Source: Bacteroidales bacterium (lineage in GTDB: Bacteria > Bacteroidota > Bacteroidia > Bacteroidales > FEN-979). From it: a stretch of DNA of 44,500 nt. How positions within the stretch are numbered: position 1 is the stretch's first letter; each line of letters opens with the position of its first letter. The DNA is taken from assembly GCA_016783905.1 (NCBI GenBank), contig JADHVQ010000009.1, forward strand, positions 1 to 44,500, read 5' to 3'. The notes beneath the pieces are model-generated. The model was not told the DNA's origin. It was given only the letters and a program-made list of their open reading frames with translations, and did no database searches. A program made the position numbers and the translations under genes. Below, piece after piece: positions 1 through 44,500 of this stretch.

Positions 1-5
1 GGAAT

Positions 6-284
6 GTGAGGGTGATGGAGAAGCACATCACCCATCAGGAAACCCGCAAAAAGATGATCGAAGTCATGGTGAAAGATGACGGCGTAGGCATGTCCCCGGC
101 TGTGCTTGAGCAAATCTTCCGCATCGATCAGATGATTAAGACTCCGGGAACCGACAACGAAAAGGGGACCGGGTTGGGATTGATCCTCTGCCGGGAGCTG
201 GTAATGCGTAACGGAGGGACCATCTGGGCTGAGAGTAAACCCGGGAAAGGCACCACCCTCCATTTCACCCTTCCCAAAGCCTGA
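6..284 (+). CDS. Sensor histidine kinase, C-terminal HATPase_c fragment (5' end cut by window edge)
   Basis: Translation has DDGVGMSP and GTGLGLILCRELVMRNGGTIWAESKPGKGTTLHFTLP, matching the G1/G2 boxes of histidine kinase ATPase domains. True start lies outside the window. Confidence 0.85.
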   Translation: MRVMEKHITHQETRKKMIEVMVKDDGVGMSPAVLEQIFRIDQMIKTPGTDNEKGTGLGLILCRELVMRNGGTIWAESKPGKGTTLHFTLPKA

Positions 285-355
285 ATTGTCGCGATTCCTG
301 TTTCACTTTTTCGTATCTTTGCGGCTATAAACCTCCCAAAACCACCCATTTTATT

Positions 356-2353
356 ATGAAACGACCTATCATTCTCCCGATGTTGCTGTTGGGCCTGACC
401 ATCTTTGGTTATTCCCAGATCACTGCTACCATGAAAGGATCCGAGATCTGCTCCTATAAAAAATCCCAGGCATCTCTGCTTCCCGAACTCCCGGGAAACA
501 CGCAATCGGGACCCACACATTCCTTTGATGTACTGAATTATACCCTCGACCTGGATATTTACAATTGTTTTGCAACTCCCTATTCTCATGCATTTGACGG
601 AACTGAGATCATTACCTTTCAGGTGGACTCCACGCTCAGCTCCATCGTCCTGAATGCAAACACCAACTCGCTGCAAATCAACTCTGTGAGCATGGCAGGA
701 GTCTCGTTTACCCATGCCAACAACCTGCTGACCATTCAACTGGATCAGACATATAATCCTGGCGATACGGTGGAAGTAGGCATTGCCTACCATCATAATG
801 ACGTGACGGACAATGCCTTTTACGCCGGCAACGGCTTTGTCTTCACCGACTGTGAACCCGAAGGAGCAAGAAAATGGTTCCCCTGCTGGGACAGGCCCTC
901 TGATAAAGCCACGCTGGATATGACTGTGAAGGTCCCCAGCAATGTAAAGATAGGCTCAAACGGAGCCCTGGCGGATTCCACTCTTGTGGCCGACACCCTA
1001 TGGTACCATTGGGTAAGCGAACACAATGTTGCGACCTACATCATGGTTCTCACCGGAAAGGTGAATTACAACCTGGATATTGTTTACTGGCATAAGCTGA
1101 GCAACCCTGACGACAGTGTTCCCATCAGGTTCTACTATAATAATGGAGAAGACCCTTCAGCCATTGAAGAGATGATCATACCCATGGCCGACTGGTTTTC
1201 TGAGAATTTCTGTGAGCATCCTTTCCAGAAAGATGGCTTTGCCACCCTGAACAACGAATTTCCCTGGGGCGGGATGGAAAACCAGACCCTGACCTCCCTC
1301 TGTCCGGGCTGCTGGTTTGAGAGTCTGATCGCCCATGAATTTGCCCATCAATGGTTTGGTGACATGATTACCTGTGCCACCTGGGCAGACATCTGGCTGA
1401 ATGAAGGCTTTGCCACCTGGAGTGAAGCCTTCTGGTATGAAAGTTACGCCGGCTATGCAGCTTACAAAGCAGATATCGACGGGAATGCCAACTATTACCT
1501 CAATAACAATCCCGGTTGGGCGATCTCAGAGCCTGAATGGGCAGTCGTTACTCCACCCGTCAATGTGTTGTTTAACTATGCCATCACGTATTGCAAGGCT
1601 TCCACCATCCTGCATATGCTGCGTTATATACTAGGGGATTCCCTTTTCTTTGAAGCGTTGCAAACCTACTCCAACGATCCGGAACTAAAGTATTATTCCG
1701 CCGTCATTCCAGATTTCATGGCCCTGGTAAACGCGGTGACCGGCGAAGATTACGATTGGTTCTTCAACCAGTGGATCTATGAGCCCAATCACCCACACTA
1801 CCAGAATACATATAACTTCCAGGACCTGGGAAATGGCCAGTGGCAAGTTAACTTCTACACGGAACAGATTCAGCCTGATCCCGAATTTTTCAAGATGCCG
1901 ATGGAGATCAAGATCCGGTTCATGGACTATTCTGATACGATCGTCACAGTGATGAACGATGCTAATTATCAAACCTTCAACTGGGTATTTGACATTCGCC
2001 CGGTCTATTTCCAGTTTGATCCCAACAATAACATCGTGATCAAAGAAAGCTCCACCATACTGAGCGTTGAGAACCCGGATCCCGCTACTTCCCGGATCCA
2101 TCTTTTCCAGAATGTTCCGAATCCGGTAACTCAATCAACCCGGATCAGCTATCAGCTTGATCAGCCGTCAGATGTTAGGTTAAGCCTGTACAACATGGTG
2201 GGAAGTAATGTAATGGACCTGGTGAATGAACATCAAGTTGCCGGGAAACATCAGGTTTCCCTCGATTGCAGCGTGTTGAATGCCGGCGTGTACCACTATA
2301 CACTTACGGCAAATGGAGAGCGGATGACCAGGAAACTTGTCGTCGTAAAGTAA
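356..2353 (+). CDS. M1 family metallopeptidase (aminopeptidase N-like), secreted, with T9SS type A sorting domain
   Basis: HEFAH-18aa-E zinc motif (IAHEFAHQWFGD...WLNEGFA), GGMEN exopeptidase motif, N-terminal signal peptide, C-terminal LFQNVPNPVTQSTRISYQL...GVYHYTL...RKLVVVK. Confidence 0.93.
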   Translation: MKRPIILPMLLLGLTIFGYSQITATMKGSEICSYKKSQASLLPELPGNTQSGPTHSFDVLNYTLDLDIYNCFATPYSHAFDGTEIITFQVDSTLSSIVLNANTNSLQINSVSMAGVSFTHANNLLTIQLDQTYNPGDTVEVGIAYHHNDVTDNAFYAGNGFVFTDCEPEGARKWFPCWDRPSDKATLDMTVKVPSNVKIGSNGALADSTLVADTLWYHWVSEHNVATYIMVLTGKVNYNLDIVYWHKLSNPDDSVPIRFYYNNGEDPSAIEEMIIPMADWFSENFCEHPFQKDGFATLNNEFPWGGMENQTLTSLCPGCWFESLIAHEFAHQWFGDMITCATWADIWLNEGFATWSEAFWYESYAGYAAYKADIDGNANYYLNNNPGWAISEPEWAVVTPPVNVLFNYAITYCKASTILHMLRYILGDSLFFEALQTYSNDPELKYYSAVIPDFMALVNAVTGEDYDWFFNQWIYEPNHPHYQNTYNFQDLGNGQWQVNFYTEQIQPDPEFFKMPMEIKIRFMDYSDTIVTVMNDANYQTFNWVFDIRPVYFQFDPNNNIVIKESSTILSVENPDPATSRIHLFQNVPNPVTQSTRISYQLDQPSDVRLSLYNMVGSNVMDLVNEHQVAGKHQVSLDCSVLNAGVYHYTLTANGERMTRKLVVVK

Positions 2354-2360
2354 AGTGCTC

Positions 2361-2395
2361 TTCGCAGTTCGCAGTTCGCCTTTCGCTTTTCGCTG
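2361..2395. repeat. Degenerate heptamer tandem tract A
   Basis: TTCGCAG TTCGCAG TTCGCCT TTCGCTT TTCGCTG; five units sharing TTCGC with exact 7-bp spacing, between the two M1 peptidase genes. Confidence 0.85.
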
Positions 2396-2460
2396 AAGCA
2401 AATCGCAAATCTGTGAGTATCTTTGTTTTCTGTATAATCTGTGTTCTAATAAATGTGATT

Positions 2461-4389
2461 ATGAAATTTTTTTTACTCTTTCAGGTATTTTTATTTGTTG
2501 CCGCTATAGCTACCCGCGCAACAACTCCGGTTCCAACTGATACCGCCCACTGGTACATGGAGCACAGCTACGATGTGTTGCAATACAAACTTGAGGTAGA
2601 CCTGTACGACAACTACACCACTCCCTACCCCAAGACTTTCTCTGCCACAGAGATCATCACCTTCCGGGTGGACTCTACCCTTACCTCGATCAAGCTGAAT
2701 GCCGTGAACACCTCGCTGGAGGTCGACTCCGTGGGGCTAGCAGCAATTTCATTTACCCATACCAACGACACGCTGACCCTGCAGCTTGATCAGACCTATA
2801 ATCCCGATGCAGTGGTGGAGGTGAAAGTATGGTACCGTCATCTGAATGTAGCTGACCAGGGGCTCTATGTCTCCGGTGGATTTGTCTTTACCGATTTCCC
2901 GCCGGAAGGGGCACGGAAAGTCTTTCCCTGCTGGGACCGGCCTTCTGATAAAGCAACCTGGGAGCTGACAGCCAAAGTGCCTCTCGCTGTCAGGCTGGGA
3001 TCAACCGGATACCTGGCCGATTCGACTGTTGTGGCCGATACGCTCTGGTATCATTGGATTTCAGACAACCAGGTAGCTACCTATCTGATCACATGGACCT
3101 CATACAACAACTGGAATATCAATGTTTCTTACTGGAACAACATCTTCAATCCCAACGACAGTGTCCCTATCTGGCTCTATAAAAAACCGACAGAGAACAT
3201 CACCACCGCTTTGGAAAAGATCCCTCTGATGACCGACTTTTATGCGGAGAAGTTCGGCCCCTACCCGTTTGAAAAGATCGGATTTGCCACCATCACCACG
3301 TTTCCATGGGCGGGTATGGAGAATCAGACGATGGTGAATCTCATGCCGAACGGATACAATGATGAACCGTTGATCGCTCATGAACATTCCCACATGTGGT
3401 TTGGCGACTTGATTACGTGCGGGACCTGGGCAGATATCTGGCTCAACGAAGGCTTTGCCACATACTGCGCCCAATTGTGGCTGGAGAATCAGAACGGGTA
3501 CGCTGCCTATAAAAACAAAATGAACTCCCTGGCCAACTATTATCTGAGCTACAATCCCGGTTGGCCTATTTACAACCCGCAGTGGGCGATCCAAACCCCT
3601 TCCGCAAATGCGCTTTACAATGTGGCCATTTCGTACTACAAAGGAGCTTGTGTCCATCATCAGCTCCGGTATATACTCGGAGATTCTCTCTATTTTGCAG
3701 TCATGCTTGCCTATGCCAGCGATACAAACTTCATTTACAAATGTGCTGTAACGGAAGATTTCGTAGCTGTGACCAATGCCGTGACAGGTGAAGATTACAC
3801 CTGGTTCTTCGACGAGTGGGTATATGAACCTAACCATCCATTCTACGAGAATGTTTGGGAAATGGAAGATCTGGGCGGCGGACAATTCAAGATCATACTG
3901 GAAATGAACCAAACCCAGACCAACACTGTCTTTTTCAAGATGCCCATTGAAGTGCAGGTGGATTTCAATGACGGAACCGATACCATCGTAACCGGCATGA
4001 ACGATGCAAATCCTCAAACGCTGGAGTGGGTATTTGACAAATATCCCAGCAATGTAACCTTCGATCCCAGCCGGAATATTTTACTCAAGCATGGAACCAC
4101 GGTCGTAGGAAGAAAAGATCTTGAATCTACCGGTTTTTCTCTGAAACAGAACACCCCAAATCCTTTCCGGCATCAAACAACTATCACCTATTCAGTGCCC
4201 GGTGATGAACATATAAAAATTACCCTTCTGGATAATGCCGGAAGAACTGTGATGATCCCGGTGCACAAACCGCATACACCCGGTGAATACAGCTTTACCT
4301 TGTATGGAGAAGACCTTTCTCCGGGAGCATACTATTGCAGGCTTGAAGCAGGAACAATCGTCCGCACGATCAAACTCATCGTTCAGTAA
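2461..4389 (+). CDS. M1 family metallopeptidase, tandem paralogue, secreted, with T9SS sorting domain
   Basis: HEHSH...NEGFA zinc motif, AGMEN motif, C-terminal LKQNTPNPFRHQTTITYSV...KLIVQ. The ORF track starts at 2266, but the signal peptide MKFFLLFQVFLFVAAIATRA begins at ATG 2461. Confidence 0.9.
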   Translation: MKFFLLFQVFLFVAAIATRATTPVPTDTAHWYMEHSYDVLQYKLEVDLYDNYTTPYPKTFSATEIITFRVDSTLTSIKLNAVNTSLEVDSVGLAAISFTHTNDTLTLQLDQTYNPDAVVEVKVWYRHLNVADQGLYVSGGFVFTDFPPEGARKVFPCWDRPSDKATWELTAKVPLAVRLGSTGYLADSTVVADTLWYHWISDNQVATYLITWTSYNNWNINVSYWNNIFNPNDSVPIWLYKKPTENITTALEKIPLMTDFYAEKFGPYPFEKIGFATITTFPWAGMENQTMVNLMPNGYNDEPLIAHEHSHMWFGDLITCGTWADIWLNEGFATYCAQLWLENQNGYAAYKNKMNSLANYYLSYNPGWPIYNPQWAIQTPSANALYNVAISYYKGACVHHQLRYILGDSLYFAVMLAYASDTNFIYKCAVTEDFVAVTNAVTGEDYTWFFDEWVYEPNHPFYENVWEMEDLGGGQFKIILEMNQTQTNTVFFKMPIEVQVDFNDGTDTIVTGMNDANPQTLEWVFDKYPSNVTFDPSRNILLKHGTTVVGRKDLESTGFSLKQNTPNPFRHQTTITYSVPGDEHIKITLLDNAGRTVMIPVHKPHTPGEYSFTLYGEDLSPGAYYCRLEAGTIVRTIKLIVQ

Positions 4390-4392
4390 TTC

Positions 4393-6861
4393 CTAAAGGC
4401 TCAATGGGTCTTTGACCTTAATCTTCAGCAGGGCTTCCGAGTTGATCTCTTTCATCTCTTTGATGTAAAGGAAGGTCAATCCTTTCACATAGTCGGATTT
4501 GATCTCGTCGATATCTTTTTTATTCTCTTTTGAGAGAATGATATCGGTGATCCGGGCCCGTTTTGCGGCGAGGATCTTTTCGCGGATGCCTCCTACCGGC
4601 ATCACTTTCCCTCGCAATGTGATCTCCCCTGTCATCGCCATGTTTTTCTTCACTTTCCGTTGTGTAAATACTGAAGCGAGGGCTGTGAAGATGGTGATGC
4701 CAGCAGACGGGCCGTCTTTCGGAGTGGCACCTTCAGGGACATGGATATGGATGTCCCATTTCCCGAAGAGGTCAGGATCGATACCAAAATCGGTTGAGTG
4801 GGCTTTCAGGTAAGCCAAGGCAATGGAGGCAGACTCTTTCATCACATCCCCCAGGTTTCCGGTAAGGGTCAGCTCCCCTTTCCCTTTGTTCAGGCTCACC
4901 TCAATGAATAGGATCTCACCTCCGTGGATGGTCCATGCCAACCCGGTAACCACACCAGCCTGGTCATTGTTGATCTGTTTATCGACCTGGAAAAGCGAGG
5001 CTCCCATGATCTTCGTCAAATCACCAATCTTCAGAATCTTATTAAAAGATTCATTCATCACTATGGATGTGGCGCGTGACCGGATGATCTTGGCTATCGA
5101 CTTTTCCAGACCCCTGACGCCCGATTCGCGGGTATACTCTTCGATGATTGTCTGCAGGATTTCCGGGGAGAACGAAATCTGGCTCTTTTTCAAGCCATGT
5201 TCCTTCACTTGCTTGGGAACCAGGTGTTGCGTGGCAATATCGATCTTCTCTTCAAGCAGGTATCCGGGAAGTTCGATGATCTCCATCCGGTCGCGCAGGG
5301 CTGGATGAATGGTGCTCAGGGTGTTGGCTGTAGCAATGAACATGATACGGGAGAGGTCGTATTCCACCTCCAGGAAGTTGTCATAAAAGGCCACATTCTG
5401 CTCCGGATCCAATACCTCCAGTAAGGCAGCCTGCGGATCGCCGGCGATGTTCATGCCTGCCACCTTGTCAATTTCATCCAGCACAAATACAGGATTGGAT
5501 GATTTGACCTTTTTAATGCTTTGAATGATTCGTCCCGGCATTGCACCGATGTATGTTTTCCGGTGTCCTCGCAACTCCGATTCATCTCGTAAACCACCCA
5601 GGGACATACGGGTATACTTCCTTCCCAATGCCCGGGCTATCGATTTACCCAGGGAGGTCTTACCCACTCCCGGAGGCCCTACCAAACAGAGAATGGGAGA
5701 CTTAAGGTCCCGCTTCAACTTGATCACGGCCAGGTACTCAACGATCCGCTCTTTCACTTTTTCAAGTCCCGCATGGTCTTCATCGAGCACTTTTTTCGCG
5801 TGAGAAAGGTCCAGGTTGTCTTCGGTGTAATGATTCCATGGGAGTTGCACCAGTGTCTCCAGGTAGTTGATCTGGATCGAATATTCGGCAGCAGCAGGAT
5901 GCATGCGCTGAAGTTTGATGATCTCCTTTTCAAACACTTCCGCTATCTCTTTCGACCACTTTTTATTTTTTGCCTGTCCCCTTAATGCATTTACCTCCTG
6001 CATATTCGGACCACCACCCAGCTCTTCCTGGATCGTTTTCAACTGCTGGTTCAGCAGGTAGTCGCGCTGCTGCTTATCCAGCTCTGTCTTCACCTTCTCC
6101 TGGATGTTGTGTTTCAGCTCCAGGACCTGTAATTCACGTAAGAGGTGACGCAGTATCAGGTTTGAGCGTTCGATCAGGCTGGATACTTCCAGCAGTACCT
6201 GTTTCTCGCCAGGATCTACATTCAGGTTTGAGGAGATGAAATGGACCAAAAACGAAGGACTCTCGATATTTTTAATAGCAAAGGCAGCTTCCGAAGGAAT
6301 ATTCGGAGATTTGTTAATGATCTGCACAGAGAGGTCCTTCAGTGAAGAGATCAGGGCGTTGAACTCCTTATCCTCCCGGATGACCTTGTCGGGAACTCCG
6401 TAAGCCTCCACCCTGGCCTTGATATAAGGCTCCGACTGGATCAGCTCGGTGACGCGAAATCGTCTTTTCCCCTGAATGATCGCAGTGGTACTTCCATCAG
6501 GCATCTGCAGGAGCTTGATGATTTGGGCAACAGTACCCACTTCATTCAGATCCTCATACTCGGGATCTTCTACGTTAGCATCTTTTTGGGCTACCACCCC
6601 AATGATCCGGGTGGTTTTGTAGTATTCTCTAATCAGGGAGATCGACTTGTCACGCCCTACGGTAATGGGTATGACAACACCCGGAAAAAGTACGGTATTT
6701 CTCAACGGAAGAATGGGAAGTATTTCGGGGACATCTTCCGCATTCATTTGCTCTTCATCCTCTGAGGAGAGCAGTGGGATAAATTCAGTCTCAGAATCCA
6801 TGAGGTCTGAAACGCTGAAGATATTTTTTTCAAGTGATTTTTCCATGATCACATAAGTCAA
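4393..6861 (-). CDS. lon: ATP-dependent endopeptidase Lon (start may be ATG 6846)
   Basis: N-terminal LON domain (LPILPLRNTVLFPGVVIPITVGR), Walker A GPPGVGKTS, catalytic region PKDGPSAGIT. Confidence 0.97.
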   Translation of the reverse strand: MTYVIMEKSLEKNIFSVSDLMDSETEFIPLLSSEDEEQMNAEDVPEILPILPLRNTVLFPGVVIPITVGRDKSISLIREYYKTTRIIGVVAQKDANVEDPEYEDLNEVGTVAQIIKLLQMPDGSTTAIIQGKRRFRVTELIQSEPYIKARVEAYGVPDKVIREDKEFNALISSLKDLSVQIINKSPNIPSEAAFAIKNIESPSFLVHFISSNLNVDPGEKQVLLEVSSLIERSNLILRHLLRELQVLELKHNIQEKVKTELDKQQRDYLLNQQLKTIQEELGGGPNMQEVNALRGQAKNKKWSKEIAEVFEKEIIKLQRMHPAAAEYSIQINYLETLVQLPWNHYTEDNLDLSHAKKVLDEDHAGLEKVKERIVEYLAVIKLKRDLKSPILCLVGPPGVGKTSLGKSIARALGRKYTRMSLGGLRDESELRGHRKTYIGAMPGRIIQSIKKVKSSNPVFVLDEIDKVAGMNIAGDPQAALLEVLDPEQNVAFYDNFLEVEYDLSRIMFIATANTLSTIHPALRDRMEIIELPGYLLEEKIDIATQHLVPKQVKEHGLKKSQISFSPEILQTIIEEYTRESGVRGLEKSIAKIIRSRATSIVMNESFNKILKIGDLTKIMGASLFQVDKQINNDQAGVVTGLAWTIHGGEILFIEVSLNKGKGELTLTGNLGDVMKESASIALAYLKAHSTDFGIDPDLFGKWDIHIHVPEGATPKDGPSAGITIFTALASVFTQRKVKKNMAMTGEITLRGKVMPVGGIREKILAAKRARITDIILSKENKKDIDEIKSDYVKGLTFLYIKEMKEINSEALLKIKVKDPLSL

Positions 6862-6931
6862 TTTGTCACAATACCAAGATAATGTAGTCCGGGAGTGCTA
6901 TTGACAAGATTTGTGCCAGTGGTGGAAGGAA

Positions 6932-8122
6932 TTACATCCGCCTGTTCTTCAGTGTAATATTGAAGACACTTTTCAGCAGGTTTTTCTCGGTCTCATCAAA
7001 CACTTTATTCCTGCGTTTGTAAACGGCTTCGGCAACCTCAATTGCTTTATCAAAGTTATAGTTGGTGTGTCCGGCCGTACTACCCCAGATAAATGAGGGG
7101 ATGAAGTTCCGGGAAAAACCGGAGCCAAAGATATTGGCATTGATCCCAACAACGGTTCCGGTATTGAACATCGTGTTGATGCCGCTCATGGAGTGGTCGC
7201 CCATGATCAGGCCGCAAAACTGGAGATGTGTATTTACGAAGGTCTTTTTACCATAGCTCCAAAGCCGGATTTCGTCATATGTATTTTTCAGGTTGGATGT
7301 ATTGGTGTCGGCCCCAAGGTTGCACCATTCGGAGATGACAGAATGTCCGACGAAACCATCATGGGCCTTATTCCCGTACCCGAAAAAGACCGAATTATTT
7401 ACTTCCCCGCCAATCCTGCATTGCGGTCCGAAGGTAGAGGCTCCGTATATTTTGGCTCCCATCTTGATCTGAGTTCCTTCACACACGGCAACAGGACCCC
7501 GCAACGCGGCTCCTTCCATTACTTCTGCACCGGCGGCAATATAGATGGGGCCCTTTGTTGCATTCAGCATGGCACCCTCCACCCGGGCTCCCAGTTCGAG
7601 GAAAATCTCCCCGTCTCCAAAAATTCTGTTCGAGCCGCTGATGGGCTGCGAAGTTCTTCCTTTGGTAAGTAGCTTGAAATCCTCACGAAGAGCCAGGTCA
7701 TTCTTGGTGAAGATATCCCAGGTGTGATTGATCTTCAAAGGGGTGTTCTTGAGCACAATCTCTTCAATGCCTTCAGAGGTGGATTCCCCAAGAGCGTCAA
7801 GATCATCGGCAGTCACATGAAGGGCAATAATGGTGTCGTTGAACGCCAGGGTTTGATCGTGCCGGAGGTTCTTAATCGCTTTCACCATGGCGGCATCCGG
7901 ACACACAGATCCGTTGATCAGGATGTTGTGATCCTCCTTCACAAATGGAAATTTCCTGCAAAGATATCCCTCCGATAAAGATGAGGTCTTTACTTTCAGG
8001 TACTTCTCCCATTTTTCCCGAATCGTAAGGATCCCCACCCGGATGTCTGCTACCGGTCTCATAAAAGTCAATGGCAGTAAGTTAGTTCGTACGATGCTTT
8101 CGTCAAAGAGAATATAATTCAT
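6932..8122 (-). CDS. GlmU-family sugar-phosphate nucleotidyltransferase with left-handed hexapeptide repeats
   Basis: MNYILFDESIVRTNLLPLTFMRPVADIRVGILTIREKW N-terminus, then a hexapeptide-repeat region. Start taken at the internal Met (8122) after the ORF-track extension. Confidence 0.8.
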   Translation of the reverse strand: MNYILFDESIVRTNLLPLTFMRPVADIRVGILTIREKWEKYLKVKTSSLSEGYLCRKFPFVKEDHNILINGSVCPDAAMVKAIKNLRHDQTLAFNDTIIALHVTADDLDALGESTSEGIEEIVLKNTPLKINHTWDIFTKNDLALREDFKLLTKGRTSQPISGSNRIFGDGEIFLELGARVEGAMLNATKGPIYIAAGAEVMEGAALRGPVAVCEGTQIKMGAKIYGASTFGPQCRIGGEVNNSVFFGYGNKAHDGFVGHSVISEWCNLGADTNTSNLKNTYDEIRLWSYGKKTFVNTHLQFCGLIMGDHSMSGINTMFNTGTVVGINANIFGSGFSRNFIPSFIWGSTAGHTNYNFDKAIEVAEAVYKRRNKVFDETEKNLLKSVFNITLKNRRM

Positions 8123-8168
8123 TTGCGGTTTCCTTGGTTCTTTGCACAAAAGTATGAATTATGTAGTG

Positions 8169-8207
8169 AAAAAAAGCCCCCGGAACGCAGAAACGGGGGC
8201 TTTTTTT
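8169..8207. terminator. Intrinsic terminator between rpmE2 and the GlmU-like gene, symmetric and potentially bidirectional
   Basis: AAAAAAAGCCCCCG (8169-8182) and CGGGGGCTTTTTTT (8194-8207) form a perfect 14-bp inverted repeat with an 11-nt loop. Confidence 0.88.
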
Positions 8208-8223
8208 CAGATATTTTCAACAA

Positions 8224-8493
8224 TTACTTGTTTTCTTTCTTATCCAGATGTTTCTGATACCGGTTTTTGAACTTGTCTACACGACCGGCTGTATCCACGA
8301 ACTTCATTTTTCCGGTATAAAAAGGGTGCGACGTATGTGAAATCTCAAGCTTTACCAGGGGATATTCCAATCCGTCTTCCCAGATGATTGTCTCTTTGGT
8401 TTTCACCGTCGATTTCGAGATGAAAGCATAATCGTTCGACATATCCTTAAATACTACCAACCTGTAATCTTTCGGATGAATATCTTTCTTCAT
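8224..8493 (-). CDS. rpmE2: 50S ribosomal protein L31 type B
   Basis: [36 protein letters not shown]...[24 protein letters not shown]; no zinc-binding cysteines. Confidence 0.95.
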
Positions 8494-8558
8494 TTCAGAC
8501 ACTTTTTTATTATGAGGGTGCAAAAATAATGATTTTTATCTAATTACCTGTGCTCCGG

Positions 8559-9632
8559 TTAAATTTTTTCCAGAAGAAAGGCCAGGGTATCCACCCCATC
8601 TGCATAGTCAGAGAGCGCTGGCTCCTGGGTCTTTCCCGGCCCAACAACTCCGGGCAACAGCTCAATGCGGGCCACCACACACTGGATCTGTTCCTGCTGT
8701 TGATCAAGCCTGGCCTCAACCTGGGAACGATCCCGGTAATATTCATAGTGCAGCACCGATACCGGAGTTGCAAGCTGCACCTGTTCAAGCATCAGGTAAA
8801 AACCACCGTCAATGAACCGTGTTCGGTTGACCAGGTAGATCGATTTATAGTAATCCAGGTTATTTCTGTATTTTGAGTGGTGAAAAAAATCCCGGTACTG
8901 TGAGAGTGCTTCATGCAATGGCTTCAGGTCATACCCTTCAGGCAGGTAAAGTTTGGAAATATTCCGGCATCCCAATCCGAAATAAGTAAAAATATCCGAT
9001 GCGATGCCTTCCAGTTCCGCCGCTGTTTCGTTTCCATCGAGAATGGCAACACCCGTGCGGTTTTTGCGGATGATATGCGGGTACTTCCCGAAATAGTAGT
9101 TGAAATACCGTGAGGTGTTGTTGCTGCCTGTGGCGATGACGGCTTCCGGTTTCCCGATCTCTCCGGTTGTTAGTTCGATCCGGTCGCTCCAGGCAGGTTC
9201 CAGATTCACAAGGTACTGAATCATGGCTGGGATCAACCGGGCATCCTGCGAGGATAGCCTGGCTATCAAATGATTCCCTGAAAGAAGTACACAGAGAAGG
9301 TCATGAAAGCCAACCATGGGGATGTTCCCAGCCATGATCACCCCCACTCTCCGTGGCGTTCTCTTCTCCTGGATCTTCGGATAATAGTCCTCCACCCACC
9401 TCTCAAGGACTGGTCTGTCGAGCACCCCTCCCCAATACCGGAGTGCCAGAAAGATATGATCCCTGGAAAACCAGGGATTCTCCTTCTCCGCCTCTTCCAT
9501 GGTTGAAAGGAGGATGGTCCTGAAATCAGGAGGATCCTGGTGGGAAGTTATCTCCCCAGGAACATGGCCGGTGAATAACCGGAGCATCCTTCCAAGTGAA
9601 GAAAAGGAAGAAATTCGTTGTTCCAGGTTCAT
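8559..9632 (-). CDS. Acyl-CoA reductase (LuxC-like)
   Basis: Contains GVIMAGNIPMVGFHDLLCVLLSGNH and FTYFGLGCRNISKLYLP, typical of Bacteroidota LuxC-family acyl-CoA reductases. Confidence 0.8.
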   Translation of the reverse strand: MNLEQRISSFSSLGRMLRLFTGHVPGEITSHQDPPDFRTILLSTMEEAEKENPWFSRDHIFLALRYWGGVLDRPVLERWVEDYYPKIQEKRTPRRVGVIMAGNIPMVGFHDLLCVLLSGNHLIARLSSQDARLIPAMIQYLVNLEPAWSDRIELTTGEIGKPEAVIATGSNNTSRYFNYYFGKYPHIIRKNRTGVAILDGNETAAELEGIASDIFTYFGLGCRNISKLYLPEGYDLKPLHEALSQYRDFFHHSKYRNNLDYYKSIYLVNRTRFIDGGFYLMLEQVQLATPVSVLHYEYYRDRSQVEARLDQQQEQIQCVVARIELLPGVVGPGKTQEPALSDYADGVDTLAFLLEKI

Positions 9633-9698
9633 GTTCCGCTATTTTTCGCAAATTTACATATTCAAATCCGAACTCTGCAGAAACCTCACCTTTTCACT

Positions 9699-10634
9699 AT
9701 GCATCGATCTTTCCTGGTAAAATTGATCTGCTATCCAGCCTTACTGGCTCTCTTTATAGCTTCCGCCATCTCCTTGCGAGCACAGACAAATCAGGAGATA
9801 TCAGAGGCCGAAGAGAAGCTGATGACGTTGTTCGGGAAGATTATGGCATCCCCCGATGATGAAGAACGGATCCACTCAGGGATCCAGTTCTCAGCACTGT
9901 TGCACAAGACGTTGACCATGGATGAATCCTTCGAACATCCCTTTTCCCTTCTTCCTAACCTGTCGAAACTGACCTCATCAGATGAAAGGCTCCGGATTTT
10001 TACCTGGAATGTTCCCCTCCACTCAGGGATGAACCGGTTTTATGGCCTCATCCAACTAAATTCGGCTGAAGCAGATTCACTGGTTGTCTTTGACCTTGTG
10101 GATCAGGGTGATGAGATCGCTGATCCTGACGAAGCGATACTCTCTACGGAACGGTGGTACGGTGCGATCTATTATAAGCTGATCTCAAAACAAACTGCGC
10201 ATGGCCAGGTGTTCCATACGCTCCTGGGGTGGCGCGGAGAGAACATGCTGATGACCACCAGGCTCATAGATATCCTTACCATTGCACCTGCTGGAGAAGT
10301 CCGTTTCGGCAAACCGGTATTTTGCAATTACGCTGAACCCAAACCTGTACGGATCCTTTTTCGTCACAATGCAAACGTAACAATGTCTCTCCGTTATGAA
10401 GAGCAATGGGTGGTCACCGATAAGCAATGGAGTGCCAGGCGAAAGGAGTTTACCTATAGGCGCGAGAAAGCATGGATGATCGTATGTGACAGACTGGTGC
10501 CGGAAAATCCGCAGATGGAGGGGCAATATGAATATTATATCCCGGCAGGCGACGTGATGGATGGGTTTGTCTTCAAGGATGGATGCTGGAATTTTATCCA
10601 GCAGATTGATGCCAGGAATCCCGGGAAAAAATAA
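9699..10634 (+). CDS. Secreted hypothetical protein
   Basis: Signal peptide MHRSFLVKLICYPALLALFIASAISLRAQ; long intact ORF; no recognised catalytic motif. Confidence 0.7.
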   Translation: MHRSFLVKLICYPALLALFIASAISLRAQTNQEISEAEEKLMTLFGKIMASPDDEERIHSGIQFSALLHKTLTMDESFEHPFSLLPNLSKLTSSDERLRIFTWNVPLHSGMNRFYGLIQLNSAEADSLVVFDLVDQGDEIADPDEAILSTERWYGAIYYKLISKQTAHGQVFHTLLGWRGENMLMTTRLIDILTIAPAGEVRFGKPVFCNYAEPKPVRILFRHNANVTMSLRYEEQWVVTDKQWSARRKEFTYRREKAWMIVCDRLVPENPQMEGQYEYYIPAGDVMDGFVFKDGCWNFIQQIDARNPGKK

Positions 10635-10691
10635 TCTCTCAACCCTACACATCACTTGCTTTTCCTTCAAATATGTGTTAATTTTGATCTC

Positions 10692-10721
10692 TTGAGAATG
10701 TTAGGAAACCAATTATTTTTG
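10692..10721 (+). promoter_or_regulatory. Bacteroidota-type sigma-ABfr promoter upstream of serC
   Basis: TTG (10692-10694), 19-bp spacer, TATTTTTG (10714-10721): fits the -33 TTG / -7 TAnnTTTG consensus. Confidence 0.6.
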
Positions 10722-10774
10722 GCTTAATATTGCATGAATTTTCCAGTGTTAAAACAAGATCAAATCCCTTTTAT

Positions 10775-11845
10775 ATGAAAAAGCATAATTTTAACGCAGG
10801 TCCCTCTATTCTTCCAAGAATTGCTGTGGAAAACTCTGCAAAAGCTATCCTTGACCTCAACGGAAGCGGCCTGTCACTCCTGGAGATCTCACATCGACAC
10901 AAAGATTTTCAGGTAATCATCGACGAAGCGAATGCACTGTTTCATGAGTTACTGAATATTCCTCCCGGATATCATGTCCTTTTCCTTGGAGGAGGAGCCA
11001 GCACACAGTTTGTCATGGTACCTTACAATCTCCTGCAAACCCAGGCCGCTTACCTGGAGACCGGAGCCTGGGCAAAGAAGGCGATCAAAGAGGCAAAAAT
11101 CTTTGGGACTGTGAATGTTGTCGGATCTTCCGCTGATAAGAATTTCAACTACATTCCCAAAGGATACACCATTCCTTCCGATGCTGATTATTTCCACATC
11201 ACTACCAACAACACAATCTTCGGGACAGAGATTAAATATGACATGGATTCGCCCATTCCCCTGGTTGCAGATATGTCGTCCGACATGCTTAGCCGTCCGA
11301 CCGATGTCAGCAAATATGCCATGATCTACGGAGGGGCACAAAAAAACCTTGGCCCTGCAGGCGTGACATTCGTCATCATCCGGGAAGATATTCTGGGAAA
11401 AGTAGATCGCAAGATCCCTTCGATGCTTGACTACAAAATTCATATAGACAATGGATCGATGTACAATACGCCTCCCTGTTTTGCTATTTATACCTGTTTG
11501 GAGACCCTGAAATGGATCAAAGGACTCGGTGGTCTCACTACCATCCGGGCAATGAATGAGAAGAAGGCAAATCTCCTCTACCATGCCATCGACCACAGTA
11601 AAATGTTTATTGGCACCGTAAACAAAGAGGATCGTTCTCTCATGAATATCTGTTTTGTCATGAAGGAGGAGTACAAAGACAAGGAGGAAGCCTTCATGGA
11701 GTTTGCCAAAGGAAAGGGAATGATAGGGATCAAGGGACACCGTTCGGTGGGTGGTTTCCGCGCTTCGACTTACAATGCCTTGCCGATTGAAAGTGTACAG
11801 GCCCTCATAGACTGCATGCATGAATTTGAAAAAACAAACCTATGA
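10775..11845 (+). CDS. serC: Phosphoserine aminotransferase
   Basis: [20 protein letters not shown]-terminus, [22 protein letters not shown]-Lys region [19 protein letters not shown]. Confidence 0.95.
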
Positions 11846-12765
11846 CAAAAGTACTGATTGCTACAGATAAACCCTTTGCTCCTATCGCCGTCAAGGAAAT
11901 TCGTGAGGTGGTTGAGGAGGCAGGATTTGAACTGGGACTGCTGGAAGGATACACCAGCAAAGAGGAACTGCTCAGCGCGGTGGCTGATGCCGATGCCTTG
12001 ATCGTTAGGAGCGACATAGCAGATAAGGATGTGATCGACACTGCCGCGAAGCTCAAGATCATCGTAAGGGCCGGCGCCGGATACGACAATGTTGATCTTC
12101 AGGCCGCTACGGATAAAGGCGTCGTAGTGATGAACACCCCAGGACAAAATTCCAATGCAGTAGCCGAACTGGTATTTGGCATGATGGTCTACCATGCGAG
12201 GAATTTCTTCAATGGAAAATCGGGATTCGAACTCAAAGAGAAGACCCTGGGGCTTCATGCGTATGGATACGTAGGCAAAAATGTTGCCCGTATCGCCAAA
12301 GGATTCGGGATGGAGGTGTATGCGTTTGATCCCTTTATCCCGAAGGAAGAGATCGAAAGAGACGGAGTGAAATGGATGGGTACCGTGGAAGAGCTTTACA
12401 AAACCTGCCAGTATATCTCACTGCATATTCCAGCCAACGCGCAAACCAAAAGATCCATTAACTACGCCCTGCTTTCGTTAATGCCCAGAAAAGGGGTCCT
12501 GGTGAATACAGCCCGTGCCGAGGTGATCAACGAAGAAGAGCTGTTGAAGATCTTTGCCGACCGGGATGATCTAGCCTATCTATCAGATATCCTGCCAGCC
12601 AATCTTGCCGGTTTTCAGGATGCATATGCGACGAGAATCTTCTGTACCCCAAAAAAAATGGGTGCACAAACACAGGAAGCCAATGTCAATGCCGGAATTG
12701 CTGCCGCAAAACAGATTGTAGCATTCATCAGGCATGGCGACCGAACATTCCAGGTAAATAAATAG
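11842..12765 (+). CDS. serA: D-3-phosphoglycerate dehydrogenase, short Lys-type
   Basis: [61 protein letters not shown]; overlaps the serC stop by 4 bp. Confidence 0.9.
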
Positions 12766-12803
12766 AATTTTTATATATTAGTACTCATCAAATCCTCTCA
12801 TCA

Positions 12804-13229
12804 ATGGAAAACGAACAGGAAAAGCCCACTACATTTTTCAGGTTTGAAGATCTAAGAATCTATCACAAATCCCTGGATTACATCAACTGGCTCTATTCCC
12901 TGGCTGCTTCCGTCCAGGATGAACCACTGGTAAAATCGTTTTACGACCGCTTTCTGGCTTCAGCCCAGGGCATTGCCCTGAATATTGCAGAGGGTTCATC
13001 CCGGAATAAAAGCCAGTTTGTCTACTACCTGAAGATGGCGAAAAGTTCTGTCAGGGAATGTGTGGTCCTGTCGACCATTGGCCAGTCAAGGGCGTTCATC
13101 AATGATGAAGATTTTGAGTATTCAAAGAACCAGTTGATGGAGATGACGAAGATGGTTGGAGCACTTATAGGAAGCCTTCAGCGAAGTGTAAAGAGTAGTG
13201 ATTCTGAGATAGATGTTGAGCCGGATTGA
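12804..13229 (+). CDS. Four-helix bundle protein (S23 / 23S rRNA IVS-protein family)
   Basis: FRFEDLRIYHKSLDYINWLYSLA...SAQGIALNIAEGSSRNKSQFVYYLKMAKSSVRECVVL pattern typical of the family. Confidence 0.85.
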   Translation: MENEQEKPTTFFRFEDLRIYHKSLDYINWLYSLAASVQDEPLVKSFYDRFLASAQGIALNIAEGSSRNKSQFVYYLKMAKSSVRECVVLSTIGQSRAFINDEDFEYSKNQLMEMTKMVGALIGSLQRSVKSSDSEIDVEPD

Positions 13230-13247
13230 TCCGCACGATTTTTCATT

Positions 13248-14495
13248 ATGGCTATATTAAAAGCATTCAAAGGACTCCGGCCACCCGCTGAGATTGCAAA
13301 AGAGTTGGCTTCCCGCCCTTACGATGTATTGAACTCCAGGGAAGCGTGTGAGGAAGCGGAAGGGGATCCCTATTCGCTGTTACACATCATCAAACCTGAA
13401 ATTGACCTTCCAATAGATATCGACGAGCACGATCCGCAGGTTTACGACAAAGCCCGGGATAATTTTGAGATGTTTAGAAAGAAAGGGTGGTTGGTACAGG
13501 ATGATAAAGAGCGGTTATACATCTATGCTCAAACAATGAATGGCAAAACCCAGTATGGCATTGTCGGTTGTGCTGGTGTGGATGACTACCTGAACGGGAT
13601 CATCAAAAAACATGAACTTACCCGCCATGAAAAGGAAGAGGACCGCATGAAGCATGTTCGCATCACGAATGCCAACATGGAACCTGTCTTTTTTACCTAC
13701 CCTGCCGTGAAAGAGATTGATGAGATCGTTGAGGCATATGTTAATACGCATAAACCCGTCTATGAGTTTGTGGCCGTTGATGGTATTGGTCACCGCTTCT
13801 GGGTGATTGAAGATGATGCCATCAGAGACAAGATCATTGAGCTTTTTAGGCAAATACCCTATACCTACGTAGCCGATGGCCATCACCGGACTGCAGCAGC
13901 TGCCCTTGTGGGGAATGAGAAGAGAAAACAGAAGCCTGATTATACCGGAGATGAGGAGTTCAATTACTTCCTGGCGGTACATTTCCCGGATAACCAACTC
14001 TCCATCATTGATTACAATCGCCTGGTTACCGACCTGAACGGGCTGACCAATGAAGAGTTCCTGAAGAAACTGGAGATGGTTTTCACCATTGAGCCCAAAG
14101 GTTTGGATATCTACAAACCCGATCGCCTTCATAACTTCTCTATGTACCTCGACGGCCAGTGGTACTCCATCACTGCCAAACCGGGCACCTATAATGATTC
14201 CGATCCCATTGGCGTGTTGGATGTCACGATCCTGTCCCAACTAGTACTCGATAACATTCTGGGGATCAAAGATCTGCGCACCGAAAAACGAATCGATTTT
14301 GTGGGTGGCATCCGCGGACTCGGAGAACTGGTAAAACGAGTCGACCATCGCGAGATGAAGGTCGCCTTTGCGCTTTACCCTGTATCCATGCAACAGTTAA
14401 TCCATATTGCGGATACCGGGAACATCATGCCACCTAAGACCACATGGTTTGAGCCTAAGCTCAGAAGCGGGCTGGTCGTTCACCTTCTGGATTAG
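13248..14495 (+). CDS. DUF1015 family protein
   Basis: KGLRPPAEIAKELASRPYDVLNSREA N-terminus and YVADGHHRTAAA motif; position after serC-serA. Confidence 0.85.
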   Translation: MAILKAFKGLRPPAEIAKELASRPYDVLNSREACEEAEGDPYSLLHIIKPEIDLPIDIDEHDPQVYDKARDNFEMFRKKGWLVQDDKERLYIYAQTMNGKTQYGIVGCAGVDDYLNGIIKKHELTRHEKEEDRMKHVRITNANMEPVFFTYPAVKEIDEIVEAYVNTHKPVYEFVAVDGIGHRFWVIEDDAIRDKIIELFRQIPYTYVADGHHRTAAAALVGNEKRKQKPDYTGDEEFNYFLAVHFPDNQLSIIDYNRLVTDLNGLTNEEFLKKLEMVFTIEPKGLDIYKPDRLHNFSMYLDGQWYSITAKPGTYNDSDPIGVLDVTILSQLVLDNILGIKDLRTEKRIDFVGGIRGLGELVKRVDHREMKVAFALYPVSMQQLIHIADTGNIMPPKTTWFEPKLRSGLVVHLLD

Positions 14496-14505
14496 CTATC
14501 ACGGA

Positions 14506-14547
14506 GATGCCGGATGCCGGCTCCTTGATGCTAGATGTTGGATAACA
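14506..14547. repeat. Degenerate heptamer tandem tract B
   Basis: GATGCCG GATGCCG GCTCCTT GATGCTA GATGTTG GATAACA in strict 7-bp register, just after the DUF1015 stop. Confidence 0.75.
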
Positions 14548-14575
14548 GGGTCAGGTTAATCAAGCCGTTTTTTCT

Positions 14576-16435
14576 TTAATCCTCCAGATACTCCCTAAAT
14601 ACCTCCTGCAGGTAAGCTTTTCCCTCCTGTATCATGGTGTCCTGCCGCTGTGGGGATGGCTCGTAAAAGTAGAAATACGGGATGTTCAAATCAAACGAAA
14701 AGTAGCCATCAGGGCGAATCCATCCGGCCCCATCTTCATTACTAAAATAAGCAAAATCAGCTACATACGGATTGAACAGGTTTTTGCTCCAGTGGAATTG
14801 GTTTGCCGGAAGATCCAGCTGAGCCAGCAGGGTGGCCGGGATGTCGTGTTGATTGCCAATGCTGCTCCAGGTTGTTCCCCGGAACTCCTCCCGGATCACA
14901 TTGCCATAAAACAGCATCGGAATCTTATGGTACTCCCGTGAATGAGGATGCCAGTTGTAGTATGAGTTGTGGCTGTGGTCTGCCACAATGATAAAGAGTG
15001 TGCTGTCAAACCATGGTTTCCTTGCTGCCTGTTGAAAAAACTCACCCAGGCAATGGTCTGTATAGAACGCCGCATTGATATACTCACGTTCATTATCCCC
15101 CCAGGTCAGCGGTTTTTCAAATGGCTGATCCCACGGAGAGTGGGTGCTCAATGTGAACAGCGCTACAAAAAAGGGCTGCCGGGTCCTGTCCAGGTCATCG
15201 GCCATATACCCTAAGGTAAACTCATCATGAATGCCCAGTTTCCCCAGTGGCAGTTCATCCGGAAAATCATAGATCTCCATGATTTTCTGGAATCCGTTAT
15301 AGTATATGTATCCTTTTATATTTCCGTAAATCAGCTGACCCCCAAAATAGAATGCTGTGGTGTAGCCCTTTTCTGAGAGATTCCGGGACAGACTCGGCAC
15401 CTTCTGATACTTGTCGGGCTGCACCGTAATGCAAGAGATCGGGTGAGCCGGGAGGCCGCCAAAAATGGAAGCCATCCCCTGTTCTGAGCGGGATCCTGAA
15501 GCGTAGATCTCGGTAAAGAGGATCCCTCCTTCCTGCAACTTCCTGACTTCAGGGGTTATCCCGGATTTGCCTCCAAGATCCTCAATGAGGTCAGCCGACC
15601 AGCTCTCCAGAATGAGAAGCACCACATTGGGGCGGTTTGTTGTCAGAATCTGAATAGTGGTATCCTTTTTCACCTTATAAAGTTCCTGTACCAGGGATTT
15701 CGCGGAGGAATGATCCATGAACACATATGGATTCCTGTCGAAATTCCGGAGGTTCTCGAAAACGCTGATATAGAGATTAAAGAGGTTGTTCACCGAGGCA
15801 ACGTTCAGGATGTTCTTTCTGGTAAAGATCGATTCGCTCTGATTGATCGGGATCTCCTGAACACCACCACGCATCCCGAGGAAGAGAGGTCCGGGTACCA
15901 GCAGCAGGAAACCAACCGTGAACCACCAGACCCGTTTCACCCGGACCAGGTTTGGATAAAACCACCGGATGTAAAGATAGATCCCGGTTCCACTCATCAC
16001 CAAAAGGAGTAGCAACAGGATTAGAAAATCGGAGGTTCCGGCAGAGTTATAAATCTCGGATGGACAACGGAGGTAATTGATCACCTTGTAAGTCAACTTT
16101 GTTTTCCATTCGCTGTAGATACCCATTTCCCCGGCCGCAGTCAGGGAGTAGAAAAATATCATGATCCCTGCATAGGCTTTGTTCACAATATTTAACCAGC
16201 GAGGGCTGTAAATCGTCTGGACTGCCAGGAGAAGAAATGGAAGAATCATGAAGTAGCAAGCAGTGGCCAGGTCGAGTTTAAAAGCGTGATAAAAGACGGC
16301 CAACACCTCCTGAAAAGGGATCTTTTCAATACGGATCAGGCGCAGATGATACAGAAGGAAAATCACCCTCGTGAAATTGAAAAAGAGGATCCAGAATAGA
16401 AGTTGCCGGAAGAATGAACCCAGAATCTGCTTCAT
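14576..16435 (-). CDS. LTA synthase family protein (membrane-anchored sulfatase-fold phosphoethanolamine/phosphoglycerol transferase-like)
   Basis: Several N-terminal hydrophobic helices, then PNVVLLILESWSADLIEDLGG, ASGSRSEQGMASIFGG, and FIIVADHSHNS (sulfatase-fold metal site). Confidence 0.85.
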   Translation of the reverse strand: MKQILGSFFRQLLFWILFFNFTRVIFLLYHLRLIRIEKIPFQEVLAVFYHAFKLDLATACYFMILPFLLLAVQTIYSPRWLNIVNKAYAGIMIFFYSLTAAGEMGIYSEWKTKLTYKVINYLRCPSEIYNSAGTSDFLILLLLLLVMSGTGIYLYIRWFYPNLVRVKRVWWFTVGFLLLVPGPLFLGMRGGVQEIPINQSESIFTRKNILNVASVNNLFNLYISVFENLRNFDRNPYVFMDHSSAKSLVQELYKVKKDTTIQILTTNRPNVVLLILESWSADLIEDLGGKSGITPEVRKLQEGGILFTEIYASGSRSEQGMASIFGGLPAHPISCITVQPDKYQKVPSLSRNLSEKGYTTAFYFGGQLIYGNIKGYIYYNGFQKIMEIYDFPDELPLGKLGIHDEFTLGYMADDLDRTRQPFFVALFTLSTHSPWDQPFEKPLTWGDNEREYINAAFYTDHCLGEFFQQAARKPWFDSTLFIIVADHSHNSYYNWHPHSREYHKIPMLFYGNVIREEFRGTTWSSIGNQHDIPATLLAQLDLPANQFHWSKNLFNPYVADFAYFSNEDGAGWIRPDGYFSFDLNIPYFYFYEPSPQRQDTMIQEGKAYLQEVFREYLED

Positions 16436-16450
16436 GATCAAGGAAAAAGG

Positions 16451-16493
16451 CAAAATTAGTTGATTGTTTGAAACGATCAAATCACTAATTTTG
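16451..16493. promoter_or_regulatory. Symmetric divergent promoter between the LTA-synthase-like and YggS-like genes
   Basis: Plus strand: TTG (16464-16466), 19 bp, TAATTTTG (16486-16493). Minus strand: TTTG (16478-16481), 19 bp, TAATTTTG (16451-16458). Arms CAAAATTAGT / ACTAATTTTG are a perfect 10-bp inverted repeat. Confidence 0.75.
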
Positions 16494-16515
16494 TTCTAAC
16501 GTAGCCCGGAAACCG

Positions 16516-17181
16516 ATGATGCTGAAAGAAAACCTGCAAAACCTGATGCACGATATCCCTGCCGGAGTGAGGCTGGTTGCGGTTTCCAAAACACAACCGG
16601 TTCAAACCATTCGCGCTGTATACGATGCTGGCCAGCGAATTTTCGGGGAGAACAAAGTCCAGGAACTGATTGCTAAACATCCTCAGCTTCCTAAAGATAT
16701 CGAGTGGCATTTCATCGGGCATCTTCAACGAAATAAAGTGAAGCTCATCGTCCCCGTGGCCAAACTGATCCATGGCATCGACAGTTTCAAACTACTGAAG
16801 GAGGTCAATAAGGAGGCCGGAAAAATTGCCCGAAAGGTAAATTGCCTCCTTCAGTTTCATATCGCCACCGAAGAGACTAAATTTGGTCTCGACTGTAAGG
16901 AAGCTGTCACGATACTAACCTCACCGGAATACCGGGAGATGAAGTTTGTGAATATCTGTGGTGTTATGGGGATGGCTACTTTCACTGGCGATCAGTCATT
17001 AATCCGTCAGGAATTTCGTCACCTCCGGTCTTTTTTTCTGCGTCTGAAGGAGACCTTTTTCCAGGAATCTCCGGATTTCAAAGAGCTCTCCATGGGGATG
17101 TCGGGTGATTACCGGATTGCGATTGAGGAAGGCAGTACGATGGTCAGGATCGGGACGATGATATTTGGTGCCAGAGAGTAA
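16516..17181 (+). CDS. YggS family pyridoxal phosphate homeostasis protein
   Basis: VRLVAVSKTQPVQTIRAVYDAGQRIFGENKVQEL, WHFIGHLQRNKVK, LSMGMSGDYRIAIEEGSTMVRIGTMIFG. Confidence 0.95.
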   Translation: MMLKENLQNLMHDIPAGVRLVAVSKTQPVQTIRAVYDAGQRIFGENKVQELIAKHPQLPKDIEWHFIGHLQRNKVKLIVPVAKLIHGIDSFKLLKEVNKEAGKIARKVNCLLQFHIATEETKFGLDCKEAVTILTSPEYREMKFVNICGVMGMATFTGDQSLIRQEFRHLRSFFLRLKETFFQESPDFKELSMGMSGDYRIAIEEGSTMVRIGTMIFGARE

Positions 17182-17200
17182 AGAGAGGAGATAACATTAA

Positions 17201-18331
17201 ATGGATTGGATCATGAAAAGAGGATTATTTCTGCAAGGGATTTTGATCATGGCAACGGCTTTCACGGTCACCGCCCAGGTGTATCTGCCCAAAAAAGCGT
17301 ACATGCATCTTGTTGGCAGGATTGATGTGGATCAGGAGATTTCGCTGAACCTCGTAAAAGTAAACGATAGTCTGTATGCCGATCTGGTCTATACCAGCAA
17401 ACAATGTAACTTCTCTGTTCTTTCGGGGAAGGTGGACGAGGAGGGAACCTTCCTGATGAAGTATCCCTTTTGTGATACAGGGATGGTTTTCCGGGGTAGT
17501 TTTGTTAATCGCCAGTCACTGTCAGGAAATTATGAATCGGTTGATGGTGAGATAAGCCACCCATTTGTCCTGGTGGAGAGTTACCCCGAAGGTTCCATTC
17601 CCCTGCTGGTTTACTATCATCATCTATCCCGCAAGCTGGTAGAGAAGCCTGAATCTCCCCGTGCCGAAATCAGCCAGTGCCTGATCATTCCGGGCGAGTC
17701 GAGCAACCCGGTACTTTCTGATTCCCTTCGGATCCGGATGATATCCAGTTTCACCGGCAAGGCCAACCGTCAAAAAGATCCCGATGTGGCCATCCGTTCT
17801 ACGCAAGAGGCATTTATCAAAAACTATCTGTCCAGCAATGAATCCCTCTACGAATCGATGCCCGAGGCTGGAAGCCTGAACTGGACCTTATTGAAATTCA
17901 TGCATGTATTATATAATGACAACAATCTGCTCACCTATTACCTGCTCAACTATGGCTATACAGGTGGAGCACATGGACTGGAAACACAGGATTTCACGGT
18001 TTTTAACACCAAATCGGGAAAAGTCCTCTCCCTCAATGATCTCTTTCTACCCGGTTTCGAAACAAAGCTGACCACCCTCTTAACCCGGAAGTTGAAAGAG
18101 ATGACGAAGCTACATGCCAGCGAAAAGCTTTCCGATAACGGATTTTTCGTAGACGATGTTGCACCGAATTCCAATTTCTATCTCACGGCAAGCGGCATCG
18201 GATTCTTTTATAACCACTATGAGATTGCACCCTATGCCAATGGCCCGACCGATATTCTGCTACCGTTTGATGAACTCAAAGAACTGTTGCGGGATCAGGG
18301 GCCTGTTTTGCCTCTTCTACACCGGCGTTGA
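17201..18331 (+). CDS. DUF3298/RsiV-like domain exported protein
   Basis: Signal peptide, then NYGYTGGAHGLETQDFTVFNTKSGKVLSLNDLFLPG and FYNHYEIAPYANGPTDILLPFDELKELL, typical of DUF3298. Confidence 0.75.
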   Translation: MDWIMKRGLFLQGILIMATAFTVTAQVYLPKKAYMHLVGRIDVDQEISLNLVKVNDSLYADLVYTSKQCNFSVLSGKVDEEGTFLMKYPFCDTGMVFRGSFVNRQSLSGNYESVDGEISHPFVLVESYPEGSIPLLVYYHHLSRKLVEKPESPRAEISQCLIIPGESSNPVLSDSLRIRMISSFTGKANRQKDPDVAIRSTQEAFIKNYLSSNESLYESMPEAGSLNWTLLKFMHVLYNDNNLLTYYLLNYGYTGGAHGLETQDFTVFNTKSGKVLSLNDLFLPGFETKLTTLLTRKLKEMTKLHASEKLSDNGFFVDDVAPNSNFYLTASGIGFFYNHYEIAPYANGPTDILLPFDELKELLRDQGPVLPLLHRR

Positions 18332-19195
18332 TGCCCTGACAAACCGGTTCTTTCCAAAAATATCCCGGATTACCTCTACAAGCGGGAAGCCTTTCTCACG
18401 AAAAAGGTTGGCCGTTGCTTCTCCCTGTTTTTCAGGAATCTCAACATAGAGCAATCCTGCAGGTTTGAGGTGATCAATCGCAATCGAGGCTATGGCTTCA
18501 TAAAAAAGCAACGGATGATCGTCCGGGACAAACAATGCATGTTCCGGTTCCTGATCCACTACATGGCTGTTCATGTTGCCTCTTTCACTTACGGGGATAT
18601 AGGGGGGATTACTAAGTATAATATGATAAGAACCCGGAAGTTTGAAGGTGCAAGGACGAAGGATATCACCCTCCCTGAAGGTTACCTTCAGCTCGTTGGC
18701 AGCAGCATTTTGCCTGGCTATATCAAGTGCTTCAGGAAATTTTTCAATGCCTGTGACAAGGGCATAGGGAAAAGCTTTTTTCATGGCCAGGGCCAGGCAC
18801 CCTGAGCCAGATCCCAGGTCAAGAATTGAGATCTTCTGATCCCTTAGTTTTTGATTTTCACGGGTTACCAGGATAGCCAGTTCCTCTGTTTCGGGTCGTG
18901 GAATCAACACCCCTGGTTGAACGTTCAGGGTCAATCCGCAAAATTCAGTACTACCGATTATATATTGTACAGGCTCACCCTGGCTCAACCTGTGGAGTGC
19001 TTCCCGAAAGCGAAACCAGACCTGGTCCTCCAGGAGCCTTCCTTTATTCAGGCTGACGGTGGCCCGGCTCCAGCCCAGCAGATGGTCAAACAAACGGTGC
19101 AGGATTGCCCGGATCTCCTGGTCGGGATAGCGTGTATTCAATTCCCGGTGAAAAAGCGACACCATCTCTCCCGTTGTTTTTCCTGCATGATTCAT
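18317..19195 (-). CDS. prmC: Peptide chain release factor N(5)-glutamine methyltransferase
   Basis: GVLIPRPETEELA, ILDLGSGSGCLALAMKKAFP, IILSNPPYIPVSERGNM. Start set to ATG at 19195 (MNHAGKTTGEMV) because the ORF-track N-terminus overlaps yigZ antisense. Confidence 0.93.
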   Translation of the reverse strand: MNHAGKTTGEMVSLFHRELNTRYPDQEIRAILHRLFDHLLGWSRATVSLNKGRLLEDQVWFRFREALHRLSQGEPVQYIIGSTEFCGLTLNVQPGVLIPRPETEELAILVTRENQKLRDQKISILDLGSGSGCLALAMKKAFPYALVTGIEKFPEALDIARQNAAANELKVTFREGDILRPCTFKLPGSYHIILSNPPYIPVSERGNMNSHVVDQEPEHALFVPDDHPLLFYEAIASIAIDHLKPAGLLYVEIPEKQGEATANLFREKGFPLVEVIRDIFGKNRFVRASTPV

Positions 19196-19232
19196 GGAAC
19201 GAAAATAGAAAATAAATAACTTCGCCAGGATA

Positions 19233-19838
19233 ATGGTATCTTCTGACACATATCTATCGATTGCCACCGAATCCCAGGCTTCCATCCGTGAAAAAGCAAG
19301 CAAGTTCCTGGCCTTTGCCTTCCCTGTGGTATCTGAGGAGGAGGTCAAAAGCCAGCTCGAGTTACTGCGCAAAGAATATTTTAACGCGAACCATCACTGC
19401 TATGCCTACCGGATAGGGCATCCTGAAACGGCCATTTACCGGTTCAACGATGATGGAGAGCCCTCTGGTTCAGCGGGTAAGCCAATTTATGGACAGCTTC
19501 TCTCCCGGCACCTTTCTGATCTCCTCGTTGTGGTGATCCGCTATTTTGGAGGAACCAAACTGGGAATCCCGGGATTGATCCAGGCCTATAAGTCAGCTAC
19601 CTCTGAAGCACTTGAACAAAACAGGATCATCACGAAAACACTCACATCCAGGTTCCGTGTCACCTTCCCGGTATGGCAGATGAATGAAGTGATGGTGATG
19701 CTGAAAAAAGAAGAGGTGGAAATCATCTCTCAAGAGTACGAAGAGCAATATATCGTCCACTTCTCTATCAGAAAATCGAAGAGCGATCTGATTAAGGCAA
19801 GACTATCGTTAATCACTAACATATCTATATACGAATGA
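19233..19838 (+). CDS. YigZ / IMPACT family protein
   Basis: KASKFLAFAFPV, NANHHCYAYRIG, FNDDGEPSGSAGKPIYGQLLS, VVVIRYFGGTKLGIPGLIQAYKSA. Confidence 0.93.
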   Translation: MVSSDTYLSIATESQASIREKASKFLAFAFPVVSEEEVKSQLELLRKEYFNANHHCYAYRIGHPETAIYRFNDDGEPSGSAGKPIYGQLLSRHLSDLLVVVIRYFGGTKLGIPGLIQAYKSATSEALEQNRIITKTLTSRFRVTFPVWQMNEVMVMLKKEEVEIISQEYEEQYIVHFSIRKSKSDLIKARLSLITNISIYE

Positions 19839-20233
19839 TCAAAGTCAGAATCACCCAGTTACTTTTTTAATTCAGTCTTCTTTAGTATTAAAAACAAAAA
19901 ATATTTCATATGAAACTGTATATCAAAGTGTTGGAAATTTAGATTCTTTACAAATACTGGTTTTTTTATAACATTAAAACGTTATTAAACAGGGATATAG
20001 AATCCATTTCTTGTATGTTTTTAATAAAGAATGAGTTATTTGAACGGGGTGCACTGTCAATTTTTTTATAAAATCAACCATAAAAATTTTTTTTTTCAAC
20101 TTTTTTTTTAAAATTTTGTTAACAATTTGATGCTCCCCGATTCCTACAGGATTTTGACTTGCGGTAAAAGTCCAAACAGCTTGTTATAACGTAAAATAAG
20201 TCAGTTTCGAACAGTAAAACCTTTGAGGTATAC
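19839..20233. other. AT-rich 395-nt non-coding region upstream of dnaA (candidate origin/regulatory region)
   Basis: Longest intergenic stretch in the window; T-runs near 20087-20096 and 20101-20109; hairpin at 20152-20176; no canonical TTATNCACA boxes seen. Confidence 0.4.
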
Positions 20234-20239
20234 GTGTTA

Positions 20240-21676
20240 ATGGAAAAGAATGTAGGTGAAGTATGGGAAAATTGTCTCAGGATCATTAAGGACAATATAA
20301 ACTATCAAAGCTACAAAACGTGGTTTCTTCCGATCAAACCTCTCAAGCTCCAGGATCACGTACTAACCATTCAGGTACCCAGTCAGTTCTTCTACGAATG
20401 GCTCGAAGAACACTACATTGGCTTGCTGAAGAAAACAATTAAAAAGGAACTGGGACAAGAGGGCCGTTTGGAGTACAGCATCATCATGGATAACTCTGAG
20501 AATGAGCCAGGCCCATTTGCTATTCATGTCCCGACCACTGAGCGAAAAGCAACTGCCAATCCTGCGGTCTCTATGCCGATTGATCTGAATCGGGGCGCTT
20601 CAAAAGAGATTCCCAATCCCTTTATCATCCCTGGCCTGAAAAAAATCAAGGTCAATTCACAACTCATCGAAAGTTACTCTTTCGACAATTTCATTGAAGG
20701 CGACTGCAACCGTTTGGCCCGGTCCGCCGGATTTGCCGTTGCTGAGAACCCCGGGAAGACCGCTTTCAATCCTCTGCTGATCTACAGCCAGACAGGACTA
20801 GGCAAGACCCACCTCTCTCACGCCATCGGCCTTCAGGTGAAGAATAACTTCCCTGAGAAGACGGTATTATATGTCACCACCGACCAGTTTATCAACCAGT
20901 TCATTGATTCGGTCAAGAATAACAACCAGAACGACTTCATCCATTTTTACCAGATGATCGATGTCCTGATCATCGATGACATTCATAACCTGGCCGGTAA
21001 AGAGAAAACACAGGATGTCTTCTTCCACATATTTAACCACCTTCATCAGAAAAGCAACCAGATTCTCCTGACTTCCGATAAGCCTCCGGTTGAGATGAAG
21101 GGGATTGAACCCCGGCTCCTCTCCCGTTTCAAGTGGGGACTCTCCGCAGATCTGCAGATCCCGGATCTGGAAACCAGGATCGCTATCCTCCATAAGAAGC
21201 TGTATAACGACGGGATAGAGATTCCCCAGGAGGTAGTGGAATACCTGGCATACAGCATCAATACCAACATCCGTGAACTGGAAGGCGCCCTGATCTCCTT
21301 GCTGGCCCAGTCCTCCCTGAATAAAAAGGTGATCACCCTGGATCTGGCCAAGCAGATGATCGACAAATTTGTCAAAAACACGTCGCGGGAGATCTCTATC
21401 GATTACATCCAAAAGGTTGTTTGCGATTATTTCAACATTCCCATTGAGATGATCCACTCCAAAACCCGGAAACGGGAGATCGTCCAGGCCAGGCAACTCT
21501 CGATGTATTTTTCCAAGAAGCATACCAAAGCTTCCCTGGCAAGCATCGGTCTCCACTGCGGCAATAAAGATCACGCCACCGTTCTGCATGCCTGCCGGAC
21601 TGTAAACAACCTGGTTGAAACGGATAAGCAGTTCCGGCAGTTTGTAGAGGAACTCGACAAGCGGATCAAACTGTAA
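20240..21676 (+). CDS. dnaA: Chromosomal replication initiator protein DnaA
   Basis: SFDNFIEGDCNRLARSAG, Walker A YSQTGLGKTHLSHAIG, DVLIIDDIHNLAGKEKTQ, C-terminal HCGNKDHATVLHACRTV. GTG at 20234 is an alternative start. Confidence 0.97.
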   Translation: MEKNVGEVWENCLRIIKDNINYQSYKTWFLPIKPLKLQDHVLTIQVPSQFFYEWLEEHYIGLLKKTIKKELGQEGRLEYSIIMDNSENEPGPFAIHVPTTERKATANPAVSMPIDLNRGASKEIPNPFIIPGLKKIKVNSQLIESYSFDNFIEGDCNRLARSAGFAVAENPGKTAFNPLLIYSQTGLGKTHLSHAIGLQVKNNFPEKTVLYVTTDQFINQFIDSVKNNNQNDFIHFYQMIDVLIIDDIHNLAGKEKTQDVFFHIFNHLHQKSNQILLTSDKPPVEMKGIEPRLLSRFKWGLSADLQIPDLETRIAILHKKLYNDGIEIPQEVVEYLAYSINTNIRELEGALISLLAQSSLNKKVITLDLAKQMIDKFVKNTSREISIDYIQKVVCDYFNIPIEMIHSKTRKREIVQARQLSMYFSKKHTKASLASIGLHCGNKDHATVLHACRTVNNLVETDKQFRQFVEELDKRIKL

Positions 21677-21693
21677 CTCACGCTGACTTTCTC

Positions 21694-22164
21694 ATGAACA
21701 TTTTATTTGTATGTACCGGAAACATCTGCCGGTCGCCGCTGGCTGAAGGGATATTGAGACACAAGTATGCCGAACGGAATATCCGGGGCATCGTTGATTC
21801 ATGTGGATTCGAGTCGTATCATACCGGTGACCCTCCCGATCACCGGGCACAACAAATTGCCCGGGCCAACGGGATCGACATATCCACCCATTCCTCCAGG
21901 TTATTCAGGGGGGAAGACTTTGACCAGTTTGACAAAATCTTTGTCATGGACGCATACCATTACCAGGCAGTCATACGGGTTGCACGTTCTGAGGAAGACC
22001 GTAAGAAGGTAGATTTCATACGTAATGTAATCTATCCCGGCCAGCACAAGCCGGTACAAGACCCTTATTACGATCATTATTCCGCCTTTGAAACTGTATT
22101 CGATCAGTTGGAAGAGGCCTGCGAGAGATTCGCCGAGTCACTTGTCACACGCACCGAGTCATGA
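21694..22164 (+). CDS. Low molecular weight protein-tyrosine phosphatase
   Basis: VCTGNICRSPLAEGI P-loop and VQDPYYDHYSAFE acid loop. Confidence 0.95.
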   Translation: MNILFVCTGNICRSPLAEGILRHKYAERNIRGIVDSCGFESYHTGDPPDHRAQQIARANGIDISTHSSRLFRGEDFDQFDKIFVMDAYHYQAVIRVARSEEDRKKVDFIRNVIYPGQHKPVQDPYYDHYSAFETVFDQLEEACERFAESLVTRTES

Positions 22165-23126
22165 CCTCTTCCTTACCCCTGGCACCCTCCCTTCGGGAGA
22201 TGAAGGAAGCCCACCGCCGGATTATCCCTTTTATCCATCGCACCCCGGTATTGTCGTGCCAGGGCATCAACCGCGTCGTAGACGCCGAGATCTGGTTTAA
22301 GTGCGAAAACATGCAGAAGGTAGGCGCCTTTAAGGCCAGGGGAGCCACCAATGCAGTGCGCTCACTTGATCCGGCTTTATGGCATCTGGGAGTTGCCACC
22401 CACTCCTCCGGCAACCATGCACAAGCGCTCTCCTGGGCAGCAAAGCTCGCCGGAATCGATGCCCATATTGTCATGCCCTCCAATTCCAACCGGGTGAAGG
22501 TGGAAGCGGTCAAAGGGTATGGAGGTGAGATCACCTTCTGCGAACCAACCCTGGAGTCAAGGGAGACTACGCTGGTCTCCGTGCTCAAACGGACAGGCGC
22601 TACGGAAATACATCCCTATAACAACCTGAATATCATTGCTGGCCAGGCTACAGCAGCCATTGAACTCCTGGAAGAGCAAGAGGATCTGGAATTGGTGATG
22701 GCTCCGGTGGGGGGTGGAGGACTCCTCAGCGGAACAGCACTGGCCTGTCATTACCTTGCCCCTGAAGTACGCGTGATTGCAGCAGAGCCTGCCCAGGCTG
22801 ACGATGCCTTCCGCTCATTCAACCAGCGAAGATTTATCCCTTCCGTCAATCCGGATACCATCGCAGACGGCCTTCGCACCTCCCTCGGAAGCCTGACATT
22901 TCCGATCATTCTCACGTATGTGGATCGGGTAGTCACCGTCAGGGAGGAGTCGATCATCACCGCCATGCGGCTGTTGTGGGAGCGGATGAAGGTGGTGGTG
23001 GAACCTTCGGCCGCTGTGCCTCTGGCGGTACTACTGGAGGACCATGAAGCGTTCCGTGGCAAACGGATCGGGATCATTCTCTCCGGTGGAAATGCAGACC
23101 TTGAACAGTTACCCTGGCAATCATGA
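22161..23126 (+). CDS. PLP-dependent serine/threonine dehydratase-like enzyme (threonine ammonia-lyase / serine racemase family)
   Basis: FKCENMQKVGAFKARGATNAV PLP-lysine motif, THSSGNHAQALSWAAK, PVGGGGLLSGTAL. Confidence 0.9.
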   Translation: MTSSLPLAPSLREMKEAHRRIIPFIHRTPVLSCQGINRVVDAEIWFKCENMQKVGAFKARGATNAVRSLDPALWHLGVATHSSGNHAQALSWAAKLAGIDAHIVMPSNSNRVKVEAVKGYGGEITFCEPTLESRETTLVSVLKRTGATEIHPYNNLNIIAGQATAAIELLEEQEDLELVMAPVGGGGLLSGTALACHYLAPEVRVIAAEPAQADDAFRSFNQRRFIPSVNPDTIADGLRTSLGSLTFPIILTYVDRVVTVREESIITAMRLLWERMKVVVEPSAAVPLAVLLEDHEAFRGKRIGIILSGGNADLEQLPWQS

Positions 23127-23830
23127 AACGTGGTACCCTTTTTCTGATCCCTTCAACGCTCGGAGATACGAAACCTGAGGAGGTGTTGCCTGAGAAGACA
23201 CTCGGGGTAATCCGCTCCCTGAACTCCTTTATCGTGGAAGAGATCCGCAGTGCCAGGCGTTTCCTGAGGAAAGCGGGATTCAGGGGGAATTTCGATGAAA
23301 CCGGGTTTCTGATCTTTAACGAACATACCAGCCGCAAAGAGCTGATGTCCTTTCTCACTCCCATGCTCCAGGGGATGGATACCGGTCTTCTTTCTGAGGC
23401 AGGAACACCCTGCATCGCCGATCCGGGAGCCGAGATCGTAGAGATAGCCAGGCAGGCAGGTATCCGTGTAATCCCCCTGTCCGGACCAAGTTCTATCCTG
23501 CTGGCCCTGATGGCTTCCGGCTTTAACGGTCAGAATTTTGCGTTTCATGGCTACCTGCCGATTGACCGGAATGAGCGACAACGCAAAATCAAAGAATTGG
23601 AGCGGATTGCACGGGAGAAAGATCAAACACAGATATTTATTGAAACACCCTACCGGAATAATGCTATCTTTGGAGCCATGATCCACGCTTGTAACCCGGA
23701 ATCCAGACTCTGCGTGGCGATGGACCTGACACTGGATAGTGAAACCATTCGCGTCCACACCATTGGGGAGTGGCGAAATAAAAACGAACAATTGCCTAAG
23801 AAACCTGCTGTTTTTTTACTTTACCGCTAA
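23123..23830 (+). CDS. SAM-dependent methyltransferase, tetrapyrrole methylase/RsmI-like superfamily
   Basis: GTLFLIPSTLGD, GLLSEAGTPCIADPGAEIVEIARQAGIRVIPLSGPSSILLALMASGFNGQNFAFHGYLP. Confidence 0.88.
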   Translation: MKRGTLFLIPSTLGDTKPEEVLPEKTLGVIRSLNSFIVEEIRSARRFLRKAGFRGNFDETGFLIFNEHTSRKELMSFLTPMLQGMDTGLLSEAGTPCIADPGAEIVEIARQAGIRVIPLSGPSSILLALMASGFNGQNFAFHGYLPIDRNERQRKIKELERIAREKDQTQIFIETPYRNNAIFGAMIHACNPESRLCVAMDLTLDSETIRVHTIGEWRNKNEQLPKKPAVFLLYR

Positions 23831-23898
23831 TCCATACCCCGTTGTAACAATCACCCGATCCTTTCGTCTAACCTTATTCCTCACCATAACCCAACCCA

Positions 23899-24798
23899 TT
23901 GGAAACTATTCTTTCGATCCATCAACTCTCCAAACGATACGGTCGCATCCAGGCAGTCAATCAGCTTTCACTTGAAGTCGGGAAAGGCCAGGTATTCGGA
24001 ATCCTTGGCCCGAACGGCAGTGGGAAAACCACTACCCTTGGCATGGTGCTTGACCTGGTGCAGCCCGATATTGGCAGCTTCGAGTGGTTTGGAGAAACAC
24101 CCACCAAAGAGAGCCGGAAGCGCATCGGTGCAGTCATTGAAACCCCCAACTTTTTCCCCTATCTCAGCGCCAGAAAAAACCTGGAGGTCGTGGCAAAAAT
24201 CAAGGATTACGACTATTCCGACATCGACCGTTCGCTTCAATTGACCGGCTTATATGACCGAAGGAATGACAAGTTCAAAACCTACTCCTTTGGCATGAAA
24301 CAGCGGTTGGCAGTAGCTTCTGCCATGCTGAACCAGCCCGAGGTGATGATCCTGGACGAACCAACCAATGGTCTTGATCCACAGGGGATTGCACAGGTCA
24401 GGGAGTTGATCAAAAAGATTGCCAGGGAGGGGATTACCATCATCCTTGCCAGCCATCTCCTCGATGAAGTGCAGAAAATCTGTAATCATGTAGCAGTACT
24501 GAATAAAGGGAACATCCTGTTCTCCGGCGAAGTACATGAGGTGCTGGCAGTTTCCGATTCCTTCGAGCTCAAAGCAAATGACCCGGCGGCCCTGAAAGCA
24601 GCAATTACAGAGCACCCGGCGTTTCGCTCTGTCACCGAATCCGATGGCATCCTGCTTGCCGTTTTTGCCGAACTTGTCACACCGGGAGAGATCAATGACT
24701 ACATGCAACAAAAAAAGATCACCCTCTTCCACCTGGCGGAAAGGAAACGGACACTTGAACAACATTTCCTGGAACTCCTGAAAGACGACCCATCATGA
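23899..24798 (+). CDS. ABC transporter ATP-binding protein (TTG start likely)
   Basis: Walker A GPNGSGKTT, signature YSFGMKQRLAVASAML, Walker B VMILDEPTNGLDPQG. Confidence 0.96.
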   Translation: METILSIHQLSKRYGRIQAVNQLSLEVGKGQVFGILGPNGSGKTTTLGMVLDLVQPDIGSFEWFGETPTKESRKRIGAVIETPNFFPYLSARKNLEVVAKIKDYDYSDIDRSLQLTGLYDRRNDKFKTYSFGMKQRLAVASAMLNQPEVMILDEPTNGLDPQGIAQVRELIKKIAREGITIILASHLLDEVQKICNHVAVLNKGNILFSGEVHEVLAVSDSFELKANDPAALKAAITEHPAFRSVTESDGILLAVFAELVTPGEINDYMQQKKITLFHLAERKRTLEQHFLELLKDDPS

Positions 24799-25622
24799 AG
24801 CTGCTCACCATCGAACTGAAGAAAGTTCTTACCTACAAGACCTTCTGGATCATCATCGGGCTCTATTTCCTGTTTCTTGGCCTGGGGATCGTCATGGCTG
24901 AATTCATTGTCAATGCCATGGTCGACGACGTCAACAAGCGGTTGCCTATCCCTCTCCCTCATGCGGTGCTGTTCAATTTCCCCGACATCTGGCAGAACCT
25001 GACCTTTTTTGCCAGCATCCGGTTTGTATTGATCTTTCCGGCCATTCTGATTATCATCTTGATAACTAACGAGTTTACCAATAAAACGGTTCGACAAAAC
25101 ATAGTCAACGGGATGTCGAGGAGTGAATTCATCTTCTCCAAGCTTCAGTTGGTCTTTATGTTCGCTGTGGTTATCACATTCATTCTCACACTTGTGATGT
25201 TCATCCTCGGCCTGATCCATTCCGACAGTCAGAGTTTGTCGATGATATTTAACCGGTTCTCCTTTGTCTTCGGTTTCTTCATCCAGATGATAACCTATCT
25301 CTGTTATGCCTTCTTTGTTGCCTTCCTATTACGGAACACCGGTCTGGCCATCGCGCTTTTTACCCTCTATACCATCATCATCGAACCGGTCATCTATTTC
25401 TTCCTGCGTGCTCCTTTCATGTGGGAGAATAAGGTATACACCTACCTGCCGGTGAACGCTGTTATCCGGATTGTGGAGTATCCGGCCATTCCGGCATTGA
25501 AGAAGCTGATGAATTTTCAATTGCAGGATGAGGTAACCCTGCTCTCCTGTGCTATTCCTGTCATCTACTCGATGGTAATGATCGGGATTGTTTATTGGAC
25601 GTTTAATAAACGGGACCTTTAG
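24795..25622 (+). CDS. ABC-2 type transporter permease
   Basis: Multiple hydrophobic segments; 4-bp overlap with the ATPase gene; NEFTNKTVRQNIVNGMSRSEFIFSKL is typical of ABC-2 permeases. Confidence 0.88.
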   Translation: MKLLTIELKKVLTYKTFWIIIGLYFLFLGLGIVMAEFIVNAMVDDVNKRLPIPLPHAVLFNFPDIWQNLTFFASIRFVLIFPAILIIILITNEFTNKTVRQNIVNGMSRSEFIFSKLQLVFMFAVVITFILTLVMFILGLIHSDSQSLSMIFNRFSFVFGFFIQMITYLCYAFFVAFLLRNTGLAIALFTLYTIIIEPVIYFFLRAPFMWENKVYTYLPVNAVIRIVEYPAIPALKKLMNFQLQDEVTLLSCAIPVIYSMVMIGIVYWTFNKRDL

Positions 25623-25624
25623 AG
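25619..25624. repeat. Target-site duplication, left copy (TTAGAG)
   Basis: TTAGAG directly precedes IS end CCTAAA; same 6-mer at 27297-27302. Confidence 0.85.
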
Positions 25625-27296
25625 CCTAAAATCGGTTAGAAAGTTAATAACTATGTGACTTTATACTCCAGGTCAAAAGCCTCAAAAATTTGCTTGTGCC
25701 GTTTGGTCATTTCTGTTAAGATTGGTGGCTGTTCTTTGATCGAAGTTATTTTTAGCTTTCTTAATTCATAAATCATTTCTTTGATCGTAAACTTCTTAAA
25801 AAGATCATATTTTTTTAAAGTTTTGTATATTTCACAATATAAAATTAATGCAATAAATTTTATAAATAACCGGCCCTCCATCGTTGTGTGATTATGGGCC
25901 CTTAACCGGTTGCCATCCATTTCGTTTTTCACGATATCAAACATTTTTTCAATCATATCCTTTTTACGATAATATAATAATACCGTTTCTCTGCTCATTT
26001 CCTCATTCGTCGCTATAACAAATGTTCCCAACCGGGTAATTGCTTTTTCAATGGCTTTATTGTTTCTTTCTATTTTTTTGGAAAATCTGTCAAACCGAAA
26101 ATATTCTTTTAAACCTCCCGGGATTTCTGTGTCCCTATACTCATCAAATTGTTTTTTATTGGAAAATTTTAAATCTGCTGTTTTATTATGGAATTGAATA
26201 ATTTTTTCTAAAATAACTTGTTTTTGATCCACCTGGCTTTTTTCATTAAAAAAGATATGTGCGTCAAATATATTTTTTTCATCAAGAATATATTTATCCT
26301 TTACATAGTATAGAATTTCATTATTGCACGAAAAGGCATTGTACGATAACCCTAATTCCCTTTTCTTGTCTTGCACCAATTGCTTTACTTTCTTTACGGT
26401 AAAAGGTAAAGGTTGAATGAACTTTATGCAATTATCCGGATTATTTAATTCTAAAATATTTGAACTGCTATAAAATCCCCTGTCCATGATACACATGAAA
26501 TCTTTCAACCCGAAAGCGTTCAGGTAACTCATGGAATTTTTCAATGTGCTTACATCGACTATACTTCCCGTATAAAGCCGATAGAGCAGTGGAAGCGCTT
26601 GCCGGCTGCAACACATGACCCCCATGTTGATTTGTGGTAAATTTTCACCATCACGGTTATGTCCCCACTCAATGTATTCATTGTTTGTCCCATAGCTCGA
26701 AATGGAAGTTATATCATAATAAATTGCATTTATTGGTTTAAGGTGTTCGATCCACCGGGCAAGAAAATCTAATTGCCTGTCTTTGGATTTTCCAATTTCT
26801 TCACATAATTCGGATATGGTTGTTGAATCTATTTTTTTTACACCAGGCAGATGATGTTCCTCTAACCAATAAGGAAACAAATACAATGGAGATGCTTGTG
26901 CAATTTCATAAAATGCTAATGCCATCATTTCTTTGAAATTAACAGGGAATACTTTTTCTAATAATTCCGGCAACCCTAACCTTTCGCTCAAGGATTGCAA
27001 TAAAAATGCATCTCCATAAATTTTAACAGAAATAGATGATAAATTGTTTAATATTCCTGGCCGAAAATCATTCTTTTTACGGCCCAGGTATTTTCTTCTT
27101 TGTCTCGGTTGTTTCTTTTCTTTATCCCAGTAACTTTCAACCTCATACAAATAAATTTTACCTTTAATTTTCTGCTCAATAATATATGACATAGTTGTAA
27201 TGTATTAATAACTATTATTGAGCAAATATATAACATAAAATCAACCTTTTAACAATATTTTATACATAGTTATTAACATTCGAAAGTGAATTTAGG
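25625..27296 (-). mobile_element. IS1634-family-like insertion sequence (1672 bp)
   Basis: Ends CCTAAA...TTTAGG; imperfect terminal inverted repeats with perfect inner core GTTAATAACTATGT (25643-25656 / 27264-27277); flanked by TTAGAG duplications; AT-rich compared with flanks; encodes one transposase. Confidence 0.9.
25651..27192 (-). CDS. IS1634-like DDE transposase (IS4 superfamily)
   Basis: KIYLYEVESYWDKEKKQPRQRRKYLGRK N-terminus; DDE candidates YDITSISSYG, CIMDRGFYSSSN, YRKKDMIEKMFDIVKNEMDGNRLR. Confidence 0.93.
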   Translation of the reverse strand: MSYIIEQKIKGKIYLYEVESYWDKEKKQPRQRRKYLGRKKNDFRPGILNNLSSISVKIYGDAFLLQSLSERLGLPELLEKVFPVNFKEMMALAFYEIAQASPLYLFPYWLEEHHLPGVKKIDSTTISELCEEIGKSKDRQLDFLARWIEHLKPINAIYYDITSISSYGTNNEYIEWGHNRDGENLPQINMGVMCCSRQALPLLYRLYTGSIVDVSTLKNSMSYLNAFGLKDFMCIMDRGFYSSSNILELNNPDNCIKFIQPLPFTVKKVKQLVQDKKRELGLSYNAFSCNNEILYYVKDKYILDEKNIFDAHIFFNEKSQVDQKQVILEKIIQFHNKTADLKFSNKKQFDEYRDTEIPGGLKEYFRFDRFSKKIERNNKAIEKAITRLGTFVIATNEEMSRETVLLYYRKKDMIEKMFDIVKNEMDGNRLRAHNHTTMEGRLFIKFIALILYCEIYKTLKKYDLFKKFTIKEMIYELRKLKITSIKEQPPILTEMTKRHKQIFEAFDLEYKVT

Positions 27297-27302
27297 TTAG
27301 AG
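27297..27302. repeat. Target-site duplication, right copy (TTAGAG)
   Basis: TTAGAG directly follows IS end TTTAGG. Confidence 0.85.
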
Positions 27303-27315
27303 AGGTAGTTTACGG

Positions 27316-28596
27316 TTATTTTGGGGTGCAACTTTTCAACTCTTTCAGCCTGGAGAGCAGAGGGGGGTGGGAATAATGGAAATAAACATACAGCGGATGC
27401 GGCCGCAGGTTGCTGAGCTGGTTCACCGATAATTTTTTCAACGCCTCCTGCAATGCCGTGGGATCAAACTTTTCACCGGCAAACCGGTCGGCAGCATACT
27501 CGTTCTTCCTGGATAAAAAATTATTGGCTAATCCCAGCACCAGCGATAACGGACTGTATAGTAATCCGAATGCCAGGATCCCAAGTTGAAAACCCGGAGT
27601 TGCTTTCCATCCCGAAAAACCAGCGAGTGCCTGACACAGGTCAGCTGCCAGCCAGCTATCTTTCCGGATAAACAGGGAGAGGATAAAGAGCATCAGGCCC
27701 GTTTGCAATATGGAGATCAGGATCCCCTGCCGGGTATGTTTTTTCTTGTAATGGCCTATTTCATGCGCCAAAACAGCAACCAGTTCCTCTGTAGTATGGT
27801 CTGTTATCAATGTATCGTACAGAACGATTCGCTTTTTCATCCCCAGGCCGGTGAAGTAAGCGTTGGCTTTGGTGGAGCGTTTGGATCCGTCGATGACATA
27901 GATGTTCCTGAGTCTGAATCCCACTTTCGCGGCAAATGCCTCGATGGCATCGCGTAATTCACCCGGAACCAGGGGTGTTTGCCTGTTAAAGAGCGGGACG
28001 ATCAGATTGGAATAGAACATGGTCATGAATACCATAAAGAGGGTAACCACACCCCAAACAATCAGCCAGAAGGAATTGCCTGTGGAGCTATAGATCCATA
28101 CAACCAGTGCCAGAAGCCCTCCCCCGATCAATGTTCCAAGCAACAATCCTTTAAGCTTATCCAGAATAAAAAGTTTCAGGGTTGTTTTGTTGAATCCGAA
28201 CCTCTCCTCAATCACAAATGTGCTGTACAGCTCGAAGGGGATCATAACCAGGGAGGATATCATCCCGATGACACCGAAAAAGAGGAGTGCCAGCAGGATC
28301 GGATTATTCGTAAACACTCTCAGGAGATTATCCAGCCATACAAAGCTCCCAAAAGCAAGCAGCGCCACCAAAGCCAGGAAGGAGAAAGAGGAGATGACCC
28401 AGGAAAATATCTGTTTCAGTTTCAGGTATTGCTGAGATGTCCGGTATTGCTCCGCATCGTATATCCCCTTGAGTTCATCCGGCAGCTGGTCGCTCCAGCG
28501 AGTGGTATTGAGATACTCAAGCAGCCGTTCCAGGATAAAATCCAGCAACAGGACGGCCAGGATCAGGTATAAAAAGTACATGGAGGGAGGATTCAT
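27316..28596 (-). CDS. M48 family metallopeptidase (Ste24-like CAAX prenyl protease family)
   Basis: VLAHEIGHYKKKHTRQG (HEXXH), multiple TM segments, NEYAADRFA downstream acidic ligand motif. Confidence 0.93.
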   Translation of the reverse strand: MNPPSMYFLYLILAVLLLDFILERLLEYLNTTRWSDQLPDELKGIYDAEQYRTSQQYLKLKQIFSWVISSFSFLALVALLAFGSFVWLDNLLRVFTNNPILLALLFFGVIGMISSLVMIPFELYSTFVIEERFGFNKTTLKLFILDKLKGLLLGTLIGGGLLALVVWIYSSTGNSFWLIVWGVVTLFMVFMTMFYSNLIVPLFNRQTPLVPGELRDAIEAFAAKVGFRLRNIYVIDGSKRSTKANAYFTGLGMKKRIVLYDTLITDHTTEELVAVLAHEIGHYKKKHTRQGILISILQTGLMLFILSLFIRKDSWLAADLCQALAGFSGWKATPGFQLGILAFGLLYSPLSLVLGLANNFLSRKNEYAADRFAGEKFDPTALQEALKKLSVNQLSNLRPHPLYVYFHYSHPPLLSRLKELKSCTPK

Positions 28597-30668
28597 CAGA
28601 GGCCGGTATATTTTCGGAGAGTCCACTCCCCAGTTAGGAAAGCCAGGATCAACAGGAAAACCCAGGGTGCGTTAATCAGTTCAGAAAAGATCTTTTGCAC
28701 GTATGAGATGGAATGTATCTCTTCATTCTGCAATAATAATCCCGGAAGCGTGCTGAGTTCATCCGGATGGAGCAATTTTCCCCGGTGACTTTCAGCAAGT
28801 CTGAAAAGCAGATTGTGGTCAGCCGTAAGGTTTACCGATTCCAGGTTAACGGGAGTAACCACAAATGATCCCCTCTTCTCATGGTGATCCTTACCTGCAG
28901 TCACCTCCGCATGGTAGGTATATAGACCGGGTGGAAACGCGCCAGCCCTCAGGAAATATATTGATCCGGTTTGTCCGAAGGTGAAGGGGTAGTTATTGCC
29001 TGATTCATCAGTGATAACCAGGGTGACATCCGGATCATTTATCAGTTCATAGCTCTGGTTGTATAACTCCGCTTCCATCACAACAGGCTCATTCTCAAGG
29101 AAGTCAGGTTTCAGCTTAACCCGGAAGAAACTCCGGTCCTGCCTGATGGAAAGGTATTGAACAATTTTTTGAATCAACTCATCAAACGCCAAATGATCAC
29201 CTGCTTGAGTATAGTTTGTCAGCCTCCACCTCCAGAAATTCTCACCGGTTATGAATCCCCTCTTCTGATCCGCGGTATGTGTAAAGCAGATCAGAGGGAA
29301 CTGCGTAATGATCCCGTTGATACGCTGGTAGGCAAAAACCTCCGTTAGTGGGGAATACTGGTATACTCCAAACGGGCTCTGAAGCGGCGAGAGCTGCGGA
29401 ATGAGTCGGGTAAGAGCTTTGTTGATGGTAAAATAGGGGAATGCTTTATTGATGATGGGATAGGACTCAGAATAGGAACCATGTGACGAAGAGAGGAGCA
29501 GACCGGAATTCATCCGGTTGAAGGCTGGGAGGTCCGACTGTGAGCCAAGGACGAAAAGGGCGGAAGGAAGTTGCGTGGTAACAGATTCGGAGATTCGGAC
29601 ACCACGAAGAGAAGGAACCTGATAGAAGATGACCAGAGCCGCACTGTCTGAAGCAAGCAGGTACTCCTCTGATGACCGCTCAATCAGCTCATATTTTTCA
29701 TTGCCTTCCAGGGCTTTCCGGATGACTCCGAGATCCGGGTGGGGAGCATCGTAAACCAGCACAATTTTTGTCCGGACATCCAGCACCTCAATGAAGATAT
29801 CCTGCCGGTTATTGTCCAGACTTAACTCCCCCTCCAGCGGAGCCAGTTCGATCATGTACCTGTGCCATCCGTGCTCTTTTGCTTCCAGCAGAACCGCAAT
29901 CTGTCGTGAGAAGCGATTGCCAGTAACAGGTAAATCTACGCTTTTTAAAACCTTATTTTTTTCTTTAACTGAGAGGCTGATATGCTCTCTTTCACAGTGA
30001 ATTGCATCAACCTGGATCTCGATGGGGAATTCATCTCCCAGGAAGATCTGCGCGTTGTGCAGCACCTTTTTCACAGAGAGATCACGGTGATCTGTCGTAT
30101 CACCAAGAGTAATCGTATAAAGCGGATACGGAAGGTCCCGTGCTGCATAATAAGGATCGGTTCCGAAATTACAGATACCATCTGAAGCAAGGATAACGGC
30201 TCCCACATTCCTATTCAGATAACGGTTAGTGATCTCAGAAAAAAAGTGGGAGATATCGGTTAATTTTTCATTGAAGTCTGTTCTCATCGGAGATGTCACC
30301 CCCTCTCCAAATGAGTAGGTCCTTACATCATAACTCTCTTCCAGTTCCGTGACCAGCTTCTCCAGCTTTTCCAGGTACTCTCCCTTGATCCAGGCAGAAT
30401 CACGACCAAGGAGCAGGGATTGAGAATTATCCTGTCCGATGATGATCACCGGTTTCTCAATGGTGGTGAGTTGTTGCCTGATCAGTGGCGAGAGTAAAAG
30501 AAAAGAGATCAAAAATACCGCCAGGAACCTGAAACCAACCATGACCCATCGAAGCCATGGGTTGGCACTCTCCTTATCTGCCCTGAAGTAGAGCAAAAAC
30601 GCGTAGGTTGCCCCGAGCAACAGGCATAAGAGAATGAACCATACAGGATATTCAGTAAGGAGTCCCAA
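28596..30668 (-). CDS. Membrane-anchored vWA-like protein
   Basis: Two N-terminal TM segments, MIDAS-like DNSQS (DxSxS), VILASDGICNFGTDPYYAAR, C-terminal TM. Confidence 0.7.
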   Translation of the reverse strand: MGLLTEYPVWFILLCLLLGATYAFLLYFRADKESANPWLRWVMVGFRFLAVFLISFLLLSPLIRQQLTTIEKPVIIIGQDNSQSLLLGRDSAWIKGEYLEKLEKLVTELEESYDVRTYSFGEGVTSPMRTDFNEKLTDISHFFSEITNRYLNRNVGAVILASDGICNFGTDPYYAARDLPYPLYTITLGDTTDHRDLSVKKVLHNAQIFLGDEFPIEIQVDAIHCEREHISLSVKEKNKVLKSVDLPVTGNRFSRQIAVLLEAKEHGWHRYMIELAPLEGELSLDNNRQDIFIEVLDVRTKIVLVYDAPHPDLGVIRKALEGNEKYELIERSSEEYLLASDSAALVIFYQVPSLRGVRISESVTTQLPSALFVLGSQSDLPAFNRMNSGLLLSSSHGSYSESYPIINKAFPYFTINKALTRLIPQLSPLQSPFGVYQYSPLTEVFAYQRINGIITQFPLICFTHTADQKRGFITGENFWRWRLTNYTQAGDHLAFDELIQKIVQYLSIRQDRSFFRVKLKPDFLENEPVVMEAELYNQSYELINDPDVTLVITDESGNNYPFTFGQTGSIYFLRAGAFPPGLYTYHAEVTAGKDHHEKRGSFVVTPVNLESVNLTADHNLLFRLAESHRGKLLHPDELSTLPGLLLQNEEIHSISYVQKIFSELINAPWVFLLILAFLTGEWTLRKYTGL

Positions 30669-30679
30669 AAGATGAAGTA

Positions 30680-31426
30680 TTAAGTATGCATCCCACCACA
30701 GACGCTAATGACTTGTCCGGTCACGTAAGCACTAAGATCAGAAGCGAGGAATACGGATACATCAGCCACATCCGCTGGTGATCCGGGACGTTTCAGTGGG
30801 ATTTTATCGACCCAGCTTTTACGGTACTCTTCCGGTATTTTGGCCGTCATCTCTGTCTCAATGAAACCAGGTGCAATAGCATTTACACGGATATTCCTGC
30901 TTCCCAGCTCCATCGCGATAGACTTTGTGAAGCCAAGGATTCCTGCTTTGGAGGCAGCGTAATTGGACTGACCTGCATTTCCGGACAGACCCACCACCGA
31001 ACTCATGTTGATGATACTCCCCTGGCGCTGGCTCAGCAGATGTTTCTGGATTGCTTTGGTCAGGTTAAAAACCGATTTCAGGTTGACGGTGATCACCGCA
31101 TCCCAGTCGGTCTCACTCATCCTGAGGAGTAAGGTATCACGGGTGATCCCGGCATTGTTGACCAGCACCTGGATGGATTGAAAATTCTCCAGCACCAAGG
31201 CAATCAACTCCTCGCTTCCGGTAAATGAACTGGCATCCGAAGCGTATCCTTTCCCTTTTACTCCCAGGCCGGCCAGCTGTTTCTCCAGCTCTTTTGAATC
31301 GTCGTTATAAGCGATATCGGTAAACGCTATGTTGGCTCCATGCTCAGCGAACCTGATGGCAATTGCTTTTCCAATCCCCCGGTTAGCCCCTGTGATCAAT
31401 GCCGTTTTTCCTTCAAGTAATTTCAT
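30680..31426 (-). CDS. fabG: 3-oxoacyl-ACP reductase
   Basis: ALITGANRGIGKAIA, LVNNAGITRDTLLLRMSETDWDAVI, YAASKAGILGFTKS, NAIAPGFIETEMT. Confidence 0.95.
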   Translation of the reverse strand: MKLLEGKTALITGANRGIGKAIAIRFAEHGANIAFTDIAYNDDSKELEKQLAGLGVKGKGYASDASSFTGSEELIALVLENFQSIQVLVNNAGITRDTLLLRMSETDWDAVITVNLKSVFNLTKAIQKHLLSQRQGSIINMSSVVGLSGNAGQSNYAASKAGILGFTKSIAMELGSRNIRVNAIAPGFIETEMTAKIPEEYRKSWVDKIPLKRPGSPADVADVSVFLASDLSAYVTGQVISVCGGMHT

Positions 31427-31443
31427 GATTTATCGTTGTTTAA

Positions 31444-34400
31444 TTAGATCCATTTAACCAGGTTGAAATCCTGACGGTGAGGCAGCAAGGGATTTTTAGG
31501 ATACAACCTGAAAACATAATCATAAACACCAGCCTGGTTGATGGAAACATCACATGTGAAGGAGATGATATTTCGTTCTGCCTTCTCCATCTGCATCTCC
31601 CTGACGAAGATGGGCTCCTTCACCACATCATTCACCTTTTTCCCGAACAGAACCTCGATCCCGATATCGGTACCGGAGAGCTCATTCAGGTCCAGGATGA
31701 TCTCAGCGCGAAAGTGCTGGCCCAGTTCCAGTGGTTTCTGTGTGGAATCGGGGGTTTTAATCGACAACACCTCAATGCTGTCCCACCCCCTCATCACTTT
31801 CCGTTTCCAGGAAGCGATGTGGCGGGCCATTTCATAGTTCTTCCCGATGATCACCTTAGACCGCTTCAGCATCCTGTTGTAGTACCGGTCGAAATAGTCG
31901 TCCAGTTGTCTCTTCATCGTAAAGTGAGGTGCGATTTCCGAGATGGTGTTTTTGATGTAGGAGACCCATTCAACCGGCACCTCCTTTTCATCCCTCTTGT
32001 AATAGAGTGGAACAATCTCCTCTTCAAGGATGGTGTAGATCGTCTCTGCATCGAGTTCATCCTGGAACTGTGCATTGTCATAAGTCGACTCTTCCCGGAG
32101 CGCCCAGCCGGCGTTTTTCCGGTATCCCTCAGCCCACCATCCGTCGAGTACGCTGAAATTGATCACCCCGTTCATGACCGCCTTTTCACCTGAGGTCCCG
32201 GAAGCTTCAAGCGGGCGGGTAGGAGTATTGAGCCATACATCCACGCCGCGGATCAGGTATTTGGCAAGTTCTATGTCATAGTTCTCCACAAAGAGGATCT
32301 TCCCAAGGAACCGGGGCATATGCATCGTTTCAAAGATGCGTTTGATCAGCTCCTGTCCGGCCTTGTCCTGCGGGTGTGCTTTCCCGGCAAAGATGAACTG
32401 CACGGGTCGCTCGTCGTTGTTGACGATCCGGTCCAGACGGTCGAGGTTACTAAAGAGCAGGTGGGCCCGCTTATAGGTGGCAAAGCGCCGTGCAAAGCCG
32501 AAGGTCATGGCATTTTTTGGGAGGGCTTCCCTGATCTTGAACATCACCTTCGGATTTTCGTTCCGCCGGGTCATGTCATCGTAAACCCGTTGCAGCAGGT
32601 ATTCTGAGAGCTGGTTCTTTTGTTTCAGTTTGGTACTCCAGACGATCTCATCCTCTACGGTGTGAATCTTTTTCCAGTACTCGGGATTGGATTCGTCTGT
32701 CAGGAAGTCGTCCCCGAAGGTCTTCAGGTATAGCTGCTGCCACGACTTGGCAGTCCAGGTCGGATAGTGAACCCCGTTAGTGACATAACCGATGTGCAGC
32801 TCATCGGGATAATATCCGGCATAAAGCTTGCTGAACATCTCCCGGGAAACCCGGCCGTGGATCTTACTGACGCCATTAATCTCCTGGGAGAGCTTAGCTG
32901 CCAGCACACTCATCGAAAACTTCTCCTCTTCATCATTCTCCACCATCCTGCCCAGGTTCATGAACAATTCCCACTTAATATTCAGATGGTCCGAAAAATG
33001 AGCGAGGTATCTCCTCAACAGCTCCTCAGGGAAGGTATCGTGACCAGCAGGAACCGGGGTGTGCGTGGTAAACAAGGTGGTGGCCCTCACCACTTCCAAC
33101 GCTTGTGCAAAAGTGAGCCGTTCGTTCTGAATGAGCTTCCTCATGCGTTCCAGTCCGATGAATGCTGAATGTCCTTCATTGCTGTGAAAGAGATCGGGTC
33201 TCATTCCCAGCGCATCAAGGGTCCGGATTCCACCGATCCCCAGCAGGATTTCCTGCCGTAAACGGTTTTCCAGGTCACCTCCGTATAGCTGGTGTGTGAT
33301 GCTGCGATCCGTTTCCTGGTTTTCTTCAATATCTGTATCCAGCAGATAGAGCGGGATACGGCCCACATCCACCCTCCAGATTTTGGCATATAAGGTCCGG
33401 CCTGGAAGCGCAAAACTAACCTTCACCCAGTTCCCCTTTTCGTCCCGGATGGGATTGAGAGGCAGGTGGGTAAACTTTTGCGGGAAAGAGGTTGCGATCT
33501 GGTCTCCAAACAGGGAGAGACTTTGTTTGAAGTAGCCGTACCGGTACAGCAAACCCATGCCCACCATATTGACATTCGAATCGCTGGCCTCTTTCAGATA
33601 GTCCCCAGCCAGCATGCCGAGTCCTCCTGAGAAAATCTTAATGGTATCGTGCAAACCGTATTCCATGCTAAAATAGGCGATCATCTCTTTGGGCTTCTCC
33701 TCCCCTTTCGTCATATAAGCATCGAATTTGGCAAGCACTTTCTTCAGCCGTCCAATAAATTTTTCATTGGCGCTAAGCCCCTGTAACTCCTCATAGTTGA
33801 GCGACTCAAGGAGCGCAACAGGATTGAATTTCAGTTCATACCAGCGTTCATGGTTGATCAGCTCAAATAGCTCGCTTCCATCGTAATTCCATGACCACCA
33901 TAAGTTCCTGGCCAGCCGCTCCAATCCTTCCAAATTCTCCGGGATCCGTTGTTGTACCAGGACTTTTTTCCATTCGGGCTTGATGTCGACAACAGCTTTG
34001 ATTTTAGGGGCTTTGGCCTGTGGTTGTTTGCTCCGGAATTTCTCAGACCTTCCGGCCGTTTTTTCGATCGCTTTTGAGAAGGCATTCTTATAGTGGATGA
34101 TCAGGTTTTTCCAGAGTGCCGACCGGGATATCTCATAGGCTTTGATCCTGATCTTTATGATCTCTTTCTCTGTTTTGTTGGAACAAATGGTCACATTCCT
34201 AACGATCTCTTCAACCACCAGAGTTGCGTTATCGTCTGTGCGTTCCACAACCGAGATGCACTCTTTGACAGTGGGAAATAGCTCCTTTATCCATTGCCCA
34301 AATCCGGCCAGGGTGGTCGTGATCGTAGGAATATGGAAGGCGAGGCTCTCCAGGGGTGTATACCCCCATGGTTCATAATAGGAAGGAAAGATGGATCCAT

Positions 34401-35697
34401 CAAATCCAATCAGCAGATCGTAATAGTCGAGGTTAAAAATCCCGTCCTGGCCATTCAGGAAAGCCGGAACAAAAATGATCTTGACCCTGTCTTCCAGCCT
34501 GTTGAGAAGATTGTTCTCGCGGATCCTTCTCAGGATCGTATCATTCTCAGGTTCGTGAAGCCCGTGAGTCAGGTACTCCTCCTGGAGCGGGTGGGTGAAG
34601 TCCCGTTGACCGATCCTGTCCAGCAGATCCTGCCGGGGGCCTGATTGATAAGCAGGCACTGTGATGAATGCCATGATGGGAGCTCCCAGTTTTTCGTGGG
34701 TATTCAACTTTCCCATGGCATCAATAAACAAACCGATTCCCTTGTTATGAAACTCATACCTGCCACTGGTGATCAATAGAATACTATCTTTTGAGAACTC
34801 TTGGTTCATCAACGCTTCGGCAACTTCGATAAGCTTCTCTCTGGCAATATCGCGCTTGGCATAATAGGCCTCCCGTGCCGGAACAAAGGAATCCTCAAAT
34901 CCATTGGGTGTGATCTCATCCGCTCCCTTTCCCAGAAACTGGATACACTCACTATCGGTGATACTGCTAACAGTGGTAAAACAATCTGCTTCCCGGGCTG
35001 ATAGTTTCTCCAAAGAATATTTTGCAACTAAACCAAAACGTTTAGCAATCTCATCGCCATCAAAGGAAGTAAGATCTTTGTAGAGCGGAAGGCCATTCCC
35101 AGCGATACTGCGACCAATCACCGTGGCATGTGTGGTAAAAACCGTCCCTGCCTGGGGAACCTTTTCCTTGAGGTAGAGGATCCCTGTTCCGGTCATCCAT
35201 TCGTGAAATTGCGCGACTATTTTATCCTGATGGGAGAGGTTGTAATTGTAAAAACTCTCGATGATCTTACCGGCTGCATACCCAAAGAGAGCAGGTTCCA
35301 GGTAATCCCAGCCTCCGGGGAGGGAGTCCAGTTTGTAACTTTCCCAGAATTTCGCCAGGATACTGTCTTTGTCCGTAAAGAAATTGGTAAAATCGACTAA
35401 GATGGCAATGGGCCGGCCGCTGATGTTCCATCTGCCGATCTTGATCCGAAGTCCTTCACTCTCAGCCTGCTGACGCCAGGATTTGTAAAGGAACTTATCC
35501 TCCTGGAACAATGGATTCTCGTGGGTCTCTTTCCATACATCCGGGCCAATCAACATGTAGTTGTCCTTCAACTCGGTGACAAGTGTCAACGCCTTGGTGG
35601 AGATGACCGTATAGATACCCCCGATTTTATTACATACTTCCCAGCTTGTCTCAAAGAGGTAGTCGGGATTGACCACCCGTTGTTCTTGCGTTACCAT
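31444..35697 (-). CDS. Bifunctional glycogen synthase (GT3-like) / alpha-glucan phosphorylase (GT35) fusion
   Basis: N-half: YLFETSWEVCNKIGGIYTVISTKA, HEWMTGTGILYLK, FTTHATVIGRSIAG, PSYYEPWGYTPLES. C-half: AYFSMEYGLHDTIKIFSGGLGMLAGDYLKEASD, HSNEGHSAF, PTRPLEASGTSGEKAVMNGVINFSVLDGWW. Confidence 0.93.
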   Translation of the reverse strand: MVTQEQRVVNPDYLFETSWEVCNKIGGIYTVISTKALTLVTELKDNYMLIGPDVWKETHENPLFQEDKFLYKSWRQQAESEGLRIKIGRWNISGRPIAILVDFTNFFTDKDSILAKFWESYKLDSLPGGWDYLEPALFGYAAGKIIESFYNYNLSHQDKIVAQFHEWMTGTGILYLKEKVPQAGTVFTTHATVIGRSIAGNGLPLYKDLTSFDGDEIAKRFGLVAKYSLEKLSAREADCFTTVSSITDSECIQFLGKGADEITPNGFEDSFVPAREAYYAKRDIAREKLIEVAEALMNQEFSKDSILLITSGRYEFHNKGIGLFIDAMGKLNTHEKLGAPIMAFITVPAYQSGPRQDLLDRIGQRDFTHPLQEEYLTHGLHEPENDTILRRIRENNLLNRLEDRVKIIFVPAFLNGQDGIFNLDYYDLLIGFDGSIFPSYYEPWGYTPLESLAFHIPTITTTLAGFGQWIKELFPTVKECISVVERTDDNATLVVEEIVRNVTICSNKTEKEIIKIRIKAYEISRSALWKNLIIHYKNAFSKAIEKTAGRSEKFRSKQPQAKAPKIKAVVDIKPEWKKVLVQQRIPENLEGLERLARNLWWSWNYDGSELFELINHERWYELKFNPVALLESLNYEELQGLSANEKFIGRLKKVLAKFDAYMTKGEEKPKEMIAYFSMEYGLHDTIKIFSGGLGMLAGDYLKEASDSNVNMVGMGLLYRYGYFKQSLSLFGDQIATSFPQKFTHLPLNPIRDEKGNWVKVSFALPGRTLYAKIWRVDVGRIPLYLLDTDIEENQETDRSITHQLYGGDLENRLRQEILLGIGGIRTLDALGMRPDLFHSNEGHSAFIGLERMRKLIQNERLTFAQALEVVRATTLFTTHTPVPAGHDTFPEELLRRYLAHFSDHLNIKWELFMNLGRMVENDEEEKFSMSVLAAKLSQEINGVSKIHGRVSREMFSKLYAGYYPDELHIGYVTNGVHYPTWTAKSWQQLYLKTFGDDFLTDESNPEYWKKIHTVEDEIVWSTKLKQKNQLSEYLLQRVYDDMTRRNENPKVMFKIREALPKNAMTFGFARRFATYKRAHLLFSNLDRLDRIVNNDERPVQFIFAGKAHPQDKAGQELIKRIFETMHMPRFLGKILFVENYDIELAKYLIRGVDVWLNTPTRPLEASGTSGEKAVMNGVINFSVLDGWWAEGYRKNAGWALREESTYDNAQFQDELDAETIYTILEEEIVPLYYKRDEKEVPVEWVSYIKNTISEIAPHFTMKRQLDDYFDRYYNRMLKRSKVIIGKNYEMARHIASWKRKVMRGWDSIEVLSIKTPDSTQKPLELGQHFRAEIILDLNELSGTDIGIEVLFGKKVNDVVKEPIFVREMQMEKAERNIISFTCDVSINQAGVYDYVFRLYPKNPLLPHRQDFNLVKWI

Positions 35698-35714
35698 AAC
35701 TCACATCCCATTAA

Positions 35715-37064
35715 TTATTTCGCTCTTTTTCCAGGCTTCTTCGCGGTCTCTGATTTCGTTGATGTTGCTGCCTTTGAAGCTTTTGCTTTCGTAGCCGGTT
35801 CTCCCTTTTTAGCAGATACCTTTGTTGTCGTGGGGGAAGCTGCTTTTGTTTTAGGAGCCTTTTTTATTTTGGGGGCAATCTCCTCTGCTTCCACTCGAAT
35901 GATGAAATCGGAGAGCACATTCATGTAGTTAATGAATGCCTCGTAGGGAGATGGATAAGGGTTGAAATATTTATGAACTTCCCCGTCGGAGAACCATTTG
36001 GTACACATATAATAGAAATGATCGCTGGTTTGGAGGCGTTCCCAGTCGCGTAATACATCTGGTTTGTTGCAGCGCATCACCTCTTTCTCAATGCCGTATA
36101 GTTTTCCGAATGCTTCATCCTGGAGTTCGTTTCCCAGCCAGGCGGTCAGATCCTTCTCCTCGTCGGCCCATGAGATGGGGTATAATACGTTAACAGGGGC
36201 AACAGGCTGGAGCTGTTCACTTACCTCCCTGGGAGTGGAGAAGCGAAAAGGAGAATGAGACAAAACTGTCTTGGGCAGATTATAAAAAAACTCAAAAATG
36301 CCAGTCTCTTTCCACTGTTGCTCCCCCAATGTCTCATAATTAAGAAAGAGGTTTATCACCTCCTCATTCTTGGGAACTTTATTCATCCATCCAACGAACT
36401 TCTCCGTGGTAACAGGCCACTCAGACCATGCACGGTTAGAGAAACGGAAAATGATATCATCGCTCAGCCTGAAATTACGCAGCAACAGTTTCAATTTCGT
36501 ATTAACAGCGCTATAATAGAGAAAGTTAGGACTCTTCCATCCTAAGATATGCTTGGCCCCTTCGGTAAGGAGGGTGGTAAATCCCTGATCGGCTACGGCA
36601 AGACCGATGTCGTCGTTGAAGATTAGCTCGGTGTTGCGGAACGTAGTTGGGTTCTGGTTAAATAGATCCTTGATACGGTCGCGGTGTTTGGTAACCTGCC
36701 TGATAAATTCATCTTTGTTCCCCAGAGAAGCCAGGGAGTGGGAATAGGTTTCACCCGTAAACTCTACACAGCCTGTTGCCGCCAGTTCCTGAAATCCATG
36801 AATCACCTCCGGTGCATGTTGCATGAGTTGTTCCAGGGCGGGGCCGGATATGCTGTAGGTAACTTTGAAGGCAGTTCCAAATTCCCTGATCAAGTCAAGC
36901 ATCATTTTGTTGGCCGGGAGATAGGACCTCTCAGCAACCCGTCCGATGATGTGCCGGTTCTGGTAATCATCATAATACTGGTGATCCTGACCAATATTAA
37001 AAAACCTGTAGGTACGTAACCGGTAAGGCTGATGAACCTGGAAACAAAGATTAATGAATTTCAT
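35715..37064 (-). CDS. Glycoside hydrolase family 57 protein with basic Lys/Ala/Thr-rich C-terminal tail
   Basis: INLCFQVHQPYRLRTYRFF N-terminus, YSISGPALEQL, FTGETYSHSLASL, EWPVTTEKFVGWM; tail KIKKAPKTKAASPTTTKVSAKKGEPATKAKASKAATSTKSETAKKPGKRAK. Confidence 0.9.
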   Translation of the reverse strand: MKFINLCFQVHQPYRLRTYRFFNIGQDHQYYDDYQNRHIIGRVAERSYLPANKMMLDLIREFGTAFKVTYSISGPALEQLMQHAPEVIHGFQELAATGCVEFTGETYSHSLASLGNKDEFIRQVTKHRDRIKDLFNQNPTTFRNTELIFNDDIGLAVADQGFTTLLTEGAKHILGWKSPNFLYYSAVNTKLKLLLRNFRLSDDIIFRFSNRAWSEWPVTTEKFVGWMNKVPKNEEVINLFLNYETLGEQQWKETGIFEFFYNLPKTVLSHSPFRFSTPREVSEQLQPVAPVNVLYPISWADEEKDLTAWLGNELQDEAFGKLYGIEKEVMRCNKPDVLRDWERLQTSDHFYYMCTKWFSDGEVHKYFNPYPSPYEAFINYMNVLSDFIIRVEAEEIAPKIKKAPKTKAASPTTTKVSAKKGEPATKAKASKAATSTKSETAKKPGKRAK

Positions 37065-38341
37065 AATACTGTTTTATATACTTCCTGCACGTTGAAAGCC
37101 GCATTCTCCCACTTCAGGTTATCCACCTCCTCTTTCCCATACCTGACAAACATTTGTTGCAACCCTTGGTAATGAAGGATCCCATAGATGGCATCGGCCA
37201 TGGCATCAATATCCCAGAAATCAACTTTGACCGCGTGTTGCAACACCTCGGACACCCCAGACTGCTTAGAAATAACTACAGGGACATTGGATCGCATGGC
37301 CTCGAGAGGTGAGATCCCGAATGGCTCTGATACGGAAGGCATGACATAGACATCGCTCATGGCAAACATGGTATCCACTTCAGTGCCTGCCAAAAATCCG
37401 GTAAAGTGAAATTTGGTCCCCATTTTCAGCTTGGCAATCCGGCGAACCATCCTGTTAAGAAGGTCTCCGGATCCGGCCATGACAAAGCGTACGTTCTGGT
37501 CTCTTTTCAATACTTTGTGGGCAGCCTCTACGAAATAATCCGGGCCCTTCTGGTAGGTCACCCTCCCCAGGAAGGTGACCACTTTCTCTTTCACATGTTT
37601 TTGGATACCCGTTAACTCAGGGCGGCCAGAGGGTTCCACTGCGTTATAGACTGTAAAGACTTTAGCGGCATCGATCCCATATTTTTCTACGACGATCTGC
37701 CGTGTCAGATTGCTGACAGTGATGACCCGGTCAGCCTCCTCCATCCCTTTTCTCTCAATCTCAAAAACAGATGGATTTACGTGCTCGCCAGAGCGATCAA
37801 ATTCTGTTGCATGAACATGAATCACCAGGGGTTTCCCACTGATGTACTTTGCCGCTATCCCGGCCGGATATGTTAACCAATCGTGTGCATGAATCAGGTC
37901 GTAGCTCTCCTGGCTGGCGATGGAAGAGGCAATCAAGGCGTACCGGGAAACCTCCTGCATCAGGTTTTTACCATATTTACCTGAAAAGGTGAAATTCTTT
38001 GAAAAAACCGATTTACTCTGTTCCAGCTTCTGATGTTCCTTTGTCTCAATCAGCTCCTCAAACTCCTCCTCCCCCACGTATGGGATCAGGTTTGAGCCAA
38101 TCTCCATGTATTTGATCTTGTTCCAGAACTCCTGGTGTTCACTCTCCATAAAGTCCATGGTCACATCACTGGCGTTAAGGAGCCGAAATCCATGATGAGA
38201 TTCATCTCCAAAGGCTTTCGGCACGACGAAGATGACTTCGGCCCCCAGTTTAACCAGTCCCTTGATCAATCCGAAACAAGCGGTTCCCAACCCACCTGTG
38301 ATGTGGGGAGGAAACTCCCAGCCGAACATTAAAACACGCAT
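37061..38341 (-). CDS. Glycosyltransferase family 4, glycogen synthase-like
   Basis: MRVLMFGWEFPPHITGGLGTACFGL, HAHDWLTYPAGIAAK, TFLGRVTYQKGPDYFVEAA, MPSVSEPFGISPLEAM. Start set to 38341; the ORF-track extension is a repeat tract. Confidence 0.93.
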   Translation of the reverse strand: MRVLMFGWEFPPHITGGLGTACFGLIKGLVKLGAEVIFVVPKAFGDESHHGFRLLNASDVTMDFMESEHQEFWNKIKYMEIGSNLIPYVGEEEFEELIETKEHQKLEQSKSVFSKNFTFSGKYGKNLMQEVSRYALIASSIASQESYDLIHAHDWLTYPAGIAAKYISGKPLVIHVHATEFDRSGEHVNPSVFEIERKGMEEADRVITVSNLTRQIVVEKYGIDAAKVFTVYNAVEPSGRPELTGIQKHVKEKVVTFLGRVTYQKGPDYFVEAAHKVLKRDQNVRFVMAGSGDLLNRMVRRIAKLKMGTKFHFTGFLAGTEVDTMFAMSDVYVMPSVSEPFGISPLEAMRSNVPVVISKQSGVSEVLQHAVKVDFWDIDAMADAIYGILHYQGLQQMFVRYGKEEVDNLKWENAAFNVQEVYKTVL

Positions 38342-38417
38342 TTCAATTTTCGATTTACGATTTACGATTTTCAAATGACGATTAACTTTATTCCTCATTC
38401 CTCCTTCCTCATTCACT
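38341..38417. repeat. Degenerate heptamer tandem tract C (11 consecutive heptamers)
   Basis: TTTCAAT TTTCGAT TTACGAT TTACGAT TTTCAAA TGACGAT TAACTTT ATTCCTC ATTCCTC CTTCCTC ATTCACT; position 4 is C in all 11 units. Confidence 0.85.
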
Positions 38418-40365
38418 ACTCCCTCTCATATTCCTGAATCAGTTGATGGACCCTTAGGATTTCCGCAACCGACCAGGCTTGGGAGATCGCACCCCTTGGC
38501 GTATACGGCGGGTCCCCGTCATAAATCTCAGAGATAGTCCCTACCCCATGTTCCGTCATCGTTTGGCTAAACTCATCGTAGTATCCTTTGATAAAGGAGA
38601 GTCCGCTTTCCCCATGTATTCTTAGATAGCCTTCTGCAAAATGGCCGAATAACCAGGGCCAGACAGTTCCCTGGTGATAGGCAAGGTCGCGTTGGGTTTG
38701 ATCACCGAAGTAGATTCCCTTGTAGGCTGCACTTACCGGTGTCAGGCTCCTTAACCCTCGGGGCGTCAGCAACTCCTGCTTGATCTTACTGAGTACCTGC
38801 TTCCGTATCTCTTCATTCACCGGGCTATAAGGCAGTGAGGTGGCAAACACCATGTTGGGACGTACCGACCAATCCTGATAATCTCCGTCGATGTAGTCGG
38901 CCAGGTAACCCTTCTCTTCATTCCAGAAGGTTTGCAGGAAGGAGTTCGGAATCATCTCTGCAATGTCAGACCACCGGGCTACAAACTTCGAATCGCCTGC
39001 CTTTTCTGCCAGCTCCATGCTGAACCTGATCGCATTGTACCACAATGCATTGACCTCAATAACCAGCCCAATCCTGGGAGTGACCGGTTTCCCATAGACG
39101 AACGCATCCATCCAGGTGAGCGCTTTACCGGGGACTCCTGCATAAATCAACCCGTCAGGCTCCATATGAATATTGAAGGCGGTGCCTGCCCGGTACCCCT
39201 CCAGGATCTGTTTCATGCTGCGACCATAGTCTTTCCAAACCTCCTGGTATCCACCGGTTTTAATGGCATACTGCTGAAGCGTCCAGAAAAACCACAATGG
39301 GGTATCCACACTGTTATATTCGGATTCTTTCCCGGATCCGTTATTGGGGAAGAGTGGTCCGTCGAGCTCTTTCAGCATCGTGTCAATTACAGCTTTACAT
39401 GTTTTCGTTTCCCCGTTGGTCAGGGTGAGTCCGGGCAACGACACAAACGTATCCCGCCCCCATCGTCCGAACCAGGGGAAGCCGGCTATGACTTCGGTAT
39501 TCGACCCACGTTTGACGATAAACTGTTGTGCTGCATTGATCAGGCAATTCTCGAAACTGCTCCTGGGGATCCTTCGTTTGCGTTCTGTGGTAAAAAGCCG
39601 TTTGATGCTAAGCGGGGAAATTACCGAGGTGCCTGCAGAAAAACAGACGGACTCTCCCGGTTTGATATCAAATTCAAAAAAGCCGGGAACCAGAAGATCC
39701 TCAAAATATTCGTACCCTCGCTCCATCTCCTCCTGGTATTCGATGTTATAATACCAATCAGGAGCATGGGTGTACTCATTCTGTTTGGAGATCTGCATGA
39801 AAAGATCGGTATAGCCATGATATAACTTCATGCGGATACCTCCATCAACTTTTTCGTATTTCTTATCGGCAAAAATATTTTCCTTACTTAAATGATGTAC
39901 ATTCCGGAAAGCCAGAAATGGACGCAGTCTTATCCTGGTGGGTGAATTGGCCTCTTCAAGTATATAGCGTATGATGATCCTGTCTTCATGGGAGATGAAG
40001 AGCATCTCTTTGGAGAGGATGGCCCCTCCCACCCGGTAGAGCAGCCGGGGAACCTCCATAGCTGAGAAATCACGGACATATTTATGCCCCTTGGGATTAT
40101 AGGCCCCCCCCTTGTATTTATGAATCCCCAGGTTGAACTCGGCATCTTGCTGGATGAGAGTCTCGTCGAGAGAAGAGAGCAGTACATGGTTTTCATGATC
40201 AACTCCCGGTTGCGGGGTGACCAGCATACCATGATATTTCCTTGTGTTGCAGTTAATGATGGTAGAACTGGCATAGGATCCTCCCCGGTTGGACCGGAGC
40301 ATCTCCCGGCGAAGAGAATATTCCAGGTTGACCAGTTGGTTTTTATCGAAATTGATATAACTCAT
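38416..40365 (-). CDS. Glycogen debranching enzyme, amylo-alpha-1,6-glucosidase (GH133-like)
   Basis: GSYASSTIINCNTRKYHGMLV N-terminus; AGFPWFGRWGRDTFVSLPGL; NSVDTPLWFFW; YHQGTVWPWLFGHFAEGYLR. Confidence 0.95.
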   Translation of the reverse strand: MSYINFDKNQLVNLEYSLRREMLRSNRGGSYASSTIINCNTRKYHGMLVTPQPGVDHENHVLLSSLDETLIQQDAEFNLGIHKYKGGAYNPKGHKYVRDFSAMEVPRLLYRVGGAILSKEMLFISHEDRIIIRYILEEANSPTRIRLRPFLAFRNVHHLSKENIFADKKYEKVDGGIRMKLYHGYTDLFMQISKQNEYTHAPDWYYNIEYQEEMERGYEYFEDLLVPGFFEFDIKPGESVCFSAGTSVISPLSIKRLFTTERKRRIPRSSFENCLINAAQQFIVKRGSNTEVIAGFPWFGRWGRDTFVSLPGLTLTNGETKTCKAVIDTMLKELDGPLFPNNGSGKESEYNSVDTPLWFFWTLQQYAIKTGGYQEVWKDYGRSMKQILEGYRAGTAFNIHMEPDGLIYAGVPGKALTWMDAFVYGKPVTPRIGLVIEVNALWYNAIRFSMELAEKAGDSKFVARWSDIAEMIPNSFLQTFWNEEKGYLADYIDGDYQDWSVRPNMVFATSLPYSPVNEEIRKQVLSKIKQELLTPRGLRSLTPVSAAYKGIYFGDQTQRDLAYHQGTVWPWLFGHFAEGYLRIHGESGLSFIKGYYDEFSQTMTEHGVGTISEIYDGDPPYTPRGAISQAWSVAEILRVHQLIQEYERE

Positions 40366-40455
40366 AGAAAAGATATGTAAGGAATTGCAAATTTACAATA
40401 TTAACTGCATTTTACGTTTCTATTATTGTTCACTCAATATAAGTACTTTTGCTGC

Positions 40456-41865
40456 ATGGTAACAATCCGGAAACATCTGCTCTTCCTCCTGCTGGCAGGA
40501 TTAATCCTGATTCTTTTCTCCTGTAGAAAAAAAGATAAGATCGATACCGACCCTTCATTAAGACTGGCTTTTTCGGCCGATACGGTCTTTTTTGACACCG
40601 TGTTTTCGACCATCGGCTCCGTCACCCAGCGATTGATTGTATATAATGACAACGACAGCAAACTGAGCATTGCCCAGATCCGGTTGGCCGGCGGGGAGGC
40701 GTCCAGCTACCGGATCAATATTGACGGGAATCCGTCTCTCGCTGTCAGCAACGTTGAAATACCAGGTCATGACAGCATTTTTATTTTTGTCCGCGTTACC
40801 ATTGATCCAACTAGTCAGAACACCCCCTTTGTTGTGGCAGATTCTATCCTCTTTTCGGTGAACGGGAACCTGCAGGACGTTAACCTCGTTTCATGGGGTC
40901 AAAACGCCCGGTTTTACAAACAGGCTTCCCTGCAGGGAAATATCATATGGGATAGCATTCTCCCTTTTGTAATTTATGGCTCTGTTCGCATCGACACCTC
41001 CTCATCCCTGTTGATCATGCCCGGGAGCAAACTGTACTTTCATAAAAATTCCTACCTTGCTGTATCCTATGACGCTTCGTTGAAAGTGTATGGCAACCTG
41101 GAACATCCAGTGCGGTTCCAGGGCGACAGGCTGGATCCATTTTACAGGGATCTGCCGGGGCAATGGACAGGGATTCTGCTGGAGAGTGGTTCGAAGGACC
41201 ACGAGATCAATTACGGCATCATCAAAAACGGAGTGTTCGGTATTCTAATTGATGAGAGGCGGAACCACACCGATCCGATGCTGAAGCTGGATAACACGAT
41301 CATTCAGAATACCACTGCCGATGCTATCTTTGCCTATGCGACCTCCATCACATCCACCAATTGTGTAGTGGTCAATTGCGGAGGAGCAGCTTTATGGGTT
41401 GAAAATGGCGGCACCTATGATTTCCGGCAACTCACCATCGGCAATTACTGGGGAAGTTCCGTGAGGGTATCGCCTTCCCTGTATATCAGGAACCACTCTT
41501 TTGATACGACCGGCGGGCAATCGCCCGGACCGCTGACCAATACTTTCTTTGGAAATACCATTATATACGGTTCTGACGCTGATGAGATCCTGCTGGACGA
41601 GATGGAAGGCGTTCCGTTTGAGATCGTCTTTGACCATTGTCTGTTGCGGACACAATCGCCTATATCCGATCCCCAACGATACATCAGCTGTTTTGCAAAT
41701 GAAGATCCCCTTTTCGTGGATCCTCAACTGTTCGATTTCCGGATTGATTCCCTCTCTCCTGCTATAGGGAAGGGTATTCAGATGGGAGTTCCTTTTGATA
41801 TTGAAGGTGTGGAGCGGGGAACCACCCCTGATCTCGGCGCTTATCAGTGGGTCCCTTTCCGGTAG
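40456..41865 (+). CDS. Lipoprotein with right-handed parallel beta-helix-like repeats
   Basis: Lipobox-like signal LLFLLLAGLILILFSC; beta-helix-type sequence (LYFHKNSYLAV, NYGIIKNGVFGI, LDNTIIQNTTADAIFAYATSITSTNCVVVNCGG). Confidence 0.8.
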   Translation: MVTIRKHLLFLLLAGLILILFSCRKKDKIDTDPSLRLAFSADTVFFDTVFSTIGSVTQRLIVYNDNDSKLSIAQIRLAGGEASSYRINIDGNPSLAVSNVEIPGHDSIFIFVRVTIDPTSQNTPFVVADSILFSVNGNLQDVNLVSWGQNARFYKQASLQGNIIWDSILPFVIYGSVRIDTSSSLLIMPGSKLYFHKNSYLAVSYDASLKVYGNLEHPVRFQGDRLDPFYRDLPGQWTGILLESGSKDHEINYGIIKNGVFGILIDERRNHTDPMLKLDNTIIQNTTADAIFAYATSITSTNCVVVNCGGAALWVENGGTYDFRQLTIGNYWGSSVRVSPSLYIRNHSFDTTGGQSPGPLTNTFFGNTIIYGSDADEILLDEMEGVPFEIVFDHCLLRTQSPISDPQRYISCFANEDPLFVDPQLFDFRIDSLSPAIGKGIQMGVPFDIEGVERGTTPDLGAYQWVPFR

Positions 41866-41869
41866 GTTT

Positions 41870-42748
41870 TCATTCCCCTTTTTTCAATGCTTTCAATAAG
41901 ATGGCACCGATGTCGGCCGGTGATTCCACAACGAATGCACCACATTCGTGCAGGATCTCCTTTTTGGCTTGAGCCGTATCGGCCTTCCCACCCACAATGG
42001 CACCTGCATGACCCATGGTTCTGCCTTTAGGCGCAGTAGCTCCGGCAATGAAGCTGATCACCGGTTTGATGCCATGCTCCTTGATCCAGTAGGCTGCATC
42101 GGTCTCCATGTTGCCGCCGATCTCCCCGATCATCACTATGGCTTCGGTATCAGGGTCCTCCATGAAGAGTTTCACCGCATCGCAGATAGTGGTTCCAGGG
42201 ATTGGGTCGCCGCCGATGCCAATTACCGTCGACTGACCCAGTCCGGCTTTGGTTACCTGATCTACCGCTTCGTAAGCGAGGGTTCCGCTCCGGGAAACCA
42301 CCCCGATACTCCCCGGCTTGTGGATAAAGCCGGGCATGATGCCGATCTTGGTATCCGGAGGAGTGATGATTCCAGGGCAATTGGGACCAATCAGATGGAT
42401 ACCCTTTTTGGTGATGTAGTCCTTCACCGGGATCATATCGTTTACCGGGATCCCTTCAGTGATGCAGACGATGACGTGAATCCCTGCTTCCGCGGCCTCC
42501 GTGATCGCATCAGCGGCAAAGGGAGGCGGGACAAAGATGACCGATACATCAGCTCCGGTCGATTTCACGGCATCTGCAACGGTATTGAATACAGGGCGGC
42601 CGAGGTGCATCAGACCTCCTTTCCCAGGGGTGACCCCACCCACGATGTTGGTTCCATATTCGATCATCTGGGCAGTATGGAAGGAGCCTTCGCTACCGGT
42701 GAAACCCTGGACGACGACACGGGAGTCTTTGTTAACTAGTACGCTCAT
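41870..42748 (-). CDS. sucD: Succinyl-CoA synthetase alpha subunit
   Basis: [56 protein letters not shown], phospho-His region [11 protein letters not shown]. Confidence 0.96.
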
Positions 42749-42754
42749 GTTGAA

Positions 42755-42808
42755 GTACGAAGTACGATTTACGATTTACGAATGAAAGTTAGAAGTTAGA
42801 AGTACGAA
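42755..42808. repeat. Degenerate heptamer tandem tract D
   Basis: GTACGAA GTACGAT TTACGAT TTACGAA, then TGAAA (5-nt interruption), then GTTAGAA GTTAGAA GTACGAA. Confidence 0.82.
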
Positions 42809-42943
42809 TAATTTGTTACACATGTAATCATCTATATATATGTATAAATATGTTCAGCTTCTGGTTTCAAAGATATAGTATTTAGTATTCCAAGGAAAAT
42901 TTTTCTTAATAATTCGCCCCCATGAATGGCAGATCCAGCAATA

Positions 42944-42971
42944 ATTCGTCATTCATAATTCGTAATTAGTA
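42944..42971. repeat. Short degenerate heptamer tract E
   Basis: ATTCGTC ATTCATA ATTCGTA ATTAGTA in 7-bp register; last unit runs into the mnmE -7 element TACTTTTG. Confidence 0.65.
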
Positions 42972-42981
42972 CTTTTGTCCT

Positions 42982-44379
42982 ATGGCCCTATACAACATCA
43001 CCGATCCCATCTGCGCACTCTCCACAGCACCTGGTACCGGAGCCATTGCAGTGATCAGGATATCAGGGACAGAGGCCTATACTATATGCAGCAAGCTCTT
43101 TCACCCTTCCAACCAACCATTTTCCTGGACTGATGCCCTCCCAAATTCTATTCACCATGGTTTTATCTCCCGGGATGAACAGATGATCGATGAGGTTCTC
43201 GCCAGCCTCTTCAAGGCGCCTCACTCCTATACCGGAGAAGATGTGGTGGAGATCTCCTGTCACGGTTCAGGCTTCATTCAGCAGCAGATCCTGGATGCAC
43301 TGGTTCACGCAGGTTGTAGGCTGGCTGAGCCAGGAGAGTTTACCTTACGCGCCTTTCTGAACGGGAAATTTGATCTTTCCCAGGCAGAAGCAGTGGCCGA
43401 TCTGATCGCTTCGGCATCGCAATCCTCCCACGATCTTGCCCTGGCCCAGATGAGAGGAGGCTTTTCGCGTAAGATTAAAGAGTTGCGTCAGAAACTGGTG
43501 GATTTCACCTCCCTCATCGAACTGGAACTGGATTTCAGCGAAGAGGATGTAGAGTTCGCCTCGCGACCCGATCTATTCCTTTTGCTGGATACACTGGAGA
43601 CTGAACTCGCTATGCTGGTGCACTCGTTCTCCCTGGGGAACGTGATCAAAAAAGGGATCCCGGTAGCCATCATCGGCAAATCCAATGTGGGGAAGTCGAC
43701 CCTGTTGAATGCGCTGCTGAATGAGGAGAAAGCCATCGTGTCGGAGATTCCCGGCACCACCCGTGATGCTATCGAAGATACGATTGTACTGGAAGGCTTC
43801 AGTTTCCGGTTCATCGACACAGCAGGATTGAGAGCATCAGAAGACCAGATCGAGATTATGGGAATTGACCGCACCTGGTCGAAAATCGAACAGGCTACCA
43901 TCATTCTCTACCTTTTTGATGCAAGCAGTGATTCCTACCTGGATGTCGCCGAGTCCCTCCAGGAATTTTCCAGCATCCTGGAGAACCCGGAAAAGCGGCT
44001 TATCCTGATCGGCAACAAAATGGATCTCTTATCGGAACTTCCGAAAGGGTTTCGTGAATTCGTGGAACACGAGACCATTTTTGTTTCGGCCAAGAGAAAG
44101 GAGAATATTTATTTAATTTCTGAAAGTTTACTGAAGACGGTAAAAGAACATCGGATCGCCGACGGGGCCATCGTATCCAACACGCGGCACCTGGAGGCCC
44201 TTCAGAAAGCCCTTATGGCCATCAAAAATGTGTATGAAGGGATGCAGAACGCTCTGCCTTCCGATCTGTTAACCATCGATATCCGTCAGGCCTTGCACCA
44301 CTTGGGAGAGATCACCGGAGAGATCACAACCGATGAGATCCTGGGGAATATATTTGGCAGGTTCTGCATCGGAAAGTAA
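42982..44379 (+). CDS. mnmE: tRNA uridine-5-carboxymethylaminomethyl(34) synthesis GTPase MnmE
   Basis: DPICALSTAPGTGAIAVIRISG, G1 GKSNVGKSTLLN, G3 DTAG, G4 NKMD, C-terminal FGRFCIGK. Confidence 0.98.
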   Translation: MALYNITDPICALSTAPGTGAIAVIRISGTEAYTICSKLFHPSNQPFSWTDALPNSIHHGFISRDEQMIDEVLASLFKAPHSYTGEDVVEISCHGSGFIQQQILDALVHAGCRLAEPGEFTLRAFLNGKFDLSQAEAVADLIASASQSSHDLALAQMRGGFSRKIKELRQKLVDFTSLIELELDFSEEDVEFASRPDLFLLLDTLETELAMLVHSFSLGNVIKKGIPVAIIGKSNVGKSTLLNALLNEEKAIVSEIPGTTRDAIEDTIVLEGFSFRFIDTAGLRASEDQIEIMGIDRTWSKIEQATIILYLFDASSDSYLDVAESLQEFSSILENPEKRLILIGNKMDLLSELPKGFREFVEHETIFVSAKRKENIYLISESLLKTVKEHRIADGAIVSNTRHLEALQKALMAIKNVYEGMQNALPSDLLTIDIRQALHHLGEITGEITTDEILGNIFGRFCIGK

Positions 44380-44500
44380 TTCTCCTTCTCTTCTTTTCTA
44401 ACTACCTGTTATTGTTGATAATTCGTTAATTATTCTTCTCTTATTTGTTGCTAAACCACTTCGACGTGAGATGGTCATTTTACTCGGCATATCTACTGAG

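Follow-up and report, generated by a model that had tools for sequence, protein, structure and literature searches.

Locus and sequence features

The window analysed here is the whole stretch of 44,500 nucleotides at positions 1 to 44,500 of contig JADHVQ010000009.1 (forward strand), from a Bacteroidales bacterium of the GTDB lineage Bacteroidota, Bacteroidia, Bacteroidales, FEN-979 (assembly GCA_016783905.1). The source genome (G000) comprises 2.47 Mb in 128 contigs, and its closest relatives are Bacteroidales MAGs; the window is mostly collinear with contig C147 of the congener G003, at about 73–79% DNA identity. Two genes on the reverse strand, encoding a glycogen debranching enzyme and a GT4-type glycosyltransferase, are separated by a short spacer that consists almost entirely of 7-bp units, and similar arrays are found in other parts of the window (Table 1).

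Table 1. Genes and heptad arrays in the window (positions are those of the window)
Positions	Strand	Feature	Domains
37061..38341	-	GT4-type glycosyltransferase (P0002), downstream gene	Glycos_transf_1, Glyco_transf_4
38416..40365	-	Glycogen debranching enzyme (P0001), upstream gene	GDE_C, GDE_N
38342..38415	-	74-bp spacer from debranching-enzyme stop TAG to GT4 ATG, almost entirely heptads	
38341..38372	-	Start-proximal heptad array, sense unit AATCGTA (TTACGAT on + strand)	
38373..38389	-	Degenerate junction TGACGAT TAACTTT, weak lag-7 signal	
38390..38414	-	Stop-proximal heptad array, sense unit GAATGAG (ATTCCTC on + strand)	
2361..2394	.	Heptad array TTCGCAG/TTTCGCT	
14506..14543	.	Short heptad array GATGCCG	
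42752..42808	.	Two heptad arrays, GAAGTAC/GATTTAC and AAGTTAG, in divergent spacer	
42944..42974	.	Heptad array ATTCGTN, in the divergent spacer that also holds the 42752..42808 arrays	

The eleven consecutive heptamers listed in a preliminary description of this DNA match positions 38341–38417 letter for letter. These 77 bp had been taken as intergenic, which is correct for nearly all of them; the spacer proper is slightly shorter, as the first base of the tract is part of the glycosyltransferase ATG and the last two are part of the debranching enzyme TAG. Of the 70 positions compared at lag 7, 48 match in the tract (z = 6.9), as against 21.9 ± 3.8 in dinucleotide-preserving shuffles. In 20,000 such shuffles, this score is not attained at any lag from 2 to 30. 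Identity is 0.69 at lag 7 and declines over its multiples (lag 14, 0.57; lag 21, 0.54; lag 28, 0.47); it does not exceed 0.38 at any other lag. The invariant C at position 4 of the units, to which attention had also been drawn, is true as a count, and a column invariant over 11 units appeared in only 2 of the 20,000 shuffles, but the ATTCCTC unit has C at three of its seven positions.

The tract is a genuine 7-base tandem repeat between two genes of sugar metabolism. The probability that it represents a chance pattern in AT-rich intergenic DNA is negligible, given the outcome of the 20,000 shuffles and the absence of period-7 and period-8 arrays from shuffled samples of the source genome; no supporting point for such a reading was found. 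Hardly more credible is a coding role, in which the glycosyltransferase would begin at the GTG at 38416 and gain 25 N-terminal codons from the array. No stop codon interrupts the frame between 38416 and 37061, as this would require, but heptads free of stop codons are inherently open in all frames, the conserved protein begins at the ATG at 38341, and the spacer of relatives varies in both length and sequence.

For annotation, the segment 37061–38416 holds a practical warning: naive ORF calling lengthens the glycosyltransferase by 25 codons by way of the GTG and the stop-free heptads, and stop-free heptad arrays lead to false N-terminal extensions in gene calls.

Two abutting arrays

According to the preliminary description, the consensus of a single tract switches along its length while one register continues unbroken. 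Instead, the tract is made up of two abutting arrays that have no common phase. Unit agreement is 0.74 and 0.71 within the two halves. When left units are compared with right ones at rotations 0, 1 and 2, mean identity is 0.38, 0.39 and 0.42; since these rotations fit about equally well, the claimed common register across the switch carries no information.

Read on the gene strand, units of the GAATGAG type follow the stop codon and units of the AATCGTA type precede the start codon. Several congeners and other family members carry the start-side AATCGTA array at the corresponding place. The stop-side part is GAATGAG-like in G002, in which the corresponding tract (L009) has, as judged by eye, lost one base of the period; it consists of the 8-bp unit CGTGAATA in G003 and of similar units in G001, while G005 and other genera have different ones there. 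Comparison with these relatives explains the switch: in congeners the start-side array is often kept, and the stop-side part, sometimes of period 8, is not the same in most of them. A general excess of abutting arrays was considered as well and dropped for lack of significance: 5 of 28 pairs of neighbours lie within 7 bp, where 13% is expected.

Genome-wide period spectrum and location

Arrays in the source genome were identified with an array finder, combined with a codon-usage gene caller (a simple script). Lag autocorrelation pooled over spacers defined as the complement of ORFs gave too dilute a signal, as arrays are hidden within long spurious ORFs. In a first sample of 415 kb, period 7 accounted for 59 arrays and period 8 for 14, and no other period for more than 7; its shuffles gave a single period-6 hit. 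The contigs of this sample were picked partly for TTACGAT hits, so that period 7 is overstated relative to period 8. The second sample, 245 kb from other contigs, held 17 arrays with 7-bp units and 13 with 8-bp units, no more than 3 for any other unit length, and none in the shuffles.

According to the codon-usage gene calls, intergenic sequence makes up 9% of this DNA and holds 51 of the 65 period-7 arrays and 13 of the 14 period-8 arrays. Units of 7 or 8 bp dominate the intergenic arrays and those of 5 and 6 bp are nearly missing, the counts for periods 5, 6, 7 and 8 being 1, 1, 51 and 13. The earlier suggestion of a tighter constraint on unit length than on unit sequence is borne out across the genome, where periods 7 and 8 dominate and the units drift, but the constraint is not absolute: 8-bp arrays are common, and TRF finds indels in about a quarter of the period-7 arrays (17 of 72). 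In arrays of at least 49 bp, the identity between units at distances 1 to 6 is 0.79, 0.69, 0.62, 0.55, 0.50 and 0.49, a steady decay that is expected if units are copied from their neighbours and then mutate.

Divergent spacers of the source genome are depleted in arrays, with 10 in 10.7 kb versus 47 in 19.1 kb of tandem spacers, and arrays are also present in convergent spacers and beside stop codons. No purine or GC strand bias of the arrays was found in tandem spacers, and a claim of strand-specific function was dropped after this skew test.

Turnover between congeners

The congeners compared share about 73–85% DNA identity, a distance too great for aligning most arrays; two orthologous arrays were found to have the same length and others to be replaced. 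The array at 2361–2394 is missing from the orthologous spacer of G003. The arrays at 42752–42808 are of equal length in G003, and in one of them a pair of adjacent units shows the same single-base difference from the congener, which is what unit-wise homogenisation would produce. The spacer at L125:16584 contains CGTATTT (7 bp) in the source genome, about ten units of CGTGTTT (7 bp) in G003 and CATCTCAC (8 bp) in G004. Replacement of arrays between congeners is quick, although a few stay in register.

Other kinds of repeat were also encountered at orthologous sites. The region of G003 orthologous to positions 14496–14575 of the window (L139, 9625–9800) holds a long 9-bp array (CTGACTAAC) where the source genome has a short heptad array. 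The orthologues of L119:15000–15045 in three congeners (L214, L215 and L216) contain inverted repeats of the GGGGCGGGTTTGGAACCCGCCCC type, as opposed to an 8-bp array in the source genome.

Unit repertoire

A limited repertoire of units is common to unlinked loci and to different genera beyond chance. Within the source genome, 30 pairs of unlinked arrays have the same unit, compared with a mean of 3.0 (maximum 12) for random intergenic heptamers; when TTACGAW, that is TTACGA(A/T), is left out, the values are 14 and 2.1 (maximum 8). Between the source genome and other genera there are 27 same-unit pairs against 3.2, or 11 against 2.5 without TTACGAW, and none of 1000 random draws attains the observed count in any of the four comparisons. 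The family set of arrays includes loci that overlap; duplicates, as judged by array and flank, were taken out, and several arrays within one spacer may count separately.

The source genome contains 67 TTACGAWTTACGAW sites versus none for the reversed pattern. All 25 genomes of the family contain TTACGAW doublets, 3 to 256 in each. Within the order, few sister families have them, and in the rest of the phylum their occurrence is sporadic (81 in G040 and 27 in G139, for instance).

On contig C50, a GACGAAGG/GACGAGG array is present at both L119:474–506 and L119:4070–4105, within a segmental duplication that has shared flanks. Copying of this long array in trans within C50 was considered and dropped, as the flanks are duplicated too.

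Relation to known heptamer repeats

No paper on such repeats in this Bacteroidales family was found in the literature searched. The short tandemly repeated heptamers (STRR) of cyanobacteria were reportedly described by Mazel and colleagues in 1990. These elements are, like the arrays reported here, dispersed short tandem heptads between genes, but they form defined unit families and have a cyanobacterial host. Heptanucleotides of Calothrix are mentioned as a citation in PMC4692102.

Intergenic heptamer repeats are known in bacteria (PMC4679880, PMC4692102). Among the long simple sequence repeats (LSSR) of Mrazek, Guo and Shah (2007), as these are cited in PMC4679880 and PMC4692102, 7-bp units form the commonest class, which is intergenic and patchily distributed between taxa. 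The tract and the other arrays of the source genome resemble this class in being 7-bp tandem units beyond chance, located mainly outside genes. Unlike LSSR, they are degenerate and drifting, units of 8 bp are nearly as common in one sample, and the repertoire of units is family-wide.

TAACTGA direct repeats have been reported from marine Beggiatoaceae, some Cyanobacteria and five Bacteroidetes (MacGregor 2015, PMC4679880). The arrays described here share with them the intergenic position, the heptad unit, the frequent proximity to start codons, the sporadic occurrence across phyla and the absence from the spacers of some relatives. TAACTGA repeats have one dominant motif with rare near-variants, whereas many related motifs coexist here and there is no general strand bias. 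Like the TAACTGA repeats, the tract lies immediately before a start codon and in a single orientation; genome-wide, the arrays show no strand bias. The TAACTGA unit itself does not occur at the tract, where the units are AATCGTA and GAATGAG, and TAACTGC-like arrays are present elsewhere. One example is L204, the G004 orthologue of L133:8152, in which one spacer holds GTTAGCA arrays (TAACTGC on the opposite strand) together with CTGCCCA arrays; in sequence, these resemble the published TAACTGA repeats.

The GGGNATC and GGGGA(C/T)T repeats of Xanthomonas and Nostoc, which are perfect or heterogeneous and have 2–26 units (Rehm et al. 2015, PMC4692102), are likewise intergenic heptads, and their long arrays are found at different genes in two species. 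In contrast to these G-rich, quadruplex-forming repeats, the tract has no GGG run on either strand. The preliminary description could name no Bacteroidota family of heptads, and our search found none either, but heptamer repeats are already recorded in the five Bacteroidetes genomes (PMC4679880). The tract thus belongs, as a Bacteroidales member, to a known kind of intergenic heptanucleotide repeat, represented here by degenerate, drifting arrays of mixed 7- and 8-bp units.

Origin and maintenance of the arrays

The tract represents two neighbouring degenerate 7-bp arrays of a genome- and family-wide intergenic class with units of 7 or 8 bp, which we consider probably generated by whole-unit slippage together with point mutation and probably lacking a sequence-specific function at this locus. 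The preference for periods 7 and 8, the drift of the units, their turnover and the missing strand bias are observed and agree with slippage of this kind in DNA under weak constraint; the slippage itself, the reason for the 7–8-nt preference and neutrality are inferred. Arrays would lengthen, shorten and be replaced through whole-unit slippage during DNA synthesis, with misalignment preferentially by 7–8 nt and loops too long for efficient repair by MutS. Ordinary point mutation alongside slippage would let the unit sequence walk and the unit length stay, and arrays would survive where spacer sequence matters little, that is, after stop codons and away from promoters. Mrazek et al. (2007), cited in PMC4679880, put forward a preference for heptads and slippage tied to a polymerase contact length of 7 nt, and mismatch repair is efficient on loops of 1–3 bp, falling with loop length (PMC4060949). 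Loss of mutS1 as the cause of the arrays is unsupported: the gene was found in the source genome and in nearly all relatives, so that no loss of mismatch repair is needed.

Plain local slippage leaves the sharing of units among unlinked arrays unexplained, for which sequence preference, descent and exchange between arrays are all possible candidates. Exchange as the general process, although unlikely, would mean that arrays are seeded or rewritten from other arrays by ectopic template switching, gene conversion or a dedicated templated process, and that 7- and 8-bp units from a limited repertoire circulate among hundreds of arrays of the family, with the machinery setting their length and inter-array exchange their sequence. 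Such a process is suggested by the units common to unlinked loci and genera above both nulls, by the tendency of one and the same position to vary in many TTACGAA/TTACGAT arrays, and by the occupation of the same spacers and the same orthologous sites by unrelated arrays. However, a sequence preference of slippage or shared descent could equally yield a common repertoire, and the sole long shared array inspected was the segmental duplication on C50, flanks included. No reverse transcriptase domain was found in five array-bearing genomes (G000, G003, G012, G016 and G018), so a route templated by reverse transcription is not general.

A further point against the slippage reading is that the AATCGTA array before the GT4 gene keeps its orientation across several genera, which may be due to descent or to function. 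Function would here mean arrays of binding sites, for a protein or for translation control, as has been suggested for the Beggiatoaceae TAACTGA repeats upstream of start codons, which were proposed as regulator sites (PMC4679880). Besides the start-proximal AATCGTA units kept in sense orientation in several genera, the AATCGTA doublets in sampled tandem spacers (12 sense, 6 antisense) are in line with such a role. It is nevertheless improbable, more so than exchange between arrays: there is no overall strand or purine bias, arrays also occupy convergent spacers and positions beside stop codons, the units are diverse and are swapped between congeners at orthologous sites, and no Rfam match or terminator call was found at the tract.

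The family constitutes an unusually rich natural record of the birth and drift of short tandem arrays in bacteria, with a sharp preference for step sizes of 7 and 8, gradual walks and fast orthologous replacement, and the old proposal that 7 nt is the contact length of the polymerase becomes testable in it; a second question that it raises is why unlinked arrays have units in common. Pairs of heptad arrays in inverted orientation were also observed close together at G139:C18:45373-45435, G139:C41:45154-45214 and G016:C77:15876-15942 and in the L021 spacer, where stem-loops are possible in principle.
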